Part shown: piece after piece, positions 1 to 64,000 of the stretch
How positions within the stretch are numbered: the first letter of the stretch is position 1
How the letters are laid out: each line of letters begins with the position of its first letter
Source of the DNA: Chloranthus sessilifolius
Lineage: Eukaryota; Streptophyta; Magnoliopsida; Chloranthales; Chloranthaceae
DNA: 64,000 nucleotides
Reading direction: 5' to 3'
Assembly (NCBI GenBank): GCA_021018995.1
Contig: CM037584.1
Coordinates: 142,617,317-142,681,316 of the forward strand
Notes under the pieces: model-generated
Databases searched by the model: none
What the model saw: only the letters and a program-made list of their open reading frames with translations
What the model was told of the DNA's origin: nothing
Made by a program: the position numbers and the translations under genes

Positions 1-277
1 CTAGGTATGGTCATCAAATTTAACCCATGGGGTGTATTTTCATCTGTTTCTCTCCTCTTAGGTTCACTAAGTATTAACTGAAAATTTTTCTGATATTAGC
101 TTCATGGTGGTGTCAAGATTTTAACTTTTTCAGTTTCGAAAAGTCTGCAAAAATATTTTAATTTTTTACAAGTTTCCTCATTGTATCAAGTTAAGTGGAA
201 ATTGACTTTATTCATCCCAGTTATACCACCATTACTACACTAAAATTAACTATTCTATTGGTAGACCTATCCTGCCA
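1..277 (-). repeat. Start of Athila 3' LTR (partial)
   Basis: On the minus strand the sequence after the polypurine tract begins TGGCAGGATAGG, as expected for the first bases of U3. Only 277 bases are in the window, so neither the LTR end nor a second copy is available. The call rests on the tract and on similarity of context to the better-defined nested Athila-like element, whose 3' LTR also follows TTTGGGGGTG. Confidence 0.45.
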
Positions 278-287
278 CACCCCCAAA
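278..287 (-). other. Polypurine tract of the left Athila element
   Basis: The minus strand reads TTTGGGGGTG directly before TG of the putative LTR. The same ten bases precede the 3' LTR of the nested element at 8291-8300. It would prime plus-strand DNA synthesis in reverse transcription. Confidence 0.5.
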
Positions 288-527
288 CCATGAGGAGCAG
301 TGTCCTCACTAGTTCAAAGGTGAGAATATGCAGTAGATTCCATTCAGAACGAATAAACACATAATAAGACAGAGAAACAAAATAAAAATAAAAAATGCTA
401 ACTTAACAGTATAGAGCTAAAAGAAACTTTCATTAAAATAAAAAGAAAATATTACAAAAAGATGTAAAAAGAAAAGACAAAATAGAGGGTGGGAGAGAGG
501 AATCAAGGGGGAGTTGGTGGGGGAGGG

Positions 528-754
528 TTTGAGGAAGATGGTGGGGGAGAAGCAGGTGGTTCCATTCTTTTCTTCTTCTTCTCCTCTCTCTTCTCCTTTT
601 TCTTCTTTTTCTTCTCCTCCTTGGTGAGGATCCTCTAGACTGCGTCATACTCATCCCAGAGAAATTGTAATGGGTTCGGCTCCTTAGGCGGTGGGGGGTC
701 CGACCACATCGGATAGAATTTGATTGGGAACTCGTAGGGTTTGTCATCCGCCAT
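528..754 (-). pseudogene. Short ORF with Lys/Glu-rich and Pro-rich segments, one internal stop
   Basis: From ATG at 754 the minus strand encodes about 75 codons: a start MADDKPYEFP, a segment rich in Pro and Trp, one TAG stop near codon 40, a Lys/Glu-rich run (KEEKKKKKK type) and a Pro/Ser-rich end before a TGA. It lies between the extra gene and the LTR, where Athila elements are normally non-coding. I recognise no family. It could be a separate small gene, a last exon of the extra gene, or chance. Confidence 0.3.
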
Positions 755-1424
755 GGTTGGGAGGAGGGCCGGACAGTTAGGGTTAGAAGAGGAAGGATGA
801 GATGAAGAGGAACTAATGGCCTATTTAAAAGACTTGGACGGGGGAAAATGAATCGGCATATTTAAAGTTTGTCTCTTTCCAAGCTTTGCAATAAATTGTG
901 ATTGTTTGGGGAATGATAAAGCGCACAACTGAATATGGGGAAAGAGAGTGAATCAGTAAATGATGGTCTAAATGTAACCTTTGTAATTAAGGGGATCCTG
1001 TGTGTCATGCAGCTGCACAGTGGAAGGTGTGGAATTTTGCTTTGCGCGCGGTAAGGACTCCGCGAGGAGCTCAGACAGGGCCCACAATTATGAAAAGGAA
1101 ACCATTTTACTCCCATGATCGAGGTCAATAGTTGACCTCAGTGCACCATTTGTGCTGAGGTGTGTATTTGCACAAGGTCATCCAGCCACCATCTACATCT
1201 ACCCTTCACATGGATTCCTATTACAAATGAGCATAGCTTCCCGAAATTCATCTCCCATGACAAAATTAAATAAAATGAAGACTAAAATAGAAAAGGCTTT
1301 AACAAGCACACAGAACAGATCAATAGACAAAAAAAATGAAAAATTATATTAACTGGAAGAACATGCAATCATATTTACAAAGAGAAGATTGGAAGGGGAT
1401 AAAAAGAAAAGCCTAAGTACCATC

Positions 1425-4400
1425 AAATCTAAGAGGAAGAAGAAGAATCTGAATCGGAATATGTAAGGAAATCTCAGCCCATCTTTTTAGCATGGTCCCT
1501 AAGGGCAGCTTTGTCCTTTTTCTTTTTGGCTTTCTTGGACTTTCTTGTTTCGGCTGCTCCTTATGGTTGGAGCTTTTGGTGCTCTCACCCTTATTTTTGG
1601 TTGCTTGGGTATTTTGGGTTCTTGAGGGACTTTTCCATTTCTTTTTGCAGGGGGGTTATAGGGGATTTGCCTTTACCTTCCTCAGTGGGGACCACTGGGG
1701 ATTTCCCTTTTGCTTTGGACTCAGGCTGGCCAGGGGGTTGTGCCTCCTCATACTGGGCAGCTGGCTCTTTGCCAATTTTTATAGAGGCTGCTGTGGAAGC
1801 AGTCCTCTTAGCAGTGACTTTCCTTTGTTTAGGATAAGTTTGCTCTGTTGGAGGTGCAGCAGAGGCTTTGGTTGGTGGAGGCTGCTCTATAGGAGGTGAG
1901 GCAGGAGGGGCAGGAGGGGCCTTCCCTTTCTCTGGCTTGATCGTTGGTTGTGCCTCCTCAGACTGGGCAGCTGGAGCTGGAGTAGCTTTAGGCTCTGGTC
2001 CGCATGCAATGAGAGTGGTGGGTGTGCATTTGGGCTGACCAAGGCAGATTCCAATGAGGCTATCTGGATTTTGTGTTTGAGGAGGTCAGTCTCATGGATT
2101 TCCTTTTGGATTCTGAAGATCTCATGGGCAATGTTGAGCCTCTTTTCAAACAGTCTGGCCCGCGCCTTCTCTATAGCAGCATTTGCTTTCTCTAGCTCCA
2201 AATTCAGCTCATTATAAGTAGCTATAGATTTGGCCTTCTGATAGGCTTCCAATATGTTGGTCCACCCCAAGGAGATGCCAAGTAATTGCTTTCTGCGGGC
2301 TTCCTTCATTTCATTAATCTGCTGCAGCAGGGGGGTCTCAATGGACTGGCGAAGTTTGGCCATACCCCTCAGGACATCCTTCCTAAGATAGGGATTGTCC
2401 CTCATGGCATGGAGGATGATGAGGTAGGGAGGGATGTAAAAGAAATGTTTAGGTGCGATGGGCAGTGATGAAGTGGAAGGAGCAAACTGTGATTGGACTT
2501 GGGGGAGGGGGATAACAAAGGGTAAGTCTAGTTGTGGGGGAGGAGGATAGGTTCGTGTCTATTTGTGTATGTTTGTCAATGAATGTTGGAGGGGTAGGAT
2601 AAGAGGGGGATGGAGGGTATAGGGGGAAAGGAAAATGGTGTAGGCTCAGTAGGAGCAGGGGGTGATGGGGGGGGAAATGAGAATGGGGAAAGGGATGAAA
2701 AAGAATGGTGGGGGCATGGGGATTAAAGGGAGTGTTCGTGGTGGGGGGGGGTTGAGAGTCAGGGCTGAAGTTTGTCTGGGTTTCTTTCTCAGTGGAAAGG
2801 ACCAGGGGGGTTGTAGGGGATTGTTGAGGGATGGGTGGGTTGGTTAATGTCTGAAGGGTGGATTGGATGGATGTGAGTTTAGTCTGCATCTGGTCTTGTG
2901 TTTGGGTAGTGGTGGATAATTGGGATTGGATGTCTTGTATAAGGGATAGGATAAGTGTCAGTGTGTCGGGGCTAGGAGGTTGAGTCTGTGTAGAAGAGGG
3001 CACTGGCTGGAACGGCGAGGAAGGGGCATGATGGAAAGTGGAGGGAGGGGGAGAGTGGGGTTCTAATGAGTGATGATGGGATGTAGTTGGGGAGTCTAGG
3101 AGGGGGGTGTAGTGGTTGGGCATGGTGTCAAGGAAACTAGCCATAAATGCTTGGAATCCTATGGTTGTGTTAAGGTGTAAGTCAATGTCTGTGAGGGGGG
3201 ATGTAGTAGGTATGGCTGGGGTGGTGTCTTCTTCAAGGTGAGTTGTGTCAATGGGGATAGAAGGGATTGTGGGAGGTGTCTGAGATGTGGTGGGGATTGT
3301 CTCAGTGGTTTTCCATTTTTTATAGGAAATGAGTGGAGGGCTGTCAGGTTTATGGGTAGCTGATGGTGGTATTGGGGCTGTGTACTGAGGTAGGGTAGGG
3401 GATGGGGAGTCCTCCCAGGTACCAACCACAGGTGAAGGGGGAGTGGGCATGGATAATGGAAACAGAGGAGGGTGAGAGATAGATGGAAGAGGGGTAGTGG
3501 ATGCAGGAGGAAAAGCTGGAGGGGAGTGGGGGCTGCTGCAGCAGTGGTGGTAACAAGCTGTGGGAGCACCTCCTTGGTAGCAGCAGGGGTAGACCTTGTT
3601 CTAGCACCCTCTTCTGCTTGCTTAGGAAGGGCTTGAGCCTCAGCTTTCTTCTTCTTCTGGGCCTCCATCAGGCTCCTGCTGATTCCCCATTGCCTCTTGG
3701 CAAAAGCAGTAGGGGCAAAGGTGGTGGTCTGCTCAGTTTTAACTATCTTGTACCCCCCTTCAAAAGTAACTTGGTAATGATTCTGGCATAAGGGAGTGTG
3801 TGAGGCTTCTTGTTCGTCCCTAATTTCTCCACCAGGTCTTTCATTGCCTCAAAGATTAGCCAGGCTACATGGAAGCCATGGCCCAGGTAGAAGGAGTAGA
3901 CTGATTCAGCAATAGGAGATTTCCTCTCCTGCTAATGGCCTGAGCAATGTATGTTCTTTCTTAGGACCTGGTCCATGAAAAGGAGTCAAGGCTCCAACTC
4001 CCTTCTTCTGATCGAGTCCCCTGAGGCCTTTAATCCTCTGGTCAACACCCTTGTAATTGTATCAATGGAGGCACTCGGCAAGGGGACCAAATCCACAGCT
4101 AGGGTCGAATGCGGCTGGGATGCCCAAAACTTCAGCAATCACCTTGGGGCTTACTAGAATCTCAAAATCGTCAATCAGCACCAGCAAGCATACTTGTCCA
4201 TCCTTGTCCTTCTTGACCCTGATGTGCTGATAAAACAGTTGCACTAGCCTAGGGTAGGCTAGTGTTGGAATTCCTCTCATCAAGGGTATTAGGCCCGCTT
4301 TGCTCATAAGCTGCACGGCAAGGGCAGAGAGAGGCTCCTTCTCAAAAAATGGTAGGTCAAAAGCTGTCTCAGGCTCCAATGGGATTGAAACCATGAGCTT

Positions 4401-4553
4401 TGAAGGAGTAGAAAACTTAGGGGTTGGCTCCTCCGCCTCCTCAACCACTTCCTTCCCTTTTTTAGGTGCCTTTGAAGTCTTGGCCTTCTTAGGGGTGGTC
4501 TCAGCAGGGGCCTTATCCTTGCTCCTCTTCTTTGGTGCACTCTTGGGGGCCAT
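1425..4553 (-). pseudogene. Athila extra gene (putative plant transposon protein domain)
   Basis: A broken gene of roughly 1,040 codons. It starts at ATG 4553 with a Lys/Ala-rich basic stretch (MAPKSAPKKRSKDK), then a globular region near residues 55-165 (LVQLFYQHIRV, VLIDDFEILVSPKVI, EVLGIP) that resembles the Pfam 'putative plant transposon protein' domain of retrotransposon extra ORFs. A long Pro/Thr/Ser-rich region follows (about 3450-2449, in another frame), then a coiled-coil-like segment (2405-2020; NELNLELEKANAAIEKARARL) and a basic tail ending in Asp/Ser repeats near 1430. The pieces are joined by several frameshifts and stops. It sits where some gypsy elements carry env-like genes, but I see no clear signal peptide or membrane segment, so I do not call it envelope. 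Function unknown. Confidence 0.65.
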
Positions 4554-4879
4554 TACAACTTCGACCTTCGAATATGAGAAATGACAATTGAGATCTAAGT
4601 GCTTACCCTAAAATCCTAGGGTTTGGTTCTATCTTACGCATAGGGAACCGCGAGATCTCTGAGCAGAGGGAAATAGATGGGGGTGATGCTAGGAACAACT
4701 CTGTAGATTCGTGGAGTGAATGATGAGCTGTAGGATTGATGCTAGAGGAGAGAGGGGGAAGAGTGCCAGAAGCTAGGGTTTCATAGAGGGAAGGAAGAGA
4801 ATACTGGAAAGGGAGACAAGAGCGGGGTTAAAATACTTATCGTGAAGCTCGGCGTGCTTTGGAACATCTGGTCGTGGGA

Positions 4880-5290
4880 TTGGAAATGAACCTAGCGAAG
4901 TTGTTATTCAATTTGGATTGTGCGACAATCTCCCAGGTTGACCTTGGAGCGCGCGACAGTATGTGATGAATTCATGTGAATTACGGGAGCGGTTCCCAGG
5001 TCTCCATTTGGATTGTGCGAAAAGCTCTGGGGTTCGCTTTGAATCTCGCGACAGCTAATGAATAGCTCTATGTGGATCGCGCGAGAGGTTCTTAGGTGCA
5101 CTTGAATCTCGCGACAACTATTGAATGTTTCTATGTGAACGGCGCAAGAGTCTCTTAGGCTTCCTTTTTACCCTTGCGACAGCCTTAGAATCTCGCGATA
5201 GCTGATGAAGTATGGTGTTTGTAGTGTGCGAGAGTCTCCCAAGCTTCCCTTTGGACCCAACGACAACAAAGTATAAAGTAGAGAGCATGT
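4880..5290 (-). repeat. CG-rich degenerate repeat array upstream of the extra gene
   Basis: About five imperfect units of 60-85 bp, each pairing a GTGCGAGAG- or CGCGCGAGAG-type arm with a TCTCGCGACA-type arm some 25-30 bp later, so the arms are roughly inverted. The array lies 330-740 bp upstream of the extra-gene ATG (4553), in its 5' direction. A weak TATA-like TATTTTAA on the minus strand (4835-4828) lies between array and ATG. The layout suggests a promoter region, which is inference. Confidence 0.55.
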
Positions 5291-5601
5291 GCTCTCTGTT
5301 TTGCCATTTCAAGTGTGTTGTGGTTAGATCCTAGGCATGACTCTCTCCATGGGTACCTCTAGACACATTAAAAATCAACCATTCAAGCAAGGACAATAAA
5401 AATCAACCTCCCACATTATGCATTCAAACAAAAACTGTCAATTAAAGAACAGTAAGCATTAAACCAAGCATAAAAGTTCAAACTAGAAGGTTCAGATTCA
5501 GATGAGACCACTAACATTTCCTAGAGAATTTGAACAAAAGAAAGCAAGATAAATCTACCTAAACCAAAGTACATATGATACAATGATGACACACCTGTGG
5601 A
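5291..5601. other. Spacer downstream of the Athila integrase
   Basis: AT-rich sequence without a credible reading frame or obvious repeat. On the minus strand it follows the integrase stop and precedes the CG-rich array. Confidence 0.6.
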
Positions 5602-6628
5602 TCAGTTTGAAGAAGGATCCCCTTGAAAGTGAATGGCGTCCATGGGTTTGGCAGGTTTTTCAAAACAAGGCTTGAGCCTCTGACCATTCACCTTTAAGGT
5701 TCTCCCAGACTTAGGATCCTTGATTTCAATAGCACCAGATGGGGAAACATGCATGACAATGTAGGGACCTTCCCATCTGGATTTCAATTTATCAAGAAAA
5801 AATTTAAGTTCGGAGTTAAACAATCAAACCTTATCACCAGCTATGAAACTCTTTCTCAACAGCCCCTTGTCAAAGAAAGATTTGGACCTTTCCTTGTAGA
5901 TCCTGGCATTGGCATACGCATCCATCCTTAGTTCTTCCAATTCTAACAGCTCTAGCAACCTGTGATGACCAGCAGAAGTTAGGTCTAGATTTAAATGTTT
6001 AATGGCCCAATAGGCCCTGTGTTCTAACTCCACTGGGAGATGACAAGCCTTGCCATAAACCAGTCTGAATGGGGACATACCAATGGGAGTTTTATAGGCA
6101 GTCCTATAAGCCCACAATGCATCATTAAGCTTGTCAGTCCAATCTTTCCTATCAGTCCTCACAGTCTTCTCAAGGATGTGCTTGATCTCCCTATTTGAAA
6201 TTTCAACTTACCCACTGATTTATGGGTGGTAAGGAGTAGCAATCCTATGGGTGACAGAATATTTCTTGAGCAAGCTCTCGAAATTTCTGTTACAGAAATG
6301 GCTACCCCCATCACTGATAATGGCTCTAGGGGTGCCAAATCTCGAGAAGATATTCTGCTTTATAAACTTAAGGACAACCTGATAACCATTAGTTCTTGTG
6401 GCAATGACCTCTACCCATTTGGAAACGTAATCTACTGCCACTAAGATGAAATGAAAACCATTTGAAGGAGGAAAGGGGCCCATAAAGTTAATACCCCACA
6501 CATCAAACAGTTCCACAACAAGGATGGACTGTAAAGGCATTGAGTTTCTTTTGGACAGCCCTCCTAATTTCTGGCATCTTTCACAGGTCCTGTAGTGTAT
6601 ATTGGCATCTCTGAAAAGAGAAGGCCAA
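5602..6628 (-). pseudogene. Athila integrase (truncated, three stops)
   Basis: Encodes most of a retroviral-type integrase that would insert element cDNA into nuclear DNA. In order: the Cys pair of the zinc domain (CERCQ), the catalytic core with first Asp in [10 protein letters not shown], second Asp in IISDGGSHF and Glu after TPYHP (VEISNREIK), then a C-terminal region with the GPY module (SRWEGPYIV). Two TAA stops at 6208-6210 and 6220-6222 replace the two Gln codons of the usual PQxxGQ motif; a TGA sits at 5824-5826. The His pair of the zinc domain is missing because the element breaks at 6628. Between the stops the protein reads cleanly. Confidence 0.9.
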
Positions 6629-6760
6629 TACATGCTCACTAAAAAGATCCTACGACATAAAGGAAATCTATGAGGAAGCAGCAAACGTCATAAAGGAAAT
6701 CTATGAGGGAGTATGTGGGGCCCACATCAATGGGCACATGCTCACTAAAAAGATCCTAAG
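6629..6760 (+). repeat. Rearranged junction with duplicated Tat integrase fragments
   Basis: Where the Athila integrase stops, two pieces of Tat integrase appear out of order. ACATGCTCACTAAAAAGATC occurs at about 6628 and again at about 6735. CATAAAGGAAATCTATGAGG occurs at 6654 and again at 6687, 33 bp later. The second copies are in the natural Tat order (KEIYEGVCG, then HMLTKKIL). The first copies form a scrambled ~57-bp filler, as left by template switching during break repair or reverse transcription. Confidence 0.75.
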
Positions 6761-6869
6761 ACAAGGATATTTTTGGGCCATCATGGAAACTGACTGCTGC
6801 AAGCATGTTTAGAAGTGCTACAAATGCCAAGAACACTACAGCTTGATACATGCTCCCGCCATAGATTTC
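6686..6869 (+). pseudogene. Tat A integrase, N-terminal zinc region
   Basis: The plus strand encodes the start of a Tat-lineage integrase: IYEGVCGAHINGH supplies the His residues of the zinc domain and KCYKCQEH the Cys pair, followed by a proline-containing linker (LIHAPAIDFH). A TAG near 6811 replaces the residue before KC, where Tat proteins usually have Gln or Arg. The frame is interrupted at 6870 by the nested Athila-like element and resumes at about 16515 (MTTPWPFATWGLDVVG). Upstream pol is not present in the window. Confidence 0.85.
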
Positions 6870-6874
6870 CACAG
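6870..6874. repeat. Left target-site duplication of the nested Athila-like element
   Basis: CACAG here pairs with CACAT at 16510-16514. The uninterrupted Tat codons would be Phe-His-Ser-Met, which fits CACAG as the original site and a later G to T change on the right. Confidence 0.65.
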
Positions 6875-8290
6875 TGATGTGACTATTATTATACTTAACC
6901 TTAACCTATTATAAGTGCATAACGGAAATTGCAACACTAGTATAGGATCGTTCCCACAGGGAAGGTCAAAATTTCATGTGTGAAAACTTTTATTTGTATT
7001 TTAAAGATCTAATCTACTGGAGAAATAAGAATAAAAGAATGGTTGTTAAACTAAAATTGCAGGAAAGTAAATATAAATCCTCCTTCAAGATTACGGTCAT
7101 CAATCACAATCTTTCAGTTCTCGGATGCTTACAAAAGTAAAGTACCGTTACACCGTATCTCAGTCCTCTAGAATTTGGGCGTCAATCAAAAACTAGATTT
7201 CCTCAATACAGATTTATACTAATGAATAATCTTCCAGAAATTTGGGCGTTAATCAAACTCAAGAAAACTAAAGATGAAAAATAAAAACTGTTACACTAAT
7301 ATCCTAAAATTATCAATCTTAGGTGTCAATTAAAATCAAGAACTTTTAGATATTTATAAAGCAGGAAAAGGCAATAAAATAAATCTAAACCAGAAAGCAA
7401 TGTAGAATCATCCAAAGGGTCGATCTTTCAGAAACTTTGGTCTTGGTTGTCAGGCAAGACTTTCAGAAATCTGTGGATGATTTTACTTGATAAAAAACTA
7501 CTCTAAGGTGATCTTTCATAATTTCAACCTTAGTTGTCAATTGATGCTAAAAATTCCTTGGATAAGTTTTCTCCTATGCCGAGCCCTCTTATTTATAGAT
7601 CATAAGGGGTTCGTTTATATTATTTGAATTTTAACAAAAGAAAACTACTAAGAATAAAAGATTCCTAATATAACTAAAACTTTTAATCTTAACTCTTCCT
7701 TGCTTTGAATGGTATATGCGCACAGGACTTTCCTCCTTATTTCAGTAGCAGAGATCTTCTGGATTCTTCTCTTATATCTTCACCAATCTTCTCAAATCCG
7801 TGGATTGCCAGACTTCTAATTTAAGTGGTCTTCAAATTCTATACATTGCGGTGTAGTTCTCATATGATCAACAGCAGCAGAAGCTTCAATTTTATACAAT
7901 CATAATTACGATTGTTCTCTTCTTCACAGTATGATTTCTCAATTCGATCGATCGTATTCTTTACTTCGTGTCCTCCAGTCTTCAGCACCTTCTGAGGAAT
8001 CGTAAATATGATTTCTCTTCCATTTTTCTTCTTTCGCTCCATCGAGATTACAATTGGTCATACGATGGATCGTAATTCTTCTTTCTTTTGGCTTACGGGC
8101 TAGGGTCAGATCGTATCTGCGTACAATCGTATTTCTTACTACTTTTTGTATTCATTTTGATAAAGATTAACACTTTGGCTTTATTTTGCTATCTATTCTT
8201 AATATATGTATATTAACATCTCTAGTAGCAAACTGGCGTCTTGCATCACTAAGTTAAGGGTGATAAAATGATAAATTATGTGATTGATCA
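6875..8290 (-). repeat. 3' LTR of the nested Athila-like element
   Basis: 1,416 bp, matching 15097-16509 along its whole length with frequent substitutions. A TATA box on the minus strand (TATAAATA, 7597-7590) places U3 to its right (7598-8290), where several AATCGTA/TACGATT inverted repeats lie, for example 7896-7915 (a 20-bp palindrome with one mispaired position). Confidence 0.9.
7590..7597 (-). promoter_or_regulatory. LTR TATA box
   Basis: The minus strand reads CTATAAATAAGAGGGCTC, a good plant TATA context. The same sequence is conserved in the other LTR copy at 15823-15816. Confidence 0.65.
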
Positions 8291-8300
8291 CACCCCCAAA
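8291..8300 (-). other. Polypurine tract of the nested Athila-like element
   Basis: The minus strand reads TTTGGGGGTG immediately before TGATCAATC of the 3' LTR. It fixes the orientation of the element and the inner LTR boundary. Confidence 0.75.
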
Positions 8301-9455
8301 CTTAAACTTTGCTAGTCCCTAGCAAACAAGGAAAATTAAACTATCCTAGAACTCTAAATTTAAATGCCACTTTCATAGAGAGCACGATTGCATTTAGCAG
8401 ATGCAATAAGCCTTTAAACCCCTAGGTGATCCCTAGTGGAGGAGTTATAGTCTCCTGAAGGTTTTCAGTGAAGTTACCTACAAACTTCAAATATTTTTAG
8501 CTTTTTCAAAGATTTTTCTAAAATGAAAGAAATTCGATACTACTATTTAAACTAACTAATTATCAGTCAGTCATCACATGATTATTATGATTTCTAGAGA
8601 TACGATTCCAACCATGCATGACTTCTCATCCTAGTAGTTATCCTTGTTTAAGATCCTCAACAATTTTAACTCATATAAAGTATGAAGTGTGTTCGTATCA
8701 TTGACAAGTTTATTCATCATATATTTTTTTAATCTACAGATTTAGAAAATCTTTTCATCTGAACTCTCATTGTGGCATACTCTCTCAAAGAATGTCGAAA
8801 TTTTTGGGTTCTCTCAATATGATGTATATATGTGGAATAATATCAAGGACAAGAGATAGAAAAATAAATCCCATGAAAAAGATAATCTATTCTATTCATA
8901 TACTTATCAGATTTTCTATAGTATGTATCATACACATCTCTACTAGACTTATGTTATTACAAACCAAGGATCAAAAAGGTCTTTATCGGCTTGTAATGAG
9001 GCTTTAGATTTTTAACGGTTTCAAAGAGAGGTAGAAAGGGTTCAAAAGTTCTTAGAATTTAACTCATCTTTCTCTTATCTTCTTCTCATCTTTCTTTTCT
9101 ACTTCAGTAAGTATCCAAAGAGCTGGATAACTACTTCCCATTTACTTGTACTTTTTTTTTCTTATTATTATTTTTTTCAGTAAATCTCATTTTCTTCAGC
9201 TTATTTTCTTTTCGATATCCTCTTGAAATTTTCTTTGGAAGCTTTCTTGCTTCTCTTGTTGTAGAATCGTATTTACGATTTCTCTTCCTTTTTTTCCCAT
9301 ATTTTCATAAAGTTATTTCTTTCTCAGATGTACCTTATTTGGAATATCCCTTATCTGTTATTTTATACTCCTTTCACTCCCTATTTCTCCCTTCTGTTCT
9401 AAATTCTCAGAAAAAATCAAGGGTAAAAGTTTGAAAGCTTTGGGTAGTACATTTG
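8301..9455 (-). other. 3' untranslated region of the nested element
   Basis: AT-rich and without a credible gene. It contains one perfect 16-bp palindrome, AATCGTATTTACGATT at 9265-9280, of the same type as those in the LTR U3, and T-rich tracts near 9150-9170. Confidence 0.6.
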
Positions 9456-9669
9456 TGTAGACACCCCCATTTTTCCCTTTCGAAATATACAAAACCTTTT
9501 TGGTCAACCTTTGACCTTGCCACGATCTCTAGAAAAGGACTAACCTTCTCTCAATACTTTAAAACCCTAATACGGGGACCATCCACTGAAACAATAGTAC
9601 ATGGTCAAGACCCAGGCTGAAATAATAGCCCTGTGGCTCGGACCCGGCTCAAACCCAGGAAAATCCCTA

Positions 9670-10245
9670 ATTATGCACCCTGTATAGCACGCATAACTCG
9701 AATGCATACCCCATGGCTGGTACACAATTAGTCCCTCTTGGACCAGGATTTCACTTCCTGAGGACCGCCTAGACCTTGATTATGCGCCCTACCAGGTGCG
9801 CACAATCATATTGCACGCTTCAATACCAACGTGCAATTAGTCCGCTTTGGACTGATCATCCAAGCTTCTAGAAACTGCCTGAGACACGATTATATGCCCT
9901 ATCTGGAGTGTGCAATTGAATTATGCGCCTCAATACAAGCGCATATTTGGTTCCTAAGCTAACCCGATCTCTAATTTCCTAGACCGCCTGAAAATTCCCT
10001 ATTATGCGCTCTTAATCCAGCACATAATTGATTGAGCGCACTACCTAGAGTGCACAATTGGTCTAATTAGACTAGGACTAGGCTACCCGGCTGAGCCAGT
10101 CAGCCTATCACTCACTGAGTCAGTCACCGACTCAAAGTGATTGAGCACCTGATACTGAGTGCATATTCCATTGAGAGCCCTAGACTGGGCGCATAATTGA
10201 AATTCACTGACCAATTGTATGCACCCCATAGGGCGCACAATTGGC
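9670..10245 (+). repeat. Inverted-repeat array in solo LTR U3
   Basis: At least seven imperfect inverted repeats with arms like ATTATGCGC and GCGCATAAT separated by about 10-12 bp, for instance near 9780, 9815, 9890, 9985, 10035 and 10210. They fill most of the region upstream of the TATA box at 10254. Confidence 0.75.
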
Positions 10246-10253
10246 CAAATACC

Positions 10254-10261
10254 TATAAATA
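10254..10261 (+). promoter_or_regulatory. TATA box of the solo LTR
   Basis: CCTATAAATAGGACCC lies directly downstream of the inverted-repeat array. The Tat C LTRs have TATAAAAG at the corresponding place. Confidence 0.6.
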
Positions 10262-10384
10262 GGACCCACCACCACGTCCCAAAAACACATCAATTCTTAT
10301 CACAAGGACTTCTCTTGAGTCCAGCTTCCAAGCTTAGGATTTGGAGATCCTTCTCTGTGGCTCTGGCCTTAGGCATGCTTTCCT

Positions 10385-10740
10385 TCTAATTTTTTATTCT
10401 TCTAGTTCTAGTTCTTAGTTCTAATTCTTAGTTCTAGTTCTTAGTTCTAGATAGTTAGTTCTAGACCTTAGGATTTTAAACTTTTAGTTCTAGATCTTAG
10501 ATTTTAAATCTCTTTAATCCTTAATTCTTATCTATTTTTCTTTTCCCTGGTTCTAGTTCTTAAGCTCTAGAATCAGTTCCTTTTTTTTATTCTAGATTTA
10601 GGTTCTATCCCTCTAGTTATTAAATTCTAGATATTAGATATTAGGTTTTAATCTAAATTTCTAGTTTTCTGATTTTAGTTCTTAATTTCTAGAATCAGTC
10701 CTTAATTTCAGTCTTGAAACTTCTTTTTTAGTTCTAACTT
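10385..10740 (+). repeat. Degenerate TTCTTAGTTCTAG-type repeat
   Basis: Repeated variants of TTAGTTCTAG run for about 350 bp downstream of the TATA box, probably in R or U5. The corresponding region of the other LTR copies is similarly A/T and purine-biased but more diverged. Confidence 0.6.
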
Positions 10741-11550
10741 GATTATCAAAATTCTCGATTTTCGATCCGTAAATCCATAATTCGTAAATTAAACATTAGT
10801 TTTTTACTCCATATTATTACTAAAATAATCCCTAACGAATCGATTTGCCCAAGGGAGCTTACGGAGGGTACCCAGGAACGGGGCCGATCCTCCTTAGCAT
10901 AACAGGCCAAAACCTCTTTTTTTTTTTTTTTTAGCAAAATTAGTATATTTACTTTAATTAGAATTTTAATGGAATTAGTATATTTTTAATTAATTAGAGT
11001 TTCAATAGAAGTAGTACTGTCCTAATTAATTTTCATAGAATTAGCATATTTGCATTCCAAGTAGGATTAGGAGACTTAATTAATTAGATTAAAATATTTA
11101 AATTAATCAGACTTAAAGTTAGATTAGGAGACCGAGTTGAATTAGGATTCCCCGATTAATTAGACTTCTAATAGGATTAAAATTGATTAGATCCCTGATA
11201 GTCATAGCAAGAGTAGGAAAGGTAAAGTAAGTAGAAGAGAATTAGGAAAATTAGTTTGACTAAACTTATAGGCTACCCAGTATTGCTGACATCGGCCGTC
11301 CGATGATTCGGTAAAGAGAACAGCCCATATCTCTACATCGAAAGGCGTGATCAATGACGTGTTGCAGCGTTGATAAACATCTACAGCTGGCGATCGCAAC
11401 GAACCAGGTATTTCTTTGAGATTTACCACTTCTTTTTCAATACTTAATTACCTCTAAAAACATTGTCTTTGCCAGAGTCCATTCGACTGAATTGGGCCAC
11501 TCTTTCAGGGGACCGAAAGGAACCCAGAAAAAGTGCATACCAACAATATG

Positions 11551-13719
11551 GTTAAGGGTTTTTAAACTTTTGATACAAAGAAATTCGGTTTAGGCTTCTA
11601 ATATGGGTTCAAGGGATAAATATTTTTGGGATTTTGGATTTTTGGCTCAAACAAATCAAAAGATGGTCTTCTATGATTTCCAGGATTGCTAGTAAGAAGG
11701 CCATATTGCTTTGATGTGTATAGCAAATAGTTCTAGAAAAACTAACAATATAATCATAGAAATCTAATTCAAATAATAGCAATTGAGATTTTCATTGGAA
11801 TGCAAATCTAGAAGTTCAAAAAAATTTAGAATCGGATAACAACAGTCTCTCTCCAAAGAACGAATATTAGTTAAAAAGCTCACCGGATATATAATTTTTG
11901 AAACTATTATCTAAATTCTGTAATTTAAAGTAATGTATAGTTTCAAATAGTCAATTATGATACAGTGTCCAAGAGAACTAGATATGAATATCAACTGCTT
12001 TATATCATTAATGTTTGAACTTCTACTATGATGATGATTATGTAGATGGAATCTAATTTCATTAATCATAATTCGCATGCAATGGTTGACTAGAAAGATT
12101 TTAAAAACAAAACTAACCTAAAAAGAAACTCTAAAGATAGAATTATTTTTTTTTCTTTTTTTTATATATGCAAAAAGCAACAGTAATATATAGAGTGTGT
12201 GTAACCCCCCCCCCTCCCTCAAACTTAAATAGAACAATGTCCTCATTGTTCTCAAAACAGGGCATACTCAAAAATTTTTTATTACATACCATTGGTGTTG
12301 TGAGTGCACACTAGGCATATAATCTGTAAAGAAAATCAGAGATCTCCCCCAAACTTAGGAGAAATCACTTTTGATTTAAACAAATAGAAAGAGCATCATA
12401 AAGAAAATAATTAGAATTAATAATCCAAAAGAAATTTTCTTATATTGAACAAAAATATTTACAGAGTACATGAAAATAAAAAATAATTACATAAAAGATT
12501 AAACCTAGGAAAAATCTAGACACAGACTAACTATGACACCGGCAGCAACGTCCGAGGCAGAAGATTTCTTTGATAAAGATTGGACCTAGACTTCCAACCA
12601 CCTTCAATCGGAGTCTCTTTCTTCCCCACTAAAAGGAGTATCCAAACCTTGGTAGAGTCACACCCCCAGTCTTCCAGATAGTCCCCCCCAAAATAGAGCA
12701 CACCACATACTTCCCTCAGAAGAACTGCAATGCACTTGGGGAAGGGCTTCAAAGAGTGGAAAATGAACACCTCTCTAGCCTCCAACAACCTATACTACTC
12801 CCCTGTGAAGACTATGTGAAGAGAATGTAATGCAGTTAGGAGGAGAGTATGAGCAATGGAGGGGTGGCGAGGGATGACTCAACCCACAATCATCTAAAAG
12901 GAATTCACACTCGAGGTGGATTGTGATGGTAGAATGGTTAGGAAGTGACGGAAGATGGGCCATAGGAAAGGGATTTCGGATTTCAATTAGGTTTAGGGTA
13001 AAGGGTAGTTTCAGTAGACGATTCAGCATCTGATATGGGTCGCTAGTGCTTCAAATTTTTTACTTTCTTTATTGCATTCAAGAGCTCGACCCTTTGTATC
13101 TCAAGAATGCAATAAAGTCTTTTACTGAAATTGCCTTGGTCAAGCTCTTTCGCCATAAGGGTTCGGGTAAAGGAAGACGAAAGAGATGAGGTTTGCTAGG
13201 AAATGGTATGGTTTTATAGGGAAAGGCTAGGGCTTTGAACTGTCGCTTCAAATTAAATTTGAAAACTAAGCATTGAGACTCAGGTAGGTGGGGTAGGTTG
13301 GAGTTGGATGTCTTAAGTGCGATAATTGTTTGCTTCCTCAATGATTGAAGTGGGTTTGAATTCCAAGGTAGCCGATAAGACTGGTCACCAGAATCGCCTA
13401 TTCCCTAGAATTGTATATTATGATTATAGATCATAGTACTCCGTTCGAACGGACTCTAAGATGACTAAATCATAATCTCTATAATTCAACAATGGGGACT
13501 CACAAGTGAACACAAATCCATGTGTTCACACGTGATTCTATTGCACAAGAGAAGTTTTTACAATGGAGTGTGTTTTGGCACACCTTAGATTGTAAGGTAT
13601 TCTCAAAATTTCCTATTATGACAAAAGAAATATTTTTATAAGACGGTAGCACGATGGGTCCATGAGGAACTTACTTTAGATCAAGGGGAGTTGATGTACC
13701 TCCCATAAAGATATGTCCT
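11551..13719. other. Internal region of the nested element without a recognisable gene
   Basis: Lies between the solo LTR and the gag remnant. Minus-strand frames at 13341-13078, 13029-12790 and 12788-12531 are open for 79-87 codons each but resemble nothing I know and are separated by stops. A stretch near 12205-12260 (CCCCCCTCCCTCAAACTTAA) resembles the polypurine-tract context of Athila elements on the minus strand, so an older Athila end may lie here. Protease, reverse transcriptase and integrase motifs are absent. Confidence 0.5.
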
Positions 13720-14811
13720 CTAGGGTTGCCAACTGGCCATGATGAAGAATAGCTACTCTCTCCTACTAATTAAAATAGTTAGTTGCTAAACTTGAGCTTC
13801 TAACTTAAAAATAGATTGCTGAAGAGCGAGGAGTGGTTTTGATTGGTTCTGGTCATGCTGTTGGAAATTTCCACATGTCTACAGCATGGCATTCTTTATG
13901 GCAATAGTATGGTCTTGGAATCTTGTGGGACAAAAAGGTACAGCAGGGTACTGAGGGTCCTCTTGAGATGGGCCATGGTGAAGACCACAAGCCTCTTCTC
14001 TTTGAGATGTTGGGTGCAATTTTATACCCAACAGGGACTGGATTTTTGTCTTCCCAAGTTTTAACTTTGGGAGGCAATTCGTCATTAACTTTAATTCACC
14101 TAGTCCTCCTCGCTTAGGAGGTATATTCCTTAAAGTCTCTAAATCAGTCTCATTTGATGCATGGTGTTGCACTGATTCGTCGCTAAGGGTCTCAAAGAAT
14201 TCCCAAGCATCCTCTGTGGTCAATGATAGGAACACTCCCCCACAAGCAACATTAAACATGTGTTGGGTTTGTTCATTAAGGTCTTCATAGAAATCAAACA
14301 TTATTTTCCAGCGCGCGACCTCATGATTAGGGCATTTCCTTAAAAGCTCGTTAAGATGTTTCCAGCTTTCTTGAAAAGACTCCTCTGGCAATTGATGAAA
14401 CATTGTGATGATCTTTCGGATTCAATACATCTTGCTAATTGGGAAGGGCCTTATAATAAACTTGCTTTGCAACTCTTCCCAACTAGTAATTGAATTGTTG
14501 GACAAAGAGTTCAACCACTGCTTTGCCATGTCTTTAAGGGAAAACGAGAAGAGCCTCAGATGAGTGTGCTCTTCCAATAAATTTTAAATTTTAACTATTG
14601 CACAGATTTCTAGAAAACTCATTAAGTGCACGTACGGGTCCTCCTCACCAAACCCATAAAAGATAAGAAGTAATTGAAGGACACTGGGTTTGATTTCTAA
14701 GGTTCCGTCGCTGGTCACTAGGGGTTAGCAAATACACGAGGGAGGTGTAAGAGGTGTCAATGCATAATACTCGCCCAATGTTCTAGTCATAAATTGGTAT
14801 TTTCTCGTCAT
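13720..14811 (-). pseudogene. Athila-type gag (broken)
   Basis: From ATG at 14811 the minus strand encodes a gag-like capsid protein that would package element RNA. Seen in order: TLGEYYALTPLTPPSCIC with a TAA just after it, a capsid core (VLQLLLIFYGFGEEDPYVHL, SFSLKDMAKQWLNSL, FQESWKHLNELLRKCPNHE, FYEDLNEQTQHMF, AYEFF-like AWEFFETL), and a C-terminal part with SIFKLEAQV and QLTILISRRE separated by a stop. The PSCI, SLKD-A-WL and LL-CP-H landmarks are typical of Athila gag. About 360 codons remain with a few stops and frame changes. It directly follows the 5' LTR, as gag should. Confidence 0.85.
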
Positions 14812-15072
14812 ATTGATTTGGATTGAAAACAAGTTGGGTTGGGTAGAACAACTATAAGTATCTATTTTTGTTTTGATTTTATCCAATTTTTGTTTTATAA
14901 AGCAAGGAGAGAAAACAAATCTGAGCTAGCCTCTTTTATTAGAAGTATCGAAACCTTTGATTTGTTGCTCCGAATAAACTCGTAAAAGATTAAGAAGAAT
15001 TAAAGAAATAAAAATATAAAGAAAAATAAAAAGAGAAAGACAAATATTGGATTTCACTTGAAAAATTTTGTT

Positions 15073-15092
15073 TCCCTGACAGTGACACTATA
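15073..15092 (-). other. Possible primer binding site of the nested element
   Basis: On the minus strand, a few bases after the 5' LTR end, the sequence reads GTGTCACTGTCAGGGAAAC. It is a poor match to the TGGCGCCGTTGCCGGGGA site used by many Athila elements, but position and pattern fit a site degraded by transitions. Confidence 0.35.
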
Positions 15093-15096
15093 AACT

Positions 15097-16509
15097 TGAT
15101 ATGGCTATTATTGTAATTAGCCTTAGCCTATCGCAAGCTCACAACGGAAATTGCAACACTAGTATAGGATTGTTCCCACAAGGAAGGTCAAAATTTCATA
15201 TGTGTGAAAACTTTTATTTGTCTCTTAAACATCCAATCTATTGGAGAAATAAGAATAAAAGAATGGTTGTTAAACTAAAATTACAGGAAAGTAAATCTAA
15301 ATCCTCCTCCTTCCAGATTATGGTCGTCAATCACAATCCTTCAGTTTTTGGATGCTTATAAAAGTAAAGTACCGTTACACCATATCTCAATCCTCTAGAA
15401 TTTGAGCGTCAATCAAAAACAAAATTTCCTCAACACATTGTTATACTCATCAATAATCTTCCAGAAATTTGGGCGTCAATCAAAATCAAGAAAATTGAAG
15501 ATGAAAAATAAAAACCGTTACACTAATATCCTCAAATTCTCAATCTTAGGCATCAATTAAAATCAAGAACTTTTAGATATTTACAAAGCAAGAAAATGTA
15601 GTAAAATAAATCTAAACTAGAAAGTAAAGTAGAACCATCCAAAGGGTCGATCTTTCATAATCTTCATCTTGGTTGTTAGGCAAGACTTTCAGAAATCTGT
15701 GGATGATTTTACTTAATAAAAAATTACTCTAAGGTGAACTTCCTGAATTCCAATGTCAGTTATCAATTTATGCTAAAAATTCCTTGGATAAGTTTTCTCC
15801 TATGTCGAGCCCTCTTATTTATAGATCATAAGGGGTCGATTTATATTATTTGAATTCTAATAAAAGAAAACTACTAAAAATAAACGATTCCTAATATAAC
15901 TAAAACTTCAAATCGTAATTCTTCCTTTCTTTGAATGGAAGATATGTGCAGGACTTTCCTCCTTATTTCTTCTGAATTCTTCTCTTATATCTTCTCCATT
16001 CTTCTCAGATCCGTGGATTGCTAGACTTCTAATTTAAGTGAGCTTCTAATTCTGTACATGGCGGTGTAGTTCTCACATGATTAGCAGCAGTGAAAGCTTT
16101 AATTTTATACAATCATTATTACCATTGTTCTCTTCTTCGCAGTACGATTTCTTAATTCGATCGATCCGCGTATTCTTTACTTCCTATCCTCCAGTCTTCA
16201 GCGTCTTCTGAGGAATCGTATATACGATTTCTCTTCTTTTCTTTCTTCTTTCGCTCCATTGAGATTATGATTAGTCATATGATGGATCGTAATTCTTATT
16301 TCTTTTGGCTTACGGATTGGGGTCAGATCGTATCTACGTACAATCATGTTTCTTACTATTTTTTTAGTTCATTTTGATGAAGATTAATACTTTGGCTCTA
16401 TTCTGCTATCTATTCTTAATATTTGCACCTTAACATCTCATTAGTAGCAAACTAGGGTCTATCATCACTAAGTTAAGGGTGATAAAATGATAAATTATAT
16501 GACTGATCA
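15097..16509 (-). repeat. 5' LTR of the nested Athila-like element
   Basis: 1,413-bp partner of 6875-8290. TATA box on the minus strand at 15823-15816. U3 (15824-16509) holds AATCGTATATACGATT at 16214-16229, a perfect 16-bp palindrome, and related half-sites. Confidence 0.9.
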
Positions 16510-17382
16510 CACATCATGACCACTCCATGGCCATTCGCCACATGGGGCCTCGACGTCGTCGGAAAGGTCAATCCAAAAGTATCTAATGGACATCAGTTCA
16601 TCCTCATTGCCATCGAGCACTTCACCAAATGGGTAGAGTCAGCATCTTAAGTGAGCAGCACGACTAGTCATATTGAGAAGTTTATCAATAACAGCATCGT
16701 TTGCCGATTCGGCATGCCCAAGGACATCATCACAGACATTGACACTAAGTTTGTGAGCAAGCGCATTAGAACCTTATGCGAGCAGTATAAAATTAAACAT
16801 CATCGCTTGTCACCATATCATCCGCAAACCAATGAAGCCGTTGAAGCTACCAACAAGACAGTTGTCTGCATCCTCGAGAAGATGGTTCTCACATATTGGG
16901 ATTAGAGTGAAATACTATCTTTTATACTTTGGGCCTACTGTACATCGATCTGTACTGCTACAGGGGCAACACTATTTTCCCTTGTGTACAAACTGAGGTT
17001 GTGCTACCAGTTGAGGTTGAAGTGCCTTCACTCTCTATCCTCATTGAGTCCAATCTAGCGAAAATCTAGAGGGAGAGATCCCATTTTGAATAGCTAAATC
17101 TGATCGATGAAAAGAGGCTCCAATCTTTGTGTCACACCCAAGCCTATCAGGGAAGAATCACGTGCGCTTACAACAATCGTCTTTGCATTCAAAATTTAAA
17201 GGTAGGTGACACGATACTCAAGAAAATTTTTCTGTCTCTACATGCCGATCTAAGAGGGAAATTCAAGTCCAACTAGGAAGGACCTTACATCATTCGAGAA
17301 GTACTCCCCGGATACGTGCTCTGCCTCGGCACCATGAACGGAGAATATTTTCTCGAGCCCATAAATGCTAGAAATGTGTGAT
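16510..17382 (+). pseudogene. Tat A integrase, catalytic core and C-terminus
   Basis: Continuation of the frame broken at 6869. The catalytic core has its first Asp in TWGLDVVG, the second in DIITDIDTKF and the Glu in NEAVEATNK, so the DDE set is intact by eye. The C-terminal part reads in shifted pieces (LIDEKRL, KFKSN, EGPYIIREVLPG) and ends near 17382. One TAA (about 16649) lies in SAS-VSS, and further stops follow 16905. The GPY module and the wording around KWVESA mark the Tat lineage. The target duplication CACAT is at 16510-16514. Confidence 0.88.
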
Positions 17383-19547
17383 GATTCTACTCCTAGTCTC
17401 CTGCGGCAAGGTAAGTATTGATAAAAATGGATACGTGACTACTTAATGACCCCCTTAAAAGAGGCCATCATTTCAAAGCCAAGTAGCCAAAAAGTGTTCT
17501 TGAATGCTCATACCCTTTGCTACCCAATTTGAGCCTCTAGCCTTTCTTTTGTACTCCTCCCAGAAGAAAGAAAAAGTGTATATATAAAACAAAAAAGAAA
17601 AAGAAAAAAAAAGAGTTACCATCAAAATCCAAAAAAATCAAAAAAGCAAAATCCCAAAAAGTGGATGTCCGAAAAAAATAAAAGAACAAAAAAAGAAAAA
17701 TGAAAAGAGATAGAAAAATCATGGGGTATGTACAGTAAAAATCCCCTAAGAAAGAAGTGTATTATGGCAGCTGGAACTCAATCAAGAAAAACCTTTAAAC
17801 CTAAGAATACCTTCAAACTTTCTAACCTATCCCTTCTAACCTATGGCCATGATACATCCCTGAAGAAAGCCCCTCTTTAAGGTCTACAAGTGGTCACAGT
17901 ATCCATTGAGCCAGCACAAGCCGAGCTGAGAGACAACAGAAGAACTTCATCTAGCCGGCTATGACAGAATCGTTGTCCATGTTGTGGCCTTTGAAATGAT
18001 CTTAAAATGAAAGAAAAAAAGAATGGAAATAAAATTATATGAGCTCAAAGCAAAATGGACGTGGTGAAAAGAGTGAGCTTGTGCGGACTAGGTGAAAACC
18101 TAAAAAGGCGTCTGGGATAAAAATGCATACACATGGACGTGGTCAAAACCCGAAAGGGCGCTACGGATAAAAAAGAGGGTGACACTAGGTATGACGAAAA
18201 CCCACCTTAAGCGCAGTGAGTAAAAATGTTCCTAAAAGGAAAAAAAAGAGAAGAAGGGGGAGAGAGAAAGAAAATCAATTGTTGCCTTTGGTCACATGTA
18301 AATTATCAGGTCACCAACTGGGTCGCTCATGCTTGCTCAAATCGGGTCCTGATCAGGTAGATCTTTAGACCACACCGTCAGACGCATGACCCGAGCTAAG
18401 GATAAAAGGTTTATTCAACCCAAAGGGATGGATGTTTCGACCTTGGTAAAAATTCTGAACCTCACTCAGGTTCGACCGCATGAACGGGTTTGACTATGCT
18501 CAAAATGGGACCCCTTAGTTCATCTCATTATTAAGGCATCAAATAAAAAAGAGAAGAAAAGAAAGAGAAAGAAAGAGAAAGAAAGAAAAAAATATGAAAA
18601 AATCCAAAAATATATACTCCTTTTTATGTCTATGTACTTCTTTACAGCATTGTACTTTCATCTCAAAGAAGAGATAGAAAAAAGAAAACCCAAAAAAATC
18701 TAAAAATATAAGTTTTGAAGAAAGAAAAAATAAAAAAATATAGGTAAAAGTTTGCTTCTTCTGTTAATTAGGATGCACATTTGTTATCTATATAAACAAA
18801 AAAGGGATTGACATTTTCTTGAGAATGTGCAGGAACATCAAAAGGCCCAAAGCCTTGAATCAAGCGACCTCTCGAGTTGCCAAAACATTTCATGTCAGCA
18901 GCAGCTATGGATGGATCAAATGAGGCACTCACATTCAGTCCCTTCAAAACAAATAAAAAAAAACTAAAAAAATGAAAAATTTGTGTTTTCATTCTACTTT
19001 TTGTCACTCTTTACGCACATGTGTGCTTCAATGCGGTAAAATGTTAATATTTTTTTGGCAACGCAGCAGTGATAAATTGATGTCATAAAATCTAAGATTC
19101 GCCTTAGATCTTTGGATCTGACTTCAAATTAGGAGCGATAATGTCAATCTCGGTCAAACAGTCAATGTTTTGATCGGTTTTATTCCACCGCTAAATGAGA
19201 TTACATATAGAACAATAATGTTCAAATATGGATGAAAAAGGGATCTTTTCCCATGTTTATTCTTGGTTGCAGGCTTAAAAACCTGCACGGTATCTCTATA
19301 AAGTCTACGCTATGTGTCTGGGTATCTGTAGGATGGTCCTTTATTCCTTTAAATTGTACTCGGGCTGGACTTGGGTCGGGACTTTCATCGCCTTGCTTTT
19401 ATTGCTCCCAATGGGGTCCATATTTTTACATAGTTGATCTATTTGTAAGGTCGTCATCAAAAGTGTCACACACTCCAAAAAAGTGTTGCGACATTAATAT
19501 CCGCTCTGCTCGGGTAGTTATGCTAAATTAACTTTGGGATCGATGGG
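17383..19547 (+). other. Tat A 3' region with part of an LTR, boundary unresolved
   Basis: Non-coding. Near 18030-18240 the phrases GGTGAAAACC and AAAACCCGAAAGGGCG recur, as in the 3' untranslated region of many Tat elements. A- and GAAA-rich tracts lie at 17570-17700 and 18540-18600. A 3' LTR should begin somewhere here, but I cannot fix it: candidates such as TGTTGCCTTTGG near 18280 after a purine tract lack a second copy for comparison. The LTR may be the same one that ends at 31441. Confidence 0.5.
19543..19547. repeat. Left target-site duplication, ATGGG
   Basis: ATGGG here is repeated exactly at 29604-29608, fixing the ends of the 10,056-bp insertion. Confidence 0.85.
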
Positions 19548-20429
19548 TGTAACACCCCAAATTTTGCTAGCGTTGAATCGTTGACTTTCAACGATGATGC
19601 AATCTGCTTTGATCGATTTGACCTTGGTCAAACTTCTCACGTATGTAACGCGTTCTTTGACCCACTTGTCTTAATTGAGCGAGAACACATAAACGCAAGC
19701 CTAAGACCAATTCCTAATGCGAACTGATCTTTGAAAACTCGGGCCCTGAGATTGGGCCAAGTTCAATCTCTATGACCCAATCCAATGGTAGTTTATGCAT
19801 ATAAACATACAGCATATATAGCCTAAACCTATCACCCCGACTTTGTGTGCGAGCCTAATAGGGCATACTATGACGTGGTCACGACCCTGGTGCATAATGA
19901 TGCACATTGATATACTAGAAGGCAAGGTGAGAGGGCCTTGTAGCTAGGCTTAGCCGTAGGCATAGCGTGTTAGGCAAACTCTTGGGTGAAGACACACAGT
20001 GTCGAGGTACTAGAGTGAGCTACGATCACTAATGCTTAGTATATGTATAGTGATGGATTGCGTTGGTGCGGAGCCACGTGGAGGACCAGGGTGGTCCTTA
20101 TCTGTAGGCACGGATGAAACCAAGATGAGCTAGCGAGGTGGTATTAAACCTCAGGACTAGGTACTTATGGGGACCTTGCATGGGGTGAAGACGGAGGTCG
20201 AGGAACTGATGCGGGTGTTAGTGTCAGCAAGATGGCATAATCGCCTTTGAACTAGGTGTGTGGCTAGCAGGTAGGCAGGCGAACCTAGTAGCTAGCTGTG
20301 TAGCGCGTGTGCGCAGAGGCACGTGGCCCTGCGATGCGTGCATGTGTCCCTTATGCATGATGCGACGGTGACCCGAACTAAGCTATGATCTAGTATGGTG
20401 AATAGACGGGTGAAGGTCTTGGAATGCGA

Positions 20430-20990
20430 TGCTCTGCGTAGGGGCACGTGACGTGGTGCCAAGGGGGCACGCAACGTCCTGGTGCCATAAGGCATGTAAT
20501 GCGGTGCTCCGCGTAGGGGCACGCGATGTGGTGCCAAGAGGGCACACGACGTTCGGGTGCTACAAGGCATGCAAGGTGGTGCCATGACGGCACGCTATGT
20601 GGTGTCAAGAGGACACGCGACATCTAGCTTGAACGAGAAGTGATGTGATGTGAAGAGGGCACATGATGCGGTGCCAAGAGGGTACGCGGCATCTGGTTGC
20701 AATGACGGATCCGACATAGTGCCGAGTGGGCATGAGACACAGTCAAGACTCAGACGTGATGCGGTGCCACGAGGGTACGCCATGTGGTGCCATGAGGGCA
20801 CGTGACATGAGGCCATGAGGGCCTTGCGACATGGTCGGGACACGAACGCGACATGGTCGCGACACAGTGCTATGTGGGCATGAGGCCATGAGAGCCTTGT
20901 GACATGGTCAGGATGCGAACACGATGTGGACGCGACACGGTCACAAGTGACGCTGATGCGTGACCTCACAAGACATGTGGGCTTAGAGGA
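20430..20990 (+). repeat. GGTGCC...GGGCAC inverted-repeat array
   Basis: A dozen or so close pairs such as GGTGCCAAGAGGGCACGCG and GGTGCCATGAGGGCACGTG, mixed with ACATGGTCGCGACACG-type words. Arms are 6-7 bp with a 4-bp loop. The array is repeated in the 3' LTR at about 24150-24680. Confidence 0.8.
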
Positions 20991-21410
20991 TGGCACTGGG
21001 TGCCATGGATAGAGGTTCGTGTGCCATGATTAATGGTAAGACAACACCTTTGTATGTGTGTGCCATGGGCAAGAGGTCGTGTGCCATGGTGGTATGTCAA
21101 ACCAAGGGGTTTGAGGTTCTTCTACTGTTTAGCTCAAGTTGTTGTTTAGACCATACTTGGGGGAAGGGAGCTGTGGAGCTATTCTCCCACACATGGGGCC
21201 CTGCATTGCAGGACGAGTGCATGGGCTTTCTAGGTTAGGGGTGGGCCTAGAATGTCGCTGCAGCAATGTGGCATTGCGGTGATGCCATGTCTCACCTGGA
21301 GTGAGGTTGCCATCGTCACGGTGTACATGGGTCGATGATCTCACCAGGGCACTCAAGGGCTACGTGGGACAAAGTGGTGCGCACTAGCTGAGGACCTGAT
21401 GTGGATGTGT

Positions 21411-21612
21411 GTTGGTCGTGCAGGCCACACACGATGCTTGGTTTGGATAGCATGAAGAGTTGCATGCTACTCCAAGTGTGCTTGTCGTTTGGGCCACACA
21501 CGATGCTTAGTTTGGATAGCATGAAGAGCTACATGCTACTCCAAGTGTGCTGGTTGCGTGGGCCACACATGATGGTTGGCTTGAATGGCATGAAGAGATG
21601 CATGCCACTGTC
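21411..21612 (+). repeat. 69-bp tandem repeat, three copies
   Basis: Copies recognised by GGGCCACACACGATGCTT and TGCATGCTACTCCAAGTGTG recur at 69-bp spacing (starts of CCACAC at 21425, 21494 and 21563). The 3' LTR has the same array at about 25141-25340. Confidence 0.85.
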
Positions 21613-21950
21613 TAAAGCGAGGGACTAGTGCACTACACAGGGTGAAGCTAGGCAGGCCAAATGGCACTGAGGTGCTGGCATGCATGTTGCGGGTAGACAC
21701 GGTGCATTGAGAGGGTTTGCCTCGGGTGAAGGCAACCACGATGCAGGAGTTCCCGTCCTCTAAGCGGGTGGTATCAGAATGATGGTTGGATGAGTTGGTC
21801 TCACTGTGCGTGACAGTGAGATGTTGCACGAGCGTGATAACCAGCGTTAGGTTATACTTCATGAAAAAGCTAGTATCTCAGTTAGGCTGTCCTCGCTGTA
21901 GCGGCAGCGAGGCATCGCATGGGCATCGAAAAACGTTACCCCATGATATT

Positions 21951-21963
21951 TGGTATCAGAGCC
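21951..21963 (+). other. Primer binding site, Met-tRNA type
   Basis: TGGTATCAGAGCC begins two bases after the 5' LTR and is the usual plant initiator-Met tRNA primer site. Confidence 0.85.
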
Positions 21964-23573
21964 AGATCGTTCTGATTGGGACTACATTGGTGAGCCAGAG
22001 TGATGAGGTGCACTCTGATTTTGTGACAACCAGAGTTACTTGTGTGCAGTTGAGTTGCACGCCAGTGATTGAGATGCGATTGAGTCGCACGCAGAGGGAC
22101 GGTACTATTGAATTATATGTCATGAAAAGGAGCAAGTAGGATGCTCCATTCACATTTAACAACTGTTGGCCACGAGTGCTATGCTTTGAAGTAGCGGGTC
22201 GGTCCGAGGCGGATGAACGCTAGTGACTCCAACCGAGACGTTGGATCACGTTGGTGCTGAAAGAACTGTTTCCATGGATGGCAAGGAGCAGATAGGATGC
22301 GCCATTCTCACTTGAGGAAGCTGAGATTTTGGAATCGGTCCTTAGTATATGACATGAGGGTCTAAACCGCTGGTATGCGACAATGTAAGGATCAATATGT
22401 TGCGATGGGCCAGGATCGATGATACAGTTAAGCGAGGTATCGCGATAACTAGATTGAGCTAGGCTGAGCCAGTGTAGGGGTTAGAAGCTCGTTGCATTGT
22501 TGTGTGACGACAAGGCACCATATTCATGAGAGACGGATGGCTAGACGAAGATCTAGCATGGCTTTAGAGGAAGCCAACGAATGAACCAGATGGGTACCTT
22601 TAGAGGAAGCGAGTCCCAAGTGATCTAGACGGGTACCTTTAGAGGAAGTAAATACGAGAGCCAGATGGGTATCTTCAAAGAAAGTGAGTCCCAGGCGATC
22701 GTCAAAATCTTTGGTCTACGAGAAGGACCGTAAGTCAAGTTGCAAAAGGTGACTCGAGTCACGCTATTAGGTGAAGATAGAGGTCGAGGTACTATAGTGT
22801 GAGAAGCATAGAGCTTCGTTGATTAAGTAAGGTGCTCATGGCAGGCTCTTGGGTGAAAACACAGAGGTGTTGAGGTACTAGAGCGCTATTGGATCATTGA
22901 GGGCTTGTGTGGTGATCAAGTCTAAAGGTTCGACAAAGTTGGGTTCCATCAGTTGCTACGATCGAAAGATATAAGCAATGTTGTGGATTTTAGCATTATG
23001 AAGCGTAATGCTTCATTGGGTTGGGCGTGGTCACTCACTAGCAGTCTCTTGGGTGAAGACACGTGGTGTCGAGGTACTAGAGCTGCAAAATTTACTACAA
23101 GCTGAGGCAGCTTCGGTGGCAGTCTCGTGGTTGGAAACATACATTAAGTACTAGAGTTCTATAAATCACACACAGGTCAAACTCTTGGACGAAGACACAA
23201 AGGTGTTGAGGTGCTAGACGGTAGTGCAGATGAAAGGTAGACTCCTGGGTGAAGATGAACTGCTGAGAACCTAGAGAGCTGCTAGGTGCAATGAGTTGCT
23301 CAAACTTGGTTGCTAACAATCGTTTTGCTTCTGGTTGTATGAGGAACTGGTATATAAAGATACCTTGGTGATATATTGATCGGATCAAGTTATTCAAAAC
23401 ACTACATGGGGTGATGACACAGAAAATGGTTGAACTACTAGCACAGAATTTGTGAATGAAAGCAGCAAAGTGCACTAACTGTGATTCAGATTCGAGTTGT
23501 GCTTCGGTGAAGACCAAAACGTGTGTCGAGGAATTGACATAGGAGTTCGGATGTTGACGTGGGCGTCAACACA
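21964..23573 (+). repeat. LARD internal region with dispersed repeats
   Basis: Non-coding. A ~40-bp word, CTCTTGGGTGAAGACAC followed by a GTGTCGAGGTACTAGAG part, recurs with variation near 22755, 22845, 23046, 23178, 23227, 23405 and 23500, and also inside the LTR near 19978 and 20167. A second short tandem (GGGTACCTTTAGAGGAAG, spacing 36-39 bp) lies at 22550-22690. Confidence 0.75.
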
Positions 23574-23590
23574 TTAAGTTGGGGAGAATG
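23574..23590 (+). other. Polypurine tract of the LARD
   Basis: TTAAGTTGGGGAGAATG lies directly before TGACGTGG of the 3' LTR. Confidence 0.8.
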
Positions 23591-25678
23591 TGACGTGGTC
23601 ATGACCCTGGTGGATAATGGTGCACATCGATCCACTAGTAGGCAAGGTGAGAGGGCATTGTAGCTAGGCTGAGTCGTAGGCATAGCATGTTAGGTGAACT
23701 CTTGGGTGAAGACACACAGTGTCGAGGTACTAGAGCGAGCTACGATCACTAATGCTTAGTGTATGCATAGGGATGGATTGCGTTGGTGCAGAGCCACGCG
23801 ATGGACCAGGGTGGTCCTTATCCATAGGCACGGATGAAACCAAGATGAGTTAGCGAGGAAGTATTAAACCTCAGTACTAGGTACTTGTGGGGACCTTGCA
23901 TGGGGTGAAGACGGAGGTCGAGAAACTGATGCGGGTCTTGGTGTCAGCAAGATGGCACGATCATCTTTGAACTAGGTGTGTGGCTAGCAGGTAGGTAGGC
24001 GGACCTAGTAGTTAACTGTGTAGCGTGTGTGCGCAGAGGCATGTGGCCCTGCAATGCATGCATCTGTCCCTTATGCATGATGCAACGGTGACCCAAACTA
24101 AGCTGCGATCAAGTATGGTGACTAGATGCATGAAGGGTTTGGAATGCGATGCTCAGTGTAGGGGCACGCGACGTGGTGCCAAGAGGGCACGTGACGCCCT
24201 AGTGCCTTAAGGCATGTAATGCAGTGCTTCGCGTAGGGGCACGCGACGTGGTGCCAAGAGGGAATGTGACGTCTGGGTGCTACAAGGCACACGAGGCGAT
24301 GCCATGACAGCACGCGATGTGGTGTCAAGAGGACACACGACATCTAGCTTGAACAATAAGTGACGCGGTACTAAGAGGGCATGTGATGTGGTGCCAAGAG
24401 GGCATGTGGCATCCGGGTGCAATGACGGACCCGACATAGTGCCGACTGGGCACGAGACACAGTCACGACTTAGACATGATGCAGTGCCACGAGGGTACAC
24501 CATATGGTGCCATGAGAGCACGTGACATGAGGCCATGAGGGCCTTGCGACATGGTCGTGACACAGACTCGACGTGGTCGCGACACAGTGCTCTGTGGGCA
24601 TGAGGCCATGAGGGCCTCACAACATGGTCATGATGCGGACGCGACGTGGGCAAGACATGGACGCGACACGGTCGCAAGTGATGCTGATGTGTGACCTCAT
24701 AAGATGTGTGGACTTGGAGGATGGCACTGGGTGCCACGGACAGAGGTTCGTGTGCCATGATTAATGGCAAGACACCATCTTTGCAAGTGTGTGCCATGGG
24801 CAGGAGGCCGTGTGCCATGGTGGTATGTCAAACCAAGGGGTTTGAGGTTCTTCTACTGTTTAGCTCAAGTTGGTGTTTAGACCATACTTGTGGGAAGGGA
24901 GCTATGGAGCTATTCTCCCACACATGGGGCCATGCGTTGCGGGATGAGCACATGGGCTTTCTAGGTTAGGGGTGGGCCTCAAATGTCGCTATAGCGATGC
25001 CATGTGTCACCTGGGGTGAGGTTACCATGTGGCTCCATGCCGACGTCGTGGTGTACCTAGGTCAGTGATCTCATGAGGGCACTCAAGGGCTATGTGGGAC
25101 GCAGTGGTGCACACTAGCTGAGGGCCTGATGCGGATGTGTGCTAGTCATGCAGGCCACTACACGATACTTGGTTTGGATAGCATGATGAGCTGCATGCTA
25201 CTCCAAGTGTGCTGGTCGCGTGGGCCATAAATGATGCTTAGTTTGGAGAGCATGAAGAGCTACATGTTACTCCAAGCGTGTTAGTCGAATGGGCCACACA
25301 TGATGGTTGGCTTGAATGGCAGAAGAGATGCATGCCACTGTCTGAAGCGAGGGACTAGTGCACTGCACATGGTGAAGCTAGGCAGGCCAAATGGTACTGA
25401 GGTGCTGGCATGCGTGTCGCGGGTAGACACGATGCATTGAGAGGGTTTGCCTCGGGTGAAGGCAACCACGATGGGGGAGTTCCCGTCCTCTAGGCGGGTG
25501 GTATCAGAGTGATGGTTGGATGAGTTGGTCTCACTGTGTGCGGCAATGAGAGGTTGTATGAGCGTGATAACCAACGTTAGGTTATGCTTCGTGAAAAAAC
25601 TAGTATCTGAGTTAGGTTGGCCTCACTGTAGCAGTAGCGAGGCGCCGCACGAGCGTCGAAAAAAGTTACCCCGTGACA
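23591..25678 (+). repeat. 3' LTR of the LARD
   Basis: 2,088 bp, starting TGACGTGGTC and ending CCCCGTGACA. Collinear with 19871-21948. Confidence 0.88.
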
Positions 25679-25829
25679 ATACACTTTAATCTTTAGAATG
25701 TTATAATTAAAGGTGGACATTTTAGTCACCCCATTGTTCAATGCCTTGGGGTGTAACCAAGAGGTTTAGGTATCTGAACACCCCAATGACACCTGACCTT
25801 AGTTGGTCTTTCTATTTTGTTCCCTAGAT

Positions 25830-26440
25830 TAGTTAGACCAGTACACTGAAAGTAGTGTATTAATAGTACACGGTGTTGTGATCCCATATAGCACCCCGAT
25901 ATGGGTTAATGTCGATAGCAGACCTAGAATCAAGACCCATTAAGTAATATGAACTGGGGATTCAGACCAATAGTTGAGGCCCTATGCTAGACCTGTACAC
26001 CAAGCTGGGTGTAACAGTTACACGCTAAATTTGGGCACCCATGTTATAAAACCCACGATATTGGGTACAGACACGGGTAAGGTTAGGTGTATGCCTAACA
26101 TGGGACGTAAACAACTTATATAGATTAAGTGATAAGAATTTGATGAGTTTTAGGGGCCCTTAGTGGCCTAATAAAATTTGACATTTATCGAATCTAAATG
26201 ATCCATGTACTTAATATAAGTGTATCGAATGTACACTTAGATTTATGACATCAATCCATACACCCATAACTGTGTAATAGACAATACACTTAATATTTGT
26301 GTCATCCTATATATATAAATCAGTGTAATAAAGTTACACTAAATCTAATTCATATAATGAATAAACGTGTTGCAGAAATACACTTGACCTGTACCCCCAC
26401 CCATACACCTACTATTGTGTAGCAGAAACACAATAAAGCT
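25830..26440 (+). repeat. GTGTA...TACAC inverted-repeat cluster
   Basis: Seven or more small palindromes, among them GTGTAACAGTTACAC (26009-26023), AAGTGTA/TACACTT arms (26218-26238) and GTGTAA/TTACAC arms (26323-26339). They lie upstream of CTTATAAGG at 26445, a possible TATA box, in the second part of the large solo LTR. Confidence 0.75.
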
Positions 26441-28142
26441 AAGCCTTATAAGGCTTGTAATAGAAATCTCATCTCTTGACTCCATGTAGGTGTTAGTCAC
26501 CTTCGGCTCCCATGCACATCAAGTGCAAGTCTAGTTAAAAGAAAGTCCCCCGTTGAACCCCTCTTCTCTATCACATTGCGAATTCAAAAACCAAGCAAAT
26601 CCATTGATCTTCAAGGCCAATTAAAACCAGAGAAGGAAACCTTTCTCCTTGTTCTCAAAACCACATCCATCTTCTATCTCTCCAAACCCTTGAATTCAAA
26701 CCCAAAGATCACAAGGTGATCCTACAATACGGTTGGGAGAATTAGCGGAAAGCGACGGATTGGTCTCGAAGAGTTCCTTGCGGCCCTAGGTCTTATAAGT
26801 GCTTCACAAACTCGACACCGACACCATTTTGGCATCGTCATAACTACGAATCCATCAAAAGGTGTGCTATAAAATTAACCACGTAATAGATTAGTTCTTT
26901 TTCATTAGTTTGTTAAAATGAACTATAGGTTGTTGATGCCGATTCCATGCGATCGGATCGAAAATTCTGAGATATAGGATTTTGTGAGGGTTTCGAAGTC
27001 AAAATCTTCGATTATCGCACTCTGGAACCTTTCATACCGATTTAATAAATACAAATGGGTTCTCTGTGCGATGTATAAAAGAAAATATAGTGTGTATAGA
27101 GTGTAGAAGGCCTCAACAGACTAAGAAAAAAAAAGATCAAGAAGTGCAGAGGGGCACCCGCAGCAAGCCAAGTGCATCAGGCTTGCCGTGACAACCCAAC
27201 AAGCTTGCCGCAGCAAGGGCTCAGCTGAAGGGCTTGCCGCAGCAACCCTGCATCTTGCCTCGGCAACCCTATGCTTTGACCCTGTTCGATAATTCGGTCA
27301 TAACTTTTGACCCCTGAACTCCGATTGGCATGATTATTAATGCGTTGAAAAGGGGACAACGAGCCCTATAACTTTTATGAATTAATAAATTCATTAATAT
27401 AATGTTTCAAAGGTCAAAATTTAGTGACAAGTAGGGATAAATTTCACATGATCCAAAGTTAACGTGAACTCGTCATTTTTGCCCTAGTTTGGAGAAAACT
27501 TAGGAGCTTCGACATGTGTGATATTTAGTCACTAACATGTGAGTACACGAATGCCTTGTAATATAGGATAAGGTCTGGGAAATGTCCGTGAGGATTTTCG
27601 CACTGTTTTGCCGCACTTTGCGTAATTTCACAATCGAGGTAGGGAAAGTTTACTACTAAATTGAATTTGATCTTCGATACTTAGATCTTGTGATATAATT
27701 GAATGCGAAACCTGAGTTTTGGATATTTAAATTGACTTTTAAATATTTAATTTGATATGTTTAACTAAGTTTGTAAAATAATTGTAGGAAAAAACACTTT
27801 GCTGAAACCTTATTTTTCTTGAATTCATGTTATGGATGCAGGTATTAAATAATGATGTTTTCTAAAATTGTCTACAAGAACATTGCCATGTTTCGAAAAG
27901 TATAAACCTGGGATTTTTGTATGTGATCTACATGTTTTGTACTAGAATTTTGATACGTTATTGCATATGTCCTTGATACATATCCAAAATTTTCTATCTG
28001 ATTTATAGCATTACTATTAGCTCGCATATTTGTCTCTTGAGATATTATTATGCTCAATTCGATAAGTATTAGTTCTCGTTTGCTTGATCTTGTATATGCT
28101 ATATGACTCATGCTCTTGCTTGTGTCCCTGTGATTGTGTGAT

Positions 28143-28315
28143 CTGGTTCAAGTGACCCTGTTAACTTAGCTCAGGGACTTGATTTCTTGGTTCAAGTGAC
28201 CCTATTAACATAGCTCAGGGGCTTGATTTCTTGGTTCAAGTGACCCTCTTAACGTAGCTCAGGGGCTTAACTTCTTGGTTCAAGTGACTATGTTACGTAG
28301 CTCAGGGGGCTTGAC
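28143..28315 (+). repeat. 44-bp tandem repeat, four copies
   Basis: TTGGTTCAAGTGACCCT starts recur at 28145, 28189, 28233 and 28277, each copy ending in an AGCTCAGGGGCTTGA-like phrase. Non-coding, inside the large solo LTR. Confidence 0.9.
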
Positions 28316-28454
28316 ATTTGACACCACTTAATTGAACTTAAAAACAAGTTGTGAATATGAACTTCGATTTTAAACATGACTTCTGAATCTGGATCTAAAT
28401 GTGGCATCTGAACTTGAATCTGAACTTCAAAAGTAAGAAACTATGAATCAACAT

Positions 28455-28680
28455 GTCGAACACTGATCATCCATGTATTTGAACCGACATAGTGGTTAAT
28501 CCGTGTATTTGAACCGACACAGCGGTGGATCAGTATTTGAACCGAGACGGAGGTGGATCAGTATTTGAACTGACACGATGGTTCATTCATGTATTTGAAC
28601 CTAAATATGAACATGAACAGGAAATCATGAATCTGTGTATTTGAACCAACACGGCGGGGAATCCATGTATTTGAACTTCG
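28455..28680 (+). repeat. GTATTTGAACCGACAC tandem array
   Basis: Six or more copies of GTATTTGAACCGACACAGCG-like words spaced about 28-40 bp. The following 250 bp continue as TGAA-rich degenerate repeats. Inside the large solo LTR. Confidence 0.8.
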
Positions 28681-28959
28681 AATTTGAACTCGTAAACAAT
28701 GATATGAACTCTGAAACTCTGAATAAGAACCGTGAACATGATCTTTGAATATTGAATAAGAACTATGAATCTGAATCCGAATCTTGACCCTGAATAAGAA
28801 TACTGTATCTGAATTCCGAATTCAATAATAAGTGGGAAACAAATGAGTGAATGAATAAGTAAATCCAAAATTATGAAATTGAATTTTGAATTTGAATATT
28901 TATTCGAACTTGAATTGAGGATTATAATTTTAGCTAAGATTTCACAAAGCTCAGTTTTG

Positions 28960-29085
28960 AATAGAATATGTCTTTAAAATAAGTTTTGTTCCAACATATC
29001 TTTGAAGAAAGTTTTGTTCCGATATGTTTTTGAAATCAGCTTTGGTTCAATATGTCTTTGAAAATAGTTTATTTCTGATATGAAA
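28960..29085 (+). repeat. Short tandem repeat, about 35 bp
   Basis: GTTTTGTTCCAACATATCTTTGAA-type units (given here only by their shared words TTTTGTTCC and ATATGTCTTTGAAA) recur three to four times. Confidence 0.65.
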
Positions 29086-30177
29086 GAATGTGTTAGTTTT
29101 GATTTGAAAATGCCTTTGAATTATAATCATTGGATTTGTGTTTTAAAAATATGATATGTGATTAGTATGGATCTCTTTCCTACTGGGCTTGCATGAAGCT
29201 CATTCCTTGACTATACGTCATAGGTACAGGTCCTGGTCAAGAAGCTTGAAAAGGATTAGATAGACTGCCTCTTTAAGCTTTGTGTGGAGATACTTGGGCT
29301 CCGTTTTGGACCTTTAGATTTGATATATTACCGGACTTTATTAGCAATTGAACCTGTACTTTTCTTTTTGTACACCACTGTTTAGGTGATGGTCGACCAT
29401 CACCGGTGGTTTTAGATTGTAGATAGTGTTTTGTAATAAATGAGACATAATCATCTTTCTGCCATGTATGTTTTATGCTTTGAAGTCCACTTTTTGTGGA
29501 CAAATCATGTACACTATATTTTGGATCGTGATCTATGACCCGACGGTCCGGGTTTTCTCATGTTGTAAAAAAAAAATGTGTTGGGAATATCCGAGATGTC
29601 ACAATGGGTATGCCCAAAGACCTTGAACCCTACCTAACGTAGGGGAACCAGTGACCAATCAAAGTAGGGCAATCATTGCCTCATGATATTGGCCATCGAC
29701 CTTTGGATCTTAGCGTCATTGCTTTATGCCAATCTTTTAAAATGGGTCGATCACCCTATAGACACCCAAATCTGGCCCAAGGCTCGATCAAAAAACATTC
29801 CGAGAACGGTGCACTTCTGAGATTTTGATGGCATGTATGGAACCTTTAGGAACCACCCTAGAACCCTTAAGGCCCTTCCAAACCCTTAGGAATCACCTTG
29901 GATCCCTTAAGAACCTGCCCAGAACCTTTAAAAATCAATCCCAACCCTTAAAACCCATTCTGAACATAAACCTAACCTTCCAAAACCTTTGAAAAGGGTG
30001 TATGCATAGGACCAGCCATGGTCTTCTACTATTATTGAATTTTACACCATTGAAAAGTAGAGGATGTCAGCTTTCCAATGGTCTAAGAATCACCCCAATC
30101 GGAGTTGTACTTCAAAAGATATAGCGGTCCGAACCCAGAGGGCAAAAGAGTAAAATCAGGTGGGCCCCCTAGGGATT

Positions 30178-30427
30178 TGGCGCAACTAATAGTTCCGCCA
30201 GGCCATTCCTCCCCAGAAATGGCTTGGCGCAACTAATAGTTGCGCCAGTTATAATTTTTCCTGGCACAACTAATAGTTACGCCAGGCCACTTCTCCCAGA
30301 AATTAAGCCTGGCGCAACTATTAGTTGCGCCAATTTTAAATGTGGACCCAACCTCGCGAACCAACCTCCAGCACTGTTCAGCACTATTTTACTGTACATT
30401 TGCCTAGCGAAACTATTAGTTGCGCCA
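30178..30427 (+). repeat. Five copies of a 23-bp palindrome in U3
   Basis: Half-site TGGCGCAACTA, one central base, then the reverse complement TAGTTGCGCCA. Copies at 30178-30200, 30225-30247, 30262-30284, 30310-30332 (no arm mismatch) and 30405-30427; 30225-30247 is also perfect, the others have one to three changes. All lie 280-540 bp upstream of the TATA box. Confidence 0.93.
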
Positions 30428-30710
30428 GACATATGAACAGTAACCATGTCTTTTTGCCCCAAAATTCGTGATTGGGGTTTGACTTGTGGACCACCTCGAC
30501 CTTTGGGGTGTGTTTTGATAGTTTTGTTGCACTCATTCACTACCTATTTGCAACCCCTTAAGTGGCTTAAGGCCTCACCCCATCATCCACCATTGGAGGA
30601 CCTTCTCACATATTTTAAGGCTCTAAAAACCCTAGGAATCCTTAGATGTGAGATTACCTAATTGCTAAACCCAATTAGCTTCTAAGTGGTCTCCTAACCC
30701 ACCCATTTCC

Positions 30711-30718
30711 TATAAATA
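30711..30718 (+). promoter_or_regulatory. TATA box of the Tat B LTR
   Basis: TTTCCTATAAATAGAACCCC, a typical plant core-promoter context, downstream of the palindrome array and about 730 bp before the primer site. Confidence 0.65.
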
Positions 30719-31443
30719 GAACCCCCTCCCAATGGTTTAAGGGTTGAGAATTTTTACCTAACAGAGAAAGATCTTAAAGTGAGAAGATCTTTCTCCTTTT
30801 GGTGTACCATTGCTCATACAAATTCCAGAATTCTAAAACTCCCTTTGAGTGGTATTTTCTACCTTAGATCCTGTTGTTTAGGTATATGCTACCCATTTAC
30901 CTTCCCTCTCTACCTCTTAGCTAGCAAGCCTTAGAGGTTAGAACTCCTATTTTCACCATAAAAGCCTTCAAGCGCTCATCAAAAGCAAGTCACGCAAGAC
31001 TCTCCTACGATGCTACAAGGGCCCAAGGGCTCCAGCTCTCCCCTTTCTTCTCCTATCTCTTCCTTAGCTCTTCCTATCCTCCCATTTGTGCCGTTACACC
31101 GTCGAATTTTTTGTAGGAACGGAGCGGCACAAATAGGATCTAAGGCCCATTTGGGCAAGAGGGAACCATTTTCTTTTCTTTTATTTCATTTTAGTTTTGA
31201 CCATTAGTAGAGACCATGTTAAGCGGGTTGATCGAGTGCCTAACACATTCTCAATCGATAACTGAAGCCCTTACCCAAGAACCTTTGGTGTGGACCGGAT
31301 TCAGAGTCATATTTTTAGCACTTCGGTGCTTATAAAAATGAACTAGGTTTCTCGAGACACCAAAAGGTTTGGGTGATGACTATATTTTTGTTAGCGAGCG
31401 CATCGCCGCGACGGGATCGTCACGAATCCCATGGTTGCACATA

Positions 31444-31461
31444 TGGCGACTCTGTTGGGGA
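31444..31461 (+). other. Primer binding site of Tat B
   Basis: TGGCGACTCTGTTGGGGA begins two bases after the LTR end. This is the Arg-tRNA-type primer site common in Tat/Ogre elements. Confidence 0.88.
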
Positions 31462-32875
31462 ATGCTTGTAGAGCTTCTCCTTGAAATTTGGCCCTTTATT
31501 TTTTATTTTACTAACCATTTTTGCTATTTTTTTTTTACTATTTTTTTATTTTTCTCACCCCTACTTTTCCGTCATTTACAAGCCTTAGCCGATTGGCGGG
31601 TCTACATGCGCATTGTCCTTTAATTTCTTCACTTTTTCGTCACTTTAGCGCCTTAGCTGATTGGCTAGCCTACTTGCGCATTGTCTTTTAATTCCCTTTA
31701 AATTTCTATCATTTAAAGTGCCTTAGCCGATTGGCAGGCCTACTTGTACACTCATATCCCAACAGTGGACACCGGCCCGTAGTGGCGGTATGGGATCATC
31801 ACCCCCAGTCTTTGAACTAAAGAAAACTTCCAAAAAAAAAGAAAAGCTTTGAAAAAAAAATTAAAATTGAATCAAGAATAGGGAGCTTAATTAATTTGTT
31901 TTCACGGGGTAGATTTTTAAAAGGGTTGGGTTTAGGCACACATACAACCACTCGGGTCTTAGTATGGCAGAAGCCCCTAGTGGTGAAGATCCAGAAAAGT
32001 CTCAGCCCACCTAGTATCTAAGAAGGCACTTGCGCCGGAGGTATATCGGGTGGGTTCCCATTCCAAAGCTTAAAACCCATGGGGAGCGTGCTAGCGAGTT
32101 ATACCGAACTTAAATCCTTTAGGCCCAATGAGGAGAGAATCGATTACAAAAAATAGCTCAGTTTCCGGAAGCCTAGCTTCCACAAAAACCAGAAAAAGAG
32201 ACTCATTTGGAGCCCCATTTGCTTTGATGCGGTATTATTAGAGCAAAAATCTGGAATTTATAACTGGCGCAACTATTAGTTGCGCCAGCTTTAAATCCCC
32301 AATTTTTACCTTGACGCAACTAATAGTTGCGCCAGTGTAAAAAAGGGGTCCTACTACCTTGGCGCATGTATTAGTTGCGCCAGGTCTGTTCTGGACAGCA
32401 GCTGCCCTAATCTGTGGCCTTTGTCACCTCCCGAGTCCTCCGATCAGTGTGCTTAGTGCCTTGTTTGGGCCCCGCCATCTCCGACACCCAATACGCCCCG
32501 CCGGTCAAAAGAGGGCAACTTCCTTTTGGCTCATTCCAGGGGACAGAGTTGTTCACCTCAATTTCCGTGCCTTCAATAGATAGAAGGTTCTCCTTCGATT
32601 CTTTCGAAGTGCATCGGATTCGTTGCCGAGGGTCTTGAATTAGGGTACGAGAGCCACTCAAAAAGGGAATTCCAAGGCCTCGAAACCTTTGTTTTTCAAA
32701 AACTTTTTTCCAAAAATCAAAAAATAAATAAGTAAATCTAAACCCAAAAAAAAATAGTTTGTGGTGCCAGCACAACGGCATCATCTTGCCCTCCACCGCC
32801 CCATAGGGGAAGAAGGAGGAGGATTTTTGGGCCTTATCCAAGGCACCCTTACCCAACCCGTTTCCTTAGAATGTC
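31462..32875 (+). other. Tat B leader with tandem repeat and palindromes
   Basis: Non-coding leader between primer site and the first Pro-rich frames. GCCTTAGCCGATTGGC begins three units at 31582, 31650 and 31720 (about 69-bp period). Three more copies of the U3 palindrome lie at 32265-32287, 32312-32334 and 32360-32382. Confidence 0.7.
32265..32382 (+). repeat. Three further copies of the 23-bp palindrome in the leader
   Basis: Same TGGCGCAACTA/TAGTTGCGCCA structure as in U3, spaced 47-48 bp. Unlike the U3 copies these would be transcribed, so they could form RNA hairpins. Confidence 0.92.
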
Positions 32876-34400
32876 GTGGGTAGTGGACCCGGCTTAAGCC
32901 GATCCCGACTCATCCCCACCACGTTCTCCAACCCACTCCCATTCGGGAGAAGTTTTTTCCACCATCCCCCTCACCCAACCCCCCTTACCATTACCGACCC
33001 ATTTGGCGCCCCCATTTTCCTAACCACTACCCCCCAAAATATCCAAAGTCCAACCCCCCATTCTCCATCTTTTGCCCAAACCATACCCATGCTAAATCCA
33101 ACCCCCCATTTCCCCTCCACACCCACACAAAACCCATTCTCCTAATCCACATCCATGCCCTATTTCCCATCTTCCCCCCATCTACCCGAGTCATGCCCAT
33201 TTTTACCGAGGCCATGCCCAATTTTTTCCAAACATCCACACCCCACCAATCACCATCCCTAAACATCCCTAATCCTTCCCCATCCTTTGCCCCACCTCAA
33301 CTCTCCAATCCACCTCATAGCCTCTCACATACCATGGTCATGCCCAATTATACCAGGGTCATGCCCAATTTTCCTTCCACATCCATCCCATCCATACCCA
33401 ATCATCCCTTAAATCCACCACCCACATCCGATCCTCCTTCCATGACCATGATGGAGGAGATGTTTCAAGCCTACTCCTCATGAAAGGCTTCCCAAAATAC
33501 CTCTCCTCCACACACCACATCCATGAACCCATCCCAAACCTTAGCCAACCTCCATGCTTCACTCACCCATGACCCCCATCAACCTCCCATACTTCACACC
33601 ATCCAAACCCCCACTACCCACTTGCCCCAAGGCCCCATGGCCAAACCTCCCACTACACATACCCCCTTTTTTCAGGGCCCAATGGCCCAATAGCCTACCA
33701 CCCAAACCTATCGAGGGCCCATGGCCCAGACCCTTCAAGGGCCCATGGCCTATACCAACTAAGGCCCCATGCCCCAGACCCATCAAGGGCCCATGGATCA
33801 GACCCACAAAAGGCCCATGGCCCAATACCCTACCACCCAAACCTGCTCAGGGCCCATGGCCCAAAACCACCAAGGGCCCATGGCCCAGACCCATCAAGGG
33901 CCCATGGCTTAGACCCACCAAGGCCCACTGGCCCAAACCTACCAAGGGCCACAGCCCAAACCCATCAAGGGCCCATGGCCCAAACCCATCAAGGGCCCAT
34001 GGCCTAGACCCACCAAGGCCCATTGGTCCAAACCTACCAAGGGCCTACGGCCCAAACCCATCAAGGGCCCATGGCCCAAAATAACTAAGGCTTCATAGCC
34101 CAAGCCCAAACCCCACACTCATACCTTCCACAATACCCCCAACATTTCACCCAACCTTCACAGCCGGGTCAAACCCATGCCATACCCCAAACCCAATTTT
34201 TCCATGGCCCCACACCCCAAGGGCATCTCCAAACCTTCCCCCATATCCAATGGCCCCATCAGGCTCCACCCCAAAACCAAACTTCCATTTATCCCATCAC
34301 CCAACAAACCTTTCCTCACCCCCAATGGGCTCACCCAACCCCCACTCACGTCATTCCCATTCAACCTGTGCAACAACAACAAGAGAATCCCGCCCTAACT
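32876..34400 (+). pseudogene. Pro-rich coding-like region upstream of gag
   Basis: Plus-strand frames at 32876-33145, 33193-33483, 33554-34084 and 34177-34525 overlap end to end and share a Pro/Ser/Thr/Asn-rich, Met-poor composition, as if one long gag N-terminal extension had been broken by frameshifts. It contains a 24-bp minisatellite. No domain recognised. The composition is strongly C-rich on the plus strand, so part of the openness could be a by-product of low T/A content. Confidence 0.45.
33690..34090 (+). repeat. 24-bp minisatellite, GGGCCCATGGCC core
   Basis: About fifteen units with core AAGGGCCCATGGCCCAGACC, period 24 bp with 3-bp-multiple variants (27, 33). In frame it encodes eight-residue repeats such as KGPWPRPI. 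GGGCCC and CCATGG are themselves palindromes, so each unit holds self-complementary words. Confidence 0.85.
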
Positions 34401-36244
34401 ATTATGTTGACCAGCAGTATGAGGAAGACGAGATAAGAAATAGCGGGGCCTACGCTAGGGCATTGACCAGCCTTAACCCTCCTCCCATAATTGCCCACCC
34501 CTTGGTAGCCCAGAGCGAAGTTTAACTAACGGCCGAGAAAGCGGCCCCTGTATCGAAAGAGTCAGAACAGCTGAAAGAACAGTTGGACAAAATACAAAAG
34601 CAACTGATGAAAATGGGTGGTGCTAAAATCCACGCCATGGACTTCACAGATTTATGTTTGTTCGCTGAGGTCCCCCTTCCCCCCAAATTTAAAATGCCGA
34701 CCTTTGACAAATATAATGGCACTGGAAATCTTATTGTGCTCCTGAAGTCCTACTGTGGGGGCATGCGCCAATACGGAGGGGACGAAAGACTACTGATAAA
34801 AGTCTTTTAGAAGAGTCTGACCGGTCCAACTTTGAGATGGGTCACATCTTTAGAACCATCCATGATGAAAACGTGGAGGGACTTAACACACCTCTTTCAA
34901 GAACAATATGTCTGCAATATAGACATTAAGCCGCGAAAGTCAGACTTGGCCCATTTAAGACAGAACCAGAATAAGACCTTCAGTGACTACTTAGGACGTT
35001 GGAGAGCAGTGGCAGCTCAGGTCAGAAATAGGATACCTAACGATGAGCAGATCAAAATGATTTTAAAGAATACTTTGCCAGTGATCTCAGGCTTTTTGGT
35101 GTACTAGTAGCAGTCCAACTTTACTGATTTGGTGAGAAATGCTAACCGATGTAAGGATGCCATCAAGGAGGGCCGTCTGAATAAGAACGTGCCAAGTGGA
35201 TCCAGTGGGGTTAGGAGATTTTTAGAGCAAAGAACTGAGAAGAGGACAGGGGACAATGTTCAAAACATTGCTAATACCAAGCCAAATAATAATATAACCC
35301 CGTTTCAATTTTAGGCAGCCCCACTAGCACCAGTTAGAACTGAACAAATGCAGAGAGTAGGGACTGGACAAGGAATACAAATGACTCTGGAACAGAGAAG
35401 AGTCCGCTACGATCGAGTGTTCACACCTCTGGGGCAATCTTTGAGTGTAATTTTGCCTTTATTAGTAGAAAAAGGGTTAGTCACTATTCGTCAACCGCAA
35501 CCTCCTCCTCATCCAATCCCAAGGAACTATGACCCAAATACCCACTGTAATTTTCATCAGGGTCTGGGTCACCCGACTGATTGTTGCTTCCCCTTGAAGC
35601 ACGTAATAAAAGATTTGATTAACACTGAGAAAATAATTCCACCAGCACCCTCTCAAGAAAACCAGTATGCAAACATCCATCAACTGCCATTACCCCCACA
35701 CGCTACCGGAGGAGCAGGTCCCAGACCCACCATCGGGATGATAAAAAGTGAAGAGGAGTTTGAGTTTGACCCATCCGATTACATCAGTGATCGAGAAAGT
35801 TATGTAGTGCCATTGTCAAGGAATATTGAAGAAAGAAACATTGGGGTGATTGAACCCCTAAATTTGTCAAATTATTTCCCCAACCTGACTCCGCAAATTG
35901 AACCCTTGGATCTCAGGGCATACTTTCCATCACCCACCCTCGTCAATTATATGCACATAAATGCATATCAGCCATACACCACCACCCCCGTCAATTACCT
36001 AATAAGCCATCAGGCCCCCAATCCTATGCCCACACTCGTCAATTATCCATGGCCTACACCCACCCAATTGCCCCCAGTTCAGCCACCTGCAAACTCCACC
36101 ACCCCAGTCAATTACCTAACGACCCATCAAACGCCAAATCCCTCGCCAGCACCTACAAGCTTTTAAAGGCCTACTTTTGCTTCCTTCCCCCAATACCACC
36201 ACCCTCAAGAGTCACCACCCCCATCTGGCCTAATTTTGCCACCC
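34400..36244 (+). pseudogene. Tat B gag (broken, then interrupted)
   Basis: Capsid-like region of a Tat-lineage gag. Seen in order: an acidic/coiled part (EQLKEQLDKIQKQLMKM), the conserved opening LPPKFKMPTFDKYNGTGN, LLIKVF-stop-KSLTG (TAG at about 34808, where Tat proteins usually read FQxSL), LRWVTSLEPSMMKTWRDL, FSDYLGRWRAVAAQV, then FTDLVRNANRCKDAI and a zinc-knuckle-like CNFHQGLGHPTDCC. A Pro-rich tail with repeated NYL/VNY words follows. Stops and small shifts occur at about 34527, 34808, 35105 and 35313. The frame is cut at 36245 by Tat C and resumes at 63557. Confidence 0.88.
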
Positions 36245-36249
36245 AACCC
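36245..36249. repeat. Left target-site duplication of Tat C, AACCC
   Basis: Repeated exactly at 63552-63556. Confidence 0.88.
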
Positions 36250-37845
36250 TATTGGTGTGCGCTTTTTCTAGGTTCCTCTCTGTTCCCGTTGAATAAGTGG
36301 CTTCCAATTCTATCCTGTTGGACTCTAGCGACATGGTGTGTGATAAGGTGGGGATAAATAGTAATAGGAGGAAATTCCTAGGATGATTCCTAGTTGATTT
36401 GTGATCGCCAGCTGCAGATATTTATCGACACTGCAACACGTCAATGATCACGCATTTAAGCGGGTGTGGGTTACTTCTATACTGAATCGTCCACCTGCGA
36501 CCATCAGCAATAGTGTCCTCTTTTAATTAGATAGTTTTAGCTTTCTTTGTAGTTTCCCTTGTTGCTGTTATGGTCGATTTAGATTCTTTTTTTTTGTTAT
36601 GAATTATGATTAGGTGAGCTTATTATGATGGAATATTTTAGTGTCCTGATGCTATCAGGAGTCCAATCATTTTCAGTTTCTTGGTATCATTAGGAGTCCA
36701 ATTAATATCAAAGTCTTGGTAATGCTAAGAGTCTAATCAGTTTCAATCTCCTACAAGTACAAGGACTGCATGTGTATCAGTTCCAATAATATTCCGATTA
36801 AACAAAAGAGTCCAATTATATCGCAATTCTAGATAAAGCAGGTAAACTAATTTTATTGCAATTCTAGACAAGTAGATGTATCAATCGTATGGCAATCACA
36901 ACTAAAGCACTTAAGGTATCCTTACTAGCATTCTAATTTGAAGAAAACAAAGACTAATCTTTTTTGGGATTTTTGATTGAAGCAATAAATCAATTTAGTA
37001 AACTAGAAATAAATGATTGAGGCAACAAAATTAACTCTATTTTTTTTAGAATCATAATCTACGAATCAATTATGGTAAAAATCTAACTAATAATAAATGA
37101 ATTAACTTTCCTAAATTCTGGTTGAGATAATAAAGTGATTGAACTAGAAAACTGAATTAAATCAAAGCAAATAATGATATGAAGGCCTATTTGATGCAAT
37201 TAGTCAATTAAATTGAAATAAAAAAAAACCCTAAACTATAATTAACTAGTTAATCCTAAACAATCTAAAAAAAAGGGGGGTTGGGCCCGCTATGCTAAAG
37301 AGGATTGGCCTCGTTCCCGAGTACCCTCCGTAAGCTCCCTTGGGCAAATCGAATGGCTGAGATAAAAGATAGGTCGATAATTGAATAATAAAAGGGAGAT
37401 TTTTAGAATTGAATTCGAAATTATAATAAGAAATTAGATTGAGAAACTAAAGTTATGAACTGAAATTTATATTTTTTTAGATTTTTGACGGTATGAAAAT
37501 ATAGAATTAAGTTATAGATTAAAATTTAGGACTGAATTCGGGTCCAAAATCAGAAAAACTAGGACGTATGATTAAGGACTGGTTCTTAACTCTGAGAGTC
37601 AGAACCAAAAATTAATGATAGGATTGTAGATTAAGATTTTAGAGTAGAATCAGAGCATAAGGTCAATATGTCGGACCGCTAGATTAAGAACCGGTTCTAG
37701 AAATAAAGAACTAGAACCAGATATAGAGAATTTCGGTCCGAAGAGGGTGCTACGTTCTAAAAATTAAAAATAGAATTGAATAATTAAACTAAGGGCAAAA
37801 TCCTAAGTCTAAAATAAAATTAAAGTCGTACCTAAGGTCAGGGGC

Positions 37846-38140
37846 TGTGGAGAGAAATCTTGGAGTTCGAATATTAAAATCATGGCTAATTTGCTCTAGG
37901 GATCCGTTCTCGGAGCTCTCTGGTTTCAGAATTTACGCTCTCATTTCTCAAAATTTGTAACCTCTAGTGTTGTGTTTGAAGAAGATGCTACGGTCTAAAA
38001 ATTAGAATTGGGGTTGAGGTGAGAAATCTCGGAGTTCGAATAATAAAATCATGGCTAATTTGCTCTAGGGATCCGTTCCCTGAGCTCTCTGGTATCAGAA
38101 TTTACGCTCTCATTTCTCAAAATTTGCAGCCTCCTTTTCT
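37846..38140 (-). repeat. 169-bp tandem duplication in LTR
   Basis: GAGTTCGAAT...ATCATGGCTAATTTGCTCTAGG words recur 169 bp apart (GTTCGA at 37865 and 38034). The other LTR has the same duplication at the same spacing (62583 and 62752), so it predates insertion. The solo LTR at 9456 lacks it. Confidence 0.8.
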
Positions 38141-38157
38141 CTCTTTGCGAAAAAAAG

Positions 38158-38165
38158 CTTTTATA
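38158..38165 (-). promoter_or_regulatory. TATA box of Tat C 3' LTR
   Basis: The minus strand reads CCTATAAAAGC. The same sequence is at 62882-62875 in the 5' LTR, where it would drive the element RNA. Confidence 0.6.
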
Positions 38166-38184
38166 GGTTTTCATTCAATTACGC

Positions 38185-38600
38185 GCCCATTTTCAAAAGT
38201 TTAACTGAATTGCGTGCTAGTTTTCTAGCACTTAATCGCTTTTAGTTGATCATCGACTCAGTGAACGACGGGCTGAATTACTCAGCGGGTTTCCTAGTCC
38301 TAACGAAATCAGACTAATTAAGTGCATGGTGGGACGTGCGTAATCCGATTAAGCGTGTTACCTGAAGCGCTTAATTGAGGAAATGCAGGAGTCAAGGGTA
38401 GGAGACTAGGTCAGGCATAGGCCAATTGCGCGCTAGTGGCGTGGCGCTCAATCCAATCGCGCATCTGTTTCCAGGCACGTAATCGAGTCTCGAAACGATC
38501 TGTGAAAGGAAGGCTGGTCTGAAAGGGGACTGATCGCGTGCTTGTGGTTCTACGCATGATCAAATTATGCATGAGTTTTTAGGTACTTAATTCAAGGTTG
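38185..38600 (-). repeat. ATTAnGCGC inverted-repeat array in Tat C U3
   Basis: At least six pairs of arms of the type AATTGCGTGC/GCACTTAAT, GATTAAGCGTG/AAGCGCTTAATT, AATCGCGC/GGCACGTAATCG, spaced 10-12 bp apart. It lies immediately upstream (minus strand) of the TATA box. The partner LTR has the same array at about 62895-63320. Confidence 0.78.
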
Positions 38601-38833
38601 TCCGGATATGGTCTCAAGAATGGAATGTAGGACTATTGTTTCAGTCTGCATTCCGACTATATACTATTGTTTAGTATATAGCCTCCCTATGTTGGGATCT
38701 GAGCCACAAAGCTATTATTTCAGCTTGTGTTCAGCCATGTACAGTTGCATGGTCCCATGTCAAGGGTTAAAAAGGTGAAGGGCTGACCAAACTAATTCGT
38801 GTACTTCGAGAGGGCGAAATGAGGGTGTCTACA

Positions 38834-38846
38834 GATGCCCCTCTTC
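38834..38846 (-). other. Polypurine tract of Tat C
   Basis: The minus strand reads GAAGAGGGGCATC directly before TGTAGACACC of the 3' LTR. Confidence 0.75.
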
Positions 38847-41800
38847 GGTGCGCTCTTGCGAAGTAAGAACGCATCGAAGAAGTAGACACCCCTCATTCGA
38901 GGTGCCTTCCTATTTCTTGGGAATTCACAAATGTGAATTGGTGATGCTGACATGGCAAGCTTGGCTTTCTTATCTATCAGCGCAAGCTAAAGTGGAGCAT
39001 TTGAAGGGCAAATGGTAGTTGTCGAAGGGCATATTTCGGGTCTGTGGGTGCATGGCGCATCCCGTCGCATTGCGCGAGCTAACAGAGGGATTTTACGCAA
39101 TTGAGGTACCGGGACATCAATCAAATGTCCAAAACAAGGTTCAAGGACCGATAATAAAGAGATGAAATAGTATGTAGTATCGAGAGCTTTTGCAAGTCAT
39201 GTCAGACCGAGCGCATCATTGCTCACACCAATGCGCGTTAGGCATTCCATTTCTAATAGGCATTTGTAAGTTCTTAGATCGAGTATACTCATTTTTTAGC
39301 TTCCTAGGGGAATGGTTGATTTGGGCTGGTAATTAAGGTAAATTTTGTGAAGTGTGCTCAGTTGAATTTTGCGCAGTGGCATATGCGCTCGATTCATCTG
39401 AAGTCATTTTTTTTTATTATTTTGCATCTGAACAAGCGATCCTGCACAGTGGCGTATACGCTTGATTGTGAGTTCAGAGGGCTTTGGGATTTAAAGGTCA
39501 AGGCTAAGTGTAGTTGGTTGTGGTATTTAAAGAAAGGTGAGTCGGGTCTATATATTATGTTCATTTTGTTCTTTTTCTTTTTCGCTTTTTTTTTTCTTTG
39601 CAAGTAAGAGAAGAAAGATTCTCGAAATAAAAGATTTTAGAATGAGTAAGGGATTTTAAAATTTTGGGAATTTTAACTTAAGATCAATTCAGTGGTAAAA
39701 CGGCGAAAAATGTGGCTTTCGAGATGTCGTTGAGCAGCTCCACCGATACGAGATTTGTGGACCAGACTGTTTATGCAGTTGTCAAGATGACACTTGGCAT
39801 GCCGGATACTCCATCTAACCTTCTCGACAAATACTGATGATTTTCTCTTATGGGAGGACTACAGTAATTCACTGGTTGAGAGAGACGGGTTTTGAAAATA
39901 TTTTGACTTAATCATAGATAATTATAATTTAGAAGAAATATCGAGTAATTGAAAGGGGGTAATACTTACCTGGGGGTGATACTTACCTAAATTGTGTAGT
40001 GAGACCTTGGGAGTATTGTAGCGGTGGTACTTTGGCAGTATTGTAGCATCATGATGGGACATGGTGGCTATCATTGTAATGTAATGTTTCGGGTGCAATG
40101 TCGTAGTAGGGTACCCTTTTTTCTTCGCTTGTTGCTTAAGCGGTGGTTGGCGGTTGTCGGCATGATGTCGCGATGGGGCTTTGGTGATTAGTGGTACCGC
40201 GATGGGACTTGGGAGGTATTGTTAGGATGTTTGTGCTGTAGCTCGACAGTAGTGAAATGCGCTGGGGCATGGGAGTAGTTCCACGTCTTCCTGCCTTTCT
40301 GTTACAGTGGCGTCTGGTAGGTTTGTGGTGGGCACTTCGAGAGGGGGCTCTTTGTTTTGTCGATGGGACGTGCTCTTGCTTTTTCCCTTTCTTCTTTTAG
40401 TGCGACTGGTGTTGTGAATGATTTTTTTGGGTAGTAGTGTCCGCGATGGGAAGTGAGATAAACGCTATGCTGGGTAGGGTGTTAATGTGATAAGTGTGTC
40501 TAGTTTCTTTCTTTGGCAGATCTCAGGTTCTGATGAGATTATGCTATTGTTGTGTTGTGATTGACTTAGTTTTTTTGGTTGTTTGGTGTATTTGCATTTT
40601 TGAGAAATTTGTTTTTGTCTTTTCGCGATGGGCCATGAGGGCATGACAACAATTTTGCGATGGGACTGAACGTTAGGGTGGTATCATGTGTGTGTGTGTT
40701 TTCATTGTGGTGGGACGCGCTTGAGTGGCTGCATGACAGGGCGAGATGGTTTCGATTAAGATGAAATGAACGATGTGGTGAGGGGGTGATGGTGTCACGT
40801 GGGGCATATATGTTTTGTCTGTAATAGGGCCAGAGGCGTGGTCAACGTTCTTTTTTTGGTTACGCTATGGGACAATAGCGAGTGATAGTCCCTTTTCACT
40901 CTGACTGACTCATGAGGCTATGCGATGGGACAAAGGGGACTCTCATTCGAGAAGGGGTAAATTTCGGGCAAAGTCAGGAATTAAGCGCCTGACATCAGCC
41001 GCTTAAATTGATCGCGCGCCCGATTCCAGGTGGGCAATTTAGGATCTAAAGGAAGTATTTACACATGTGTAGGTTAACTTGTGATTGGATTGTGCGCAAT
41101 GATCCTTGCGAGTGATTGGAGCATTATCATGTCATCGGGCAGGTGACTTTTCGGTCTTGAGCGTCTACTGTGACGTTTAAACCGATTACGTGACATAGCA
41201 GGGGGGAGGGATTGGAGAGTCACCAGGTCACTATGCGGGTGACCTTTCACATTGAGCGTCAACTATTTGTCATTCGATTGGATTGCGCGAATTGTAGAAA
41301 GCGCGACATTGGGAGGTCGCTCTATCTGTGCGGGTGACAATCGTATTGCGCACTTGGTTAGGAACGCAGGTTTTGGATTGTGCGATATGTGTGTTGCGCG
41401 TGATTAAATTAAGCGCATTTTTCCATGCGCGTGATCAGGGCCATGTTCTATGTAAGCGGGGGAGCTTCATTTTCATTTCATTCTCGGGTTTAGTCTCGAG
41501 TCTTGACTATTTTTAGTGTTCTAGCATTCTGAGATTTGTGTTTTAGCGATATTGAGTGATCTAACTGTCAGATTGGGATGGGGTTTCTTCCTATATTCGT
41601 CATTTCGCGTGATCTTCATCCTAGCGTGATGCTCATGGGAGAGTATTATTCTGAGAATGGGCGGTATTGGGAATGAGGGCACCAGTCTTCACACCGTTCC
41701 TTTCTAGGGAGCAGTGAAGGCAGTGTTGATGGGGTGGCGACAGAGGAAGTGAAGATGGCAGGAAGAAGAGGTGCTATAAATGGAGGGATGTATCCCTAAC

Positions 41801-43700
41801 CCATTTTCCGTCTCTTCTGTCGGTGGCTCGTTTAAGTTTTCCAAGTTTGGTGGCAACATTTCTGAAGCCTTTGATTGGATGTTCTGCTCATCGTTTTGGC
41901 TTATTATAATTTTAGTTTTCGTTTTGAGTTGTATGTTAGATTTTAGGTTTTCGTTTTGAGTTGTAATTCGGGAGGTATGCCTCTGGTGATACTTGTAAAA
42001 CTTTAAATTATAAATAAAAGGGGTATTTTTTTTTTCCTTATATTGTATAGTTGGTTGGCTTGAATTTTGGTTGATGGATTAATTGGACTTATCTGCTTTG
42101 TCGTAGTTTTAAGATTTGAGTTAGCTTATAGTTTTAAAGTTCGTTATGAGAATGACTCAAGGTTTATTCATTCGTCCTATTAGGTCCTACTTAGTAGGTT
42201 CACTTGAATTTTATCAGGCTTATTTGGGACATTTTTTTATTTTATTACTCTCGTTTATTGATTTGATTTATTTATGGATTAGTTGGATTTATTTGATTTG
42301 TTTGATTTTAGGATTTAATTTAGTTTAGGGTTTCACTCTGGATTTATTGAGGGTTTATCTCAAGATTAATTTATATTATTGAGTTTTGTTTAGAGGGTTT
42401 ACTTGGTTCTGATGGGTTTGTTGGGAGCATTTCTTTTTTGGTCCCAAACAAGTCATATTCTAGAAAATTATTCTTTTATTTAAAGTTTAAAGTATTTTGG
42501 TTTAGTCTTTTTATTTGATTTGAGATTACACTTGTTAGAAGCGTATGGATTCAAGGTTTAATTTAAAGTTTCTAGATGGGTGTTAAGTGTTTGAATCCTA
42601 TTGGTCTATCTACACTTGGGGAGTTTATTTCTTTTCTTAGAGGGGCAAGTATCGTGTGATTATTGGTTCATCTTGGTTATCATGGATCGTGGTCTTTTAC
42701 AGGGGTATGTGTATGGTTTTGGATTCAATTAGCTTGGTAGGGGGTTCAGATGTGTGGCATTTGTTAGTTGGTGATTCAAGGACATAGTTTATAAAAGTCT
42801 GAGTCTGAGGTTTTGGGTTTGAATGTTTTGTTCTCTTATTTCAAGTTTAAAGTTTGAAAGTTTTCTTCCTTTTTTTTTGTTTGGGGCATCTTGTGTTTGT
42901 AATTTTGGGGCATTTTTTATTTGTTTATTTATTAATGTATTTTATTCCTTTCTATTTCTTATCCCGGGTGTTGGACCCGATGGACTGTGCTTATTAAGTG
43001 GATATGAGAATGGACGGGCTTGGGAATGCAGGGCAGCAGTCGAATTGCGGCCATGCTAAGGGAAGAGGGGAAGATAGGATTTTCGGTTTTTCGAATAGAT
43101 CCGGATTCGGGCGTTGCCTGAACGAGCGGATTTTAAGTTTCTTGTTTTGAGTTGTATATTCAGAGGGTATACCCTCGGTGTATTTTGTAATTATTTTATT
43201 GATCTATAAAGTGGTTGTGTTCTCTATATCTTTTGTCTTGTTTTGGTTCGACTTTCTCTGTATCGCGTTTGACTCATGTGATGTTTATTTGTTTGGGTTT
43301 AGTTTAATTTAGATTTATTAAATTCAGGGAGCACCAGGGGTAGTTTCCCCTTCTTTTTTGTGTTTTTTTATTAGCTTTAGCTTAAGGGATATAGAGGCAT
43401 TTGGGGGCATTTTTTTGTTATATATGTTTTTTGTTGGAATGTATGGAAGATGGGGGTTACCTTTTCTTTTTGGTGTAATTGATGAATGTGAAGGAGAGTG
43501 CATTTCTGTCGTATGGCCTTAGTCTTGGGGGCTCTCTTTTCCTTTCGGGGCGTGTGTTTCTTTAAATTGGAAGTGTTTTTGGTGGTTTTCTCAAGGGTGT
43601 AATTCGGGTCGATAGTAAATATCAGGAATGTCCTAATTTCAGGTTTTGGCTTGTGTCTTGGGTGGGAAACTTTTGTTTCTGGGCAAATTACACGTTTATC
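38847..43700 (+). other. Tat C 3' region, non-coding, with promoter-like modules
   Basis: No credible protein on either strand. Contains GCGC-arm inverted repeats at 39050-39480 and 40975-41460. A dispersed GCGATGGGAC word occurs about ten times at 40050-40935. A TATA-like box lies at 41775. Two similar downstream blocks, GTTTTGAGTTGTA followed by GAGGTATGCCTC (about 41958) and by GAGGGTATACCCTC (about 43147), look like paired 3' ends of short plus-strand units. Transcription of these units is inference. Confidence 0.55.
41775..41782 (+). promoter_or_regulatory. TATA-like box downstream of an inverted-repeat array
   Basis: GTGCTATAAATGGAGGG lies about 300 bp after the array at 40975-41460. 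No ORF follows closely. A short non-coding transcript ending near the AATAAA-like TAAATAAAAGG at about 42011 is possible. Confidence 0.4.
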
Positions 43701-43714
43701 TTCGGGCATTTAAT

Positions 43715-44030
43715 CTAATTACGCGCCAAAATTCGAGCGTGCATTTCGGAAGGGTGAAGAGTTATCACGCGCTAGTTCATAGGCGTTTAATTCATTTAAT
43801 CGTTGGAATCTCTGCGCAGGATGAACACGACCGCTGGCATTCATGCACTGATGTGTAAGCGTTTGAGATGATTACGTGCTCTTAGTAACACGCATGATCA
43901 ATTGGTCAGATAGATGTGAGTGGGCAACAGACCATTTGCGTGCTCATCAGTGAGCGTGTGATCCGAATTAAGTGTTTTATGAGTGGCGCGTGATTCATTT
44001 AAGCGTTTTATTTCAAGTGTGCAATTCGGG
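43715..44030 (+). repeat. ATTAnGCGC inverted-repeat array upstream of the PMD gene
   Basis: Pairs such as AATTACGCGCC/GAGCGTGCATT, TTATCACGCGC/GGCGTTTAATT, GATTACGTGC/ACGCATGATC and GAATTAAGTG/GCGCGTGATTC repeat through this stretch. They have the same arm sequence and spacing as the arrays in the Tat C LTR U3, and end directly before the TATA box at 44038. Confidence 0.75.
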
Positions 44031-44037
44031 CGACTTC

Positions 44038-44045
44038 TATAAATA
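44038..44045 (+). promoter_or_regulatory. TATA box of the antisense PMD gene
   Basis: CTTCTATAAATAGTTTAG lies 170 bp upstream of the proposed start codon at 44215 and just after the inverted-repeat array. Confidence 0.6.
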
Positions 44046-44214
44046 GTTTAGAACTTCTCATTTTCCTCACGTGATCCATTTTAGTCTTTGATTCTCTTAT
44101 TTCCTAGTGTTTGTGTGCTCGTTTTTCATGTTTTTGGGATATCCTGTGATTCAGTCATCTATTTCGGGTGCCGTTTCCTCCATTTTCTTCAATTTTTTGA
44201 GCTCTTTGTATCAG

Positions 44215-47200
44215 ATGGAGGGTGAGGGTGTTGGTAGGCCGAAGCTCACTATTTCTGAGTTAAAGGGGATGTTGATGAGCAAGGGAGGTGAGAGTTCGGG
44301 GGCACAAGCTAGAGCCGTTGCCATAGAGGTGGATATCAGGGAGATGGTCGCGGAGAGAGTCCCCGAGGGTGACTAGATGGTGGTCAGGGAGAACGTACCC
44401 GAGGCTGTGCCAGGGGTAGCCGAGGAGGAGGGCGATAAAGTTGAGGGTGAGCAGGGTGAGGAGCAGCCACGCGGTGAGCCTCAGGATCATAGGCATTATC
44501 CATTAGAGGATTTCTTTGTCAGAGGCCGGGTAGGTCCCCATAAGCAAGAGTTCTTCCATTTTCTTGAGCATTTAGACTATGACATAGGCTCGTTAGGATC
44601 CGTAAACCCTTATAATTTACGTCGAACCTGCATTGATCATGGGTCGTGTTTACTTGTGTATTATGATAGCATGTCGTGTTTAGTTGTTCTTATCATGTTT
44701 TGTGTGTTCGTTGTAAGTTATTATTATGTGGTTTGGGTGTATTTCATCTGCCTGTGTTTTAAATTTGTTTATCTTTCATCATAGGTGTACGTTAGTCTTA
44801 CTGTCATTGTTTGTATTTCGTTCAATAAGAGCCCCCGCAACTACCTATCAACACGGCATGGAGCGAGTCTCATATTTGGTACCATGCCTTGCCGAAGTTT
44901 CAGTGGGAGCGATTGGTGTCCTTCAGGTTTGGGACGATTTTGGAGTTGGAGCCTTTTCAGGTTGATCGGGGCTTGATCGCGGTGATTATAGAGAGGTGGA
45001 GCGAGAGGCATCAGGCGCTTCTTTTTCCAGTCGGTATGATGCTGCCGACCCCTGAGGACTGGGTCTGCATTACTAGTCTTCATTTTGAGGGTGAGCCAAT
45101 CATGGGGTGGATGGCAGGGAGTTACTTAGAGGTATGTGAGGAGATCCTGGGTGTGCCTTATAGGTTGAGTGGATCGGGGCCCGGTGTTGTTCGGGTTACT
45201 TGGTTTTTCGATACATTCGCGAGTGGGTTCACTCCTCCGAGGTGTCATTCGGAGGTAGCAGTGGTTTATGAGGCACGTTGTGCGAGGGTGATGGGCCGAG
45301 AGCCTATGACCAAGCCAGGATTGGTCGTGAATAGGGTGCTCCGAGCATTCTTGATGCACTTCTTGGGCATAGTACTTTTCTCTTCTTCCACTCGGGAATG
45401 CATCACCGGGTTATTTTTGATGATTCTGAGGGATTTAGATCGAGTCCTAACCTACGCGTGTGGTGCAGCTGCGTTGGCGCATCTCTACGAGCAGTTTTAC
45501 CGTCGGGGTCAGGGAATAGCATCGATCGGAGGTTTCCTCCCATTTCTCTAGGTGAATTTTAGTTAAATTGGTGTCGTGGTGACCCTTTTTTTTTAACCTT
45601 TGGTCATAGTGACGATCTTAATGTTTGTTGTGTGTGGTCGTTGTTGTTATGTTATCATTTTCAGTTTTGGGCATACGATCATTTTGCTTTTCTGTGCCCG
45701 AGGGTTCTGTCAGAGATTTTGTTCATGATCCCGCGGATGCTTGTGTGGAGGGAGGCTTTGAGGGGTCATTGCTGGTCGGCTGACCTTCAGACTGCACGAG
45801 GCCTCTTCGAGGATATGCATGCAGGGCAGGTATGTATATGGCGTTTATGTTTTCATTTGACCTCATCTATTTTTTTTTTGTGGCCCTTAGGCTTCACTCA
45901 TGGATTGATTTGTTCCTTTGGATAGGTGATCTGGAGACCTTATGATGGTGTAGAGGACGCGGGTGAGGCGGTGATTGAGTCGGTCGGCCCTTCTTCGATG
46001 TGGACATATGGGTCCATTGTTTTGAGCCAGTGGAGAGGATGCACACCTCTCGGTGGTACGACAGCTGGGACTCGATCAGGGAGTCCCTCCGACGACTAGC
46101 CACAGGGGTGGCTAAGAGGATGACCGGCCCTTTAGGCCAGGATTTTACAGAGTGGATGGCACTCTAAATAGCTGATTTCAGAGCCGGGGAGACCAGAGTC
46201 ACGGGGGCGCGTGATGAGGTTGATGTGCAAGAGTATAGGAGGTGGTTTGGCGCGTTGGGTGGTGGGTGTCTCTTCACGCATCCTTTTCATGGCAGTGATT
46301 CTTTCGTTGTCGGTGGGCCGGAGTCGGCGTCAGCATTGAGGGAGAGGTTGGTTGCATTGGAGGAGGGCCACCTCATGGTGAGTGTGCGGGGAGCATTGGA
46401 TGCCCTCCATAGGGTGATGGAGTAGATGGGGCATGCTCCTCATCCTGATGAGGAGATGTTGCGTTCTTTGACTGAGTCAGTTGCCAGGGCCAGAGCGGCA
46501 GAGGATGAGTTAGGAGTTTGACTACCAGAGGCTCGACAGCTCCTGGGGAGTTAATTTATTGGTTTTAATTCATCCATGCATTATACTGGATTATTCTAGT
46601 AATTTTCTTAACATAGTGGTCTTGTTTTTATCGTGGCTAGTCTAAGAGAGAGTCTGAGGTTGCTCGCCAGGCGGCGATGATCGAGCTGTTGCGCGGCCAG
46701 CAGCTGGTGGGTCGTGCGGTGGAGGCTAGTTTACGTTCGGAGATCGAGCGATTGGTAAGTACCTTGGATTGGACTTATTAACTATTGACTATTCAGGGAT
46801 CCTCGCTAATGTTGGCATATTGGAGGCATTTTTAGATAGCATAGCTTTCTGCAGCAGGGGTTTCGGCTCGAGCATTTGCTCCTTCAGTGGCCTCCTCCAG
46901 TTGGGAGGATCCAGTGATAGCTCGTCTACGATCTAACTTGGAGCATTGGGTAAGTTCCATCACTCTTCAGTTGACTTGTGTTACTATACTGGTTTGCTAT
47001 GCGTTATTATTATATTAGCTTGATGGTTTACTAACGTGTGCCAGAGTTTCAGCGTCGGGTTGCTGAGGACTTGCAGATGAGGGAGGCGACCGCCGCCTCT
47101 CTACGTTCTGAGAGTCAAGTATGGTTTAGTGTAATTTAGTTTGGGTTGTTTATTTCTATTTATTCTAACACGTTCGTATTGGCTTGTTGTTTGTTGTTTT

Positions 47201-48093
47201 TTTTTATTGCTCAGGCCGTTCCGGACTCTGCTCCCGAGGCTCCTCCTCAGGGGTCCATTCCTATCCCTACCCAGGTATGTTTTAGTCATTGGGTTCGTAA
47301 GTTATTTGTTATCATAATATTCGTCTGATGCATTTGTTTATTCTCGTTATAGCCACCTACGTTTGTCGTCCCTCGGGCACCATCTGCTGATCCTGTGACC
47401 ATGGAGACGGTCGAGCGACTTCTGGGAGAGAGGTTAGATCTGATATATGTGTATTTTTCATTTCGAGATTTATTGTTGTTCGTATATGCATATATTTGCT
47501 TCTTCTGATTCATTAGAGTTATATAGGCTCGTCAGCTCGAGGAGGCACGACTAGAGGCAGCGCAGGCAAGCGCCACTTCAAAGGTGAGACGGGTCCTCAG
47601 AGAGGTGGAGAGTCGTATGGATCTGGTGGTTGAGATGCTGGTCACGTAGAGGACTCATGCGGAGGCACTAGCGGCAATCTGTCAGACGACACGGGCAGAG
47701 ATGCAAGTATCTCTGGATCAGTTGTAGTATCGCCTGACGAGGGGCGAGCGGGGATCGCACAGGTCGACTAGTCATCATGAGGGGTCGGAGTCGAGGGCTA
47801 CGAGTTCTTCAGTTGGACAGTCTCGTCATACCTCTCGCAGTCATGACAGGAGTGATAGTCGTGAGGGTTTCGTCGTTCGGGGGAGTCATGCGAGGCTTCC
47901 TCCTCATTCTTAGTCTAGGCGATCGGTCAGTCAGGCTAGTGAGGGGGGTTCGGTGATGGGTCCTTGCCGTTTAGAGGTTCCGAGGACTCCGAGTGCCGGG
48001 ATTGTGTTTTTAGATGATCAGTCTATGAACCTCCTAGCTGACGGTACTAGCGATAGCAGCGCTCATCCTCCTCAGCGGCAGCGTAGGGATTAG
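44215..48093 (+). pseudogene. Plant mobile domain (PMD) gene carried antisense inside Tat C
   Basis: Ten exons can be drawn with mostly GT-AG sites: 44215-44601, 44832-45551, 45665-45829, 45926-~46549, 46641-46754, 46845-46949, 47047-47118, 47215-47274, 47353-47432, 47517-48093; introns about 80-230 bp. The product would be about 970 residues: an acidic N-terminus, a PMD (aminotransferase-like plant mobile domain) in exons 2-4 (PKFQWERLVSF, FPVGMMLPTPEDW, IGGFLPFL joined to FWAYDHF, VIWRPYD, then VHCFEPVERM after a one-base shift), and a C-terminal coiled-coil, Ser/Arg-rich tail. Nine premature stops and the shift make it a pseudogene now. PMD proteins occur in plant silencing factors (MAIN family) and in transposons; a role for this copy is unknown. 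The exon 4 donor is uncertain. Confidence 0.8.
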
Positions 48094-49854
48094 GGGTGTG
48101 TGCGTTTGTTTATATTCGTTGTATGTGCATTGTATATAGGGGGAGTGTCCCTAGTGACAAATGTGAAGAAGAAAAAGAAAGGATTACTTTTTTTTTTTTT
48201 TGGTACATGTCTATATATATAGAGATTTTAGGTTCAGATGTACCTGATTTACTTCTCCTTTGATTTCCTTTTGGTTTTTTCTTTTTGCCTTCGGTGTCGT
48301 CAACCGTCGCTAGGACTTGGATGCTGTCTAAGCTGGCCTGATCCTAGTTGGAAGGTCGCTTTGTGTGTGCACATGTAAAGGTAATGCTATCAGTAGTTTT
48401 GTCCCCCCCCCCCTTGCCAGTTGTCAAGGGGAAAATATCTCAAACCGGGGTCTGGTGAAAGAAAGGTGGATATAAGCCTCTCTTTTTTCTTCTTTTTTTT
48501 TCTTTTTTTTTGACTTTCTCTCTTTTTTCTTCTTTTTTTCTTTTTCTTTTTTTTTGAAATAATAAATAGTGCAACAGGGAAAGAAAATGACAATAGAGAT
48601 AATGATAAATAAAAATAAATAATTAAAAAAAAATGCCCTAGCGTAGAAGCGTGGTTGAGCTTGCAGTACAGTATTTTGATAACACTATCTGAATGGTATC
48701 TTCATCATTCTTCATCTTTTGGTGGTCGGGTCGACGCTTTCGGTATAGTTTACTTTCTTTTCCCATAAAAAAAATGCCCCAGCGTGTGGACGCAATGGAG
48801 CTTCCCTGGGCCTTAGATAAGCATTTTGGGTCTATAAGTAGTCATGGGTATTAGGTGAATTAGTCTTGTAGAAAAGTGCATTGGTACTGTCTCCGAACCG
48901 GGGGGAGGTCCTTTCGATTAATAGCATACGGGGGTCTATCTTGGGGTATTGATCATCCTATTCCGTGGTAATTCGGGAAAAGCATGGTAAGTATAATGGG
49001 TGATTACATCAATCGTCATTCAGTAGTTTTCAGTTTCATTCTTAGGAATATCCTGTGAAGTCTCAGATTCATCGTCCAAAATAAAACTAGAAGGGGGGGA
49101 GGTAAGGCATAGTGATATAGGGAATAGTTCGTAACTAATACCTTTTCAAAAGGGGTAAGTAACAATCTTCTCCTCTGAGGGGTATGGAACGCCATGATCG
49201 AGATCTTCGTCATGCTTTGGTACCATCAAAATCTCGCATTCTCTGGCTAGAAGGGGTTTATCCTCCTCCCGCTACCTTATGACGACATCTAGTAGTAAGA
49301 GAATATCAGGGATGCCCTCGTAGCTTGCTTATACACTTCCAGTAAAATTACTGCAGATGTCCTCATGGCCTGCTTATACTTCTTTGAGTTCATTGACTTG
49401 TTCATTCGTCGTGATGCTCTCTGTTGATATATATTTTTTAATGTATACATTTCTTTTGAAAGCATCCTACTGGCGCAAGAATGATGAGTTTTGATTGAAC
49501 CTAATATCTTCATTTTTTTTGCTCTAATGTCTCCTTCAATGGCGGGGATAGGGAATGAGAATTGGGTGTTTCTTACGTTTTTGAAAAAAAGTTTTAGGTA
49601 GGTCACTGATCCTTCAATCAAATCGCCTGAGTGTAAATGGTGGGCGACAAGTCAAAGATTTTTAAGGATATTTTGAGGATTGAAGACATACGACCAATGG
49701 ATGGGTCGGGATGACTACGGGGATAATAAGTACAAGTATTTTAACCATAGGATGTGATGATCATAAGACTAAGGATAGTATTTTCTAAGGTATATGGCAT
49801 TCCAAGGGCTAGAGAGCTCTTCCCCATCTTGGTTCGCCAATTTGTATGTGTTTC
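48094..49854. other. Spacer between the PMD gene and the integrase end
   Basis: Convergent 3' ends: the PMD gene stops at 48093 (plus) and integrase near 49855 (minus). Just after the PMD stop, AGGGGGAGTGTCCCT near 48136 can form a short hairpin. A CT/T-rich microsatellite lies at 48478-48556. Words like AAAATGCCCYAGCGTGG recur near 48630 and 48770. Minus-strand frames at 49621-49289 and 49213-49016 are not recognisable. Confidence 0.6.
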
Positions 49855-50960
49855 AAGGGTATGTGGCTGTTATAACGTAAGGGCCTTTCCAGTTCGATTT
49901 CAGTTTTTCTTTTGGATGGACGTGTTTGGAAGGCATAACTTTCTTTAAAACTAGTTCGCCAATGTTAAAGGTTCGTTTAAGGACTTTCTTATCGTTGGCC
50001 CTAGCCATTCTCCTCTGATATACATGAGCGTGATCAACTGCCCTTAGGCGTGTTTCATCGAGTCGCTCTAACTGAATAAGTAAAGCAATTCTCCTCTCGT
50101 CTAAGGATAGCCCATCATCGAGTTAGATGCGTAAAGATGGGACTTGTATCTCATATGGTAGGACTGCCTCCATCCCATAGGTGAGGAGGTAGAGAGTTTG
50201 GCCATTGGCCATACGAATAGAGGTCCTATAGGCCCAGAGTGCTTCCGATAATTGTTCGGGCTAGTCGGCTCCATTGCTTGTTTCCACAGTTCATTTCAAG
50301 ATTCGAATCAGTGTCTTGTTCATAGCTTCTGCTTATCCATTGCCTTAAGGGTAGAACGGCGATGAGTGGCACAAATCAATGTCGTACTTCTTACATAACT
50401 TTTTTATCTTTTCCGCAATGAACTGCGGTCTGTTGTCGGTGATAAATATTTTGGGTACTCCAAATCGGGTAATGATATTTCGACCTATAAACCTCGTGAG
50501 CGTCGAAGTGGTGATTCGGACATAAGACTCGACCTCTGCCCATTTGGTGTAGTATTCAGTCGCTGTAAGTATGAACGCATGCTTGTGAGTATTCCCAACG
50601 GTTTCTGTAAATGGTCCGATGATGTCGAAGGCCCACATCGAGAATGGCCACCGCGAGGTCATGGTGTTTAGTGCAACTATTGGAGCTTTGATAAGTGCAG
50701 CATGCTCTTGACATTATTTGTAGGATTGAACGTAGAGGTGGCAATCTCTTATCATCGTCGGCCAGAAGTAGTCTTGTCGTGTAACTTGATCGGCGAGTCT
50801 TTGTCTACCGGAGTGGGCGTCGCAGGTGCTGGCGTGTGCTTCTTGGATGATGTATTATCCTTCGACAATCGTAACGCATCGCAGCAGTACTCCTTTGGTG
50901 AAGGCTTCTTTGTATAATGTTTTGCCGAGTATACAGAATCAGGCGCACCGGTTTCTTATA
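49855..50960 (-). pseudogene. Tat C integrase
   Basis: Minus strand, C-terminal domain of pol. Zinc domain: AHASTCDAHSG gives the His residues, but the first Cys of the CxxC pair reads Ser (QSYK-stop-CQ). Core: first Asp in AFDIIGPF, second in FITDNRPQF, Glu in AEAMNKTL. C-terminus: ALWAYRTS, EAVLPYE, KLKSNWKGPYVITATYP with the GPY module. TAA stops at 50345-50347 and 50333-50335 replace the two Gln of PQGNGQ, exactly the two positions lost in the Athila integrase at 6208 and 6220. Several other stops lie toward the end. Confidence 0.9.
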
Positions 50961-51037
50961 GTCTTTCATTCGATCTTCACGGCATATGAGGGAACGTGTT
51001 GATGTTTTAAGAAATTCTAGATGTAAGAATACCATGG

Positions 51038-51655
51038 CTATCCATCGTTGGTTGGTGATTTCTCGAATCTGAACATGGTGACTTCGATTTCTATTTCAGT
51101 GTGATTTTTTGGAGTGATTATTTCTTTTGATTTCGTGCTGACAGGGAGAACTGGTAGTTCCCTTGTAACGGTCCATGCTACTTTGTGGGCAGGTACTGTT
51201 AATCTTTCAATGAAGAAGGTCTTGGTATTTTGGCCGATAGGTATCTGGATGATAGAGGCTAGTGTGGCTAAGGAATCTGCTATCTCGTTTTCTAATCTAG
51301 GGATGTGTATGAAAGAGATCTTTTCAAATTTCTTCACCAAATATTGGGCGGTCTCTGGGTATCTCATCAATCTCCTTTCCTTAGTTTTCTATTCTCCTAT
51401 GACTTGCTAGATTACTAGTTTGGAATCGCCTATGGTCTTTAAATATTTGACACCTAATTGCAGCGCTGCCCGCAATCCAGCTATAAAAGCTTCATATTCT
51501 GTAATATTATTGGTAATAGGGAAGTCTAATTGGAAAGCTTTGGGTATCACCACTCCTTCCGGGCTTAGAAAGACTATTCCGATGCCCTTCCCTATGTGAT
51601 TCAGAGTGCCATCGAAATAGAGAGTCCATGAGGCTTTATCGGGCTCTTCATCATG
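51038..51655 (-). pseudogene. Tat C second RNase H (archaeal-type) domain
   Basis: Follows the reverse transcriptase/RNase H part after a stop. SWTLYFDGTLNHIGKG carries the first catalytic Asp, NITEYEAFIAGL the Glu, IGDSKLVI the second Asp and PRLENEIADSLATLAS the last Asp. A second RNase H of this kind is a recognised feature of Tat-lineage elements. Stops interrupt the frame near 51404-51420. Confidence 0.85.
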
Positions 51656-51664
51656 AATTGTGAG

Positions 51665-53110
51665 TCAGTCTTCATCGGGGAAGTCTGTGTGTATAGGTTC
51701 ATCGTTCAGGAGTGGAAGATCTGTGAGGTAATTTGCAATGGCTTGCCCCTTGATCAACTTCTGGGTGACGTAAGTGATATCGTCTAATAGCATAAGCCCG
51801 CGGGCGATCTTCCCTGATATAGTGGGCTTTTCGAATATGTACTTCAGAGGATCCATTCGGGCTAGCACTAGTATCTTATGTGCTTCGAAGTACTGTCGTA
51901 ATTTAGTTGAAGCCCATACCAATGTGAGGCATGTCTTCTCCATAGGGGTGTACTTTCGTTCATATTCGACCATCGTTCTACTAAGGTAGTAAATGGCCTT
52001 CTCTCTCTTGCCATCTTCTTCATATTGTCCTAAGATTACTCTCATCTCTTTATCGTTTGCTGAAAGGTATAGGATTAGGGGTCTTCTGGGAACTGGTGAT
52101 AATAGTATTGGTAGGTTAAGGAGGTATTTTTTAATGTTATTAAAAGCTCGATAGTATTGGTCATCCCATTTGTATTCAATTCCTCCTTTAAGTAGTTTGT
52201 AGAAAGGATCGTATCGGTCTAAATGCTGAGAGATAAATCTCCTGATGAATTGCAATCTTCCTATCAAACCTTATAATTCTTTAATATTACTGGGAGGTGG
52301 CATCTCTAAAATGGCTCTCACTTTCACAGGGTCGACTTCAATCCCTCGGTTGCTAACTATAAAACCAAGTAATTTTCTGAAGGTGACTCCAAAAACACAT
52401 TTCTTAGGATTCATTTTCAGTTGATATTTCTTAGCTCTCTGTAGCACTAGCGGAAGGGCTTCAGCGTTTCCTACTCGTGTCTAGGACTTCACTAATATAT
52501 CATCGACATAAACTTCTATACACTTATGCATCATGTCATAAAAAACAGCCATCATGGCGCGTTGATATGTGGCTCCTGTATTCTTGAGCCCAAAAGGCAT
52601 GAAGACGTAGTAGTAAGTCTCCCATGGTGTGATGAAGGAAGTCTTCTCTTGGTCAGACTCTGCTAACTTGATCTGATTATATCTAGAGAAACCGTCCATG
52701 AAAGACAACATCTCATGTCCAGCGGTGTTGTCAATAAGAGTGTCAATATGTGGGAGTGGGAAGTCATCTTTTGGGCATGCTTGATTGAGGTTTCTAAAGT
52801 CAATGCAAACCCGTACCCTGTCGTCTTTCTTGGCGATAGGTACTATATTGGCAACCCACTTGGGATAGAGGACAACTCGGATGAATTTAGCTTTGTGTAA
52901 CTTGTGAACTTCCTCTTTGACTTGAAGGGCTGTTTGGGGGTGCATCATGTAGAGTTTCTGCTTACCAGGTTTTGCATCGGGTTCTAAGACAAGACGATGG
53001 TCTACTAGGCTTGGGTCTAAACCAGGCATGTCCTCGTAGGACCATGCGAAAGAGTCAAGATGTTCCTGTAGGATTTGTACAATCTGTTGACATTCTCTAG
53101 ATTGAGTGTC
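51665..53110 (-). pseudogene. Tat C reverse transcriptase and first RNase H
   Basis: Minus-strand frames 53029-52481 and 52267-51665 join through a stretch with two stops. Motifs in order: KEEVHKLHKAKFIR, RVRVCIDFRNLNQACPKDDFPLP, MDGFSRYNQI, FMPFGLKNTGATYQRAM, the active site YVDD (about 52515-52504, intact), then GRLQFIRRFIS, and the degenerate first RNase H (LILYLSANDKEM, REKAIYYLSRTM, LRQYFEAHKI). The first stop after YVDDILVKS stands where Trp is usual. It would copy element RNA into DNA in the cytoplasmic particle. Confidence 0.93.
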
Positions 53111-55200
53111 ACACTAATTAATAGTTTCTTGGGCTTCTCGTCAGTGCCAAAATCAATTTCCTCTGTGGGTTCGGTGGCAGCTTGGGTCTATTCGTGAAAT
53201 GTTTAATAACCCGCCAGAAGTCTTGAGTCTCATCAGGGCCTGGTGTTCCTCCTTCATCCTCGATAAGCTCATATACCATGAAATTACTAGGCTGGGGATT
53301 TATTTTTGCACAAGGTAACTCTTCATCGGCGCAATTTATGACCGAAGATCTTTGGCAAAGTGAAGGTCAAGGCTATTAATTCTTCTCTCGAAGTCGTGGA
53401 GTATCTCTTCTGGTATGATGACTGGCTTATTACTTAGCTTGAAGGCTTTATGTCTTTGCGCACGAGACGGGTCAGGAGTTAGAGGAGGGAAGTCCCCTCG
53501 TTGACTGCAGACTTGAGTCGGGATAAAGAGTTCCCTTTCTTTTTCAAGGTTTTTTGGATTTTTTAGGTTTTGTGTTTCTAGTTTTTTAGGGTTTTCTATA
53601 TTTTTTATTTTTGATAATAAATATGGTACAGGGTCGGTGGCCTCAAGAGGCACCGGGAGAGCCGCTTCCTCTAGTTGAGGGAGTGAGATGGCTGCGGGAG
53701 CCGTTCGAGCAATCCTTTGAGGAACGCGGACTTGTTGCAAATTTGGCAATTGTTTTTTTTGGAGTCCTCATCCAATGGGATCTTTCGAATAAGCAATGCT
53801 GATGACAGGGGTATCATAGTTTGAGTTTCCTCTACTAGGTTGATTGTCTCTTCCCTAAAGAAGCTCGAGAGATCATAATTGATTGAACTATCGTCGGAGG
53901 AGTTACAAGATGATTGCCCTTCCCGTGAGGGGGAATCTCCTAAAGGGTCCTTAGGGGGAGGGAACCCTTTCTCTTAATCTTCTTGATATGTTGGGATGAG
54001 CGCACATGCTCGGCAGCGGGGCTGGTAATGGTAAGAAATACAGAGAGATTCCCAAGGACATTCCCATCCTTCCAAGTTATGGTTGATGATATTATCTAAC
54101 TCACTCTTTGAATCTGATAAGGCGTGAAGTTCTAGGTTGGCTTGCTCTACCAATTCGAGTGCAGGTAGGTCTATCCAGTAGTCCTCATCATCACTTGGTG
54201 GAGATCGCCACTCTTCCTCGAGCGATTGCCAAAATATTTGGAGTTGGGGTGCATCTGGGGGACGAAGGACTGTCTAATTCAAACTCTAGGAGTGGGGCAT
54301 GGGTGTTTCCTCCTGAGTCGAATAACTGACCATCAGGTCTTCTCTCTTCTAGTGCCAAGAGCGAGGATTACTGGTCATGCTTATGGTTGTAGGGGTCGGC
54401 TCTGTCCACCTCGGTCGTTATAGGATGTGTGATCTTGCTAGCAAATTACTCTAGTATGCGAGTGCATGCTTCGCACCGGAGTTGATATGGGTGAAAGATA
54501 CAAGGCGAGTCCCACGGGCATTCCCACCTCCAAGGCCGAGGCAAAGGTGGATGCTATATGAATTAATATTTTCTTGCAAGGTATCATCCCGTTCCCATGG
54601 TGACCGTGAGTGTTTTTCGTCATCTCGTAAGGCCGCTATGTAAAAATCTTTGTCATCTGTAGATTCCCAATCCTGTAATTGCGGTTCGATTTCTGGAGGG
54701 TCTTTCTTTCTTCCTTCTATGGAATTTTTTGTGTCAAACAAAGGTTTGACTCCTTTGAGGGATTCGTCGATTTCATCATTCAGGTTCGCCAAATCATTGA
54801 ATGCTTTGGATATTAGTTCAATTTCGGTCTCCTGGGGTTTGGTGAAGGATACTCCCTTCTGCTTTAGCACATCTGCTTTCTCAATAGTTCCATAGACGAA
54901 GTGGTCATACAGAGACCATTTTGGTGAGGTAGGCTTATCTTAGAGTCAAGTATGGGGGACGATGATCCGAGTTGGTACATAAGATCCCACCCTTTCATCG
55001 CAATTGGGTTGACGTCGTATAATCTAGCAAGGTTTGGGCCAACCTCCCTCCTCATTAGCTCTTATTGTTACTCTGGGTGGAAACCAGGAAGGGCAAGTGA
55101 GCAGACTCCTATAATAGTTGCTTCATCAAGAATTCACGTCTTTTGGATGTGGCCTGTGTTTAGTATGGATTCATGGGCCGTCGAAATACTTGTCGTGTAA
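53111..55200 (-). pseudogene. Tat C pol linker between protease and reverse transcriptase
   Basis: Broken coding-like sequence in the minus frame of pol: acidic, Pro-containing segments (ELISKAFNDLANLNDEIDES at about 54820, DDEDYWIDLPALELVEQANL at about 54190) with repeated stops and shifts. Tat elements normally have a long poorly conserved linker here. Two segments resemble each other (CPWESLCISYHY near 54050 and a diverged partner near 54500), suggesting an internal duplication. Confidence 0.55.
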
Positions 55201-55707
55201 TCGGTATCCATCTCCTGAAGAGGTGCATCAACGTATATACAGACGATAAGAGAATTTAACGCATTGATGGTATGTGGACACGACAGCCTTCATTGATTCT
55301 AACCATTTTCTACCTAAAATGAGATTATATGTGCTAGCGGAGTCAGCAACATGGAACATAACATCTTTTCTCACGGGTCAAAGGCGGACCCGAAGTTTGA
55401 TAGTTCCTTTTATTAAACGACGCAAGCCATCGTAGGCTATGAGCGACAAGGCCGAGGGCCTGACATCTTGTTCTATGTATTCAAGTGTTTTCAATGTGGT
55501 GAGAGGGTAAATATTGAGTCCCGCGCCTGTGTCGACTAGTGCATGGGGCACAGAGAACCCTCTGATTATGACTGTAAGATATATGGGGACAGCGCTCCCG
55601 CAAAGTGACTCCTTAGGCATGCCTGCATCCGTGAATGTGAGGGCAAGAGGTTGTGCCATGATAGAGGTGATTTGATAAAGCTCATCTAGGGTCAGGTCTT
55701 CGCCCAC
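55201..55707 (-). pseudogene. Tat C aspartic protease
   Basis: Minus frame from 55707. VPHALVDTGAGLNIYPL holds the DTGA catalytic triad. Downstream LSLIAYDGLRRLIKGTIKLRVRL, then after one stop VADSASTYNLILGRKWL, complete the retropepsin fold. It would cut the gag-pol polyprotein. It lies between gag and reverse transcriptase as in all Ty3/gypsy elements. Confidence 0.88.
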
Positions 55708-56749
55708 TTGAGTGTCCTCGAGTGTCCTTATTAATAGTCGGTGATGATCAAGTGACTTCTTGTTGAGTTCTAGTATAGATATCTGAGCTGGGATCTTTTA
55801 GAGATGTCGTAACAAATCGCACTCTTACCCTAGCTTGAGTGCTATTTTTTTGCCCGGCCGATGGGCCCTAGGTGCAAGTGGTTCAGGTGATTGTGGTACG
55901 GGAATTGGTGGTGGGATGACATACGGTGGGGGTGGTAAGTCCACTTCCCTTTCTCTCGTGTTCCCCTCGGGTAGTTGCGCATGCGTGAAATCTTTTTTCT
56001 GCGGGAAAGGGAGAGGTGGATAGTTGGTTCCTGACTTGAGAATAGGGTAGGCTGGTTGCTAGTCGAACCTATCATGCCTCGATGTCGGCGCATTTGTGAA
56101 GTGAGTGAAGTTAAGGGTCGGAGTGCATGTCCGTATGGTACTACTCCAAGGTGGGAGGTATTGCATGTGATCCTCTTCCTCTAAGAAAGTTAAGACCAAT
56201 GTCTCACATGGCTTTAGGTATTCTTTTCGTTCACTTTGCTCTTCATCTGACGGATACTTAGTTCTAGCTTCACTCTCTTGGTTGGGAGTTGTGTGGGCAA
56301 CACTGTCTATTCATGCGACAGTCAGAATGACGGTTTGGAGAGCATAGTTTCAACACTCAGATTCAGAGTCGGGTGAAGGGAGTGGGAACACTGGTGATTC
56401 AAGATTTGGCGGGGTCAATGGCTCTAGTGGGGAATGATGGAGGAATGGCCTCCTAACCCTGAAGGAATGGACTCGTATTTGAGTAAACTTTGGATATGGA
56501 GGCGGGATCGGTGGCGCGATCCGTGTGATCAAGGCAGAGGGGTGTAAGGAGGATGGAGTTCTTATAGGCGTAGTAATAGCATCGGAGGGTAGGATACAAG
56601 TGATTAATGTCAAAGGCTGAAAATAACGTTGACTGGGGAGATCTACAGTAGTGACCTAGGCCAGTGCCCTTGGTTGTGGTTGGGCATGGGGTTATTTATG
56701 ATCCCTAAATTCTGTTGGGGTTGATTATTATTAGGGTCAGGGTTCCTAA

Positions 56750-58333
56750 GTGCTTCTTAATCAATTTGATTTCGATTGTTCATGTTATAGATCACGTCCC
56801 TGAGAACCCAACAATCCTCTAGGTTGTGTCCCACGTATCGATGGAAAGAACAGTATTTACCATAGTTGAGATTTGCAGGCCATGGCCTAGGCTTTTCTTG
56901 TGGGAATCGTAAGAGATTCTGGGTGCTAAGGAGGCGAAAAATGTTGGAAATAGTATCGAGTAAAGGGGGATAGTGTTCCCGCTTTGGCTGGTAGGGTCCC
57001 CTAGCTAGGTTAAAGTTCTGAGGTGGAGGTACGCTGTTATAATTCAGCGCATGGGCTGGTCGATTCTGTGCTGTGTTTTGGGCCTGATAAGCATTAGGTA
57101 TTGGTTTCTATTTTGATATTGGCCTTGGTTCTGGTTTTGGCCCTAGTTTTGGTTTGCGTACCTGTGTTGATTGGCGCCCTGATTTTGACTAGCGTATCGT
57201 TGTTGGGTCTGGTTCTGCCCGAAGTTGTGTGGTGGGAAGTTTTCGTTATTCGAATTTTGCCCTTGATTGACAACCGTATTAACTTGTTTGATTCCTGAGT
57301 CTTTCTTATGATTTTTCGGTTTCGACTCGTTGAAGGAGCCCACCTTTGACGTGACTATGGATAATGCAAGATCTCTGCCCTTGATGTGTCACGTCAGTTG
57401 GGACGCCCGAAAATGAAGTGCAGTAAAGTCGAGGCAATCGCTGATGACTAGGGCACTCCTTAGTGGTTCCTTAGTATTGTCAATGATGATGTCAATTGAA
57501 TCTTTCTCTTTCATTGAAGTACCAGTTCTAGTAGCAAGCTTTTTCCATCTAGCGACGAAGTCGGTGAATTCTTCATCAGGACCTTGCTTGGCCGCCATCA
57601 GGTCGCTGAGGCTAACTATCTCTTGAATCAAGTGTTTGTATTGGTCTAGGAATCAACCGACTAGTTGATCAAAAGTCTCTATCTTATAAAGTGGGAGCTC
57701 AGCGAACCAGTCTAGAGCTTCTCCTTCTAATGAATGTTGAAAGTAGTAAATAAGAAGTCCTTGATTATTGCGTATATGTCAGCAATCATTACAAAAGAGG
57801 GCAAAGTGATGGTTCAGATTTTCGGTGCCATTGTATTTGGTAAATTTTGGCGGTTTAAATCCTATGGGTAGGTCAAATTCAATGTCTCAATAGAATTTAT
57901 CGAATCCGAACGAGCAACCTGGGCATTTCCTCTTGGCCATGTATTCATCGAGCATTTTTGGGAGGTATTTGACTTTTATAGTCTTGTCTTTGAGAGTGAC
58001 GCGTGAGATACCCTTGTCTGGCAAACTGTCATTAAAGAACGTGTGAGTATGTTGTCTCAATGGTGTAGCACGGGCTGACGCCGTGCTTAGGGTAGAAGGT
58101 GGTATCTCTTGTCGCTCCTGCTCTCCCGAATTTTGTTATCCCCTAATGGTTTCATATGCAGCAGCCAATCGTCGAAGCAACTCTTCAGAATCATCGCCTC
58201 CTCTTCATATTCTTTGGATGCTAAGTTCTACGATTTGTTGAGTGGTGAGATTTTGTCGAGAGCTATTATTTTTGTCGCTATGGCTACTATCGGCGTGTGG
58301 TGCAGAAAAGAGGTTCTCTTGTTCACTAGCCAT
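56750..58333 (-). pseudogene. Tat C gag
   Basis: Starts at ATG 58333, about 240 bp after the primer site. N-terminus MASEQENLFSAPHAD, then the capsid region (FDLPIGFKPPKFTKYNGTEN, FQHSLEGEALDWFAELP, EFTDFVARWKKLATRTG, SALVISDCLDFTALHF), a Gln/Asn-rich basic stretch (57343-57143) and a zinc-knuckle-like CSFHRYVGHNLEDCW near 56840. Stops occur at about 58206, 57890, 57785 and 57650. The PPKF-KYNG opening and the FHRYVGH knuckle match the gag of Tat B in style. Confidence 0.9.
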
Positions 58334-58571
58334 GCTGACTTTAGGTTAACGTGGGCTAAAAATATAAGGTGGTTCCTCCTCATAGGCAGGGTTGTTATGA
58401 AATCCCCACAACGGCGGGTCTCCTAAACTTACTCTACATATGCCAGACATTCGAGTCTTAGGCAACAACTCATATATATATATATAATCTAAATTTAAAC
58501 GACATGACGGGAAAGATAAATAGGGAAGTAAAATAAAACTATCTAAAGAAAATGAAAGGGTTTACAAAAAA

Positions 58572-58589
58572 GTCCCATCGCAATCGCCA
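58572..58589 (-). other. Primer binding site of Tat C
   Basis: The minus strand reads TGGCGATTGCGATGGGAC three bases after the 5' LTR end. Related to, but different from, the TGGCGACTCTG type seen in Tat B. Confidence 0.75.
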
Positions 58590-59789
58590 ATCTGTTGGTG
58601 CGTGCCTTTTCTGGGTTCCTCTCGGTTCCTGTTGAATAAGTGACTTCCAATTTTGTCATGTTAGACTCTAGCGATGCGGTGTATGTGATAAGGTAGGGAT
58701 AAATAGTAATTGGAAGAATTTCCTAGGATGATTCCTAGTTGATTTACGATCGCCAGCTGCAGATATTTATCGACTCTGCAAAACATCAATGATCACGCAT
58801 TTAAGCGGGCGTGGGTTACTTCTATACTGAATCGTCCGCCTACCACTGTCAGCAGTAGTGTCCTCTTTTAATTAGATAGTTTCAGCTTTCTTTATAATTT
58901 CCCTTATTGCTGTTATGGTTGATTTAGGTTCTTTTTTTTGTTGTGAATTATGATTCGGTGAGCTTATTATGATAGATTATTTTAGTGTCCTGATGTTATC
59001 AAGAGTTCAATCATTTTCAATTTTTCGGTATCATTAGGAGTCAAATTAATATCAAAGCCCTGGTACTGCTAAGAGTCCAATCAGTTTCAGTCTCCTACTG
59101 GTATTAGGAGTGCATGTGTATCAGTTCCAATAATATTCCGATTAAACAAAAGAGTCCAATTATATCGCAATTCTAGATAAAGTAGGTATACTAATTTTAT
59201 TGCAATTCTAGACAAGTAGATGTATCAATCGTATGACAATCACAACTAAAGCACTTAAGGTAACCTTACTAGCATTCTAATTTGAAGAAAATAAAGACTA
59301 ATCTGTTGTTGTCCCAAGTGTGCTTCGCTTATTGGTTGGTGGTGAAAGTTATTTAAAAATCAAAAACAGAATAAAACAGGGGATGAATCAGCAGAACTTG
59401 GAAATCCTAGACCTGCAAGATACAGGGTCCTTTGTAGCAAGTTTTGATAAGTAAGAGTTTGTCCCACAGGGAAAGGTGATCTAAGGCTCCAAGGGAGCCG
59501 TCTCTAGTAGTCCCTCCAGATCTGTCTACAGATCTGGCAGTCCTAAAAGGAGGGGAGTTTAAGGTCACTTATTCTAAGTATTCTAATAACTAAATTACAG
59601 AAAGGATTGAGAGGATGGATGGAGTGTGGAAAATAATTATAAAAAGGTGAGAAATATGTTATTGACCCAAGGTCAGAGGAGTTTTGTAATTCAGATTTAG
59701 ATCTGATGTTAGAGAAATCCTGTCCAGAGGCTACATTATCACCTCTGAGGAGAAAGGATCCAACCCATCTCTACTGCCATGACTCCACC

Positions 59790-60450
59790 CTTAGGGCTAT
59801 AACCTGTCCACTTGAATGGTCACAGACTATCCCATAGGGGAGCCACTATCCAGGGATGGGTCAGAACATAACAAATAAATCATTGCAGGAACTATTTCAT
59901 CCAGGCTACCAGCTCAAGAATCCATAGGGAACCTCAACCTCTAAAGTTCTATATGTGGGGCTAAGGATGGAAAACCATGATAGCCCAGACACATAGAACC
60001 AACAAGCGATTGAGTACAACCTTCGATCCAGCTGTCCATTGCTTGAGAGAGGCTACAATGGTCTAGTCACCAGCCTACAATCTCTATAACCAGATTAGAT
60101 CCAACATCTGATGGCAGATCTATACAAATATGGGGGAGTCTGCCTCTGTACAATCCCTCACCAGGCTTCTCTACAAGCTCAGGTGAAAAGAAGAAGGATC
60201 CATCTTGGATCGGTGGATCAGCATCACCCTAAGGCTATAATTTGTCCACTTAAATGGTCGCAGACTATCCCAGAGGTTATCCTCCTCACGGAGCCCAAAA
60301 CAAAATAAGATTATCGCTGCTACCACCATGTTCACCAGGCTACCAGCTCAAGCTCCCATGGGAATTCTAGATTTAGTAGGTCCTGTGGTGAGGCTAAGGC
60401 TGGAAGACCATGATAGCCCAGACACACAGGTCACTTGGATCTAAGTGGCC
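59790..60450. repeat. Internal ~430-bp imperfect duplication
   Basis: TGTCCACTTGAATGGTCACA (59809) and its variant near 60243, CAGGCTACCAGCTCAAG (59908 and 60337), and ACCATGATAGCCCAGACACA (59971 and about 60408) recur in the same order about 430 bp apart. Confidence 0.8.
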
Positions 60451-60959
60451 CTTAAAATCAGTCCTCCATTGCTTTGAAACACAGCCAAGGCAATGGGGGA
60501 TCACAAGGCAGCAGCCTTACATAGCACATCTCACATATAAATAACAATCCCACCAAGTACAAATCCTATTGCAAAACTTCCATTAATCTAACTCAAACAC
60601 ATACAAAGTCATAGCCAGCAATTGCTGGACTATGGAGAGAAGAAAAGAAAAAGAAAAAGAAAAACTACTTATTGCTAAAAAGAAAGAGAAAAGAAAAGCG
60701 ATCTGAGATAGGTTCCGAGATACCTAAACCTAAGCTAGGCCTGGGTATATATAGCAGTGGGGTGGCGACGCATTAGGGTTAGGAAACCCTAATTTTAATG
60801 ATGCCACGTGGCCTTATACTGATCCTTGGATGCCTCAGGGCGTGTGCACGAAGATTTGAGAGTGGGAGTGCGTGCCAGAGTCATTGGAAATTTCTAGAAT
60901 GCCCCCTGTTGAAGAGATGGAAGTTTAGGTTCAGAGCCTCGCTAGGTAGCTATAGTTTC

Positions 60960-61480
60960 CTAGACTTGTCGCGTGGTAGCTCATTGCTCTTCGCTAGGAT
61001 GGTTTGACACTGAAGCTTCAGCCGTCGCGAGGTTGCCTTGGTTTGCTCTTCAGGCAGTCGCGCGGTAGAGAGTTGAGCTCTCGCTGGGTTGGAGTTCGCG
61101 AGGTTGAATAGAAAACACAGTCTCAAGCGTCGCGAGGTTGCAATTCAAGCAGTCGCGTGGTAGATTAGTCTTCGCTGGGTAGCAGCGCGAGAACTGTGCG
61201 AGCTCTTCTCTTTACTTGGACTTTGCGAGTTACCTCGCGAGGTTCTTTTGAGTTCTGAACTGTGCGAGATTCTTTGTCTCACTCAATCTTCACGAGCTTG
61301 GCTTTGCCTTCGCCAGGATGCTTTCTTTCTTAAATGGCACGCGAACTGCGCGAGGCGTTCTTCTGAGAATTGTACCCCGCGGCGACTGCACGACAGCTGC
61401 GCGAGGAATCTTTTGAAGCTCTCTCAGTCATTCATCTGCGTGAGAGGTTGTTGTAAAGCCTTGGAAAGCTCAGCTGATCT
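60960..61480. repeat. TCGCGAGG/GCGCGAG-rich block
   Basis: More than fifteen CGCGAGG-, CGCGTGG-, CGCTGGG- and TGCGCGAG-type words in 520 bp. They recall the CGCGAGA/TCTCGCG array upstream of the Athila extra gene at 4880-5290. If the solo LTR is in minus orientation, this block lies in U3. Confidence 0.6.
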
Positions 61481-63556
61481 GCGTGAGGCTTCGAAGTGCA
61501 TTCTTGCTGAGGGGCATCTGGTGCCAAAGCAGGCTCCGTAACAGGATTCTTGGCCTTATTTCACTGCTGATTATTTCCTGAACAAAACACTTAAGAAGAG
61601 TTTATTAGGTGGCTAAGGGTCTAATCAAAGGTTAAGTTAAGGGGTGAAAAGTGGTAATTTTCAGGTCTTAACATAATCTTTTTTGGGATTTTTGATTGAA
61701 GCAATAAATCAATTTACTAAACTAGAAATAAACGATTGAGGCGACACAATTAACTCTCTTTTTTTTAGAATCATAATCTACGGATCAATTCTGGTAAAAA
61801 TCTAACTAATAATAAATGAATTAACTTTCCTAAATTCTGGTTGAGATAATAAAGTGACTGAACTACAAGACTGAATTGAATCAAAGCAAATAATGATATG
61901 AAGGCCTGTTCAATGCAATTAGTCAATTATATTGAAATAAAAAAAAAAACTAAACTATAATTAACTAGTTAATCCTAAACAATCTAAAAAAAAGGGGGGT
62001 TGGGCCCGCTATGCTAAGGAGGATTAGCCTTGATCCCGAGTACCCTCCGTAAGCTCCCTTCGGCAAATCGGATGGCTGAGATAAAAGATAGGTCGATAAT
62101 TGAATAATAAAAGGGGGATTTTTAGAATTGAATTCGAAATTATAATAAGAAATTAGATTGAGAAACTAAAGTTATGAACTGAAATTTATATTTTTTTAGA
62201 TTTTTGAAAATATGAAAATATAGAATTAAGTTATAGATAAAAATTTAGGACTGAATTCGAGTTCGAAATCAGAAAAATTAGGCCGTATAATTAAGGACTG
62301 GTTCTAAACTCTGAGAGTCAGAACCAGAAATTAATGATAGGACTGTGGATTAAGATTTTAGAGTAGAATCAGAGCATAAGGTCGGTATGTCGGACTGCTA
62401 GATTAAGAACCGGTTCTAGAAACAGAGAACTAGAACTGGATATAGAGAATTTTAATCCGAAGAGGGTGCTACGGTCTAAAAATTAAAAATAGAATTGAAT
62501 AATTAAACTAAGGGGAAAATCCTAAGTCTAAAATAAAATTAAATTCTTACCTAAGGTCGGGGCTGCGGAGAGAAATTTCAGAGTTTGAATATTAAAATCA
62601 TGGCTAATTTGCTCTAGGGATCCATCCTTGGAGTTCTTTGGTTTCAGAATTTACGCTCACATTTCTCAAAATTTGCAACCTCTCGTGTTGTGCTCGAAGA
62701 GGATGCTACGGTCTAAAAATTAGAATCGAGGCTGCGGTGAGAAATCTTAGAGTTCGAATATTAAAATCATGGCTAATTTGCTCTAGGGATCCATTCTCGG
62801 AGCTCTGTGGTTTCAGAATTATGCTCTCATTTCTCAAAATTCGCAACCTCCTTTTCTCTCTTCGAGAAAAAAAGCTTTTATAGGTTTTCATTCAATCACG
62901 TGCCCATTTTCGGATGTTTAACTGAATTGCGTGCTAGTTTTCTGGCGCTTAATCGCTTTGAGTCGGTCACCGACTCAGTGAGTGATGGGCTAAATTACTC
63001 AGCGGGTTTCCTAGTCCTAATGAAATCAAAACTAATTACGCGCATGGTGGGACGTGTGTAATCCAATTAAGCGTGTTACCTAAAGCGCTTAATCGAGGAA
63101 ACATAGGAGTCAAGGGTAGGAGACTAGGTCGGGCGTAGGCCAATTGCATGCTAGTGGTGTGGCGCTCAATCCGATCGCGCGTCTGTTTCCAGGCGCGTAA
63201 TCGAGTCTCGAAATGGTCTGTGAAAGGAAGGTTGGTTTGAAAGGGGACTGATCGCGCGCTTGTGGTTCTACGCGTGAATGAATTACGTGCAAGTTTTCAG
63301 GCACTTAATTCAGGGTTGTCCGAGTATGGTCTCAAGAATGGAATGCAAGACTATTGTTTAAGTTTGCATTCCGACTATATACTATTGGTTAGTATATAGC
63401 CTCCCTACGTTGGGATATGAGCCACAAAGCTATTGTTTTAGCTTCTGTCCAGCCATGTACAGTTGCATGGTCCCATGTCGAGGGTTAAAAAGGCCGAGGG
63501 CTGACCAAACAAATTTGTGTACTCCGAGAGGGCGAAATGAGGGTGTTTACAAACCC

Positions 63557-64000
63557 GCCACCACCAAAATAAATAAAGTGCTACCCACACCTCCTGAGCC
63601 CGCAGTACAAGTGCCTCCAGCACCGGCAGCCATACCTTTCCAACTATAGGGACCAGCCTATGATCCTCACCAGGTCCCGTTGAGTTATGAACAGACCAAT
63701 GCTAATGCCGGCAGCAGTAGCAGAGAGGGGGCCATGGACTTTCTTACCAGGTCAGGGAAGAATGAAAGCAGCCAGAAGCACTGGCATCAGTACAAGCCCA
63801 GCCTAAAGGGAAGAAAGAGAGCACTGTGAATCCATTTGAGAAGATGAGTCGGGAACACATACTAGAGACTCAACTGAATAGAATGCCTGCCCATATAACC
63901 GTTTGGGATCTATTGATGACATCCCCACTCCATTTTCAAGCATTAATGGGGGCGTTAAAAAATGCTCATGTGTCTCTCCAAGTCAGCCCAGATGAAGTCG
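63557..64000 (+). pseudogene. Tat B gag/pro continuation
   Basis: After the right AACCC copy (63552-63556), the plus-strand reading resumes with a Pro-rich stretch (PTPPEPAVQVPPAPAA), one TAG near 63647, a linker (GAMDFLTRSGK), and then SREHILETQLNRMPAHITVW with LLMTSPLHFQALMGALKNA. The last phrase is the conserved HxxVWxLLxxS-AL-L region just upstream of protease in Tat elements. The window ends inside it. No TATA or LTR is expected here. Confidence 0.85.

Follow-up and report, generated by a model that had tools for sequence, protein, structure and literature searches.

An array of short inverted repeats precedes the TATA box both in the LTRs of a Tat/Ogre-like retrotransposon, element C, and in the promoter of the antisense gene within it that encodes a plant mobile domain (PMD) protein. 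These arrays probably represent a shared operator, with one candidate dimeric factor that would co-regulate the LTR and the antisense gene, and the sequence evidence for a specific, promoter-linked function of the array is strong. The syntax of the array, its enrichment, the higher conservation of half-sites than of spacers and the occurrence at both promoters in two families were all read from the 64-kb stretch of Chloranthus sessilifolius DNA that was analysed (the window) and from related copies.

Element C and its antisense PMD gene

The 3' LTR of element C (36250..38833, minus strand) was delimited by its alignment to the 5' LTR (58592..63551, minus strand), which carries an interruption of about 2.4 kb between 59307 and 61674. 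The two LTRs are 91.6% identical over 1882 and 90.7% identical over 717 aligned bases. By eye, TGTAGACACC forms the start of the 3' LTR at 38833 and GGGTT flanks the element at both outer ends. Matches to RVT_1, RT_RNaseH, RVT_3 and rve are arranged on the minus strand in Ty3/gypsy order, and the pol region combines reverse transcriptase, RNase H, a second RNase H-like domain and integrase, the domain set of Tat/Ogre-type elements; the accessible text of PMC9289625 describes a dual RNase H as a Tat marker. The PMD gene lies antisense between pol (minus strand) and the 3' LTR, which is likewise an arrangement of the Tat/Ogre type, and 57% of Ogre elements are reported to carry a PMD in the available portion of PMC6317226. 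The gene extends over 44215..48093 on the plus strand (exon limits by reading), with its start codon at 44215 and its last open piece ending at 48090, and is broken by an in-frame stop at 44374 in the first exon. The exon at 44829-45548 (plus strand) matches Pfam PF10536 with an E value of 1e-21. A solo LTR of a family other than C (TGTAGACACC...CCAACA) is located at 9456..11545 on the plus strand. No match was returned by an Rfam search of positions 36000-49000.

Syntax and enrichment of the dyad array

The repeat is a dyad, ATTRNGYGC-N10-GCRCNYAAT, and half-site frequencies give the consensus ATTRNGYGC, which lacks the CGG-CCG core of Sirevirus boxes. To define the spacer, ATTANGCGC...GCGCNTAAT with 16 informative bases was scored at every spacer from 0 to 30 across the 64-kb window. 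A spacer of 10 bp yielded 31 matches of at least 12/16 and all other spacers yielded 0-8 each, except for a spacer of 27 with 14 matches, a peak that is taken for a by-product of dyad pairing. The arm spacers of 10-12 bp given in the original prediction are thereby corrected to exactly 10 bp. The dyads are themselves paired, 31 bp apart, and the three-base linkers read YNR in 143 of 148 cases when all loci, many of them related copies, are pooled.

Five regions fixed beforehand contain 28 of the 31 spacer-10 matches scoring at least 12/16; the other three are located at 10214 (edge of the solo-LTR array), 39366 (a small group at 39.4 kb) and 43687 (edge of the PMD array). At a threshold of at least 11/16, the regions hold 8 dyads (3' LTR U3), 7 (5' LTR U3), 8 (PMD promoter), 6 (40960-41460) and 10 (solo LTR), counts that none of 2000 dinucleotide-preserving shuffles reached in any region (shuffle means about 0.2). 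The proposed comparison of motif density at the PMD promoter with shuffled sequence was thus decided in favour of enrichment. The group at 39300-39500 is weaker; its two dyads between the 3' LTR and the second internal array (39366..39466, no strand assigned) are matched in number by 3 of 2000 shuffles and adjoin no TATA box by eye. The remaining 60,774 bases of the window contain no dyad of at least 12 and ten of at least 11.

Arrays and TATA boxes, promoter by promoter

The U3 array of the 3' LTR of element C (38178..38591, minus strand) consists of 8 dyads of at least 11/16, arranged as four pairs 31 bp apart, and is followed by TATAAAA on the minus strand (38159..38165). In the 5' LTR, 7 such dyads at 62895..63309 (minus strand) are followed by the TATA box at 62876..62882 (minus strand), the TATA-proximal dyad being weak (10/16). 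The array of the solo LTR spans 9670..10241 on the plus strand, with 10 dyads of at least 11 within 9456-10250 and TATAAATAG at 10254. The predicted position of the U3 arrays, directly before the TATA box in both C LTRs and in the solo LTR, was borne out at a density that 0 of 2000 shuffles attained.

Upstream of the antisense PMD gene, the array termed P2 contains 8 dyads of at least 11 and one more at 10, with TATAAATAG following at 44038..44046 (plus strand). Its presence agrees with the original prediction, but its limits do not; the array extends over 43687..44025 (plus strand) and not over 43715-44030. The second internal array anticipated at 40975-41460 before a TATA-like box was recovered as P1 (40980..41435, plus strand), with 6 dyads of at least 11 (0 of 2000 shuffles) and TATGTAAGC at 41449..41457 (plus strand), which reads TATATAAGC in five of six sister copies. 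Between the last half-site and the TATA box there are 12 bp in four of the five promoters (the two C LTRs, the solo LTR and P2) and 13 bp in P1. The stretch 3' of P1 (41458..42018, plus strand) is well kept in an alignment of the window with the sister copies L065-L070 and ends at AATAAA (42013); it is probably non-coding, because the copies differ by frame-breaking indels.

Occurrence across the genome

The same syntax was recovered in scans of the 2.17-Gb assembly, in which the places listed for each pattern are the first along the first contigs and not a random sample. Perfect dyads, with spacers of 8-14 allowed, occur at 2532 places as compared to none for the reversed pattern, and the spacer is 10 bp in all 50 of the matches listed. 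A half-site followed by TATAAATA at a gap of 6-20 was found 746 times (381+365) and 11 times (3+8) in the control; among the 100 matches listed the gap is 12 in 95, 11 in two, and 6, 13 and 14 in one each. Facing half-sites at gaps of 0-24 number 651 versus 2 in the control, and the 50 matches listed have gaps of 3 (26 cases), 2 (8), 4 (4) and 16 (9), with 15, 17 and 22 seen once each. At 29 LTR loci of other families, a set from which a thirtieth locus was excluded as a PMD promoter (L044), the distance from one dyad to the next shows maxima at 31 (57), 44 (19), 78-79 (24) and 109-110 (25). In viral contigs the paired-dyad pattern was unmatched and no relative of the PMD or the reverse transcriptase was found. 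A chance origin of the arrays was rejected on the basis of the spacer scan, the shuffles and the genome-wide reversed-pattern controls.

Conservation in sister copies

A search of the genome with the PMD protein gave 150 scored places from 11,180 candidates. Among the top 30 of these 150, which include the window copy, at least three dyads are present upstream of PMD in 29, and TATAAA stands at 12 bp in 28, including four that read TATATAAAT. The exceptions are L009, with a gap of 11, and L018, in which the dyads are displaced and no TATA box is found at the expected gap; in L015 the array is lost and the last half-site and the TATA box are kept. Six more distant copies (L065-L070) were hand-picked from the 150 and are 74-84% identical; like the 30 close copies, they are kin and not independent. 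All six carry arrays at P1 (5-10 dyads) and P2 (5-9 dyads), and five have 7-8 dyads in U3, with just two in L066 where U3 is expected. At P2, four of the six have TATAAA at 12 bp; L069 has TATAAG in its place, and L066 shows neither sequence.

When seven sequences of each promoter are compared, identity is higher in the half-sites than in the spacers in all three, at 0.709 and 0.486 in P2, 0.750 and 0.535 in P1, and 0.810 and 0.706 in U3. The difference was reached by 0 (P2), 0 (P1) and 37 (U3) of 2000 label rotations, and by 0 of 2000 in each of the three when transitions were ignored. Methylated CpG decays fast, and the half-sites outconserve the spacers although they contain such a dinucleotide, which argues for purifying selection on the half-site sequence. 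The spacers are also less alike than the surrounding sequence in P2, P1 and U3, an observation for which the operator model gives no reason.

A second family with both arrays

The locus L079 was picked for two exact dyads 3.8 kb apart, i.e. on its arrays and not on PMD. It contains an antisense PMD gene that is 59%, 50% and 68% identical to that of element C over three pieces, preceded by 5 dyads of at least 11 and then TATAAAAGG. The half-site closest to this TATA box matches poorly (5/8) and stands 11 bp before it; a good dyad first appears farther out, ending at a distance of 48 bp. The locus L039 is a 3' LTR that begins after a polypurine tract resembling that of element C and carries a U3 array with its TATA box at 12 bp. 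By position and orientation the two loci would belong to one element, and on this reading of their sequence the second family carries the array both in U3 and before an antisense PMD gene.

Sequence alignment separates the two kinds of promoter. P2 aligns with the antisense promoter of L079 (61.8% over 259) and with P1 (61.8% over 233), the U3 of C aligns with that of the solo LTR (62.4% over 375), and L039 also aligns with the solo LTR. No U3 aligned with P2 at E<=0.01, and the sole alignments between U3 and antisense promoters, 33-57 bases long, involve L039, which matches P1 and the L079 promoter. As U3 and P2 share arrays without alignable sequence, the syntax has been kept at two otherwise dissimilar promoter types. 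The same lack of alignment led us to reject the idea that the LTR was recently copied into the PMD promoter. The variable fifth base of the half-site is A/C-rich in the U3 of C (90 half-sites) and T-rich in the solo LTR (16 half-sites); from these few sites no clear co-variation with family was seen. In the second family the base is T in 60% of 20 half-sites in U3 and C in 60% of 10 half-sites in the internal array, which speaks against simple matching.

Candidate mechanism and alternative explanations

The original prediction held that one element-specific factor could control both strands. Its sequence component has stood, since the common syntax is far above chance and is kept in sister copies and in a sister family; the factor itself is a candidate. 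What we infer from the arrays is that a protein binds them as a dimer, that it activates or guards against silencing, and that it regulates both promoters jointly. Each dyad would be occupied by a dimer of a sequence-specific protein whose target is the half-site, roughly RATTRNGYGC. A unit would comprise two dyads at a distance of 31 bp, close to three turns of the helix. Units placed 12 bp before the TATA box could recruit or protect the transcription machinery. The LTR promoter and one or two antisense promoters, among them that of PMD, would carry the same operator, and through it a single factor would set the output of both strands together. Methylation could gate binding because of the CpG in the half-site. 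The points counted against the operator model are the poor TATA-proximal half-site of the second family, the gap of 13 in P1 and the exceptions L015, L018 and L066.

The identity of the factor allows two readings. A host transcription factor may bind the dyads, and sites at both promoters would make both fire in the same cells; this has about an even chance of being right and is favoured by the strict positioning of the arrays before TATA boxes, with the reservation that this combination of half-site and spacing matches no plant factor known to us. Alternatively, the PMD product, or a partner recruited by it, could bind the array, activate or un-silence the LTR and regulate its own antisense promoter, which is conceivable but rather doubtful. 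By analogy to VANC and VANDAL elements this would constitute a self-contained feedback circuit. In two families the array is followed by a PMD gene, and the accessible text on the host PMD proteins MAIN and MAIL1 (PMC7156037, PMC9899485) states that they are required for the expression of genes sharing a short promoter motif, direct recognition by the MAIN/MAIL1 complex being one hypothesis of its authors. However, the example given there of this DOWN motif, CATGCAGTTT, is unrelated in sequence to the dyad, and the link to MAIN/MAIL1 described in these texts falls short of proven binding. Moreover, a PF10536 search of the genome (128 matches listed; 117 scored of 20,277 candidates) included a separate PMD family in which no dyad of at least 12 was found in about 2.3 kb upstream at all eight loci, one locus reaching 11; the eight array-free loci align with each other and count as one family. 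The PMD piece had one match among solved structures (E 0.93, taken as chance), and none of 487 candidates from a protein database was scored. In total we lean slightly towards a host protein over the PMD product.

Two explanations dispense with a shared factor. Common descent, in which one promoter with its array was duplicated to the other place so that the likeness is a relic, is unlikely. It is in line with the alignment of P1 and P2 and, once a 2-bp index shift in the 3' LTR is taken into account, with the shared 12/43 bp positions of the TATA-adjacent dyads in U3 and in P2, but it does not fit the failure of U3 and P2 to align or the fact that half-sites outconserve spacers in each promoter separately; descent followed by later selection is compatible with the operator reading. 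The arms are inverted repeats and could instead form hairpins or cruciforms in DNA or RNA, a structural role that is highly improbable. A slight excess of complementarity exists at the three outer spacer positions (28, 30 and 27 of 80 versus 21.5, 22.7 and 20.5 in shuffled spacers), but each is non-significant alone (reached by 90-132 of 2000 shuffles), the two central spacer pairs show no excess, the variable fifth base is complementary in just 33 of 80 dyads (26.9 shuffled), and the fixed 12-bp gap to the TATA box would be left unexplained. The hairpin or cruciform was rejected for its little spacer complementarity.

Comparison with known systems

VANDAL elements and their VANC proteins had been named as the closest parallel, a place that belongs to the repeated motif of the Sireviruses. 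According to the accessible text of PMC2829016, these Ty1/copia elements carry numerous palindromic boxes containing CpG immediately upstream of the TATA box in the LTR, and further ones ahead of an accessory gene, env; the shared-box principle therefore has a precedent in another superfamily. Element C has palindromic boxes before both the LTR TATA box and its accessory gene, but its core is ATTRNGYGC instead of CGG-CCG, its domain order is Ty3/gypsy and not Ty1/copia, and its accessory gene is an antisense PMD gene, whereas the Sirevirus env is an envelope gene in the linker domain. The array of element C works like the Sirevirus boxes but is no member of that group. VANDAL elements share dense arrays of short motifs in non-coding parts, tied to a gene of the group itself, in the available text of PMC5735166 and PMC10398659. 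They are MULE-type DNA transposons with tandemly repeated motifs in the same orientation, in contrast to the inverted dyads of an LTR element, and for them VANC binding and the loss of methylation were demonstrated by experiment.

An antisense gene between pol and the 3' LTR is also found in Grande, RIRE2 and Retand as aORF-3R, as described in the accessible portions of PMC7264820 and PMC11963269. These genes mostly encode TRP28 instead of PMD, and gene23 of Grande is transcribed from its own promoter; the same portions describe no motif shared between LTR and antisense gene. A literature search that reached few subscription papers found no shared LTR/antisense operator described for Tat, Ogre or Retand.

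Implications for Tat/Ogre elements

The principle of a common box is already known from Sireviruses, and what is new here is the putative dyad operator common to the LTR and the antisense PMD promoter. Taken together with the Sirevirus boxes, the proposed operator of element C suggests that palindromic arrays link an accessory gene to the LTR in retrotransposon lineages that are unrelated to each other. The accessible text of PMC7264820 and PMC11963269 describes the function of the antisense genes in these elements as unknown, and a strict, conserved operator would open a possible regulatory role to direct testing with a bait of some 60 bp. Tentatively, the PMD gene might encode the array's own factor, an activator or anti-silencer under its own control that would recognise the two-dyad operator both in the LTR and in the promoter of the PMD gene itself. 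If true, this would give Tat/Ogre antisense genes a function and the plant mobile domain a DNA target, and would bear on how the host proteins MAIN and MAIL1 act on promoters and silencing.

Comparison of the sister copies revealed that the 10-bp dyad spacers of P2 (the array before the antisense PMD gene), P1 (the second internal array) and the U3 arrays diverge faster than their flanking sequence. At P2, identity was 0.486 in the spacers versus 0.721 in the surrounding sequence, as if spacer sequence were free to change, or change were even favoured. An additional small dyad group, without a TATA box, was found between the 3' LTR and P1 (39366-39466). The same interval contains a dyad group in sister copies L065 and L067-L070 (at approximately 1770-2180), and tandem expansion of this group was seen in some copies. 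Long direct repeats form two more pairs (6875-8293/15097-16512 and 19871-21946/23591-25676, each approximately 87% identical), which perhaps represent other elements; dyad scoring of the 64-kb window detected no dyad of at least 12 in either pair, the nested solo LTR excepted.

In the host genome, three PMD matches without stops (C2:182456779-182457852, C6:2320605-2321663 and C2:182470824-182471918) look like host PMD genes. They score 322-331 bits, while all others among the matches listed in the PF10536 search reach at most 173 bits.

Pieces of the P1 unit recur upstream of P2 (41652-42245 and 43005-43423) at 60-86% identity, a pattern resembling a tandem duplication of the antisense unit. 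Alignment of the sister copies showed that approximately 0.5 kb downstream of P1 (41458-42018), ending at AATAAA, is strikingly conserved across L065-L070, and any long frame is interrupted by indels among the window and these six copies. This stretch may perhaps specify a non-coding antisense RNA, which would be controlled by the operator that the arrays share.
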